Translations under genes and position numbers: made by a program
Virus record (IMG/VR): IMGVR_UViG_3300009496_000020
Location: 1 to 41,230 of that record
DNA length: 41,230 bases
DNA from: a virus
Direction: 5' to 3' (one strand)
Part shown: one piece after another, positions 1 through 41,230 of the stretch
Layout of the letters: the number at the start of each line of letters is the position of its first letter
Position numbering within the stretch: position 1 is the stretch's first letter
Notes under the pieces: model-generated
Databases searched by the model: none
What the model saw: only the letters and a program-made list of their open reading frames with translations
Told to the model about the DNA's origin: nothing

Positions 1-86
1 ATCAGTAGGTTGTCCATGTTCTGTGGTCTGGTCGCAGACACACATAAGTAAAGGTCTTGTAGTAGTGAGTAGTTGTCAGTGTTCAT
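1..86 (-). CDS. Partial hypothetical protein, minus strand (5' end only)
   Basis: Reading leftward from an ATG at 86-84, the frame stays open for 28 codons to the window edge; it begins MNTDNYSLLQDLYLCVSATR. The start is supported by a 24-bp A/T-rich element just upstream (93-116) that also precedes the neighbouring minus-strand gene. The two genes are co-oriented and 57 bp apart. The fragment is too short to assign a function; small leftward genes at this position are likely non-structural, early-type phage genes. Confidence 0.5.
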   Translation of the reverse strand, partial: MNTDNYSLLQDLYLCVSATRPQNMDNLL

Positions 87-92
87 ATAGTT

Positions 93-116
93 TCTTTTAG
101 TTACATTTATATTATC
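93..116 (-). promoter_or_regulatory. Conserved upstream element, copy 1 (promoter- or leader-like)
   Basis: On the minus strand this reads GATAATATAAATGTAAC followed by TAAAAGA. It lies 6 nt before the ATG of the partial leftward gene and matches the element at 352-375 at 22 of 24 positions. The GATAATATA core resembles an A/T-rich -10 region, and the AAAAGA part lies where an A-rich Bacteroidota translation leader would be. Conservation is seen directly; the role as promoter or leader is inference. Confidence 0.55.
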
Positions 117-143
117 AGAGAGGGGTCGTGGTAGTTCTGTAGG

Positions 144-344
144 TTAGTCACGCTCAGAGCGGTAGTCGTCGTACCATTCTTGCAGTATCAAGCAGTACTC
201 CATCTCAATATCAGCATCGCAAGGGTAAAGGGCCATGCTGTGTGGAAACTCCTTCAGGGCTTTGTCACGTCTGCTTTGGCAGATGTTCTTAGCAGTCTTG
301 TAAGCGTCTGATGAGCGGTCTGTGTAAAATTCTAGTTTAGTCAT
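144..344 (-). CDS. Small hypothetical acidic protein, minus strand
   Basis: A 66-residue protein, hydrophilic and acidic at its C-terminus (ILQEWYDDYRSERD), with no signal peptide or membrane segment. It is not recognised. The start at 344 is supported by the conserved 24-bp element 7 nt upstream, shared with the next leftward gene, and the two probably belong to one leftward small-gene block. It has three cysteines (in NICQSRR, YPCDAD and EYCLI) in no clear metal-binding pattern. A small host-takeover or accessory protein is possible, but nothing in the sequence proves it. Confidence 0.6.
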   Translation of the reverse strand: MTKLEFYTDRSSDAYKTAKNICQSRRDKALKEFPHSMALYPCDADIEMEYCLILQEWYDDYRSERD

Positions 345-351
345 GTTATTA

Positions 352-375
352 TCTTTTGGTTACATATATATTATC
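352..375 (-). promoter_or_regulatory. Conserved upstream element, copy 2 (promoter- or leader-like)
   Basis: The minus strand reads GATAATATATATGTAAC followed by CAAAAGA, starting 7 nt before the ATG of the 66-residue gene. It differs from copy 1 (93-116) at only two positions although the flanks differ. Repeated placement just ahead of leftward starts suggests a shared phage promoter with a short 5' leader, or a translation-initiation leader. Confidence 0.55.
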
Positions 376-451
376 GAACACCCATCGTGTTAGGTTTGTA
401 AATGCTATACATCGGATTACAGATTAGACAGCTGAGTCCAGATGTGGGGAG

Positions 452-705
452 GCCAGAGACAGGGCAGGAACAGGGTCAGAGACAGGGACCAGACCACACA
501 GGACAGCGCACAGGGACCAGGATACAGGAACAGAACCAGGTACAGGTACAGGACCAGGCACAGGACCGTGTACAGACACAGGCACAGAGCAGGGGAAAAG
601 CCAGAACATTTACAGGGAACAGGACAGAGCACAGTTAGCAGACAGTCAGTACCAGAACAGGAACTGGATAACCCTGAACGCAAAACAGGAACAGGCACGG
701 GGGCT
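452..705. repeat. Imperfect hexanucleotide (CAGGNA / ACAGGN) array
   Basis: About 250 bp rich in ACAGG, with roughly 15 occurrences, often spaced by multiples of 6 bp (for example TACAGGTACAGGACCAGGCA near 541-560). The plus strand is strikingly poor in T here, unlike the A/T-rich sequence on both sides. Open frames exist on both strands only because a 6-bp unit avoids stops; they give Gln-x, Arg-Tyr or Pro-Val dipeptide runs in different frames. No frame has clear coding character. Confidence 0.75.
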
Positions 706-851
706 GGTCAAAAGAAACAGCTTTCCGCATCGGGCATTACCGTTGTATATAAGTGTGTAACACAATACCTCTATATATCTAACAATTATATTCCGAAAGA
801 CCTATTTTGTACCCCGGGAGCGTTTTTATATCTAAGTAGATATGGTTAGTG

Positions 852-910
852 GACTAAAATTGGTTCGTTAACTGGTAAAATGGGGCTTAACGGACTAAAA
901 TTGGTTCATT
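852..910. repeat. Paired direct repeat GGACTAAA(A)TTGGTTCRTT
   Basis: Copy 1 at 852-870 and copy 2 at 893-910 differ by one A in the A-run and one G/A near the end. A partial third match, GGTTCGTT, lies at 937-944. The 41-bp spacing is roughly four helical turns, as expected for protein-binding sites on one face of DNA. Candidate operator or origin iterons upstream of the rightward block. Confidence 0.55.
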
Positions 911-921
911 TTTAAAAAAAA

Positions 922-934
922 ATTCCTTCGGAAT
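922..934 (-). terminator. Weak hairpin with adjacent T-run on the minus strand
   Basis: ATTCC-TTC-GGAAT forms a 5-bp stem with a 3-nt loop, flanked on the plus-strand 5' side by a run of A. Read on the minus strand this is a stem followed by a T-run, the layout of an intrinsic terminator. It could stop leftward read-through into the control region. The stem is short, so this is tentative. Confidence 0.25.
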
Positions 935-1002
935 AGGTTCGTTCTTAAAACTGTGACGATAGGGTATTATAGTATATAGTAGCAAGCTATTGTCGCTTAT
1001 TA

Positions 1003-1024
1003 ATTACCGCGGTAACCGCGTAAT
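1003..1024. promoter_or_regulatory. GC-rich stem-loop upstream of the rightward block
   Basis: ATTACCGCGG, loop TAA, then CCGCGTAAT form a 9-bp stem with a single bulged C. The left part is also a perfect 12-bp palindrome, TTACCGCGGTAA (1004-1015). It lies 35 bp before the first rightward start. It could be an operator or a 5'-leader structure; the sequence does not tell which. Confidence 0.4.
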
Positions 1025-1058
1025 CATACACGTATGCCTTTAACTAAAAACACATAAC

Positions 1059-1301
1059 ATGCCTCAGAAGCTATCTCCTCAAGCACGGCGCGATAAAGCT
1101 GCTCGTGATAAGGCTTATGCAATGACGCCTGCTCGTAGAGAAAAGAAGGCGCACGCACAAAGAGAGGCTAGAGCAAACCCTGGTGCTGCAAAAGGTAAGG
1201 ATTATGACCATAAAGACCAGCGGTGGGAGTCTCCTGCACAAAACAGGGGTAACGATGGCGAGGGCACTAAAAAAGAAAGTGGTAAAAACTACAAAATATA
1301 A
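1059..1301 (+). CDS. Small basic hypothetical phage protein
   Basis: An 80-residue, very basic, Arg/Lys/Ala-rich N-terminal half (about residues 7-47) is followed by a GKDYDHKD...RGNDGEGTKKES tail. Proteins with this DYDHK...NRGN pattern occur next to structural genes in other marine phages, from memory and without an assigned function. There are no membrane segments or signal peptide. It is the first gene of the rightward block, 8 bp ahead of the first adsorption gene, after an A-rich leader without Shine-Dalgarno sequence. A nucleic-acid-binding or virion-associated role would fit the charge but is inference. Confidence 0.65.
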   Translation: MPQKLSPQARRDKAARDKAYAMTPARREKKAHAQREARANPGAAKGKDYDHKDQRWESPAQNRGNDGEGTKKESGKNYKI

Positions 1302-1309
1302 CATGTATA

Positions 1310-2002
1310 ATGGCTAGAATAAGCACATACCCGGTAGATACAGACGTTAAGGGTACCGACAAGGTAATCGGTACTGATATAACGGGCCTGATAACCAAAA
1401 ACTACACGCTAAACGGGATTTCTAGCTGGATGAACGCTTCAGGCAGCTTAAGAATTGCTGGGCAAAATAACTATAGCTTCCTAATTGACGATGCAACCGA
1501 GGGAATTATCTCTGGTCCGGGTGCAAATGCAGCGTTTTCTAGTATTACTAGCCTAAGATTTACTAATACGTCTGCCGCTGAAGTAGATGTAAGCGCTTAT
1601 TTAACTACATTGATAGGTCATAACGTTATTTTAGCTAGATTAGACAACCCGAACAACTTTGGTGTCTATGTATTAAACACTTTTACGGTTGATGCCTCCG
1701 ACAACAGGTATTATGACGCTACTTTTACCTTAGTTACAGCTAACGGTAACATAACCGGCGGTAAATATTACGGTTTTGCAGTATATCCCGCTATTGAGAG
1801 CGGCGATGACTTAAATTTTACATTTACGCAGTCAACTCCAGCAACTTCCTGGAGCATAACTCACAATCTGGGTAAGTTTCCTTCTGTTTCAGTCGTGGAC
1901 TCTGCTAATACGCAGGTTATAGGAGAGGTTGATTACATTGATGACAATTCACTAACAATAACATTCACCGCTGCGTTTAGTGGCAAAGCATATTTAAACT
2001 AA
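1310..2002 (+). CDS. Putative tail fibre/appendage protein with HNLG C-terminal domain
   Basis: A 230-residue protein. The N-terminus (MARISTYPVDTDVKGTDKVIGTD) resembles the virion-attachment start of marine phage fibres. The C-terminal ~60 residues (about 172-230) form the module WSITHNLGKFPSVSVVDS...V.Y...NS.TITF...FSGKAYLN, a beta-rich domain common at the ends of phage fibre proteins; H185 begins HNLG. Low charge and many Thr, Ser, Asn and Gly fit a beta-structured fibre. It is the first of four adsorption-type genes (1310-9123), with only 15 bp before the next. The next gene ends with a related HNLG module, so the two may be paralogous at the tip. Assignment to a fibre is good; which fibre is unknown. 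Confidence 0.75.
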   Translation: MARISTYPVDTDVKGTDKVIGTDITGLITKNYTLNGISSWMNASGSLRIAGQNNYSFLIDDATEGIISGPGANAAFSSITSLRFTNTSAAEVDVSAYLTTLIGHNVILARLDNPNNFGVYVLNTFTVDASDNRYYDATFTLVTANGNITGGKYYGFAVYPAIESGDDLNFTFTQSTPATSWSITHNLGKFPSVSVVDSANTQVIGEVDYIDDNSLTITFTAAFSGKAYLN

Positions 2003-2017
2003 AACAAACAAAAAAAC

Positions 2018-4033
2018 ATGGCTATTAAATTTCTATCGGGTATTGACCTGAACAAAAACTATTTGGACAATGCGGCGATCCAGAACTTAGGTGCCGCGCC
2101 CTCTACCCCGGCAACTGGGCAGGTGTACTACGATACATCAGCCGCTCTTAAAGTATTAAGAATATACGACGGGTCTAATTGGGTAAGTGTATCAGGTGAT
2201 ATTACCGCGGTTGGCCTTAAGGCTAGTGGTAACACTGGTGTACAGCTAGCAATAGCAAGCGCAACTGGGCCGATACCTGAATTTGAAATTCTAACCGGTG
2301 CTGTGGCAGATGGTGAGAATTACTTAGTTGATTCACAAGCAGTATTTAATGCAATCTCCGCTTCTGGTGGTGGTACAGTAACAAGTATATCTGGTTCTGG
2401 TGGAACAACAGGTCTTACATTAGCAGGCGGGCCAATTACCGCTTCCGGTACATTAACATTAGGTGGCACATTAATTGCTGCTAACGGTGGTACTGGACAA
2501 ACTGGCTACACGGTTGGTGATATTCTTTACGCGGACTCTACCACTACTCTGGCTAAGTTGGGCATTGGATCAACTGGGCAGGTGCTTAAAGTAGCATCAG
2601 GTCTACCATCATGGGCAACAGATCAAAACTCTGGCGGTACGGTTACATCTATAGCGTTTGGCGATGGTTTAACGGGCGGTACTATTACAGGCTCAGGTAG
2701 CGTTGCTCTAGATGTGTCTGGTACAGACAACTACATTCTTGTAGGTAACGATGATTCTGGTGCAACTCTTGAAGACGGCTTTAAAATACCATATTCAGAC
2801 GCATCTAATGTTGTGCAGTTTGGTAATGTAAGTGATTTACCTTTTACAGCTAATGTCGGTACGGTAACAGGTGTTACTTCTGGAAATACAAATACAATCA
2901 CAATTGGCGGGACCGCAGCTGCACCAACAGTTGCCGCTAACACGGCTGCTGTCGCTGATTCAGGAACTAACCTCGCTACGGGTGATCAAATTCATACTTT
3001 TGTAACGGACTTTGGGTATACTACTAACACAGGTACTGTAACAGACGTTACCGCTGGTGATGGTATTAGAATTACAGGTACCAGCACTATAAACCCAACA
3101 ATTGCTTTGGGGTATTCAACCACGTCTAACTATATATTAGCAGGTGGGGCCGCGACAACAGCTGTAGGCGCGGACATAATAGCGTTTTCAGACACTAGCT
3201 CTACTAACAAAGATGTTGTAAAAACAGCGTTAGAAGACATACCAATGGCGGCTTTAGGGGCTGTTAAAACTTATGTTGATACCGCGGTTGCGGGTGCATC
3301 GTCTTTCCAAGGGGGATACAATGCCAACACAAACGTACCGAATCTTGACAACTCACCAACAATAGATATTCAGCAAGGATTCCAATGGGCAGTTACGGCT
3401 GATGGTTCTTTCTTTACTGAACAAGTAAGAATTGGTGACTTGCTTATTGCGAATAACGACTCCCCTACTACTTTAGCTGAATGGACAACCGTACAGGGGA
3501 ATGTTGATTTAGCAACAACAACTGTTGCGGGTATCGCTTCATTTAGCTCTGATAACTTCGCAGTTAGTGCAGCGGGCGCGGTTACTATAAAGAACAATGG
3601 TGTTATACTAGGCACCGAGACCACTGGCAACTACGTTCAATCCATAACTACATCAGGTGACGGCCTTACAGGTGGTGTTGCTTCTGAAGGTTCCACCGCG
3701 GCTTTATCGCTTACACTGGGTAGCATTGCAGCGGGTACTGGTAGTGATTTTGTTATGACGGACTCAGGCGATGCTGGTTCACAGTACTTAACATCTATAT
3801 CAGACGCAGCCGCAGCACTTAATGGTGATGTTACGTTTGCCGATACTATTACGGCTAACGCAACAGTTACTCACAACTTAGGTACTAAAGATGTAATTGT
3901 ACAACTTTACGATATAACCACCTTTGATACTGTATATGCCGATATTGATCGTGCAACAACAAATACCGTGGGTATATCATTTGGAGCAACACCTACCAAC
4001 AGCATCAGAGTGTTGATTCAAAAAATAGGATAA
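2018..4033 (+). CDS. Tail fibre protein, repetitive
   Basis: A 671-residue protein. The N-terminus (AAIQNLGAAPSTPATGQVYYDT, then LRIYDGSNWVSV) is a recurrent attachment module of marine phage fibres. The middle is a chain of Gly/Thr/Ser-rich units (GGTVTSISGSG, AANGGTGQTGYTVGDILYAD) typical of beta-helical or trimeric shafts. The C-terminus has VTHNLGTKDVIVQLYD from about residue 616, the same tip fold as the preceding gene. A unit near residues 238-276 (ILVGNDDSGATLEDGFKI and following) is repeated in the next gene, showing module exchange between fibres. Host binding at the cell surface is the expected role. Confidence 0.82.
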   Translation: MAIKFLSGIDLNKNYLDNAAIQNLGAAPSTPATGQVYYDTSAALKVLRIYDGSNWVSVSGDITAVGLKASGNTGVQLAIASATGPIPEFEILTGAVADGENYLVDSQAVFNAISASGGGTVTSISGSGGTTGLTLAGGPITASGTLTLGGTLIAANGGTGQTGYTVGDILYADSTTTLAKLGIGSTGQVLKVASGLPSWATDQNSGGTVTSIAFGDGLTGGTITGSGSVALDVSGTDNYILVGNDDSGATLEDGFKIPYSDASNVVQFGNVSDLPFTANVGTVTGVTSGNTNTITIGGTAAAPTVAANTAAVADSGTNLATGDQIHTFVTDFGYTTNTGTVTDVTAGDGIRITGTSTINPTIALGYSTTSNYILAGGAATTAVGADIIAFSDTSSTNKDVVKTALEDIPMAALGAVKTYVDTAVAGASSFQGGYNANTNVPNLDNSPTIDIQQGFQWAVTADGSFFTEQVRIGDLLIANNDSPTTLAEWTTVQGNVDLATTTVAGIASFSSDNFAVSAAGAVTIKNNGVILGTETTGNYVQSITTSGDGLTGGVASEGSTAALSLTLGSIAAGTGSDFVMTDSGDAGSQYLTSISDAAAALNGDVTFADTITANATVTHNLGTKDVIVQLYDITTFDTVYADIDRATTNTVGISFGATPTNSIRVLIQKIG

Positions 4034-4046
4034 TAAAATATAATAT

Positions 4047-7000
4047 ATGAAGTTTTTAAATGATGTAGGCCTAACCGCTGGGATAGAGGATAAAGACGGC
4101 GATTTAGGAACTTCTGGCCAGGTGCTTTCTTCAACGGGTACCAAGGTCAATTGGATAAGCTTAGGGTCATTAGCGGCCCTAAGCAGCGTCAACAACGGGA
4201 ATTGGTCAGGCACGGATTTATCTGTTGCTAACGGGGGAACAGGGGCATCAAGTGCGTCTGCTGCACGTACCAATTTAGGATTAGGTAGTGCTGCAACATC
4301 AGCTTCTACAGACTTTTTATCAGCTACTGGTTCAGACACAATGACTGGTACACTTACCATAAACACCGCTGCTGTTCCTTTTAAATTAATTGAGAATGGT
4401 CATACTGGTACTGGTAAATACTGGAGAATACCGCTTGACGTAGGTAATATTAGATTTGATGTTGATACAACAAACACCAATGGTGACGGAACTTTTGCTT
4501 CTTACACGGATGTTCTTTTACTAAAACCAAACGGTGATGTTCAGTTGTCAAATTATGGAGCTGGTATTTTAAAGACAGATGCGAGCGGTAATATTAGTCT
4601 TGATACAAGCACATATCTAACATCTATAAATAACGGCAACTGGTCAGGTACAGACTTGTCTGTCGCTAATGGTGGAACAGGTGCAAGTACAGCAAGTGGC
4701 GCCCGTACCAACCTCGGTGTTGTTAATGATACGGGTACGCCGGCTATTTTATCAAATGGCACTACGCCTAGTTTAAATTCTGGTATATCTGCAGCAGAGG
4801 TAAGATCTCTTATAGGGGCGGGCACAGGAAGTGGTACTTCCAATTTAGTTATTGGTACAACATCGACGACCGCAATGGCCGGTAATACTACAACTATCTC
4901 TTCCGCTCAAGCTAGCGCTATAACCGCTAACACTGCTAAAGTAACCGATACAGGTACTCCCGCGATTCTGTCTAATGGTACAACACCAAGTTTAAATAGC
5001 GGTATATCTGCGGCTGAAGTAAGAACCTTAATTGGAGCAGGAACATCGAGCACAACGGGAACTACCACCGCGTCTAACACTCAGACGTTCACTAACAAAA
5101 GTGGTTCTAACCTGCAGTGGACAAATGATGCTGGATATATAACCTCTGCGGGAGACATTACAGCGGTAACTGCTGGTACAAATTTAAACGGAGGCGGCAC
5201 AACAGGTGATGTTACTTTAAATCTCGATGCAGCTATTGCTATAACATCAGCTGCTATAGGTTCAACGGTTACACTTTCAGAATCTGCTGACCGTGCCGAT
5301 TTACTATACATAAACAGCTCTACAAGCAGTTGGGGTGGTCTTCAGATTGGTAACACGTCTAATGAGTTTATTTTCTCATTAATGGGTAATGGTAATGAGG
5401 GTGGTATTTATGATGATGTTCATGCTGATTGGATAATACGCTGGGACGAAAACGCTGCTGTTAAACTTAATTATAACGCTTCCGAAAAGCTTGCTACTAC
5501 AAACACAGGTGTTAGCGTTACTGGATCTTTAACAACTAGCTCTGACATAACGGTTAGCGGTGGCGATATTACATTAGGGGGCACGGGTAGAATCCAGGGT
5601 GTGGATACAGTATCTGCTAATACAGACGCTGCGAATAAGCTGTATGTGGATACTGCTGTCGCTGGAGTACCTGTGGGAGATATTACAGGTGTAACCGCTG
5701 GGTCGGGAATTAGCGGCGGCGGAACCTCTGGAACCGTTACAGTAAACGTAGACTATGCAGGAACAGATAATATTATACTTGAAGCTCAGGATTTATCCGG
5801 TACACAAATAGAAGATGGTTTTAAAATACTATTTTCTGACACTTCAAACGATGTAAGCTTTGGTAATGTAAATGACTTACCGTTTGGTTCGTCAAACTTG
5901 GTAATCGGTACAACAAGCACCACGGCTATGGCCGGTAATACGACTACTATATCTAGTAGCCAAGCATCAGCTATTACAGCGAACAGCGCAAAGACTGGAA
6001 TCACGAGTGCTCAAGCTTCCGCAATTACAGCAAACACCGCAAAAGTTGGGATCACCTCAACACAAGCGTCAAACATCACTACGAATAATGCAAAGGTAAG
6101 CGATACAGGCACACCAGCGATATTAAGTAACGGGTCAACTCCTTCATTAAATAGTGGTATATCTGCCGCGGAGGTTAGGAGTCTTATAGGGGCTGGAACT
6201 GGTAGCTCAAATTTAGCTATAGGTACAACGTCTTCAACGGCAATGGCCGGTAATACTACAACTATATCTAGTGGTCAAGCATCGGCTATAACCGCTAACA
6301 CAGCCAAAACTGGTATCACATCCTCACAAGCATCCGCTATTACAGCGAACACAGCCAAAACCGGTATTACATCCTCACAAGCTAGTGCTATTACTGCAAA
6401 CTCTGCCAAAACTGGTATAACATCTTCACAGGCATCCGCCATTACTGCTAATACCGCTAAAGTATCCGATACAGGCACGCCGGCTATTTTGTCTAACGGT
6501 TCTGAACCAGAGTTAAACACAAATATGAGCGGTTCGCAAATTAGAGATCTTATAGGTGCGGGTACTTCAAGTCTAGCTATAGGCACAACGGCGTCAACCG
6601 CAAAGGCAGGTAACATAACAACAATTACCTCAGGACAGGCGACTGCTATTACCGCTAATACCGCTAAGACTGGTATAACATCTTCGCAGGCTTCCGCGAT
6701 AACGGCTAACACCGCTAAGGTTAGTATGGTGATAGGCTCTTCGGAAGAAGAAGCAATGGCGGGTGATACTAGGACTATCACTTCTGCAGAGATTACTGCT
6801 ATTTCTACAAACAGTGCTAAGACCGGTATAACGTCTGGTCAAGCAAGTGCTATTACGGCCAATACGGCTAAAACAGGCATTACATCAAGCCAAGCATCTG
6901 CTATTACTGCCAACACTGCTAAAGTAACTGATTCAGGCACGCCTGCAATACTTTCTAATGGCACAACACCATCGCTAAACTCAGGTATTAGTGCGGCAGA

Positions 7001-8177
7001 GGTACGTAGCCTTATTGGAGCGGGGACTTCTAGCCTCGCAATAGGTACTACGGCGTCTACTGCTAAGGCGGGTAATACGACTACGATTACAAGTGCCCAA
7101 GCAACAGCTATTACAGCTAATACCGCTAAGGTAAGTGATACGGGTACACCTGCAATTCTATCTAATGGATCAACCCCATCTTTAAACTCGGGAATATCCG
7201 CAGCTGAAGTAAGAAGTTTAATTGGAGCGGGCACCGGTAGCGGTACTACAACTGCAAGCAATACACAAACTTTTACAAATAAGTCTGGTAGTAACAACCA
7301 ATGGACTAATGACGCGGGTTATATAACAGGCGTAGACTGGACTGAGATTGCGGGTGACCCAGCAAACATAAATATAAGTGGTTTTAACAATGACTCCGGT
7401 TTTACCGCTAACACAGGTACAATAACAGGTGTAAGTACAGGTACGGGGTTAGACGGCACGGCGACTAGTGGCTCCGTTACTATTACCCTCGATCTTTCAG
7501 AGCTAGCTGACATGACTCAAACCATGGTTGGTACTGACGAGTTTATCGTACTAGACAACGGGGCTGAGCGCAGAAAAGCCGCCAACGAAATAGGGTTAAG
7601 CATATTTAGCAACGATAGTGGTTTTATAACAGGCTTGACTTGGGAGGAAATTACAGGCGACCAGTCAGTTGTAAACATTAGCGGGTTTAATAACGACGCG
7701 GGCTATACTAGCAATACTGGTGATATAACAGCTGTTACCGCTGGTACCGGAATGTCCGGTGGCGGCACTTCTGGTGCAGTCACTTTAAATTGTACTATAG
7801 ACAGTCCAGGAGAAGTCGGCTTAGGTAATTTGTCTTCTAGTGGTAATGCGCTAGCTGGTTCTTTTACGGCAACAGGTGATATTACAGCGTTCTCCGATGC
7901 AAGGGTTAAAGAAAATATAGAAACTATACCTAACGCGTTGGATAAAGTTTCAGCGCTTCGCGGGGTAACTTATAATAAGTTAGGCGAGAGTAAATCCTCT
8001 ATGGGGGTTGTAGCGCAAGAGCTATTAGAGGTAATACCGGAAGTTGTGCATGAAAATAACGACGGTATGTACTCGGTAGCTTATGGTAACATTGTAGCAG
8101 TTCTTATTGAAGCTATGAAAGAACAACAAGAGCAGATTAACGATTTAAAAATTAAGTTAGATGGCTTTACCAAGTAG
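4047..8177 (+). CDS. Large repetitive tail fibre with S74 intramolecular chaperone
   Basis: A 1376-residue protein. The shaft is built of fibre units: LSVANGGTGASSASAARTNLG, many TGITSSQASAITANTAK-type 17-residue repeats, and several copies of DTGTPAILSNGTTPSLNSGI followed by SAAEVRSLIGAG. The last ~94 residues (1283-1376) are a peptidase S74 / endosialidase-type chaperone: FSDARVKENIE, then MGVVAQELLEVIPEVV, then a terminal coiled coil. In this family the chaperone trimerises the fibre and cuts itself off before the Ser of SDxRxK; here S1283 and K1288 are in place. The 3' end overlaps the lectin gene by 17 bp, coupling the two. Very probably a main host-range fibre; the receptor is unknown. 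Confidence 0.9.
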   Translation: MKFLNDVGLTAGIEDKDGDLGTSGQVLSSTGTKVNWISLGSLAALSSVNNGNWSGTDLSVANGGTGASSASAARTNLGLGSAATSASTDFLSATGSDTMTGTLTINTAAVPFKLIENGHTGTGKYWRIPLDVGNIRFDVDTTNTNGDGTFASYTDVLLLKPNGDVQLSNYGAGILKTDASGNISLDTSTYLTSINNGNWSGTDLSVANGGTGASTASGARTNLGVVNDTGTPAILSNGTTPSLNSGISAAEVRSLIGAGTGSGTSNLVIGTTSTTAMAGNTTTISSAQASAITANTAKVTDTGTPAILSNGTTPSLNSGISAAEVRTLIGAGTSSTTGTTTASNTQTFTNKSGSNLQWTNDAGYITSAGDITAVTAGTNLNGGGTTGDVTLNLDAAIAITSAAIGSTVTLSESADRADLLYINSSTSSWGGLQIGNTSNEFIFSLMGNGNEGGIYDDVHADWIIRWDENAAVKLNYNASEKLATTNTGVSVTGSLTTSSDITVSGGDITLGGTGRIQGVDTVSANTDAANKLYVDTAVAGVPVGDITGVTAGSGISGGGTSGTVTVNVDYAGTDNIILEAQDLSGTQIEDGFKILFSDTSNDVSFGNVNDLPFGSSNLVIGTTSTTAMAGNTTTISSSQASAITANSAKTGITSAQASAITANTAKVGITSTQASNITTNNAKVSDTGTPAILSNGSTPSLNSGISAAEVRSLIGAGTGSSNLAIGTTSSTAMAGNTTTISSGQASAITANTAKTGITSSQASAITANTAKTGITSSQASAITANSAKTGITSSQASAITANTAKVSDTGTPAILSNGSEPELNTNMSGSQIRDLIGAGTSSLAIGTTASTAKAGNITTITSGQATAITANTAKTGITSSQASAITANTAKVSMVIGSSEEEAMAGDTRTITSAEITAISTNSAKTGITSGQASAITANTAKTGITSSQASAITANTAKVTDSGTPAILSNGTTPSLNSGISAAEVRSLIGAGTSSLAIGTTASTAKAGNTTTITSAQATAITANTAKVSDTGTPAILSNGSTPSLNSGISAAEVRSLIGAGTGSGTTTASNTQTFTNKSGSNNQWTNDAGYITGVDWTEIAGDPANINISGFNNDSGFTANTGTITGVSTGTGLDGTATSGSVTITLDLSELADMTQTMVGTDEFIVLDNGAERRKAANEIGLSIFSNDSGFITGLTWEEITGDQSVVNISGFNNDAGYTSNTGDITAVTAGTGMSGGGTSGAVTLNCTIDSPGEVGLGNLSSSGNALAGSFTATGDITAFSDARVKENIETIPNALDKVSALRGVTYNKLGESKSSMGVVAQELLEVIPEVVHENNDGMYSVAYGNIVAVLIEAMKEQQEQINDLKIKLDGFTK

Positions 8178-9123
8178 CGGAGCAATAAGTGTTGCTGAGA
8201 TCTTAACGGAAGGCCAAGTGGACCCATCTGAAACAGCCTCACTAAAACAATTAGCTCAAGGAGCTATATTTACTATTAACACTAATTCACCTAGCTACCC
8301 GTCTTCAACCGCACCTTTTGCAATGAGTGATTGGTACGGTTATGACCATTCTGCGTTCACACCAAGCCTTTACTACTGGTTAGGTGATGGGGTTAATGAT
8401 ACATTGAGGTTTACTAACCACAGTAGCAATTTATTCGGCAGCAACGATGATTTTAGTTATAGCGGTTGGTTTCGTGTAGATGAAACTAGTAACCAAATGC
8501 AATGGCTAGGTTCATTTGGAGAAGCATCTCCAAGCAACGCTAACCAGATTTTTATTCAGTATAATCCAACTAACGCTAGAATGCAGTTAAGATTTAGAAA
8601 AGGCGGTGGTGGTAATTTTCATCAAAGGTTCTGGTCTATTTCTTCTACTAATAATACATCTATTACAGGAGTAAATAGTAACGGATGGTATTCTACAAAC
8701 AGAGGCAATGTAAATAGTGAAGGATTTGTACACTTAGTATTCACTAGGGACAATTCAAATACAACTTCTTCAGGAATGAATTTATATTGGAACGGCACTA
8801 AATTACCTCAAAGCATTCAATTTAATTCCCGTAGTCTAGCAACTTTTAATATACGAAGCGCAGCTATTGGGGATGCTGTTGGTAGTTCACCTAACAATGC
8901 TAATGTATTTAAAGGGGGCATAGATCAAGTAAGTGTGTACAACGCGGTATTAAGTCAATCTGATGTAACAGCTTTGTACAATAGCGGAACGGTAGCAACC
9001 TGCGCAGACGCGGGTGTTACGTCTAACTTGCTAGCTGAGTATAGACTAGAAAATAATACTACAAACACAAGCGGTAATTTTCCTAGCTTAGTAAATACCG
9101 GGGGTACATTCCAACAATATTAA
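8161..9123 (+). CDS. Tail-associated protein with LamG/ConA-like lectin domain
   Basis: A 320-residue protein. Residues ~1-62 (MALPSSGAISVAEILTE...MSDWYGYDH) are an N-terminal module I have seen on other phage appendage proteins. Residues ~68-285 have the order of a laminin-G/concanavalin-like jelly roll: LRFTNHSSNLF, DDFSYSGWFRVD, FVHLVFTRDN, NLYWNGTKL, FKGGIDQVSVYNAVLS and VTALYNSG. The C-terminus LLAEYRLENNTTNTSG is also usual for this family. Such domains bind glycans, so a receptor or polysaccharide role at the tail tip is likely. It starts inside the end of the S74 fibre gene and probably belongs to the same adsorption apparatus. Confidence 0.85.
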   Translation: MALPSSGAISVAEILTEGQVDPSETASLKQLAQGAIFTINTNSPSYPSSTAPFAMSDWYGYDHSAFTPSLYYWLGDGVNDTLRFTNHSSNLFGSNDDFSYSGWFRVDETSNQMQWLGSFGEASPSNANQIFIQYNPTNARMQLRFRKGGGGNFHQRFWSISSTNNTSITGVNSNGWYSTNRGNVNSEGFVHLVFTRDNSNTTSSGMNLYWNGTKLPQSIQFNSRSLATFNIRSAAIGDAVGSSPNNANVFKGGIDQVSVYNAVLSQSDVTALYNSGTVATCADAGVTSNLLAEYRLENNTTNTSGNFPSLVNTGGTFQQY

Positions 9124-9124
9124 T

Positions 9125-9340
9125 ATGAATATATACTATTTAATGACCACAGAGCAAAAAGAAGCGGTGGAGGCAGAAGTGTTGTTTCAAGAGCCTTATA
9201 GCAATATTACTACTGACAAATGGATAGTAGAATGTACGGTTACTGGGCTAGATTGTATAACAGAATATGCTAGTGCTGGAGAGTGCAGAGAATATGTTGT
9301 AGAAAATTTAAGCGAATGGGATGACCTTTATGGGGTTTAA
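9125..9340 (+). CDS. Small hypothetical protein
   Basis: A 71-residue acidic soluble protein, starting 1 bp after the lectin gene's stop; not recognised. Met7 (at 9143), giving MTTEQKEAVEAEVLFQ, is a plausible alternative start. The middle, DKWIVECTVTGLDCITEYASAGECREYV, has three cysteines, but no known metal site is evident. Tight spacing suggests translation coupled to the adsorption genes, so it could be a small tail-associated or assembly protein; this is only contextual. Confidence 0.55.
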   Translation: MNIYYLMTTEQKEAVEAEVLFQEPYSNITTDKWIVECTVTGLDCITEYASAGECREYVVENLSEWDDLYGV

Positions 9341-9356
9341 TTAATACAGATACATT

Positions 9357-9764
9357 ATGAGCAAATTATTAAAGCTGCTTACAGGCAACCCAATCGGGTT
9401 GATAGACAAAGCCGTTGACATTGCAGATAAGTTTATAGAAACGCCTGAAGAGAAAAAAGCTTTTATTGAAAAAGCATACGAGCAAGAGGTAGAAGACCGT
9501 CGCGCTGCACGCGATCTAGGGAAGAATAAATCAACACCTGACATACTTACATATGTAACGTTAGTTATTGCGTTAGGATTGGCTACAGCTATCTTCACGG
9601 ACTTCCTGGACTGGAAAAACCTTACTGAAGTACAAAAAGGATTAATAACCACATTTAGCGGTTTCTTTTTGCGCACGTTGGGGGATGTTTATGGTTATTG
9701 GTTTGGCTCTTCAATGGGCTCTACCGATAAGACTAAAGACTTAACTAAACTAATGCGCAAGTAA
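9357..9764 (+). CDS. Putative holin, 3-TM GTA-holin-like
   Basis: A 135-residue protein. A charged amphipathic N-terminal half ends in EVEDRRAARDLGKNKSTPDILTY. Two hydrophobic segments follow (about 63-84, ILTYVTLVIALGLATAIF; about 95-117, GLITTFSGFFLRTLGDVYGYW), then GSSMGSTDKTKDL. This order resembles the holin family found in gene-transfer agents (Holin of 3TMs), whose role is to permeabilise the inner membrane for endolysin release. The amidase is about 30 kb away next to another membrane protein (40382-40657), so which one is the true holin cannot be decided. Confidence is good for a phage membrane protein, moderate for holin. Confidence 0.65.
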   Translation: MSKLLKLLTGNPIGLIDKAVDIADKFIETPEEKKAFIEKAYEQEVEDRRAARDLGKNKSTPDILTYVTLVIALGLATAIFTDFLDWKNLTEVQKGLITTFSGFFLRTLGDVYGYWFGSSMGSTDKTKDLTKLMRK

Positions 9765-9797
9765 TTATAGAATAATAAGTATAAACAAAATAATATT

Positions 9798-10322
9798 ATG
9801 GCACTAGATCCATTATCAGTAAATTCAAAAATAGCTGTTTACAACAATGACATTAGCTTAACGGACAAAACCGCTGCACCAAAATCGCAGGGGGTAACAG
9901 CCGCGGATTTAAACGGGTTTGTATCAGTAGATGCAGCAGCACCAGATAGCGCTATCGGATTAAAAGGAGATTTTTCTTTTAATGACGCAGACAATAAAAT
10001 TTATGTATGTGTTAGTTCTTTTGGTAGTATCTACCCAGGCCGTGTAATTCCGGCTATTTCAGCGCCAACGGGTGCGACAGCGGGTGCATATACCGGTATT
10101 GTTCCAACAGGTGGTTCAGGTACAGGGTTGGTTGTAACTATTGTAATGGCCGATGCAACAACCGTAACCAGCATTACATCAACAACAGCAGGTTCTGGGT
10201 ATAAAAACACTGATGTGCTTACTATACCGGCGCAAGTAGTTGGGAGTTCCTCGACTACATTTACCGCGTCACCAAACATTGCCGCTATTGCAGCAGAATA
10301 CAAATCAGTAACATTAACTTAA
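9798..10322 (+). CDS. Putative beta-rich virion protein
   Basis: A 174-residue Thr/Ala/Gly/Val-rich protein with no membrane segment or signal peptide. Residues ~105-150 (GGSGTGLVVTIVMADATTVT, then TTAGSGYKNTDVLTIPA) match a repeating beta unit ending in GSGY..gD.ltI that is seen in many marine phage structural proteins. The N-terminus MALDPLSVNSKIAVYNND is not recognised. It lies between the holin-like gene and the chaperonin cassette, after an A/T-rich leader. A decoration or appendage protein is the best guess. Confidence 0.6.
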   Translation: MALDPLSVNSKIAVYNNDISLTDKTAAPKSQGVTAADLNGFVSVDAAAPDSAIGLKGDFSFNDADNKIYVCVSSFGSIYPGRVIPAISAPTGATAGAYTGIVPTGGSGTGLVVTIVMADATTVTSITSTTAGSGYKNTDVLTIPAQVVGSSSTTFTASPNIAAIAAEYKSVTLT

Positions 10323-10348
10323 TAACCAATAACTAAAACAAAAACCAA

Positions 10349-10633
10349 ATGACTTTTTACTACCGCACTACCACTGCGACAAGTGGTAACCCACAAGTAT
10401 CCGAAGAAACCAAAGCGTTCTGGGAGCACGCTTCTGCCAAGCAAAACTGGCGGATTGTACAGCTACCAAACGGCTATTTCCAAACAGAATTGTTTTGGGA
10501 GGAAAGCTGGAAAGACGTAACTCGTCGGGAAACAATAACCGGTGCTGAGTCTGCAATAGACAGTTCGGTTGATCATTACCTTAAAAAGCTTGAATTCGTT
10601 AAAGGACCAAAAGTCGTTAAAACATTCGAGTAA
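10349..10633 (+). CDS. Small hypothetical protein
   Basis: A 94-residue soluble protein, MTFYYRTTTATSGNPQVSEE, then WRIVQLPNGYFQTELFWEES, ending KLEFVKGPKVVKTFE. Aromatic-rich beta-like strands suggest a compact folded domain, but I do not recognise the family. It is 26 bp downstream of the putative virion protein and 30 bp upstream of groEL. Its position suggests a virion or assembly role, without direct evidence. Confidence 0.6.
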   Translation: MTFYYRTTTATSGNPQVSEETKAFWEHASAKQNWRIVQLPNGYFQTELFWEESWKDVTRRETITGAESAIDSSVDHYLKKLEFVKGPKVVKTFE

Positions 10634-10663
10634 CACCAAACTAATTTAATCAAATTTAATACA

Positions 10664-12229
10664 ATGGAATTTAATAACCCGAGCGAGATCGTTAAAGATC
10701 TTACATTTGGCGATAAAGCCAATAAAAAAATAATGGCCGGCGTCGATAAGTTAACAAACGCAGTGAAGTCTACTTTAGGGGCTTCTGGTAAATGCGTAAT
10801 CTACGAAGACGCTTTAGGCCGACCGGTCATTACAAAAGACGGTGTAACCGTTGCGGAAAGCGTAGTCTTACGTGATTCGGTCGAAAACATAGGAGCCACA
10901 CTTGTAAAAGAGGCTGCTAGAAATACTGTGCGTGAGGCAGGGGACGGTACTACCACAGCTACTGTCCTTGCTCATGCTTTACTAACAGAGCTTACAAAAG
11001 AAGCAAATGAAAAAGAGATTAGAGAAGTTAAAGCAGGCGTTGAAAGCTGTGCTAAAGAAATTATGGTTCATCTTGATGGTGCCAGTATTCCAGTTGAGGG
11101 TGAAATGCTACAGCAAGTTGCTTACATTAGCTGTAACAACGATAAAGTTCTTGGAGAAAAGATTGGAGAAGCTTTCGAGCGCGTTGGAAAAGATGGAGTT
11201 GTTTTAATGGAAGAGTCCGATACAAATGAAACGTATGTTGATTTTGTAGAGGGCACACAATTTGATTCAGGTCTTAAATCACCGCATTTTATCACAGACA
11301 GAGATAAAGGTGTAGCCACATTGGATAATCCTTATGTGCTAATTGTATCTTCAGGTGTTGCTAGCATAAGAAAAATACAAAGCGTTTTAGAGCACGTTGT
11401 TAAGAAAAACAGAAGTTTACTTATTGTAGCCGACGTAGAACAGCAACCCCACCAAACCTTAATAGCGAATAAAGTAAAGGGCAATATTAAGGTAAATATA
11501 ATAGACATACCTGGTTTTGGTAACACTAAAGTAGATACGCTCGATGACTTAGCAATGCTAACAGGTGCCACAGTTATTAACGAAGAACTAGGTGACGATT
11601 TAGATTTAATAGACCCGCAGGTTTTAGGCGAAGTTACAAAGGCTGTTACAAACAACAAAAATACAATACTACAAGTTGATGTTGACCCTCAAACGCTAGA
11701 AGAGCGCATTGAAGACGTAAGACTTAAAGTAGCGTCTGAAACGAATGGTTACATCAAAAACAAATTAGAGCAGCGATTATCCATGCTTACCGGAAAAGTC
11801 GGTATTATATATGTGGGTGCAGATTCTAGGGTTGAGCTTAAAGAAAAGAAAGACCGTGTTGAAGATGCTATTTACGCAACACAGGCGGCGTTAAAAGAAG
11901 GTATTGTGCCAGGAGGCGGAATAGCTTTATTATATGCTTCTCAAAAAATTAAAAATAAAGGCGCGGGGTATAATTCATTGCTTAAAGCAATACGTTCTCC
12001 TTTTTATACTATAATGTCTAATGCTAATATTAAGCATGAAGATTTTTTGGTAAAACGGAATAAAGGCATTGACGCTATATCGGGTAAACAAGTTAACATG
12101 ATTAAGGCTGGTATAATTGATCCAGTGCTTGTTACAAAAACAGCGCTTAAAAACGCGATTAGTGTAGCTACTACTATTATGTCCGCTGATTGTATAATCT
12201 CTAATATGCGACTAGATGAAAGCAATTAA
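10664..12229 (+). CDS. groEL: Phage-encoded chaperonin GroEL (Cpn60)
   Basis: A 521-residue group I chaperonin spanning all three domains. ATP-site motifs are intact: TKDGVTVA (57-64), DGTTTAT (94-100; D94 matches E. coli D87), D401 in [11 protein letters not shown] (E. coli D398) and EGIVPGGG. The apical domain is [15 protein letters not shown]...DIPGFG; the C-terminal equatorial part is [20 protein letters not shown]. The E. coli GPKGRNV loop reads GASGKCV, and the GGM tail is absent. Several hydrophobic groove positions look polar or altered by eye (Y199 to L, Y203 to H, L234 to Q, L259 to H, V264 to A). It should fold proteins in the cytoplasm with the overlapping GroES. The order EL then ES is opposite to bacterial operons. 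Confidence 0.96.
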
Positions 12230-12473
12230 TTATTATATAATCATAGAAAAACTTAAGCAAGCTCCAAAAACAGTAGCCGGCTTAGAGTTAACCGAAAAGC
12301 AAAACAGCGACGTTAGGTACTTAAAAGCAAAAGTTATTAGTTGCGGCCACTTAGTGATCGGTGTTAGTGAAGGCGACGTAATTAGATATGATAAGCATGC
12401 TGGTCACGGTATAGAGTGGAATGACAATTTGTTTCACGTAATTACAGCTCAAGATGTTGTTCTTGTAGAATGA
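12216..12473 (+). CDS. groES: Phage co-chaperonin GroES (Cpn10-like)
   Basis: An 85-residue, single beta-barrel Cpn10-like protein: [12 protein letters not shown], mobile loop KTVAGLELTEKQ (18-29), KAKVISCG (GroES TRGEVLAVG), SEGDVIRYDKHAGHGIEW (VGDIVIFNDGYG) and a terminal FHVITAQDVVLVE strand. E. coli's IVL contact tripeptide in the mobile loop reads LEL here, a polar middle residue that may match the altered groove of the adjacent GroEL. The ATG lies inside groEL, a 14-bp overlap, so translation is coupled. It is shorter than bacterial GroES (~97 aa). Expected role: lid of the chaperonin cage. Annotation tools could miss it because it is divergent. Confidence 0.85.
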   Translation: MKAINYYIIIEKLKQAPKTVAGLELTEKQNSDVRYLKAKVISCGHLVIGVSEGDVIRYDKHAGHGIEWNDNLFHVITAQDVVLVE

Positions 12474-12910
12474 GATTAACTTCAGGGGACATTAGGGAAA
12501 TTAATTTACTTAAGTATTACAGGCTTGTTAGAAAATGGGCCTGTAAAACTTATGGTATAAAAGACGCGGACCTTGAGCTTTTAATATATTTAGATTGTAA
12601 AGACAGGTTTACACGTGATGATTTTATTAACGGATCTTACACCTATGCTTGGGATAAAAAACGGTGGGAAAGACTTCGTAGAGAAGGCTGGATAGAAGTT
12701 TGGCGCCATCGCAATAAGACAACAATTAAGTATAGTGTTTTTAAAGTATCGCAAAAAACGAGAAGACTAATAACACGGATGTATAATATAATGCTAGGCT
12801 ACGATGACATGCCTATTGGACCCTCAAGTAAATTTTATAAAAACAAATCATATACAGACAAAGTTTACAATAAAGCTATTGATGATATGATTAAAGATAA
12901 AGAACGATGA
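12470..12910 (+). CDS. Putative winged-helix DNA-binding protein
   Basis: A 146-residue, very basic protein. The centre looks like a MarR-type winged helix: LELLIYLDCKDRFTRDDF, then WDKKRWERLRREGWIEVW, a wing-like hairpin RHRNKTTIKYSVFKVS, and TRRLITRMYNIMLG. The start overlaps the groES stop as ATGA, so the gene is coupled into the chaperonin cassette. Possible roles are transcription control of the late genes or DNA-end handling during packaging. The family is inferred from pattern only. Confidence 0.6.
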   Translation: MRLTSGDIREINLLKYYRLVRKWACKTYGIKDADLELLIYLDCKDRFTRDDFINGSYTYAWDKKRWERLRREGWIEVWRHRNKTTIKYSVFKVSQKTRRLITRMYNIMLGYDDMPIGPSSKFYKNKSYTDKVYNKAIDDMIKDKER

Positions 12911-13062
12911 AAGCAGTACCTATTACTAAAAGAGTACAAGAAAGCATTAACAGTTACCCTGTAATGCAGGAAGTAACTATAGACGCAGCAGGCAAGGTAG
13001 CTGCTAACTTTACAAGTATTGATGACGATTGCGGCTGTAGTGGCGATTGTGATTGCGATTAG
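12907..13062 (+). CDS. 51-residue peptide with Cys-rich acidic tail
   Basis: A small frame overlapping the previous stop as ATGA and ending 2 nt before the next gene's ATG, so coupling on both sides supports it as real. The N-terminus is MKAVPITKRVQESINSYPVM; the C-terminus is DDDCGCSGDCDCD, four cysteines in two CxC pairs spaced by SGD and Asp-rich. This could bind a metal ion or iron-sulfur cluster, or form disulfides. The family is not recognised. It is shorter than usual ORF cutoffs and easily missed. Confidence 0.65.
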   Translation: MKAVPITKRVQESINSYPVMQEVTIDAAGKVAANFTSIDDDCGCSGDCDCD

Positions 13063-13064
13063 TA

Positions 13065-13418
13065 ATGTTTAAACTTAAGAACAAAGAAAAGCTCTTTGGT
13101 ATTAATAAAGAAGCGTCGGATCACGGAACTCCTGTGTTTGAGAAAGAATTAGATCCAGGCGTTCAAGCCGAGGCAAATAGAGACGGGACAATATTCGTGC
13201 AGCGTGGTATGAGCAATGGTAAAATTGCAAATGCTGTTGCTCACGAAAAAGTTCATTTAAAACAAATGCAGCAGGGTAGATTAAACTACACAGACGATAC
13301 GGTTATGTGGAAGAAAGATACGCGCTCACCGGCCAGGGTGTATACTAGACAAACAATGGTAGAAGGGGCCCACAATTTACCGTGGGAAGAAGAAGCATAC
13401 CAAGAGACTAAAAAATAA
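13065..13418 (+). CDS. Putative small zinc metallopeptidase (HExxH)
   Basis: A 117-residue protein. Residues 58-64, AVAHEKVH, form an HExxH zinc-peptidase motif (H60, E61, H64), continuing HLKQ. A candidate third ligand is in PWEEEAYQ (E108-E110), giving the HExxHxxQ...EEAY layout of small gluzincin-like domains such as DUF4157-type proteins. The upstream TTG at 13053 is in frame, but ATG 13065, 2 nt after the preceding stop, fits the coupled operon better. No signal peptide, so it acts in the cytoplasm or virion. It is the last gene of the chaperonin cassette; a maturation protease is an attractive but unproven role. Confidence 0.65.
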   Translation: MFKLKNKEKLFGINKEASDHGTPVFEKELDPGVQAEANRDGTIFVQRGMSNGKIANAVAHEKVHLKQMQQGRLNYTDDTVMWKKDTRSPARVYTRQTMVEGAHNLPWEEEAYQETKK

Positions 13419-13419
13419 C

Positions 13420-13477
13420 GGGGTTACATCGGGCGTGTAGGAAAAGGAATCGCTACCTTATTTTATTGCCCGTCCCC
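13420..13477 (+). terminator. Hairpin closing the chaperonin cassette
   Basis: GGGG (13420-13423) and CGGGC (13430-13434) pair with GCCCG (13468-13472) and CCCC (13474-13477), and an inner GTAG/CTAC pair can extend the stem. It is followed by ATTTTCATT. The left arm has a 6-nt bulge, so this is an imperfect terminator or 3'-end stabilising structure. It lies between the stop of the putative peptidase and the next start. Confidence 0.5.
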
Positions 13478-13491
13478 ATTTTCATTATATT

Positions 13492-13779
13492 ATGGCATAC
13501 GTACAACCAAATTCACCTTTTAATAAGCTTAAAAAGACTACTAAGGGCAAAGGGCGACACTTTCTTTCAGCTAAAGAAGGTGCTGGAATGACAGCGGCGG
13601 GTCGTGCTGCTTACAACAGAGAAACAGGTGGTAAGCTAAAAGCTCCTCAGCCTGGTGGCGGCAAGCGTCGTACATCATACTGTGCACGCTCAAAAGGGCA
13701 AATGGAAATGCATAATATAAATTGTTCGAAAACACCGGATAAACGTATCTGCGCAGCACGCCGTAGATGGAAATGTTAA
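13492..13779 (+). CDS. DUF6321-like basic protein
   Basis: A 95-residue, very basic protein. Residues ~29-95 follow the order I recall for DUF6321: EGAGMTAAGRAAYNRETGGK, KAPQPGGGKRRTSYCARSKG, NCSKTPDKRICAARRRWKC. Four conserved-looking cysteines (YCARS, NCSK, ICAARR, WKC) could bind metal. Such proteins are common among marine phage structural genes and have no known function. Its charge suggests binding to DNA or to acidic virion partners. It follows the hairpin at 13420-13477 and probably begins a new transcription unit. Confidence 0.75.
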   Translation: MAYVQPNSPFNKLKKTTKGKGRHFLSAKEGAGMTAAGRAAYNRETGGKLKAPQPGGGKRRTSYCARSKGQMEMHNINCSKTPDKRICAARRRWKC

Positions 13780-13799
13780 TAAAGAAATAAATATATATA

Positions 13800-14084
13800 A
13801 TGGGAACTTTTACAAATCAACCCGAATTTGCAACAGCAGTTGCTGCTATTACGCCTAGCGATACAATAGACGGTACAACAAAACTAAACGGAGCAGCACT
13901 TTATGTAGGTTCTGCTGGAGACGTTAAAGCAATTATATCAGGACAAGACTTTAGCGGTGGTGGACCAACGGCGTCTGACGCTGTCCTTTTTAAAAATGTA
14001 AGTGCGGGATGTTTTTTACCTATTATTTGCGATTATGTTTTAGCTACAGGAACTACTGGGGCTGACATTTTATCTATTAAATAA
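13800..14084 (+). CDS. Putative spike-base/head-decoration protein
   Basis: A 94-residue beta-rich protein. The order AVAAITPSDTIDGTTKLNGA, ALYVGSAGDVKAII, VLFKNVSAGCFLPIICDYVL and ATGTTGADILSIK matches small capsid spike-base proteins of the GTA Rcc01079 type, where this domain sits on capsid vertices. Tight packing with the next gene (ATG 1 nt after the stop) suggests they are made together. Assignment is from motif pattern, so moderate confidence. Confidence 0.62.
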   Translation: MGTFTNQPEFATAVAAITPSDTIDGTTKLNGAALYVGSAGDVKAIISGQDFSGGGPTASDAVLFKNVSAGCFLPIICDYVLATGTTGADILSIK

Positions 14085-14085
14085 A

Positions 14086-14541
14086 ATGATAGGTATTGGC
14101 AACTTTGTAGACTGGTGCTGTAGTGGTAGTGTGCCGCCGGGCGCAGATTTTTTACTTGCTATTAGAAATACTTTAAGTTCACCGCCTCCTGCGGGCTGTG
14201 AGGCTTTTGAAATGACGGTAACTAGAACAAGAGCCGGTGTAGATACCGTCGTGTGCCAAGTTACAAAAACTTCGGGAGTCGTTGCTAATATTACCAACCC
14301 CAACGTTCAAGTTCGCAGTACTGATGTAATTACTGTAAGTGTAACTGCTAATAATCCAAGTACAGTAGCTTGCCAGCAATCTTATAACAGCACTGAGGCA
14401 ATTATGCAAACAGGAACAATAAGCGGGACGCTTACCACGAGACTACAATTTACAGGCGGGGCCGTTACGCAAACTTACAGCTTTAGTCCTGTTCAAAATA
14501 CTGAAGATTTTATAAATATATACGGTATACCAACCGCATAA
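14086..14541 (+). CDS. Hypothetical beta-sandwich virion protein
   Basis: A 151-residue, Thr/Val/Ser-rich protein with few lysines. The body alternates polar and hydrophobic residues (FEMTVTRTRAGVDTVVCQVT; ISGTLTTRLQFTGGAVTQTY), as in Ig-like or jelly-roll virion proteins. The N-terminus MIGIGNFVDWCCSGSVPP has two adjacent cysteines. It directly follows the spike-base-like gene, so a head fibre or decoration role is plausible. I do not recognise a family. Confidence 0.6.
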   Translation: MIGIGNFVDWCCSGSVPPGADFLLAIRNTLSSPPPAGCEAFEMTVTRTRAGVDTVVCQVTKTSGVVANITNPNVQVRSTDVITVSVTANNPSTVACQQSYNSTEAIMQTGTISGTLTTRLQFTGGAVTQTYSFSPVQNTEDFINIYGIPTA

Positions 14542-14609
14542 TGTTAGTTATCAAGCAAATTAAGTGATTATAACAATAACAATAATTTAATTATATTAAA
14601 CCAAAAAAA

Positions 14610-14873
14610 ATGAAAAAAGCAAAAGAAACCAAAGTTGAAAAAATCAAAGCTGAAGAGCTAGAAAGCCTTCAAGCAATTGTGCAGCTAATTAACCAAACGC
14701 AGCTTAGCATTGGCGGGTTGGAAGTTCAAAAAATGGAGCTTCTTGGTAAATTAGACAAAGCAAAAGAAGAGCTTAATGTATTCCAAGTTAATTTGGAAAA
14801 ATCTTATGGCAATGTAAGCGTTAGCTTAGTTGACGGAACCATCGCGGAAAATGCAGATAATAAGGAAGATTAG
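14610..14873 (+). CDS. Small coiled-coil protein
   Basis: An 87-residue protein; Lys/Glu-rich residues ~1-68 form a predicted coiled coil (KIKAEELESLQAIVQLINQT, KMELLGKLDKAKEELNVFQ), followed by a short beta-like SYGNVSVSLVDGTI and an acidic tail. The core resembles small coiled-coil proteins often found near terminase in marine phages, function unknown. It follows an A/T-rich 68-bp leader and is the first gene of a chain of overlapping genes running to TerL, so a packaging or assembly role is possible. Confidence 0.7.
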   Translation: MKKAKETKVEKIKAEELESLQAIVQLINQTQLSIGGLEVQKMELLGKLDKAKEELNVFQVNLEKSYGNVSVSLVDGTIAENADNKED

Positions 14874-15069
14874 CATTGGGAAAGACTATAAAAATGACGC
14901 CATGCACTATTCTATTGGACAGGAAGTGTATGGTGGTCATACTATAGTAAATATACTGGAAGAATCTGATAAGTATTCTGTGTATATACAAAAAGGAGAA
15001 TTGGTAATGCCTTGGAAAGACTTTAACAAACACATGGCGATATCTATCGAATATGATCTTAAGTGGTAA
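14851..15069 (+). CDS. Small hypothetical protein in terminase cluster
   Basis: A 72-residue protein from ATG 14851 (MQIIRKISIGKDYKNDAMHY), then SIGQEVYGGHTIVNILEESD, ending WKDFNKHMAISIEYDLKW. Other in-frame starts are 14830 and 14902; I prefer 14851 because KISIGKDYKN looks like part of the domain. It overlaps the coiled-coil gene by 23 bp, and its TAA overlaps the next ATG (TAATG). A small beta-barrel-like fold is suggested. Function unknown. Confidence 0.65.
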   Translation: MQIIRKISIGKDYKNDAMHYSIGQEVYGGHTIVNILEESDKYSVYIQKGELVMPWKDFNKHMAISIEYDLKW

Positions 15070-15659
15070 TGCAAAGCGTATACAACTTTATAGTTAGCCC
15101 AAAAGATGGGCGATCTACTAGCGAAAAAGAAATAGAAGGCAAAAAACTGCTGTTAAATACAGAAGTGCAAAACCACCATTATACTAGTAGGCTTGGTGTG
15201 GTTAATAGCGTACCTAAAATTACCAACGGAGACATACGAGAAGGTGATGAAATAATAGTGCATCACAATGTGTTTAGAAGATTTAGAGACGTTAGAGGCA
15301 AAGAAAAAGACAGCCGGGCGTTTTATAAAGAAGATATGTTCTTTGTATATCCTGACCAGGTTTACGCATACAAACGCAATGGCGAATGGAATGCTTTACC
15401 TGGTTTTTGCTTTATAAAGCCTATAAAGGCAAAAGATAAATTTAACTTGCATAAAGAAGAACCTTTAATAGGTATTATTAAGTATGCTAGTGAAGATTTT
15501 AAAGCGGGAGCACTTATAGGGTTTAAGCCTGGTATGGAATACGAATTTAATATAGAGGGTGAACGATTGTATCGTATACCCGCCAATCAAATTACAGTCG
15601 AATATGAATATCAAGGAAACGAAGAAGAGTATAATCCTAGCTGGTCACAAAGCTGTTGA
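15069..15659 (+). CDS. Putative double GroES-like (tandem Cpn10-fold) protein
   Basis: A 196-residue beta-rich protein with two GroES-like halves. Half 1 (~6-110): IEGKKLLLN, RLGVVNSVP and DIREGDEIIVHHNVF, echoing GroES GGIVL, RGEVLAVG and VKVGDIVIFND. Half 2 (~112-182): GFCFIKPI, LIGIIKYASE and GALIGFKPGMEYEFNIEGE followed by RLYRIPANQITVEY. A GTG 6 nt upstream is in frame, but ATG 15069 overlaps the previous stop as TAATG. The 3' end overlaps the putative small terminase by 56 bp. With a true GroEL/GroES pair 3-5 kb upstream, it may be a second, specialised chaperonin lid, or a virion or packaging protein that reused the fold. Confidence 0.6.
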   Translation: MQSVYNFIVSPKDGRSTSEKEIEGKKLLLNTEVQNHHYTSRLGVVNSVPKITNGDIREGDEIIVHHNVFRRFRDVRGKEKDSRAFYKEDMFFVYPDQVYAYKRNGEWNALPGFCFIKPIKAKDKFNLHKEEPLIGIIKYASEDFKAGALIGFKPGMEYEFNIEGERLYRIPANQITVEYEYQGNEEEYNPSWSQSC

Positions 15660-15876
15660 GGAACTTATTAAAGTTGCTAAAGAGGCTATAGTTGATTCAG
15701 ATGACGATATATCCGCCGACAGATTAAAAAACGCGGCAGCTACTAAAAAGCTGGCTATATTTGATGCTTTTGAAATATTAAATCGTATACAAGACGAAGA
15801 GCGTATACTAGATAATAAACCCAAGGAAGAAAAGAAAGAAGCTTTTTCTGGTTTTGCTGAAAAAAGATCTAAGTAA
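15604..15876 (+). CDS. Putative terminase small subunit
   Basis: A 90-residue helical protein, MNIKETKKSIILAGHKAVEE, then ISADRLKNAAATKKLAIFDAFEILNR, ending in a Lys/Glu-rich tail. The AAATKKLAIFDAFEIL helix is a pattern I recall in small proteins placed just before TerL in marine phages. I start it at 15604 because homologous-looking sequence begins there; the open frame extends further upstream. It overlaps the preceding gene by 56 bp and ends in TAATG shared with TerL. Position and size fit a small terminase; DNA binding is not proven. Confidence 0.6.
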   Translation: MNIKETKKSIILAGHKAVEELIKVAKEAIVDSDDDISADRLKNAAATKKLAIFDAFEILNRIQDEERILDNKPKEEKKEAFSGFAEKRSK

Positions 15877-18089
15877 TGTACGAGCAGAGCTTAGTAAAAA
15901 CAGTAGAGCCTATAAAGCTTAACACGCTTCATAGATTAAATAAAGGTAAGAAGTGGAAATACGGGTACAATAAAGAGCAGGATTTAATTGTTATAAGTAA
16001 GACAGGCCAAGTCGGGGAAATAATAGATATACAAGGATTGGTTGTAGGTTTACCGCCAGTCCCTAAAAACTTAAATAAGGGAGCTAACAGATGGGCCGTT
16101 AAGGATTACCCAAAAGAGCTTAAAAATATTAAAAGTATATTCGATTGGCAATCTTATTCAGATGAGTTTAAAGAGAAATGGGAGGGCTACATAGATGAAG
16201 AATTTAACAATCGCGAAAACGGTTATTGGTTTTATAATAATAACGTCCCGACTTATATTACTGGCACTCATTACATGTACTTGCAGTGGAGTAAGATCGA
16301 CGTTGGAAACCCCGATTACCGTGAAGCAAACAGATTATTCTATATATTCTGGGAGGCCGTTAAAGCAGACGCACGAGCTTACGGAATGTGCTACCTTAAA
16401 AACAGACGGAGTGGATTCTCATTTATGGCATCAGGAGAAACCGTTAACCTTGCAACCATATCAGGCGACGCTAGATTCGGCATACTATCAAAATCAGGTA
16501 GCGATGCTAAAAAAATGTTTACCGATAAAGTTGTACCAATTTCCCTCAACTACCCGTTTTTCTTCAAGCCCATACAAGATGGTATGGATCGACCGAAGAC
16601 TGAATTGGCGTATAGGGTTCCTGCTTCTAAGTTAACTCGTAAATCTATACAGTCCAAAGAAGCTCGCGTAGAGATGGAAGGTTTAGATACAACTATTGAC
16701 TGGAAAAATACAGGGGATAACTCTTATGATGGTGAAAAGTTAAAGCTGCTAGTCCACGACGAAAGCGGTAAATGGGAAAGACCTGATAATATATTAAACA
16801 ACTGGCGCGTTACAAAAACGTGTCTTAGATTAGGTAGCCGCATTATAGGTAAATGCATGATGGGTTCCACGTCAAACTCTTTAGATAAAGGCGGCGGCAA
16901 CTTTAAAAAGCTTTATAACGATTCCGATGTTTCTAAGCGTAATAACAATGGCCAAACAAAATCAGGTTTGTACAGTTTGTTTATACCTATGGAGTGGAAC
17001 TATGAGGGTTTTATTGACGAGTACGGGCAGCCAGTATTTGACACGCCTGTCGGAAAAAGCGTTTTAGACCCGTTTGGCGACACTATTGAAACAGGTGTTG
17101 TAGATTATTGGAATAATGAAGTAGATGGCCTTAAAGGCGACCAAGATGCTTTAAATGAATACTACAGACAGTTCCCGCGTACAACAGAGCACGCCTTTAG
17201 AGACGAAACTAAAAATAGTATTTTTAACTTAGCAAAAATCTACGAACAAATTGATTACAATGATGATCTGCGTAATACTAATGTTATAACCACTGGTAAC
17301 TTTCAGTGGGAGTTAGGCGTAAAGGATACCAAAGTAATGTTTTTACCAAGCCCGCAAGGTAGGTTTAAAATATCGTGGATACCTAACGCTGAGGTGCAAA
17401 ACAGATCAATTATTAAAAACGGTATAAAACATCCAGGGAATGAGCATATGGGCGCATTTGGCTGTGATAGTTATGATATTTCAGGTACTACCGACGGCAA
17501 AGGTTCAAAAGGCGCGCTGCATGGACTAACTAAGTTTAGCATGGAAGATGCGCCACCTAGCACATTCTTTTTAGAGTATATAGCTAGGCCTCAAACTGCA
17601 GAGATATTTTTTGAAGACGTACTTATGGCGTGCGTTTTTTACGGAATGCCTTTATTAGCCGAGAATAACAAACCAAGATTGCTTTACTATTTTAAACGTA
17701 GAGGCTATCGAGGTTATTCTATGAATAGACCTGACAGATTGTGGAACAAGCTTTCTGTAACTGAAAAAGAAATTGGAGGTATACCAAACTCCAGTGAAGA
17801 TATTAAGCAAGCACACGCAGCTGCTATTGAAATGTATATAGATAAATATATTGGGTTAAAAGAAGACGGTACTTACGGTAGTATGTATTTTAATGAAACT
17901 CTAAATGATTGGTCTAAGTTTGATATAAATAATCGAACAAAGTTTGATGCTGCGATTAGTTCCGGCTTAGCTGTTATGGCTTGCCATAAAGACATGTACA
18001 GACCAAATGCCGTTTTACAAAGAACAAAATTAAATCTCAATATTGCAAGATACAAGCAAGACGGAGATATATCGAAAATAATAAAATAA
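15876..18089 (+). CDS. terL: Terminase large subunit
   Basis: A 737-residue DNA-packaging motor. The ATPase P-loop region is CYLKNRRSGFSF (172-183), a non-classical Walker A; Walker B is KLLVHDESGKW with D295 and E296. The C-terminal nuclease begins at FGCDSYDISG (D531) and continues through GSKGALHG, followed by acidic DVLMA and the helical tail. Packaging cuts concatemeric DNA and pumps it into proheads through the portal. The start overlaps the putative small subunit (TAATG), and the portal gene follows 4 bp after the stop. The architecture resembles terminases of uncultured marine podovirus-like phages. Confidence 0.9.
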   Translation: MYEQSLVKTVEPIKLNTLHRLNKGKKWKYGYNKEQDLIVISKTGQVGEIIDIQGLVVGLPPVPKNLNKGANRWAVKDYPKELKNIKSIFDWQSYSDEFKEKWEGYIDEEFNNRENGYWFYNNNVPTYITGTHYMYLQWSKIDVGNPDYREANRLFYIFWEAVKADARAYGMCYLKNRRSGFSFMASGETVNLATISGDARFGILSKSGSDAKKMFTDKVVPISLNYPFFFKPIQDGMDRPKTELAYRVPASKLTRKSIQSKEARVEMEGLDTTIDWKNTGDNSYDGEKLKLLVHDESGKWERPDNILNNWRVTKTCLRLGSRIIGKCMMGSTSNSLDKGGGNFKKLYNDSDVSKRNNNGQTKSGLYSLFIPMEWNYEGFIDEYGQPVFDTPVGKSVLDPFGDTIETGVVDYWNNEVDGLKGDQDALNEYYRQFPRTTEHAFRDETKNSIFNLAKIYEQIDYNDDLRNTNVITTGNFQWELGVKDTKVMFLPSPQGRFKISWIPNAEVQNRSIIKNGIKHPGNEHMGAFGCDSYDISGTTDGKGSKGALHGLTKFSMEDAPPSTFFLEYIARPQTAEIFFEDVLMACVFYGMPLLAENNKPRLLYYFKRRGYRGYSMNRPDRLWNKLSVTEKEIGGIPNSSEDIKQAHAAAIEMYIDKYIGLKEDGTYGSMYFNETLNDWSKFDINNRTKFDAAISSGLAVMACHKDMYRPNAVLQRTKLNLNIARYKQDGDISKIIK

Positions 18090-18093
18090 AACT

Positions 18094-20520
18094 ATGGCTG
18101 AGTCAGTTGTAAATAATTTTTTCCCTAGCCAGGTTGCTAGCGACCAGGAGAAGATGTCATTTGAATATGGCCGCCAGGTAGGTAGAGCTATTCAATCTGA
18201 ATGGTTTGGTGGCAATTCAGGAAACGTAAGATTTCAAAGTAATCAAAATAGTTTTCATGGGTTAAGATTATATGCCAGAGGCGAACAGCCAATACAAAAA
18301 TACAAAGATGAATTATCTGTTAACGGTGATTTGTCTTATCTTAATTTAGATTGGAAGCCTGTTCCTATATTATCTAAGTTTGTTGATATTGTGGTTAACG
18401 GTATTGCGGACAGATCTTTTGATTTAAAAGCATATTCACAAGATCCATACGGGGTTGAAAAGCGTACTGCATATATGGACTCTATTATAAGAGACATGCA
18501 AACCCAAGAGATTAATGACTATGCGGCTGAAGCGTTTGGTATTAACTTATACGAAAACGATAAAGAGAATTTACCGGGTTCAAAAGAAGAGCTAGAGTTG
18601 CATATGCAGCTAAGCTATAAACAAGGTATTGAAATAGCAGAGGAAATAGCAATTAATACTTTATTTGATGGCAACAACTATGATTTAGCTAAAAGAAGAG
18701 TATATTACGATTTAACAACCATCGGTATTGGTGCGGTTAAAAACACATTTTCAGAATCGGAAGGGGTTGTTATTGATTATGTAGATCCAGCTAATCTTGT
18801 TTATTCTTACACTGAATCTCCTTATTTTGAAGACATATATTATGTTGGAGAAGTTAAGAACATACCGATCAACGAATTAAAAAAGCAATACCCTCAACTC
18901 GACCAAGCTCAGCTTGACAAAATAAAAGCAGCGGGGTCTTATAATAACACAACTTCTTGGAATCAATTTAATGACGGCGCCGATCGGGGTTATGATTCTA
19001 ATACGGTGCAGGTTTTGTATTTTAATTACAAGACCTATATGAACGAGGTATACAAAGTAAAAGAAACGGCTACAGGCGGTTTAAAAGCTATACAAAGAGA
19101 CGATCAATTTAACCCACCTGCAGATTCCGAGGGATTTGCTAAAGCGTCACGCTCACTAGAGGTATTATATGAGGGCGCTATGATATTAGGGCCTAGTATG
19201 CTATTAGAATGGGGAATGGCTAAAAATATGGTACGTCCTAAAAGTGATTACAATAAAGTAAAAATGAATTACAGTATTGTAGCACCAAGAATGTACAGAG
19301 GCCGTATTGAATCTATTGTAAGCCGCTGTACGGGATTTGCTGATATGATACAGCTTACTCATTTAAAGATGCAGCAGGTGCTGTCTAAAATGATGCCTGA
19401 TGGTGTGTACATGGACGCTGATGGTTTAGCTGAGATAGATTTAGGGAACGGCACAAACTACAATCCGCAAGAAGCGCTTAATATGTTCTTCCAAACAGGT
19501 TCAGTTATTGGACGCTCATTTACTCAGGAAGGCGATATGAATCCAGGTAAAGTTCCAATCCAGCCGTTACAAACCGGAGCAGGTGGCCAAAAGCTACAAA
19601 CGCTAATTCAAACATATAACTATTATTTGCAAATGATTCGTGACGTCACGGGTCTTAATGAAGCTCGCGATGGTTCAACACCTGATTCAAGAGCACTGGT
19701 TGGCGTGCAAAAATTAGCTGCTGCGAATTCTAATACCGCTACAAGACATATATTAGACTCAGGATTGTTTTTAACAGCGGATACAGCAGAGTCTTTGTCG
19801 CTTAGAATATCAGATATACTTGAGTATAGCCCGTCTAAAGAAGCTTTTATTCAAAAGATAGGTGGGTTTAATGTAGGCATACTGGAAGAACTTAATGACC
19901 TATACCTTCACGACTTTGGTATTGTACTTGAATTATCACCAGACGACGAAGAAAAAGGTATGCTAGAAAATAACATACAAACCGCGCTTTCCGCTGGGCT
20001 TATAGATTTATCAGACGCAATTGATATACGAGAAGTTAAAAACCTTAAGTTAGCTAATCAGTTATTAAAACTGCGTAGAAAGCAAAAGCAATTACGCGAT
20101 CAAGAAATACAACAGCAAAATATACAAGCGCAAGCGCAAGCGAACGCACAAGCACAACAAGTAGCAGCGCAAGCGGAAATACAGAAAGAACAAGCGCTGT
20201 TCCAAACAAAAGCGCAGCTTGAACAAATGAAAGCTCAAATTGACCAGCAAAAAATGCAGTCTGAAGTTCAATTAAAGAAAGAACTTATGGCCTTGGAGTT
20301 CCAATACAACATGCAGCTTAAGGGCATTGAGGTTGATGGGCAAAAGCAAAAAGAGTCTAGTAAAGAAGACCGCAAAGACGAAAGAACTAAAATGCAAGCG
20401 ACTCAACAAAGCGAGTTAATTGATCAAAGAAAAAATGACTCGCCACCTAAAAACTTCGAATCCTCTGGAAACGATATACTTGGCGGTGGGTTTGGCTTAG
20501 GTACCTTTGAACCTAGGTAA
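18094..20520 (+). CDS. Portal protein
   Basis: An 808-residue protein following TerL by 4 bp. N-terminal and central parts (FHGLRLYARGEQPIQKYKDE, DWKPVPILSKFVDIVVNGI, RVYYDLTTIGIGAVKN, DPANLVYSYTESPYFEDIYY, SIVAPRMYRGRIESIVS, RDVTGLNEARDGS) are typical of large portals. The last ~150 residues are a Gln/Ala-rich coiled coil (about 655-760) and a glycine-rich tail ending GFGLGTFEPR, likely the barrel or internal crown. A dodecameric ring at one capsid vertex binds TerL and the tail adaptors. The identification rests on position and fold pattern and is strong. Confidence 0.85.
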   Translation: MAESVVNNFFPSQVASDQEKMSFEYGRQVGRAIQSEWFGGNSGNVRFQSNQNSFHGLRLYARGEQPIQKYKDELSVNGDLSYLNLDWKPVPILSKFVDIVVNGIADRSFDLKAYSQDPYGVEKRTAYMDSIIRDMQTQEINDYAAEAFGINLYENDKENLPGSKEELELHMQLSYKQGIEIAEEIAINTLFDGNNYDLAKRRVYYDLTTIGIGAVKNTFSESEGVVIDYVDPANLVYSYTESPYFEDIYYVGEVKNIPINELKKQYPQLDQAQLDKIKAAGSYNNTTSWNQFNDGADRGYDSNTVQVLYFNYKTYMNEVYKVKETATGGLKAIQRDDQFNPPADSEGFAKASRSLEVLYEGAMILGPSMLLEWGMAKNMVRPKSDYNKVKMNYSIVAPRMYRGRIESIVSRCTGFADMIQLTHLKMQQVLSKMMPDGVYMDADGLAEIDLGNGTNYNPQEALNMFFQTGSVIGRSFTQEGDMNPGKVPIQPLQTGAGGQKLQTLIQTYNYYLQMIRDVTGLNEARDGSTPDSRALVGVQKLAAANSNTATRHILDSGLFLTADTAESLSLRISDILEYSPSKEAFIQKIGGFNVGILEELNDLYLHDFGIVLELSPDDEEKGMLENNIQTALSAGLIDLSDAIDIREVKNLKLANQLLKLRRKQKQLRDQEIQQQNIQAQAQANAQAQQVAAQAEIQKEQALFQTKAQLEQMKAQIDQQKMQSEVQLKKELMALEFQYNMQLKGIEVDGQKQKESSKEDRKDERTKMQATQQSELIDQRKNDSPPKNFESSGNDILGGGFGLGTFEPR

Positions 20521-20552
20521 TTATAGTAATAATAATTTTATAATATCTTATC

Positions 20553-21722
20553 ATGAGTGAAGAAACTAACCCGGTAGTAGGCGTCGATGAAGACGGCACT
20601 ATCAAAGTAAACATGCAAGCTAATGCCGTTCAAGAGCAAAGCACAGATGAGGTTCCTGTACGCGACGAACCCGCAGTTAGCGAAGAAGTACCAGAACAAA
20701 ACGTCGAAGCAGCAGTTGAAGAATCTGCCAGAGAAGAAGAGCGCGTTCAAGATGAACAGCCTGTTCAAGAAGAACCAGTAGAAGAAACTTCTGTATTACA
20801 AGAAATTACAGACGAAGAAGTAGAAGAAGTAGCGGAACAACTTGAAGAAGATGTAGCCACAGCAATTGAAGAATCCGCAAAAGCCGGCGCAAACCTGCCC
20901 GAAAACATTCAAAAAGTTGTTGACTTTATGGATGAAACGGGTGGTACTTTGGAAGATTATGTGCGGCTTAATACTGATTACTCACAGTTAAATGAAGATC
21001 AGTTATTGCGCGAGTACTACGAAACAAAATATAAATCGTACGATAGAGAAGACATTGACTTTTTATTAGAAGACAAATTTTCTTACGATGAAGAGCTTGA
21101 CGAGGAGCGCGATGTACGTTTAAAGAAAATAGAACGCAAAAGAGCGCTATCAGAAGCTAAAGAGCATTTAGATAATTTAAAGTCTAAATATTACGATGAA
21201 ATTAAAGCCGGATCTAGGTTAAACCCTGACCAGCAAAAAGCGGTAGAATTTTTCAATCGCTATACAAAAGAAAGTGAGGAGGCTGCTAAAATTGCAGAAC
21301 AACAAACCAGTAGGTTTAACCGCGAAAGCGCGAAAGTATTTAACGAAAATTTTCAAGGGTTTGATTACAACGTTGGAGACAAAAAGTACCGCTTTAAGGT
21401 TAACGATACTGGCAAGGTTAAGGATACCCAAGGTGACATTAACAACTTTATCAAGAAGTTCTTGAACGAAAAAGGTGAAATGTCGGACGCTAAAGGCTAC
21501 CATAAATCGCTGTTCACCGCAATGAACGCTGATCAAGTTGCACAACACTTTTACGAGCAAGGCAAAGCCGATGCAGTAAAGGATAGTATGGCCCGCACAA
21601 AGAACGTTGATATGAATCCGAGAGGGGTTCACGAAGAAGTAACAGCGGCTAATGGGTGGAAAATACGCGCAGTTGACAGTGGAACTAACAGCTCTAAACT
21701 TAAGGTTAAGTTTAAAAAATAA
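20553..21722 (+). CDS. Capsid scaffolding protein
   Basis: A 389-residue protein between portal and capsid genes. Residues ~1-110 are very acidic (many Glu/Val/Gln, for example EEVPEQNVEAAVEESAREEE). The middle is helical and charged (EHLDNLKSKYYDEI; FFNRYTKESEEAAKIAEQQT), and the C-terminus is basic (NSSKLKVKFKK), the usual capsid-binding end of scaffolds. Such proteins assemble the prohead and leave before DNA enters. There is no obvious protease in the window except the small HExxH protein and the motif in the 2593-residue protein. Composition and position support the call; direct similarity is not visible. Confidence 0.8.
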   Translation: MSEETNPVVGVDEDGTIKVNMQANAVQEQSTDEVPVRDEPAVSEEVPEQNVEAAVEESAREEERVQDEQPVQEEPVEETSVLQEITDEEVEEVAEQLEEDVATAIEESAKAGANLPENIQKVVDFMDETGGTLEDYVRLNTDYSQLNEDQLLREYYETKYKSYDREDIDFLLEDKFSYDEELDEERDVRLKKIERKRALSEAKEHLDNLKSKYYDEIKAGSRLNPDQQKAVEFFNRYTKESEEAAKIAEQQTSRFNRESAKVFNENFQGFDYNVGDKKYRFKVNDTGKVKDTQGDINNFIKKFLNEKGEMSDAKGYHKSLFTAMNADQVAQHFYEQGKADAVKDSMARTKNVDMNPRGVHEEVTAANGWKIRAVDSGTNSSKLKVKFKK

Positions 21723-21746
21723 TAATCCATTTAAAATTTTACACAA

Positions 21747-23198
21747 ATGGCATTTGCAACAGCGCCAGATACACTGGCAAATTTAGCGCACCTAACACCA
21801 CGTCCTGTTAAGGGCTTGTTCGGTGACAACTATATTCCTTTAGCGAATATGGATTTTACACAACAATTTCTTCCTGAAGTATACGAGAAAGAAGTAGAGC
21901 GTTACGGTAATCGTACGATCGGCGGATTCTTGCGTATGGTGGGAGCAGAGATGCCTATGGCCTCTGATCAAGTAGTATGGTCTGAACAAGGTCGTCTACA
22001 CATTGCTTACGATGATGTTAAATTAAAAACAACCAGCACTTTAGAGATTACTCAAACAGCCGCTAAGCCTTCTTTGATTGGCCCGGGTATGACTTTAGTA
22101 GTTAGCCAAAGCCTTGCGGGTGGAGCTATCACTACTTTTAAAGCGTTTGTTACAGAAGTTACTGCTACTTCAGCTACTATTCAAACTGTAGGGTTCAAAG
22201 CTTATGAAACAGCAGCAGGTCTTGCTCCAGCTGCTATTGCGGTAGATTCTGCAGACTTAAGCTTATTCGTATACGGTAATGAGTACGGAAAAGGATCTAA
22301 AGAAGCTGGTAACTCATTAGACGCTTCGTTCAATCATTTTTCTAACCAGCCTATTATCTTACGTGATAAGTACAGCGTTAACGGTTCTGACACAGCACAG
22401 ATCGGTTGGGTTGAAGTAACTACTGAAGCTGGAACTTCTGGCTACATGTGGTATTTGAAGTCTGAGCACGAGTCGCGCCTACGTTTTGAAGACTACCTAG
22501 AAATGTCTATGGTTGAAGCTGAAAAAGCTGTATCAACGTTTAACGCGCCAACCGCTAACGGCGGTCAAGTAATTGCAGGTACTCAAGGTTTGTTCTCTGT
22601 ATTAGAAGAGCGCGGCTTAGTTTACAACAACGCTGACTTCGGCGGTGGTAATGGACTAGGTGAGTTTGATACTATTCTTTCTGAGCTTGATAAGCAAGGT
22701 GCTATTGAAGAGAACATGATGTTCTTGGATCGTGCAACTTCTTTGTCTATCGACAATATGCTTGCTGCTCAGAATTCTTACGGAGCGGGTGGTACATCTT
22801 ACGGTGTATTTGACAACTCTGAAGATATGGCATTGAACTTAGGATTCTCTGGATTCCGTCGCGGTTCTTATGACTTCTACAAGACTGACTGGAAATACTT
22901 GAACGATTCAACTACTCGCGGATCTATCGGCGATATTGAAGGGGTAATCGTCCCTGCAGGTACTTCTACTGTTTATGACCAACAATTAGGCAAGAACATC
23001 TCACGTCCTTTCTTACACGTTCGTTACCGTGCTTCTGAAGCAGACGATCGTCGTATGAAGTCTTGGGTTACTGGCTCAGTTGGTGGAAATTACACTAGTG
23101 ATGCTGATGAAATGAATGTTCACTTCCTTTCAGAGCGCACAATGTGTACTCAAGCAGCTAACAACTTCGTATTGTTGAAGAAAACAACTAACGCATAA
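21747..23198 (+). CDS. Major capsid protein
   Basis: A 483-residue protein directly after the scaffold, expected to have the HK97 fold. The order is PVKGLFGDNYIPLANMDFTQ, ERYGNRTIGGFLRMVGAEMP, VVWSEQGRLHIAYDDVK, a variable beta region around 110-200, ESRLRFEDYLEMSMVEAEKA (a spine-helix-like part), then FGGGNGLGEFDTILSELDKQ and FLHVRYRASEADDRRMKSWV. All 19 arginine codons are CGT or CGC, unlike the AGA-rich neighbours, a mark of high expression. A strong hairpin follows (23212-23241). It is likely the most abundant virion protein and a candidate client of the phage chaperonin. Confidence 0.9.
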   Translation: MAFATAPDTLANLAHLTPRPVKGLFGDNYIPLANMDFTQQFLPEVYEKEVERYGNRTIGGFLRMVGAEMPMASDQVVWSEQGRLHIAYDDVKLKTTSTLEITQTAAKPSLIGPGMTLVVSQSLAGGAITTFKAFVTEVTATSATIQTVGFKAYETAAGLAPAAIAVDSADLSLFVYGNEYGKGSKEAGNSLDASFNHFSNQPIILRDKYSVNGSDTAQIGWVEVTTEAGTSGYMWYLKSEHESRLRFEDYLEMSMVEAEKAVSTFNAPTANGGQVIAGTQGLFSVLEERGLVYNNADFGGGNGLGEFDTILSELDKQGAIEENMMFLDRATSLSIDNMLAAQNSYGAGGTSYGVFDNSEDMALNLGFSGFRRGSYDFYKTDWKYLNDSTTRGSIGDIEGVIVPAGTSTVYDQQLGKNISRPFLHVRYRASEADDRRMKSWVTGSVGGNYTSDADEMNVHFLSERTMCTQAANNFVLLKKTTNA

Positions 23199-23211
23199 GC
23201 GTTAATTTAAT

Positions 23212-23241
23212 ATTACCCTCGTCCTTTGTGGCGGGGGTAAT
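23212..23241 (+). terminator. Terminator-like hairpin after the capsid gene
   Basis: ATTACCCTCGTC (23212-23223), loop CTTTGT, GGCGGGGGTAAT (23230-23241) form a 12-bp stem with two G-U pairs. T-rich but not a pure T-run follows (TATTACCTTTATTT). It lies 14 bp after the capsid stop. It would stop or attenuate transcription, or protect the capsid mRNA 3' end, before the next gene. Confidence 0.75.
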
Positions 23242-23269
23242 TATTACCTTTATTTAATTATATTATATC

Positions 23270-24133
23270 ATGGCAACAGCAAAAACACCTGCGGCTAAAA
23301 AAGCTGCACCAAAAGCAAAAGTTGAAACATATGTTGAACCAGAACCAGAAGTTCTTGCAACTATTCAGCCTGAAACAAAAAAAGTTACAAAGAAAAAAGA
23401 TGAATGGGTTTTTAAAGACCGATTGTACGAACTAGCGAGCGGCAAAGAGCCGTTGGCTTACACCGTCCCTACAATGCACTCTGCAAAAAGCCCGTTACTT
23501 TACTTTGACAAAGAAAAAGGATACCAGCGAGAAATACGCTATGCTACTAACCAGCGCTCTCCATTTGTTGATGAGCAAGAAGGAACAGTAACACTAGGGC
23601 GTATTGTTTTAAGAAACGGTATCTTAAGAGTTCCTAAAGAGAACATAGCAATGCAAAAGTTTTTATCTGTACACCCGTTTGTTACATCCGGTATAATTGC
23701 AGAGTATAAACCTGAGGCGATCGCAGAAGACGAGGTTGATTGGATTGAAATGGAATTATTAGCGCTTAACGCTGCTAAAGACATGGCAGTCGATCAGGCC
23801 GAAGCGATAATGCGTGTTCAGAGCGGATCTAAGGTATCTGAGCTCTCTTCTAAGGAACTTAAAAGAGATTTACTTATATTTGCGCGTAAACAACCTGGTT
23901 TGTTCTTAGAGCTAGCCAATGACGATAACGTGGAATTAAGAAATATTGGGATCAAAGCCACAGAGCGTGGATTGCTAACATTATCAAGTGACAATAGAAC
24001 ATTTATGTACGGCGAAAATAAACGCAAGATCATGACTGTTCCTTTTGACGAACACCCTTATTCAGCGCTTGCCGCATTCTTCAAAACAGATGAAGGTATG
24101 GAAGTACTGAATGTAATTGAAAAACGACTATAA
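23270..24133 (+). CDS. Hypothetical virion protein with Lys/Ala/Pro-rich N-terminal tail
   Basis: A 287-residue protein. Residues 1-20 (MATAKTPAAKKAAPKAKVET) look like a histone-H1-like disordered tail, followed by an acidic/basic linker (EPEPEV, KKVTKKKDEW). The folded part starts VFKDRLYELASGKEPLAYTV and includes GRIVLRNGILRVPKENIAMQ. It is followed by helices (AVDQAEAIMRVQSGSKVSEL) and a C-terminal LAAFFKTDEGMEVLNVIEK. It lies between capsid and adaptor genes and is bounded by hairpins on both sides. The charged tail could bind DNA inside the capsid; a head-completion or tail-neck role is a fair guess. Family not recognised. Confidence 0.65.
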   Translation: MATAKTPAAKKAAPKAKVETYVEPEPEVLATIQPETKKVTKKKDEWVFKDRLYELASGKEPLAYTVPTMHSAKSPLLYFDKEKGYQREIRYATNQRSPFVDEQEGTVTLGRIVLRNGILRVPKENIAMQKFLSVHPFVTSGIIAEYKPEAIAEDEVDWIEMELLALNAAKDMAVDQAEAIMRVQSGSKVSELSSKELKRDLLIFARKQPGLFLELANDDNVELRNIGIKATERGLLTLSSDNRTFMYGENKRKIMTVPFDEHPYSALAAFFKTDEGMEVLNVIEKRL

Positions 24134-24140
24134 GTCAAAT

Positions 24141-24168
24141 AGTGGGGATCGCTAGCGCGGTCTCCACT
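24141..24168 (+). terminator. Terminator-like hairpin
   Basis: AGTGGGGATCGC (24141-24152), loop TAGC, GCGGTCTCCACT (24157-24168) form a 12-bp stem with two G-U pairs, followed by TTTAATAA. It starts 8 bp after a stop and 46 bp before the next ATG. With the hairpin at 23212-23241 it isolates the 287-residue gene as its own segment. Confidence 0.72.
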
Positions 24169-24186
24169 TTAATAACATAAAACATT

Positions 24187-25107
24187 ATGAGCGTAAGCGT
24201 AGACACTGTTTATCAACGAGTATTAAGTATACTCAATAAAGAGCAACGAGGGTATGTTACGCCTCAAGAATTTAATCTGTTTGCTAATCAAGCACAGATG
24301 GATCTATTCGAGCAATACTTCTATGACATTAACCAGTTCGGTAGAATGCATGGAAACGACACGGAGTTCTCCGACATGCTCAACATTCTCAACGAAAAAA
24401 TAAATTTATTTGAAGTTACAGGGGCAATGACCTATAGTAACAATTATTGGGTTGCGCCTTCTGATTTATACAGAATAGGTACGCTTATCTATAATAATAT
24501 AGAAGTTGAGAGAATTAATCAAAAAGAGTTTTTATATATAAACCAAGCGCCTTTAACAAAGCCTACAGATGTAAGACCTGTTTTTGTTGCTAGCGATGAT
24601 GGATACAAAGTATACGGCGGCCTCATTGTAAGGTCTTCGAATTCTACATTAAACGGTGCAGTAAGCTCTAGTGCTACAATTAATATATCCGCGGCTAATC
24701 CAAGTATATCCATAGGCAATATAGTAACCGGTACAGGCATCTCAGGGGCGGTAACAGTAGTTGCTATAGCGGCTAATGGTACTACTATAACATTATCAAG
24801 TGCTCAAAGCATATCAAACTCTACTGTATTAACATTCACTACGCCAGCTGCAACACAGCTTATAACTGCGGGGGTAGCGTGTAATTATATTAAAAGACCT
24901 GCACAGGTTGTTTGGAATTATACTACCAGCGGTGGTGTTGCCTTATACAACTCAACAACTTCTGTTGATTTCCCACTACATGCGTCGGAAGAAACAGAAT
25001 TAGTAATGAAAATACTAGAGCTAGCGGGCATTTCAACACGGGAATTACAAGTGTACCAAATAGCTGCTCAAGAAGAAGCACGCAATACTCAACAAGAAAA
25101 ATCTTAA
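24187..25107 (+). CDS. Putative head-tail adaptor (tail tubular/ring-type)
   Basis: A 306-residue protein. The N-terminus has the pattern DTVYQRVLSILNKEQRGYVT, PQEFNLFANQAQMDLFEQYF, then NEKINLFEVTG and YWVAPSDLYRIGTLIYNN; it recurs in adaptor-like proteins of marine short-tailed phages. Residues ~150-225 are a Ser/Thr/Ile-rich beta module (INISAANPSISIGNIVTGTG, then TTITLSSAQSISNSTVLTFT) that looks inserted into the adaptor. The framework resumes at YIKRPAQVVWNYT...DFPLHASEETELVMKILELAGI. It follows the 24141-24168 hairpin and ends 3 bp before the next connector gene. Expected role: ring between portal and nozzle. Confidence 0.72.
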   Translation: MSVSVDTVYQRVLSILNKEQRGYVTPQEFNLFANQAQMDLFEQYFYDINQFGRMHGNDTEFSDMLNILNEKINLFEVTGAMTYSNNYWVAPSDLYRIGTLIYNNIEVERINQKEFLYINQAPLTKPTDVRPVFVASDDGYKVYGGLIVRSSNSTLNGAVSSSATINISAANPSISIGNIVTGTGISGAVTVVAIAANGTTITLSSAQSISNSTVLTFTTPAATQLITAGVACNYIKRPAQVVWNYTTSGGVALYNSTTSVDFPLHASEETELVMKILELAGISTRELQVYQIAAQEEARNTQQEKS

Positions 25108-25110
25108 TAC

Positions 25111-26028
25111 ATGGCATTATTAAATCAAACTAGTGAAGCTTACTATCTTGGCGCCGACGGCGTTTGGAATAGTGGCGATGAAGATTACGGTGACTACCAG
25201 TTTGTTAGCCTTAAAGATATGGTTAATAATTTTATGATAGCCTATGTGGGGGAAGATAAAATTATAAGCAAAATCAAAAGAACAGACGTAGCTTTTCATG
25301 CGCAGCGTGCTATTCAAGAATTTAGCTTTGATACACTACCCTCACAAAAAGCATATGAAATAGACATACCGCCTTCGCTGTCAATGATATTACCGCAAGA
25401 TTACGTTAATTATGTGCGTATGTCTTGGGTAGACGCTAACGGTATTGAAAGAATTATATATCCTATCCGTGATTCAAGCAATCCTTCCGCTATAGCGCAA
25501 GACAACGATTACGAATATACATTTGATAATTTAGGCGATATACTTAAAGCGCAGGAGTCTGAAACGCTTAAGAGGTTTAATTCAGATTACTACGGTGCAC
25601 CATATAACAATCCGCAAGACAATGCGCTGAACGAGGGTATGCTTTTTAATATGTACCGCTATGGCAGACGCTACGGTTTGCAACCTGAAGCAGCGCAGAT
25701 GAACGGTGTTTTTTATATAGACCAGCTGCACGGTATTGTGCATTTTAGTTCGGATATGGTAAACCGCATAATTACATTAAAGTACATTAGCGACGGCCTT
25801 GGTACAGAAGAAGAAATGCGGGTCCATAAGTTTGCTGAAGAAGCGGTGTATAAATACATTACTCATGCAATTTTAGGAACAAGAGCTAACACGCCTGAGT
25901 ACCAAGTGGTAAGATTTAAAAAAGAAATGGTTGCTGCTAAACGCAACGCTAAATTACGTATGTCTAATCTTAAGATATCTGAATTAGCGCAAGTAATGAG
26001 AAACCAATCCAAGTGGATTAAACACTAA
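25111..26028 (+). CDS. Putative second head-tail connector/ring protein
   Basis: A 305-residue soluble protein, MALLNQTSEAYYLGADGVWN, then VSLKDMVNNFMIAYVGEDKI, KRTDVAFHAQRAIQEFSFDT, EIDIPPSLSMILPQDYVNYV, GVFYIDQLHGIVHFSSDMVN and a helical C-terminus RVHKFAEEAVYKYITHAI. The helix-plus-beta layout with a membrane-free, moderately acidic sequence fits phage adaptor proteins; the VNYVRMSW...IYPIRD segment is a usual beta core. It lies 3 bp after the first adaptor and 3 bp before the nozzle gene, so the three form one tight unit. Confidence 0.7.
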   Translation: MALLNQTSEAYYLGADGVWNSGDEDYGDYQFVSLKDMVNNFMIAYVGEDKIISKIKRTDVAFHAQRAIQEFSFDTLPSQKAYEIDIPPSLSMILPQDYVNYVRMSWVDANGIERIIYPIRDSSNPSAIAQDNDYEYTFDNLGDILKAQESETLKRFNSDYYGAPYNNPQDNALNEGMLFNMYRYGRRYGLQPEAAQMNGVFYIDQLHGIVHFSSDMVNRIITLKYISDGLGTEEEMRVHKFAEEAVYKYITHAILGTRANTPEYQVVRFKKEMVAAKRNAKLRMSNLKISELAQVMRNQSKWIKH

Positions 26029-26031
26029 TAT

Positions 26032-29000
26032 ATGGCTAAGCTACAGCATACATTTATCCAGGGTAAGATGAACAAAGACCTTGATGAAAGGTTAGTACCC
26101 AATGGACAATACCGCGATGCTCAGAATATTCAGGTAAGTACATCTGAAGGATCTGATGTAGGCGCCGTAGAAAACATACTTGGTAATACAAAGAAAAACT
26201 TAAGAAGCACCGGGCCGGATGTATTTTGGCAAGATAATTTTGGGTTACAAAACCCTGTTTGTATCGGCGTTATTAAAGACTCACAAAACGAAAAAATATA
26301 TTGGTTTTTAAATTCAGCAGATTCTAGCACGGATGCTATTGTTGAATACGACCAAACCACAGGTATTGTAGCTCCTATACTAGTTGATGTAAATGGTGTG
26401 TTAAACTTTAATAAGTTAAACCTTATTACAGGTGTTAATATATTAGAAGGTTTATTGTTTTTTACAGACGATATTAGTGAACCTAAGGTAATAAATATAT
26501 CGGCATTTAAAGCCGGATCAACAGATTTTGTTACACAAACAAATATTTATGGCGCGCCGTTTGTTTTAGAAAACGTTACTGTTATTGTAAAGTCGCCTAA
26601 TATACAAGCTACGGTATTAGCGGAACCCTCTTTGGTTGGTGGCAACGCTACAGGCATAACGCCTGTGGAAACTAGCTCTCTACTAAACTTTAACACAGGA
26701 ACACCTACTTTTAAACCGGTAGCGCCGGGCACTGTATATAATAGCGTTAATTTTTCTGCTGCTATTTTGTTTGATTCTACAGTAGAAGTGTCGTTAACAG
26801 CTCAAGCTGTAAACGAGTCAAATATTATAGAAAACTATGAGGTTATATGTAGTTTAAGCAATATTATACCTAGCGGGTTAAGTGGTGATTTAACTGTTAT
26901 TAGCACTTCTTCTAACGTGCCTAATAAATCTATTTCTTGGAGCATACTGCTTATTGAATCTGATCCTATATTTAGAAACGATTTCCCTAGATTTTCTTAC
27001 AGATGGCGGTATTCTAATGGGGAATACTCTACCTACGCTCCGTTTACCAAAGCCGCTTTTGTGCCTAATAAATTTCAATACCTTTCTTCTAATGGGTTTA
27101 ACGAGGGTATGGACAATGTTACTAGGAAAATAACACTAAGTAATTTTCAATCCCCTGGATCGGGAGTTGAGAATATAGACATACTTTACAAAAGCACTAT
27201 ATCAAATAACATATACGTTCTGCAAACTATAGATTTGTCAGCTGGAGCTTTAAATACATTTGTTATAACAGATGAGTTGCTGGGCAATGTTGTCGAGTCT
27301 TCTCAATTGCTAAGGCCTTGGGATAACGTACCTAAAAAAGCTAAATCACAAGAAGTTATTGGCAACAGAATAGTATATGGTAACTATTTGCAAAATTATA
27401 ATGTAAACGCGGCTGTTGATATAGCCGCCGCTCAAGTTAACACTGCACATACTAACGCGGGCTACGGCTTGCAGTCTATTAAAACTGACAGAACATATCA
27501 AATAGGGATTACCTTTATAGATGAGTTTAACAGAGAATCACCTGTGTTTACAAACAAGGATGCTTCGCAAGTTGTTGAAATTAAAAATAGTGAAAAAACT
27601 AACACCTTTACCGCACAATTAAATTCAACAGTGCCAAGTTGGGCTACAGCTTTTAAATACTATATAAAAGAGCCTACAGCTGAATATTATAATTTAGCAT
27701 TAGATAGATTTTACGATTCTGAAGACGGTAATGTTTGGTTAAGCTTTCCTTCTAGTGAAGTAAATAAAATACAAGAGGGTGAGTACATGCTACTTAAGAA
27801 GCAGCATGACGCTAGCTTACCTGTAAAATCACAAAACAGGTATAAAATATTAGACGTAAGGAGCGAGGCACCCGATTATATATCAAACCAAAACGCTATT
27901 GTAGCGCAGGTACAGGGAAAAACATTAGCAACAGGTTCTGGTTTTACTGTTGGCGACAAAGAGATATCTTTTGTTGCGCCATCAAATAGAGATGCTGAAG
28001 ATTTTTACAACTTGTTTAACACTCTTTCTAGTTTACAATTTACAGATGGTGTTTATAGATCCGCTATTTACAGTGTAGAAAGCGGTGGCCCAGGGCTTTT
28101 AGACTCTACAACTGTTACTCAAGTTTTTGAGGCCACTCTAGAGAAGGCTATACTTTTGCAAGACAAATGGCTGGACGACCTCGGCACCGATGTTAAATTA
28201 ACAGTTATTCTTTACAATAAAAGTAATCAATTTTTACCAGAGTTTCAAGGTAGATTTTTTGCTAAAATAAACAAAAACCAAACGTTTATAGATAACGTTG
28301 AAGTTACGTTTACACAAAATTCTTCCAATATAATAGTTGACAAGTCAGAGAGTGTATTAACACAAAATACAAATACCGATACTTCTCAGGTAATGGCTTG
28401 GACTGACCAGTACAGGCAAAGCGGATCACCTTATAATCCACCTGTTTTTAAAGTGCCAACCGCTGGAGCCGCAGATTGGACGCTGACTGTTGCTATTAAT
28501 ATACCGAACACAGGTGAAAAAATAGACATGCTCAGGGCACTGCAGCCTGGTACTGATATTAGGTTTTTTGATAGCAATAATAACTTTAGCAGAGTTTATA
28601 CTGTTTTAACCTCTTCAATTCCATCAAATGGGTCATTAACCAACGCGATATATGCTAGAAATAACCCCCCAGGCGGTTCGGGCGGTTTTTATGCTAGCAT
28701 TCTAATGACCTCCTCATACGATGATACCATCGTGCCAAACGGAATACAAATAGTCAGTGAAAGAGTATCTCCCGATACAGACGTGCTGTCCTCTACTAAT
28801 CCTGCTGTATTTGAAACAGAGCCTAATGATATTGCTGATGCAGATATATATTACGAAGTCGGCAAGGCTTTGCCAATTGCAGACGCAGGTAATGTTAATA
28901 CCTTAGATTGGTTTAATTGCTATTCTTTTGGCAATGGTGTTGAGTCAGATCGTATTAGAGATGATTTTAATGCACCTCAAATGGGCAATGGCGTAAGAGT

Positions 29001-30282
29001 ATCCTCGACATTAGATGAGCCATATGAAGAAGAGAGAAGAGCTTCTAGCTTAATATTTAGCGGTATTTTTAACTCTACAAGCGGTGTAAACAATACCAAT
29101 CAGTTTCTTATTGCAGAAAACATAACTAAAGATTTAAATCCAACTTACGGTTCAATTCAAAAGTTGCACGCTAGAGATACGGATTTAATTGCATTACTAG
29201 AGGATAAGTGTTTTAAAATACTAGCAAACAAAGATGCGTTGTTTAACGCAGATGGCAATACAAATGTTACTTCTAACGCTAATGTGTTGGGGCAAACAAT
29301 ACCTTTCGTCGGCGAATACGGTATATCTAAAAACCCAGAGTCTTTTGCAAGCTTTGGTTTTAGAGCATACTTTACCGACAAAGCTAGAGGTGCTGTAATG
29401 AGATTATCAAGAGATGGTCTTACTGACATTAGCGATAAAGGCATGTCTTACTTTTTCCAAGATGGTCTTAAAACAAACGTTAACCCAAACATAATTGGCG
29501 CGTACGATTCAGACGCTGGTTCTTACAATGTTGTTGTTGGTGGTGAAGGTGTATCCTTTAAAGAAAAATCTGACGGTTGGAACACTAGATTATCTTACGA
29601 TCCTGAGGCTGGTATATCATTAAACAACGAGTATTACACGTTTAAAAACGGTGAACTTTACGAGCATTCAAACGCTGCTAGATCAAACTTTTATGGAGTG
29701 CAAAAAGACACAACTGTTACACCTGTATTCAATGATGCCCCAACAAGCGTTAAAAACTTTAAGACTCTCTCGTACGAGGGAGATGAAGGGTGGATTGCTT
29801 CTGTCGCAACAAATAAACAAAGCGGAACGGTAAGCACGTGGAAAGAGCGTGAGGGCATATATTTTAACTATATAATGGGTGATGCTACTACGCTGGCTAA
29901 CATTGATTTAAAAGAGTTTAGCTCGCAAGGCTTGGGTCAAGTACTTTCTCACAATGCCGGTAGTGCTGTAGTGGTTGTAAATGGGGAACTAAACGTTTCT
30001 TTACAACCCGGCGATGTGGTTTATTCAAATGACCCTGGAAATACATTAAGAGTAATAGGTACTGTACTTGTAGCTGATAGACAAAACAACTCTATAAGAT
30101 TTACAAGTGCGATTCCTGGTACACCCCCTGTTAACGGGGACTTTTTATTATTTGGTAAAGATAGCCGAGTTAATACATCAGGCTTATTAGGATATTATGG
30201 CGAAGCTGTATTTTCCACTAGTAGTTCAAGCAAAAAAGAGTTGTTCGCGGTTAACTCTGAGATATTTATCAGCAGCGAATAA
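26032..30282 (+). CDS. Putative tail nozzle/muzzle (tail tubular B-like) protein
   Basis: A 1416-residue protein. The N-terminus (AKLQHTFIQGKMNKDLDERL, VPNGQYRDAQNIQVSTSEGS, then GAVENILGNTK) is the strongly recurrent start of large beta-rich tail tube or stabilisation proteins in marine podovirus-like phages. The core alternates beta modules, with KSQEVIGNRIVYGNYLQNYN and LIALLEDKCFKILANKDALF near the C-terminal half, motifs typical of beta-propeller or nozzle proteins. The C-terminus VFSTSSSSKKELFAVNSEIF is also usual. It probably forms the hexameric tip through which DNA leaves. The length (usual T7 gp12 is 794 aa) is closer to crAss-like muzzle proteins. Confidence 0.8.
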   Translation: MAKLQHTFIQGKMNKDLDERLVPNGQYRDAQNIQVSTSEGSDVGAVENILGNTKKNLRSTGPDVFWQDNFGLQNPVCIGVIKDSQNEKIYWFLNSADSSTDAIVEYDQTTGIVAPILVDVNGVLNFNKLNLITGVNILEGLLFFTDDISEPKVINISAFKAGSTDFVTQTNIYGAPFVLENVTVIVKSPNIQATVLAEPSLVGGNATGITPVETSSLLNFNTGTPTFKPVAPGTVYNSVNFSAAILFDSTVEVSLTAQAVNESNIIENYEVICSLSNIIPSGLSGDLTVISTSSNVPNKSISWSILLIESDPIFRNDFPRFSYRWRYSNGEYSTYAPFTKAAFVPNKFQYLSSNGFNEGMDNVTRKITLSNFQSPGSGVENIDILYKSTISNNIYVLQTIDLSAGALNTFVITDELLGNVVESSQLLRPWDNVPKKAKSQEVIGNRIVYGNYLQNYNVNAAVDIAAAQVNTAHTNAGYGLQSIKTDRTYQIGITFIDEFNRESPVFTNKDASQVVEIKNSEKTNTFTAQLNSTVPSWATAFKYYIKEPTAEYYNLALDRFYDSEDGNVWLSFPSSEVNKIQEGEYMLLKKQHDASLPVKSQNRYKILDVRSEAPDYISNQNAIVAQVQGKTLATGSGFTVGDKEISFVAPSNRDAEDFYNLFNTLSSLQFTDGVYRSAIYSVESGGPGLLDSTTVTQVFEATLEKAILLQDKWLDDLGTDVKLTVILYNKSNQFLPEFQGRFFAKINKNQTFIDNVEVTFTQNSSNIIVDKSESVLTQNTNTDTSQVMAWTDQYRQSGSPYNPPVFKVPTAGAADWTLTVAINIPNTGEKIDMLRALQPGTDIRFFDSNNNFSRVYTVLTSSIPSNGSLTNAIYARNNPPGGSGGFYASILMTSSYDDTIVPNGIQIVSERVSPDTDVLSSTNPAVFETEPNDIADADIYYEVGKALPIADAGNVNTLDWFNCYSFGNGVESDRIRDDFNAPQMGNGVRVSSTLDEPYEEERRASSLIFSGIFNSTSGVNNTNQFLIAENITKDLNPTYGSIQKLHARDTDLIALLEDKCFKILANKDALFNADGNTNVTSNANVLGQTIPFVGEYGISKNPESFASFGFRAYFTDKARGAVMRLSRDGLTDISDKGMSYFFQDGLKTNVNPNIIGAYDSDAGSYNVVVGGEGVSFKEKSDGWNTRLSYDPEAGISLNNEYYTFKNGELYEHSNAARSNFYGVQKDTTVTPVFNDAPTSVKNFKTLSYEGDEGWIASVATNKQSGTVSTWKEREGIYFNYIMGDATTLANIDLKEFSSQGLGQVLSHNAGSAVVVVNGELNVSLQPGDVVYSNDPGNTLRVIGTVLVADRQNNSIRFTSAIPGTPPVNGDFLLFGKDSRVNTSGLLGYYGEAVFSTSSSSKKELFAVNSEIFISSE

Positions 30283-30313
30283 TGCGTAATAATAACTTAT
30301 AAACTAATTAAAT

Positions 30314-30958
30314 ATGTACGGTGATATAATCGGTGGCGCTCTTAAATTTGGCGCTTCATATATAGGGGGCAAGAAAAGGCTCGCTAGAGAAAAAGAAGCT
30401 AAGGGTTTGTTTGACAACGCGTACCAGGGTTACATGACCCAGGATATAAGTAATACGTTTTCAAACATGGAAAACACCATGGAAGACCTTACTGTCAATA
30501 CGCAAGCAGCGGATTTTGCCGCAGCGAATCAAGCACAGGGGCTAGCAAACACCATGGGAAGCCTAAGACAATCTGCTGGGTCTTCGGGTATTGCAGCGCT
30601 CGCTCAGTCCTTAGCTAATGCACAATCACAAAATGCTCAGCAGGCTTCAGCAAGCATTGGGCAGCAAGAATCAATGAATCAAAGATTATCGGCTCAGCAA
30701 GCGGGTAGATTGCAATCTATGGAACGCGCAGGTGAAGAAAGAGCTATGGGTAGAGAAACAGAAAGATTAGGTACAGACCTTGGTATGCAACAAGCCGAAC
30801 TGGCTAGTGCACAAGCCGATATACGTGCGGCACAACAAGCAAGGGCTGCTGCTATCGGTGAATTTGCTGGTGGTGTTGGTGGATATGCGCAAGTTTATGG
30901 CGCTGGTGGTGGTTTTGGAGATGTTATTAAAGACGGATATGCCGCTCTAAATAAATAA
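30314..30958 (+). CDS. Putative internal virion (ejection) protein, T7 gp14-like position
   Basis: A 214-residue, Ala/Gln/Gly-rich protein. The N-terminus GDIIGGALKFGASYIGGKKR is a short amphipathic or membrane-active-looking segment. The middle is a long Gln/Ala helix (NQAQGLANTMGSLRQSAGSS, QSLANAQSQNAQQASASIGQ), and the end is rich in glycine (GGVGGYAQVYGAGGGFG). T7 gp14 and analogues are ejected first to form an outer-membrane channel. Order (nozzle, then 214, 397 and 2593 residues) parallels T7 gp12, gp14, gp15, gp16. Family-level identity cannot be shown by eye. Confidence 0.7.
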   Translation: MYGDIIGGALKFGASYIGGKKRLAREKEAKGLFDNAYQGYMTQDISNTFSNMENTMEDLTVNTQAADFAAANQAQGLANTMGSLRQSAGSSGIAALAQSLANAQSQNAQQASASIGQQESMNQRLSAQQAGRLQSMERAGEERAMGRETERLGTDLGMQQAELASAQADIRAAQQARAAAIGEFAGGVGGYAQVYGAGGGFGDVIKDGYAALNK

Positions 30959-30963
30959 GTATA

Positions 30964-32157
30964 ATGGCTGATAAAACTTTAATACAAGGAGCGCAAAACA
31001 TAGCTAATGCTAGAAATACATCAGGTATTGGACAAGCATTTGGTGTAGGGCTAGATAAATCGATAGCTCAGCAAAGAGAAGCTAGAGCAGCTAAAGCTAA
31101 ACAAGACAGAAAAAACGCTGAAGCTATTCAGAAAAGATCCGAAAAGTACTTAAACGAATGGGACGGTACGAATATTAATAACGGCGAATTATCAGAAGGC
31201 CAAATGGCCGAAGTGCATAAGGCTGCAGAGGCAATTCAAAAAGATTATGCCGCGGCGTCGAATAAACAAGCGAAAGACCCGAATAACATGGACCTCATCA
31301 ACGAGCGCAAAGGTTATTTGCAGGAAATGAAAAACTTAAAATCATCGGTAGATAATTATGCTGATGGCTACGAAGTATGGAAATTAGGCACCGACGCAGA
31401 TTTGTATTCTAAATCAGCAGCAAATATAGGCAATTTAGCGTTAAACGAGCAAGCTTACACTCAGCCCGTGGTTTGGGATAGAGAATCAAAGTCTTTAGCT
31501 TTACCTAATTCTAGAGGAGAAGACGGCAAAGCTTTGTTATATAAAAATGTAAATTTACCATTTACCGACGGTAACGATGCGGCCACAATTATATCTGATA
31601 AAGCAGGTGAATTGTCTGGGCCTAGAAAAAACAATCTTAGTGACTTCCAGATTAAAAATAACAAGGAAGAAATTAAAAGTCTTATTTTAGCATCAAACCC
31701 AGCGGAGGGTGTCAACAATACGCCTGCATTGCTTGCTAACACAACAATGCTCAGTCTTTTCCCCGAGTGGAAAAACATAGAATACGCAGCTACAATGACC
31801 GGTGACCAAAAAGACGCAGTGGCGGAAGAAATGTCAAACATTGTAATGTCTCGTTATAAATCTGTGGCTGAAGCAGCATCAGGCGTAACACCACCTGGCC
31901 GGGGCTTTTCGGAAACACCAACCAACCAGGCTTGGATCAAAGACGCGGGTAAATTAGCTAAGGCTAATGTTGCTACAGAAATATTAGCGCCTAATGGAGA
32001 TTACGTTGTAATAATACCTAAGGGTGTGGAGTACGAGGGGTTTGAGGCAAAAGAATCCTACATGCGTATTGTAAATGGTGTTGATAGTAATGGGAACCCC
32101 ATGTACCAACTAAGACCTTTAGATCAAGGCATAATTCAAACTAAGAAAAGAAAATAA
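30964..32157 (+). CDS. Putative internal virion (ejection) protein, gp15-like position
   Basis: A 397-residue protein. A charged helical N-terminal half (QQREARAAKAKQDRKNAEAI, QMAEVHKAAEAIQKDYAAAS) is followed by a mixed domain and a C-terminal beta part, GDYVVIIPKGVEYEGFEAKE. There is no signal peptide and no enzyme motif. It starts 5 bp after the previous ejection-type gene and ends 9 bp before the giant protein, so it is in the same unit. T7 gp15 (747 aa) forms the periplasmic part of the ejection channel, and this shorter protein may do the same. Confidence 0.65.
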   Translation: MADKTLIQGAQNIANARNTSGIGQAFGVGLDKSIAQQREARAAKAKQDRKNAEAIQKRSEKYLNEWDGTNINNGELSEGQMAEVHKAAEAIQKDYAAASNKQAKDPNNMDLINERKGYLQEMKNLKSSVDNYADGYEVWKLGTDADLYSKSAANIGNLALNEQAYTQPVVWDRESKSLALPNSRGEDGKALLYKNVNLPFTDGNDAATIISDKAGELSGPRKNNLSDFQIKNNKEEIKSLILASNPAEGVNNTPALLANTTMLSLFPEWKNIEYAATMTGDQKDAVAEEMSNIVMSRYKSVAEAASGVTPPGRGFSETPTNQAWIKDAGKLAKANVATEILAPNGDYVVIIPKGVEYEGFEAKESYMRIVNGVDSNGNPMYQLRPLDQGIIQTKKRK

Positions 32158-32166
32158 AATAAAATT

Positions 32167-35100
32167 ATGTACATTAAAGACGGTATAGAGCTTACTCCTG
32201 AAGACGTTGCTTATAACGCTTCTATTGCTGGGGTTTCACCTGAGCAATGGGTAGAGGAAAACGAATTTAATACTGTTGAAGAAACAGACCCTCCAAAAGA
32301 GGGAAAGCTTATCGGCCCACCAGTGGAGACTCAACTGCCTGGGCCAGTAACGGAAGCGACGTTCGCTGGGGTTTCCAGTTCGGTCGATACTTCTTTGGAG
32401 TCACCCGAGTTTCCAACCATGCTGGACGAAGTAGAGGTAGTCGCGGATAAAATAACTACAGAGGCTACCCCATTTTTAGAAAAGCTTGCTAGCATTAATA
32501 AAGATACCGAAAAAGAATCTATACTTGCTAGTTATTTTTATTTAAAGAAAGATTTAAACGGAGATTATGTTTTTGATCTGCCAAAAGAAATATTAGTAGA
32601 ATACGGAGAGAAAGTAGCCGGCCGAGCAAACGTAGCTTCTGTTGCTTCAGGTGGAGCGGCGAGAAATCCAGATACATACGTTCCAACAATGGAAGCTGTC
32701 AGACAAGCCTTAGGGCCAGAAAAATTTAATCAGTGGTCCGCTAATATAGGAAATGCTATTTATGCAACCCCTGAAACTTTAAATGAAGTTTTTGACATAA
32801 GTGAAGTAGACGACAAAACCATAAGTACTGTTTTAGACGGTAAAAAAACGACCGCCATGGAGGCTCTAATGAGGGGCTTAAGTGACAAAGAAATATCAGA
32901 GGTTTTAGACGAAGCTGTATCTTTAGATCCGGAATATCAGCAAGCCGTTAATGAAGCGCTAAGCGACGAGCAGGGAAACCGCATACAATCCATGGAGGGA
33001 ATTAAAGGAGACCGTGAGATATATACTGATTTACTAAAAAATGAATTTAAAGATTTAAAACAGCATAGTGAAGCATTTAAAGGAGCCGAGCAATTTTTCC
33101 AACAATCAATAGATAAATTTGAAGCTGATAAAAAGGATATAGAAACCCGCGCAGACGAATTATTTAAAAACTTAGAAGCTAAGAAAAAAGCAGTTGAAGG
33201 GTTTACGGTTGTCCCCGGCATAAACCAAAATAGCATAGACGCTATAAATAGCGCTCAAGATGCATACAAAGAGGCGGTTGATGAGTACAACGCATTTATA
33301 TCAGGTGAAGAAGCTGTAGCATTACAAGCCTCCGCAGACGCACTTATTGCTAGCCAAACAGCATTGGAATATCAAGCTGAATGGCTTTCTGAGCGCTACA
33401 CAAATCTTGTAAAAACCAACTACTTGCAGAATGCGGCTCTTAAAAACTACAGCAAACTAGATTTAGCTGGTCAAGCACTTGAAGAGGGGATATTAGGCAC
33501 CGCTGCTGGATTTATGGGGATGCTGGCGCAAGGTGCCACTTATTTATCTTTCAGTAAAGGTGCTCCTATGCCTGAGGCTATTCAAGATTATTTGCTAAAC
33601 TTCAAAGGTAGAACAGTACAATACAATATAGACCTTAACGAAAAAAGGGTTAAAGAATTCCCAGCAAAAGCAAAATTTGCGCAAGTCAGTAAGGGTGACA
33701 TGTCGCTATGGGATTACGCAGGCGAAAGTTTAATGAATGGGGCACCTAGTATACTAGCCGTAATGGGACCACAGGCTGTTGCTTATGGCACTATTAAATA
33801 CGGAAGTAAAAAAGTTATAGCTAATCAAATTCGCAAAATGGCAGCGAGAGCTACTATGACGTCTTTCTATATTCAAGAAACCGGTGGCGACTACATGCAA
33901 AGCTCGATTGCTCAAAAAAATGCAGGAACAAGATTAGTTGAATTAAACGAGGAATTAAAAAATGCTGTAAGCGGGGTTGATAAAATTAAGCTGCAAGAGC
34001 AGATTGATATTGAAACAAATAATCTTAATCGATCTGAATTCACGAAAGTCGCAAGCGCTAACACTAAAGGTTTTATAGCAAAGTATGCTGAAAAATTTGG
34101 TACTTTAAGCACAATACGTAATTTTCAAAGATACTCTGCCGCAATTGGTAGAAGACAGCTAAGCAAATCTATGGTTCCTTTTGTCCGTAATAACGCTCGT
34201 TTTATAGCTGGAGGTATTGGTACCGCGAAAGGTGTGGCTATAGGTGTACCTATAGAATTTTTAGAAGAGGGCTTTACTTTGATGGGGCATAACTTAGTAG
34301 ATAGCCAAATAAACGGTATTTCCAAAAGTATATTAGAGGGATTAGATATCGACTTTGCTGTTGATGTCATAATGCCAACCCTGGCTATTATGGGGCCTAG
34401 TGCAATGGGTAACATTGGTAGTGTTATTCAAAGCGAGCTTTTAACTCGGGAACAGGCAGCTAAGGCTACGGAAATTAGAAACGAAATACACGAAATTCAA
34501 GATGCTATTGATGGCTTAGATGGCCGCACGAAATCAGCAAGAGATTTGGGTAAAAGAAAAACCGAGCTTTTTAGAGATCTTAATTTATTGGATGCTGAAG
34601 TACTTATAAAAGCCGGACAACTTGATAAATCTGATTTTAAAAGTTTAACAGATTTAAACCGCGAAATAAGCTTATTAGAAAAAGACGTTGCTGAAATAGG
34701 TAGCGCAGGTAAAATTACACAGAAAAACAGAGCTGAATTTGAAAGATTAAAAGCGGAAATCGAACAGCTTACTTCTAATAAAGAAGATATACTGCGTAAG
34801 CCTGAAGAAGCTATACGAGAAGAAGCTGAAAAAGCAGGTTTAGAAGCAGAAGGAATACTACAATTTAGTCAATATTCTGCAAACGTAGTAGTCGCTAAGG
34901 GATTTTACGGAGATAACTTTGTTGAAATTAAAGAAGAAGCCGACATTGAAAACCTTCCTGAAGATATAAAAGAAGCGGCCCGTGAGGCTTACAACGCTAC
35001 AATAAAAAACGAAAAAGGCGAAGAAGTCCCTGAATTGCTGCTTGGTGCTTTTACAAAAGGTAAAGCAGTTGTTTTTAAAGAGCGCGTTTTAGCGGCTATT

Positions 35101-38100
35101 CAAGTAGGTGGAGACTTAGGGCTATTCGCGGCACCTGTGCCTATACACGAAGTAGGACACGGCGAAGTTTCTAAATCAAAACCATTAGTGGATAAAGGCA
35201 TTGTTGGATTAGAAAACAACATGGTTCAGAGCGTGTTAAATGAAATGGATCGGTTAGCTGAAACTGGTGGCATATCCGCATCTACATTAGAAACATTTAA
35301 AGCACGTTTTGATCTGTACCTAAATCGTAGAGAAGACGGCAAAGTAGACGCGGACGAGCTGATACAACTTATAAGCGACTTAGACGCAAACGGGTTATTG
35401 CCGCCTAGCTCTTTTGATGGTATTGCGGAAATAAAAGGCGTTATTAGGCAAATTATGAGCGTTCTTATGCCGGAGGGGCGTACGTTTTTTAAATTAGACA
35501 GCTATAAAGATGTTAGATCTTTTTTATCAAGCTGGCAAAGAAAAGCATTTGGAGGAGCAAGGGCTAATACTTTACCGGAAAACGAGGAAGACGGCGAAAC
35601 AAAAGAAAGTATAGGGCAGAAAACACTTCTTGGGGACATTAACGCGCTTGTACCTGAGTCTGTGGAAACTCAAGATCAATTCTTTGATCGCAAAGTCTTT
35701 AATCCTATATATAATGAAGGCAAGCTTCACCCGTCTATAGCTAATTACATCCGCTCTCGCTCGGTGAGTAAAGAAGAAGCGCAAAAAATTATAGAAAGTG
35801 TAAGTGAGCGTTTAATCAACTTTAACCCAGCCGCTAAGCGTAAATCAGGTGACGCTAAAATAACATTAGGCGAGTTTATATTTTCCAATGTCAACTTCGG
35901 TAAGCTAGACGCTAGGAAAGCTTTGTTTGAAGAAGGTCAAGAGCGCGCACAGGTTGAAAGCACAGACAGCGAAACGGCTAAGCAAGTTGTAGCCAAAGAA
36001 GAAAACGCGCCTGCTGCTATAGAAAAGCCTAAATATAAAACACTTACTAAAAGACGGGTGCTTAGCGAAGAAGCTAAATCAACAGCGGAAGCCAAAGTGT
36101 TATCTAACGTACGGGTGCTAAAATCAAGAATAGATGCTAAGGTAGGTAAAAACGTTACAGTCACGCCTTTGATTGCTGAAATAAAGAAAACTTTGGGCAA
36201 GCAGTTGGACATCGACTTTAAGAAAGAGATGGGCGGTAAAAAAGACGGCCAGCTTAGAAAGTATTTACTGCGCAACAAAGCAGCTATACTTGAGAATATG
36301 ACCACTACATGGCTAATGACCGCAATGCCCAACGCTGTGCAAAAGCAGGTTGACGGGGTTTGGACAAGCAACTGGCAGGGTAAAAAAATTGACAGAGAGG
36401 CTGTGTCCACAGATAACGCTGGGCGCACATCAGGTGCAGAGCTAGTAAGAAGACTGCCTAAAGCGGCAGCAAGATTATCTGATGCTGATTACTTATCTAA
36501 TGTTTTAGACGCAACAGGAGCGCCTATACGCGGTCGTAAAGAATCGTTAGCTAAAGCAATGGCTGAGCAGTATGCTATAGAAACTATACAAGAAGGTGTT
36601 GCGAATCCTAATTCTGAAATTGGAAAAGCATTCCTTGATAATCAAGCGAGAAAAGGCGTTGAAATTACAGAAACAACAGCTGTGGAGCTTAATCGCCAAG
36701 CAGAACAAGGGAATGTTAAGTTTTCACTGGGCTTAGGTGCTGTAATAGAGTATTTAGAAAACCCTAAATTTAATATTAATTTAGGTAATAATCGTGAAAA
36801 AGGAATTAATAAATTGCTTATACTTCACGGTAAAGATACTATATTCAAGCTAGACAGCAAAGAAGATATAGACAACTGGGCAAAAAGCACAACTAAACAC
36901 GTGCTACCACTTCTGCCAAAAGATATATTCTTTTCTAAAGATAAAAAAGGCAACTACAAAGAAAGCGGTAGCAGCGCATTTAGAAGATCGAATAGATTCG
37001 TAGGTGAAAAATCCTTGGACGATTATTTTGTAAGCAAAATAAATGAAATGCGAGCGTTGAAAGAAAGTGCTTTTGCACCGGCTATAAAAGGCTTGGATAA
37101 AAAGTTTTCGCCGTCTTACGATACAAACATAGGTAAGGACGACGCAGTTATGCAGGCTAATATGGACAAAGGCCAGGTTGCACAATTTAATAATTACTGG
37201 GGCACGATACATCGTGTTATGTGGCAAAACATAAATAAAGCAATTAAAGCAAACCCTGATAACAACGATGTTTTAAAGGCTATTGGTAATTACATGAGTA
37301 ACGTTAGCAACGACAAGTCTCACCCACATAAAATGGGCGCGGAATTTGTAGGGTACTCAATGGACGCTGTTGGCAAAACTAGTGATAAAGGAACATTCCG
37401 TAAATACGAGTGGGAGCACGCAATGCCCGCAACTAACGCATACCTTTACCTTTTAGATGCGTCTATAAACGGATTTGACTTTGACGCAGCTTATAATGCT
37501 GTAATGGCTAACTATAAGCTGATAGCTTTAGACACAGCACAAGATTTAAAAATTAAGGCTGCGGGATTAAGTAACGGTATGCCAATAGGCTGGAAGCTTA
37601 CTGAAAACAATTGGACAGAGCGTTATTCTGAATCAGGTGTTGATCTTAATACTATAATGACCACTAGCGGTATAACTCTACAACAGGCTATAAACAGTCG
37701 CGGAGCTACTCAATTTAATAGTGAAATTAATACAGAAGCTTTAGAAAAAGCAAAGCAGGATATTAAAGATACTGAAAAGCAAAAGTACAAGCCAAGTTTA
37801 GGATTAAGCAAAGAGTTTAATAACATACTTGAGCGCAAAACCGGTGTTGAATCATTTAAAACATTTTCAGCTGTTCAAGCACAGAAACGCGGTGAAAAGA
37901 AAGGTAAATTTAAATTCTTTGTTGCGCCGAGCGTTGATGATTTTAGAGGTTTAGTTAACTATGCATTTGCTGGTAAAGGTAAACAGGGTGAAGCTGATAT
38001 GAAATGGCTCGAAGATAACCTAATGACGCCTTATGCTAAAGGTATTGCCGCTATTAACGGTATACGTCAGCAAATAAAACGCGACTTTAAAACCGCAGTT

Positions 38101-39948
38101 AAAGCATTCCCTAAGCAGTACCAGTTGCTAAATAAAGAGATTGGCAAGACGGGTTTTACTTATGATCAAGCTGTTAGGGTGTACCTGTGGGGTAAAGCAG
38201 GTATCAAAGCACCAGGTTTGTCTCGGAAAGACACAAAAATACTACAAGACGCTATTCGTGAAAATCCGGACTTAATGGACTTTGCAGATGCAATGCTTGT
38301 TGTTGCCCGCCGCGATACGTGGATGGAGCCGAGTGAATATTGGTCGGCAAGTACATTGCTGTCAGATCTTAACAGTATGACCGAGAAAATCGGCCGTAAA
38401 AAATACTTAGAAGAGTTTATACAAAACGCTGATGCAATATTTACTACAGAAAATCTAAATAAAATTGAGGCGTTGTACGGTAAAGCGCATCGTGATGCAA
38501 TTGAAGACTCTCTGTACTCAATGAAGAACGGGACAAACCGTAGCGCGGGAGGCAATAAGCAGGTTAATGCATGGTTGAACTGGATTAATGGTTCTACAGG
38601 TGCGATTATGTTCTTCAACAGACGCTCTGCGCTATTGCAGATGCTTTCTACTGTTAACTTTATAAACTACTCTGATAACAACCCTCTTAAGGCAGCAGCA
38701 GCGTTTGCTAATCAAAAGCAATACTGGACTGACTGGGCAATGATATTTAACTCAGACAAACTTAAGGAGCGCCGGGGCGGATTAAAGCAGGACGTAAGTT
38801 CTAACGAAATAGCCAGTATAGCTAACGCAAACAAAAACAGCCCTCAAGCTATTTTAGCTAAGTTATTGCGATTAGGGTTTACACCTACTCAAATTGCGGA
38901 TAGTATGGCTATCGCATCCGGGGGCGCTACTTTTTACCGCAACCGTGTTAATACTTACATTAAGGAAGGTATGTCTAAAAAGGAAGCAGAGGAGCAAGCT
39001 TTCTTAGACTTTTCTAAAATATCAGATGAAACACAGCAGTCTTCAGATCCAGCACTAGTTTCTCAGGTACAAAGAAGCAACCTAGGTCGTCTTGTATTTG
39101 CTTTCCAAAATACACCAATGCAAATGACGCGTTTAATGAAGAAAGATGCGTTGGATATTATTAATGGCCGCGGTGACTGGAGAGTTAAAGTAGCAAGAAT
39201 TACTTATTACGGAGCGATTCAAAACTTTATATTCGCATCCTTACAAAGCGCGTTATTCGCTATGCTACCAGGTTTTGATGACGATGACGAAGATCTTACT
39301 GCCGCTGAATTAGATAAGAAAAACGCAAAAGAAGAGGCTAAGATAGCTAGAGTGTTAAACAGTATGCTTGATACCTTGCTTCGCGGTTCCGGTGTATACG
39401 GCGCTGTGTTCTCTACCGTTAAAAACGTTATTAGAGAATACAATAAGCAAGAGAAAAAAGGTTTTATGTCAAACCACGCTTATACCGTATTGTCTTTATT
39501 TGATATATCGCCGCCTATTGGTTCTAAAGCTCGTAAAGTGCATAGTGCTATTCAAACAAGAAAGTTTGAGAAAGACGAAATTGCAGCACGTGGCTGGGGC
39601 GTAGCAGCAGACGGTAGATTAGATTTAGGTCCAAATTGGAGTATATTAGGTAAAGTTTTATCTGCCGCGGCTAGTGTACCGCTTGATCGTGTAGTAGACG
39701 AGCTTACTTCTATTAGCGAAGCATTCGATGCGCGTAACAAAGCGTGGCAGCGTATAGCATTAGCCCTAGGCTGGAAAACGTGGGATGTAGGTGCTATAGA
39801 GGAAAACGCTGAAGCTATTAAAGCAGCCGCTAAGAAAGAGCGCAAGGAAGCGGGGGTTGAAAAAGCGAAAAAAACCAGGACTAAAAACAAAAACAAAAGC
39901 AGAAATACAAGAAATACTTCTGCACCAAGAAACGTTAGAAAACGATAA
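32167..39948 (+). CDS. Giant internal virion protein with zincin motif (large polyvalent protein)
   Basis: A 2593-residue protein, about twice T7 gp16. It contains HEVGH (H994, E995, H998) followed by GEVSKS, a zinc-peptidase motif. Long coiled-coil segments occur around 270-420 (EQFFQQSIDKFEADKKDIET) and 760-910 (ILRKPEEAIREEAEKAGLEA). Hydrophobic stretches include GTAAGFMGMLAQGATYLSF and FIFASLQSALFAMLPGF. The C-terminal ~500 residues (FFNRRSALLQMLSTVNFINY, LGFTPTQIADSMAIASGGAT, SDPALVSQVQRSNLGRLVF) match a conserved C-terminal block of phage large polyvalent proteins (LPD38-like), ending in a Lys/Arg-rich tail. Presumably injected with DNA and crossing or cutting envelope components; the exact targets are unknown. 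Confidence 0.82.
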   Translation: MYIKDGIELTPEDVAYNASIAGVSPEQWVEENEFNTVEETDPPKEGKLIGPPVETQLPGPVTEATFAGVSSSVDTSLESPEFPTMLDEVEVVADKITTEATPFLEKLASINKDTEKESILASYFYLKKDLNGDYVFDLPKEILVEYGEKVAGRANVASVASGGAARNPDTYVPTMEAVRQALGPEKFNQWSANIGNAIYATPETLNEVFDISEVDDKTISTVLDGKKTTAMEALMRGLSDKEISEVLDEAVSLDPEYQQAVNEALSDEQGNRIQSMEGIKGDREIYTDLLKNEFKDLKQHSEAFKGAEQFFQQSIDKFEADKKDIETRADELFKNLEAKKKAVEGFTVVPGINQNSIDAINSAQDAYKEAVDEYNAFISGEEAVALQASADALIASQTALEYQAEWLSERYTNLVKTNYLQNAALKNYSKLDLAGQALEEGILGTAAGFMGMLAQGATYLSFSKGAPMPEAIQDYLLNFKGRTVQYNIDLNEKRVKEFPAKAKFAQVSKGDMSLWDYAGESLMNGAPSILAVMGPQAVAYGTIKYGSKKVIANQIRKMAARATMTSFYIQETGGDYMQSSIAQKNAGTRLVELNEELKNAVSGVDKIKLQEQIDIETNNLNRSEFTKVASANTKGFIAKYAEKFGTLSTIRNFQRYSAAIGRRQLSKSMVPFVRNNARFIAGGIGTAKGVAIGVPIEFLEEGFTLMGHNLVDSQINGISKSILEGLDIDFAVDVIMPTLAIMGPSAMGNIGSVIQSELLTREQAAKATEIRNEIHEIQDAIDGLDGRTKSARDLGKRKTELFRDLNLLDAEVLIKAGQLDKSDFKSLTDLNREISLLEKDVAEIGSAGKITQKNRAEFERLKAEIEQLTSNKEDILRKPEEAIREEAEKAGLEAEGILQFSQYSANVVVAKGFYGDNFVEIKEEADIENLPEDIKEAAREAYNATIKNEKGEEVPELLLGAFTKGKAVVFKERVLAAIQVGGDLGLFAAPVPIHEVGHGEVSKSKPLVDKGIVGLENNMVQSVLNEMDRLAETGGISASTLETFKARFDLYLNRREDGKVDADELIQLISDLDANGLLPPSSFDGIAEIKGVIRQIMSVLMPEGRTFFKLDSYKDVRSFLSSWQRKAFGGARANTLPENEEDGETKESIGQKTLLGDINALVPESVETQDQFFDRKVFNPIYNEGKLHPSIANYIRSRSVSKEEAQKIIESVSERLINFNPAAKRKSGDAKITLGEFIFSNVNFGKLDARKALFEEGQERAQVESTDSETAKQVVAKEENAPAAIEKPKYKTLTKRRVLSEEAKSTAEAKVLSNVRVLKSRIDAKVGKNVTVTPLIAEIKKTLGKQLDIDFKKEMGGKKDGQLRKYLLRNKAAILENMTTTWLMTAMPNAVQKQVDGVWTSNWQGKKIDREAVSTDNAGRTSGAELVRRLPKAAARLSDADYLSNVLDATGAPIRGRKESLAKAMAEQYAIETIQEGVANPNSEIGKAFLDNQARKGVEITETTAVELNRQAEQGNVKFSLGLGAVIEYLENPKFNINLGNNREKGINKLLILHGKDTIFKLDSKEDIDNWAKSTTKHVLPLLPKDIFFSKDKKGNYKESGSSAFRRSNRFVGEKSLDDYFVSKINEMRALKESAFAPAIKGLDKKFSPSYDTNIGKDDAVMQANMDKGQVAQFNNYWGTIHRVMWQNINKAIKANPDNNDVLKAIGNYMSNVSNDKSHPHKMGAEFVGYSMDAVGKTSDKGTFRKYEWEHAMPATNAYLYLLDASINGFDFDAAYNAVMANYKLIALDTAQDLKIKAAGLSNGMPIGWKLTENNWTERYSESGVDLNTIMTTSGITLQQAINSRGATQFNSEINTEALEKAKQDIKDTEKQKYKPSLGLSKEFNNILERKTGVESFKTFSAVQAQKRGEKKGKFKFFVAPSVDDFRGLVNYAFAGKGKQGEADMKWLEDNLMTPYAKGIAAINGIRQQIKRDFKTAVKAFPKQYQLLNKEIGKTGFTYDQAVRVYLWGKAGIKAPGLSRKDTKILQDAIRENPDLMDFADAMLVVARRDTWMEPSEYWSASTLLSDLNSMTEKIGRKKYLEEFIQNADAIFTTENLNKIEALYGKAHRDAIEDSLYSMKNGTNRSAGGNKQVNAWLNWINGSTGAIMFFNRRSALLQMLSTVNFINYSDNNPLKAAAAFANQKQYWTDWAMIFNSDKLKERRGGLKQDVSSNEIASIANANKNSPQAILAKLLRLGFTPTQIADSMAIASGGATFYRNRVNTYIKEGMSKKEAEEQAFLDFSKISDETQQSSDPALVSQVQRSNLGRLVFAFQNTPMQMTRLMKKDALDIINGRGDWRVKVARITYYGAIQNFIFASLQSALFAMLPGFDDDDEDLTAAELDKKNAKEEAKIARVLNSMLDTLLRGSGVYGAVFSTVKNVIREYNKQEKKGFMSNHAYTVLSLFDISPPIGSKARKVHSAIQTRKFEKDEIAARGWGVAADGRLDLGPNWSILGKVLSAAASVPLDRVVDELTSISEAFDARNKAWQRIALALGWKTWDVGAIEENAEAIKAAAKKERKEAGVEKAKKTRTKNKNKSRNTRNTSAPRNVRKR

Positions 39949-39969
39949 AACTCACGTAATAATAAAATA

Positions 39970-40380
39970 ATGAATCGTACTATAAAAAAAATTATAATAC
40001 ACTGCTCCGCCACAAGAGAGGGGCAAGATATAAGTGTAGACACCATTAGAGATTGGCATTTAAAAAGAGGCTGGTCAGACATCGGGTATCATTATGTTAT
40101 TGATTTAAACGGTGTTGTTCATGCGGGCAGACCTGTTGAAAAAATCGGGGCTCACACTAAGGGGCATAATACTGGCAGTATAGGTGTATGTTATATAGGA
40201 GGTGTTGAACAAGACGGTAAAACACCTAAAGACACAAGAACTGAAAAGCAAAAAGATGCTTTAGATAATTTGGTTTTCATACTTGCTGATATTTTTTTCG
40301 GAGCAACGGTTCACGGGCATAATGAATTTGCATCAAAAGCATGTCCTTCTTTTAATGTACAAGCTGAATACGGTAAATAA
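39970..40380 (+). CDS. N-acetylmuramoyl-L-alanine amidase (T7 lysozyme-type endolysin)
   Basis: A 136-residue amidase_2 enzyme that cuts the amide bond between MurNAc and L-alanine. Alignment by eye with T7 gp3.5 is clear: IIIHCSATREG, GWSDIGYHYVIDLNGVVHAG, HNTGSIGVCYIGG and HGHNEFASKACPSF. Zinc ligands H11, H117 and C125 are conserved, as are catalytic Y40 and K123. The N-terminus is several residues shorter than in T7, and no T7-type RNA polymerase is in the window, so the regulatory role of T7 lysozyme is not implied. No signal peptide, so it needs a holin; the next gene is a membrane protein 1 bp away. Confidence 0.95.
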   Translation: MNRTIKKIIIHCSATREGQDISVDTIRDWHLKRGWSDIGYHYVIDLNGVVHAGRPVEKIGAHTKGHNTGSIGVCYIGGVEQDGKTPKDTRTEKQKDALDNLVFILADIFFGATVHGHNEFASKACPSFNVQAEYGK

Positions 40381-40381
40381 A

Positions 40382-40657
40382 ATGGCAAAAGAAATTTCAG
40401 AAAACACAGTAGTAGGGCTGTCCCTAAAAACTCTAGGCGCTATAATAGCGGGCGTAGGAGTAATTACACTTGGGTATTTTGACCTACAAGCAGGTATTGA
40501 AGAAGCTAAACTTTTACCACCTGCTGAGATTGGCAGAATGGAATATGATCTTAAAGATCAGCTAATACGTGAAACCATCATGAATACGCAAGATGACGTA
40601 GGCGATATTAAAGAGCAGCTCGATAAGATGGAAAAGAGACTATTTGAAATGAAGTGA
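40382..40657 (+). CDS. Membrane protein next to endolysin (holin or spanin candidate)
   Basis: A 91-residue protein from ATG 40382, 1 nt after the amidase stop; an upstream in-frame Met (40283) lies inside the amidase gene and is less likely. One hydrophobic segment (~15-34, SLKTLGAIIAGVGVITLGYF) is followed by a charged coiled-coil-like region (DLKDQLIRET...DIKEQLDKMEKRLFEMK). This layout (N-terminal TM, long helical tail) is common beside lysins and fits an inner-membrane spanin-like or holin-accessory protein. MAKEISENTVVGLSLKT resembles proteins I recall in marine phages. Role in lysis is inferred from position. Confidence 0.7.
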   Translation: MAKEISENTVVGLSLKTLGAIIAGVGVITLGYFDLQAGIEEAKLLPPAEIGRMEYDLKDQLIRETIMNTQDDVGDIKEQLDKMEKRLFEMK

Positions 40658-40658
40658 T

Positions 40659-41009
40659 ATGAAAAAGACAATACTTCTGTTGATTGCATTTTCACTATGT
40701 TCTTTTGCTTCTAGTACTATTAGCAAACGTGGCGTAGTTTTAGTGCATTACAACGCGAGCTTCAACTCCGCAAATAATTATGTGGACGTTGTTAAAATTA
40801 AAGATGCTAAAATATTTAAAGCATCTATAGATAACAATGCAGCGCTAAAGGAAGATGAGCGCATAAGGTCAGTGCCTACATTAGTATTGTATAAAAACGG
40901 TAAAGAGATTATAAGATGGGAAGCTGGTATTAATTTATCACTTAGCCATATAGATTATCGTGAGATACAAAAAGAAGTTGACCAGCTAACCGGAGCTAAT
41001 AAGTTTTAA
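40659..41009 (+). CDS. Exported thioredoxin-fold protein lacking the CxxC
   Basis: A 116-residue protein. Residues 1-~18 (MKKTILLLIAFSLCSFAS) form a signal peptide. The rest follows thioredoxin order: GVVLVHYNASFNSANNYVD, KIFKASIDNNAALKEDERI, SVPTLVLYKNGKEI (cis-Pro P73) and RWEAG. Where thioredoxins have WCxxC this protein has FNSAN, so both cysteines are Asn (N36, N39) and redox activity is not expected. It starts 1 bp after the membrane protein gene and precedes another exported protein. Export implies action in the periplasm or outer membrane. Binding or structural roles are possible. Confidence 0.75.
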   Translation: MKKTILLLIAFSLCSFASSTISKRGVVLVHYNASFNSANNYVDVVKIKDAKIFKASIDNNAALKEDERIRSVPTLVLYKNGKEIIRWEAGINLSLSHIDYREIQKEVDQLTGANKF

Positions 41010-41011
41010 GC

Positions 41012-41230
41012 ATGAAAAATTTACTTATAACATTTTTTATATCAACCTCAGCGTTTGGGCAGGGATTGTTAAAGTACAGCACGTTGTACACCAGTGTGTA
41101 CGGAGCATCGCCAATGGAAGCACAGTCAGAGTACTTTGTTTCTCAAGGTGGGGACCTAATGGATATAACCATTGAAAACCCGTTTGATTATAGATATACA
41201 TTCGGCATTCGCCGTGTAGCTCGTTACGAT
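41012..41230 (+). CDS. Partial exported protein, possibly outer-membrane type
   Basis: Open from ATG 41012 to the window end, 73 codons; 3' part missing. MKNLLITFFISTSAFGQG is a signal peptide with an AFGQ ending typical of Bacteroidota. The mature part starts LLKYSTLYTSVYGASPMEAQ and continues with aromatic, alternating residues (ITIENPFDYRYTFGIRRVA), as in outer-membrane beta-barrel or surface proteins. It lies 2 bp after the thioredoxin-fold gene. A role in superinfection exclusion or envelope change is possible but speculative. Confidence 0.65.
   Translation, partial: MKNLLITFFISTSAFGQGLLKYSTLYTSVYGASPMEAQSEYFVSQGGDLMDITIENPFDYRYTFGIRRVARYD

Follow-up and report, generated by a model that had tools for sequence, protein, structure and literature searches.

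A probable divergent early/late transcription control region with a candidate operator dyad in uncultured marine podophages related to Flavobacterium and Cellulophaga phages

In Crassvirales, two opposed gene blocks are separated by an inversion of the GC skew, and late transcription is thought to rely on the host RNA polymerase (PMC10136315). A similar division is seen in Flavobacterium phage elemo (Elemovirus, MT497017), in which about 1.1 kb of DNA, largely non-coding and with the sequence motifs termed C and D below (table 1), lies between leftward early and rightward late blocks, and Podoviridae sp. ctfjg026 (MW202828), an uncultured podovirus, has both motifs as well as a low-complexity array in the equivalent place. 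At the level of regulatory logic, Cro-type regulators are a further point of reference, i.e. a single DNA-binding protein serves few operators, one of which lies over its own gene and one at another regulon. For the phages considered here, we found no annotation of the switch region, and a literature search found no transcriptome for any close relative.

The locus belongs to IMG/VR record IMGVR_UViG_3300009496_000020, the 41,230 bp of which are the entire stretch of DNA analysed (‘the window’) and are devoid of end repeats. Its source is an uncultured marine podophage related to Flavobacterium and Cellulophaga phages, with a large terminase that is 65% identical to that of MW202828, 46% to that of elemo and 36–38% to those of Cellulophaga phages phi18:3 and phi38:1. 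Terminase and portal match PHROG 6681 and PHROG 6547, respectively, and a structural protein has a match to the crAss muzzle family of Pfam; taken together with the terminase identities, this makes a member of the Bacteroidota the most likely host. The phage shares with Crassvirales the muzzle-like protein and the two opposed blocks with GC-skew inversion, whereas its relatives have genomes of about 60–68 kb and a different terminase family, and a virion RNA polymerase was not identified here. The window also encodes a phage GroEL (10664–12229; PHROG 5725, E 5e-138), as annotated in elemo and MW202828 too, and, at the end of the structural block, a 2593-aa ORF (32167–39948) without a PHROG or meaningful Pfam match; a 51-bp tandem repeat of 3.4 copies (6276–6448) lies within the tail-fibre gene (4047–8177). 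For comparison, 80 loci were fetched with the first late protein, each encoding a relative of it and most sharing this type of upstream region, and ten near-complete relatives were then examined over their full length; in one of these, G001, the first late protein is 90% identical to that of the window.

Table 1. Features in and around the non-coding region of the window (positions are those of the window).
Feature	Position	Strand	Remarks
Second block A copy	101–141	−	74% identical to the copy at 347–400 (direct repeat D3)
First leftward ORF	144–344	−	66 aa; no family match
Block A	360–401	−	candidate promoter for leftward early genes; minus strand reads TTACAAA..ACGA..CGATAATATATATGTAA; precedes the ATG at 344
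Word B	403–410	+	TGCTATAC; adjoins block A
CAG(G) array	420–720	+	T-depleted, low complexity; putative lineage-specific spacer or filler
Motif C	596–619	+	AAAAGCCAGAACATTTACAGGGAA; conserved island within the array
Motif D	699–726	+	GGGGGCTGGTCAAAAGAAACAGCTTTCC; near-invariant in alignment A1; recognisable in elemo and MW202828
Block E	757–785	+	GTAACACAATACCTCTATATATCTAACAA; TATA-like; candidate rightward promoter; fixed distance from D
A-run and ATTCC-TTCG-GAAT hairpin	914–934	−	terminator-like if read leftward; kept in L002, L003 and L004
Dyad F1	953–996	+	putative operator before the late operon; GTGACGATAG-N24-CTATTGTCGC; 40-bp dyad proper at 955–994
Leader block	1018–1036	+	GCGTAATCATACACGTATG; conserved; its ATG is the late-gene start in other relatives
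First late gene	1059–1301	+	80 aa; PHROG 6437; function not assigned

Positions 345–1058 are non-coding and lie between the leftward ORF and the rightward late genes, i.e. precisely the arrangement of leftward genes on one side and a virion block on the other that had been described in an earlier note on this DNA. G002, the sole relative for which ORFs were called, likewise has a leftward early and a rightward late block that diverge at the control region, and in the other near-complete relatives the patterns of oriented motifs and of skew agree with this layout. Promoter-like elements are conserved in both directions (block A leftward; block E and dyad F rightward), and the divergent promoter-type blocks, the operator dyad and the split into early and late genes all recur in relatives, which supports the bidirectional transcription switch that the note had put forward as one of two possibilities. 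In our reading, the region is likely to be a divergent early/late transcription control region, in which F would be the operator of an autoregulated helix-turn-helix (HTH) protein and the array a spacer. A switch of the GC skew, which had been proposed as a check, is indeed present in four of five relatives: in G002, G005, G006 and G007 the cumulative minimum precedes the late start by 0.2–2 kb, and in G001, the sequence of which is not closed, it lies elsewhere. Since the coding strands are G-rich in both gene blocks, however, skew cannot tell replication from transcription; it switches where gene orientation does and therefore provides no independent evidence for an origin.

Block A has the minus-strand consensus TTACAaa...AAtACGA.....aatcGATAATATAaaTGtAa among the relatives, each of which carries 8–14 copies of its core, almost all on the minus strand. 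In the early block, the start codon mostly follows 22–25 nt downstream of this core, and block A may thus be a promoter. As to word B, TGCTATACAC is the top over-represented 10-mer in nine relatives (79 occurrences versus 1.6 expected) and runs leftward in the early block (60 versus 7) and rightward at the control region of the window. Within genes it mostly encodes the peptide AIH in one frame, and because many occurrences lie inside early genes in just this form, a role of word B as an extended −10 promoter is no more than a possibility. In the early blocks of G001–G009 (loci L083–L118), TGCTATACAC is 50-fold over-represented and oriented with the early genes.

The earlier note had drawn attention to a 250-bp T-depleted CAGGNA-like array, and this tract is indeed an extreme of the genome, whether judged by its T content, its density of CAG or its 6-bp periodicity. 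Over the 250 bp from position 446, T makes up 6.4%, the lowest 250-bp value outside positions 1–1000 being 13.6%; CAG and CAGG occur 38 and 20 times in 420–720 (versus 21 and 8 in dinucleotide shuffles), and 14 CAG-to-CAG distances of 6 compare with 1.4 in such shuffles. Yet the array has no exactly repeated unit, with distances of 5, 6, 7 and 12 being intermixed, and TRF finds imperfect 6-, 11- and 18-bp units only (72–84% match), so that it is a degenerate periodic tract rather than a set of exact iterons. Moreover, relatives retain neither its words nor its length or strand bias, and the term ‘hexamer iterons’ used in the note is not tenable. Among about 40 relatives, the tract is either missing or made of other words (CCAG, ACAC, ATCCTG), in some with a bias on the other strand, and the interval from A/B to C is filled with CAGG, CCAGACC, ACACAC or ATCCTG words or is empty. 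The base depleted on the late strand is A instead of T in L005 and in MW202828, the array of which is rich in G/T and CG and has its strand bias reversed; elemo has no low-complexity array and contains TGCTATAC just once. Low-complexity words also occupy the C–D interval, the length of which stays fixed, and a comparison of L002 with the 3' part of the array is gapless over about 135 bp, with substitutions only. This turnover fits a rapidly diverging low-complexity spacer that changes by slippage and substitution, but not a set of sites bound by a conserved initiator or a function at the RNA or single-strand level; the array itself would then be passive. Alternating purine–pyrimidine sequence with Z-DNA potential was dropped by eye as a shared array property, since the CAGG array does not alternate. 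The spaced direct repeats also mentioned in the note are present (846–869 and 887–910) but are not common to the closest relative.

It is against this background that a replication origin has to be weighed, in which the CAGG hexamers would be iterons bound by an initiator. The 6-bp periodicity, the AT-rich stretches that adjoin the array and the skew minimum near the region in four relatives are what such an origin might look like; the repeat units, however, are much shorter and looser than typical iterons and are not kept in relatives, several of which have no array, the skew tracks gene orientation in both blocks, and no initiator gene could be assigned to the array within the window, which is truncated at its left end. 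We therefore consider a hexamer-iteron origin unlikely, and of the ‘origin or bidirectional switch’ originally suggested it is the switch that the conserved elements support. An origin that uses the conserved C–D–E block in place of the array is possible.

Dyad F consists of two GACRNTAG half-sites that face each other about 32 bp (roughly three helical turns) apart, with an outer length of 40–41 bp and a 24-bp AT-rich core. Its pattern occurs once in the 41-kb window and in none of 100 shuffles, and a position-weight scan of eight near-complete relatives found three or four copies in six and two copies in the other two. The copy in front of the late operon, F1, varies in its distance from E, whereas its distance from the late start is constant among close relatives. 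In the relatives, F2 follows 1.2–3 kb upstream, between genes of the leftward block and without a rightward gene that it would obviously serve, and F3 6–11 kb upstream on the other strand, where it covers the start codon of a protein of about 206 aa (GGCTA-ATG-TC). The gene for this protein, F2 and F3 all lie beyond the left end of the 41-kb fragment, and their presence in this phage is therefore argued from relatives such as G001. In G002, G004, G005 and G006, F2 is part of a second non-coding stretch of 100–540 bp that precedes the late start by about 1.3–2.7 kb, and in L016 and L018 this stretch is followed by the hairpin-like GTAGGACGGAGTCTACTCTTCCG; it is a candidate for an origin or a second control site.

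Being an inverted repeat, F could in principle also act as an RNA hairpin, i.e. as a bidirectional terminator or attenuator, all the more as the arms of several copies are flanked by A-runs and T-runs (AAAAGTGTGAC...GTCACACTTTT). However, the half-site letters show no covariation (pairing 0.795 versus 0.803 in shuffles for F1, and 0.856 versus 0.856 for F3), with mismatches at positions 4–5 as common as in shuffles, and F therefore behaves as a protein site rather than a hairpin. Its centre, moreover, is the 24-bp AT-rich core and, at the HTH gene, the start codon sits inside an arm, and we regard a hairpin function of F as quite improbable. Of the stem-loops seen in the earlier note, both the TTCG hairpin at about 922–934 and the dyad thus exist, but only the former is left as a hairpin; it has a T-run on the minus strand and was not detected by a terminator scan.

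The linkage of F to the approximately 206-aa protein was found from both sides. In loci fetched with the protein, the dyad lies at most 90 nt upstream of the gene in 69 of 79 independent cases, with the ATG within the right half-site in about 60 of these 69; among the remaining ten, seven have a degenerate copy and three have none within 90 nt. Conversely, a search with nothing but the F pattern gave 28 contigs. The protein (E ≤ 6e-79) is encoded by every one of the 21 that reach 52 kb or more, and the five that miss it are fragments no longer than about 50 kb. MW202828 has neither F nor the protein; over 50 kb, the palindrome TGTCGTTAACGACA occurs in it 22 times, probably as a many-operator system, and a repressor gene is annotated. 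In elemo (L123), the F dyad is absent, and weak homology to the protein (profile E 3.6e-5, probability 71%, 82 residues) is seen in the product of the first large late gene (20173–21039), directly beside the control region.

The protein is predicted to be a helix-turn-helix DNA-binding protein by virtue of sub-threshold Pfam matches (HTH_11/HTH_23, E about 0.002) and an AlphaFold2 model (pLDDT 87) with a C-terminal helical pattern of the helix-turn-helix type; PHROG, NCBIfam, PDB sequence and PDB fold searches gave nothing significant. It would bind F and might act there as an activator or as a repressor. The resulting regulator–operator logic may resemble that of Cro-type autoregulated HTH regulators, as a comparison of how such systems work rather than a claim of membership, whereas the two differ in that there is no recognisable sequence relation, the protein has 206 aa and the half-sites of its putative operator are about 32 bp apart.

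The other conserved elements, C, D and E, are distinguished by their spacing. In 14 loci, the window among them, C precedes D by 104–107 bp, with otherwise dissimilar sequence in between, and the D–E stretch is almost gapless among sequences of about 60% identity. Block E reads TATATTTG at a fixed place in several relatives and TATATCTA in the window, a weak match to TAnnTTTG, the −7 box of Bacteroidota housekeeping promoters in the consensus form cited in PMC10309648; in a best-in-75-bp search for this box, block E scored the same as background. Block E may nonetheless be a promoter for rightward transcription. Further downstream, the ATG of GCGTAATCATACACGTATG opens a seven-codon mini-ORF (1034–1057; MPLTKNT) that ends one base before the late start codon and has similar counterparts in L003 and L004.

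A fixed spacing between diverging sequences, with a rightward word B at the start, might also be expected if C–D–E, with or without the array, were a structured non-coding RNA transcribed rightward. This very improbable alternative was dropped, since RNAalifold gives a consensus energy of −0.2 kcal/mol without a compensatory pair, an exhaustive stem search of C–D–E found no convincing covarying stem, and mean folding z-scores are about 0 on both strands across 44 loci. In addition, no Rfam family comes near its cut-off (a scan of positions 1–1500 gave two sub-threshold chance matches), and the strand bias of the array flips among relatives. With these tests of RNA structure being negative, as were those for coding, the conserved parts C–D–E are read as DNA sites.

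That 402–850 encodes a low-complexity protein, which the earlier note had named as an objection to its own reading, is hardly credible, since the frames 402–638 (+), 442–849 (+) and 417–698 (−) are open because a tract nearly without T cannot contain stops in any frame, whereas those at 402–638 and 442–849 are broken in L004, the alignment with which has many indels that are not multiples of three, no family matches and several relatives lack the stretch.

Overall, the region comprises conserved promoter-like blocks and a candidate operator, which are new, whereas the CAGG array would be fast-changing filler. Leftward early transcription would start at block A, and rightward late transcription would pass C–D–E and F1 into the virion operon. 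F would be an operator, probably bound by the phage's own HTH protein of about 206 aa, the gene of which, with F over its start codon, would be autoregulated. Since F1 in turn precedes the late genes, the same protein would set the timing of the transition from early to late expression, and the spacer from C to D appears to be held in length but not in sequence. Taken one step further, and with somewhat less confidence than the control region as such, these uncultured marine flavophages may well have a previously undescribed regulon, in which one HTH protein controls its own start as well as the whole virion operon via about three near-identical 40-bp dyads, beside a C–D spacer of fixed length (about ten helical turns), the sequence of which is replaced by low-complexity words peculiar to each lineage.

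A conspicuous periodic array between phage genes can thus turn out to be a non-conserved spacer, and relatives should be compared before such an array is named an iteron origin. For these phages, which are carried by several hundred metagenomic contigs, the analysis yields a concrete candidate regulator–operator pair and a promoter consensus, testable with one protein and short DNA.
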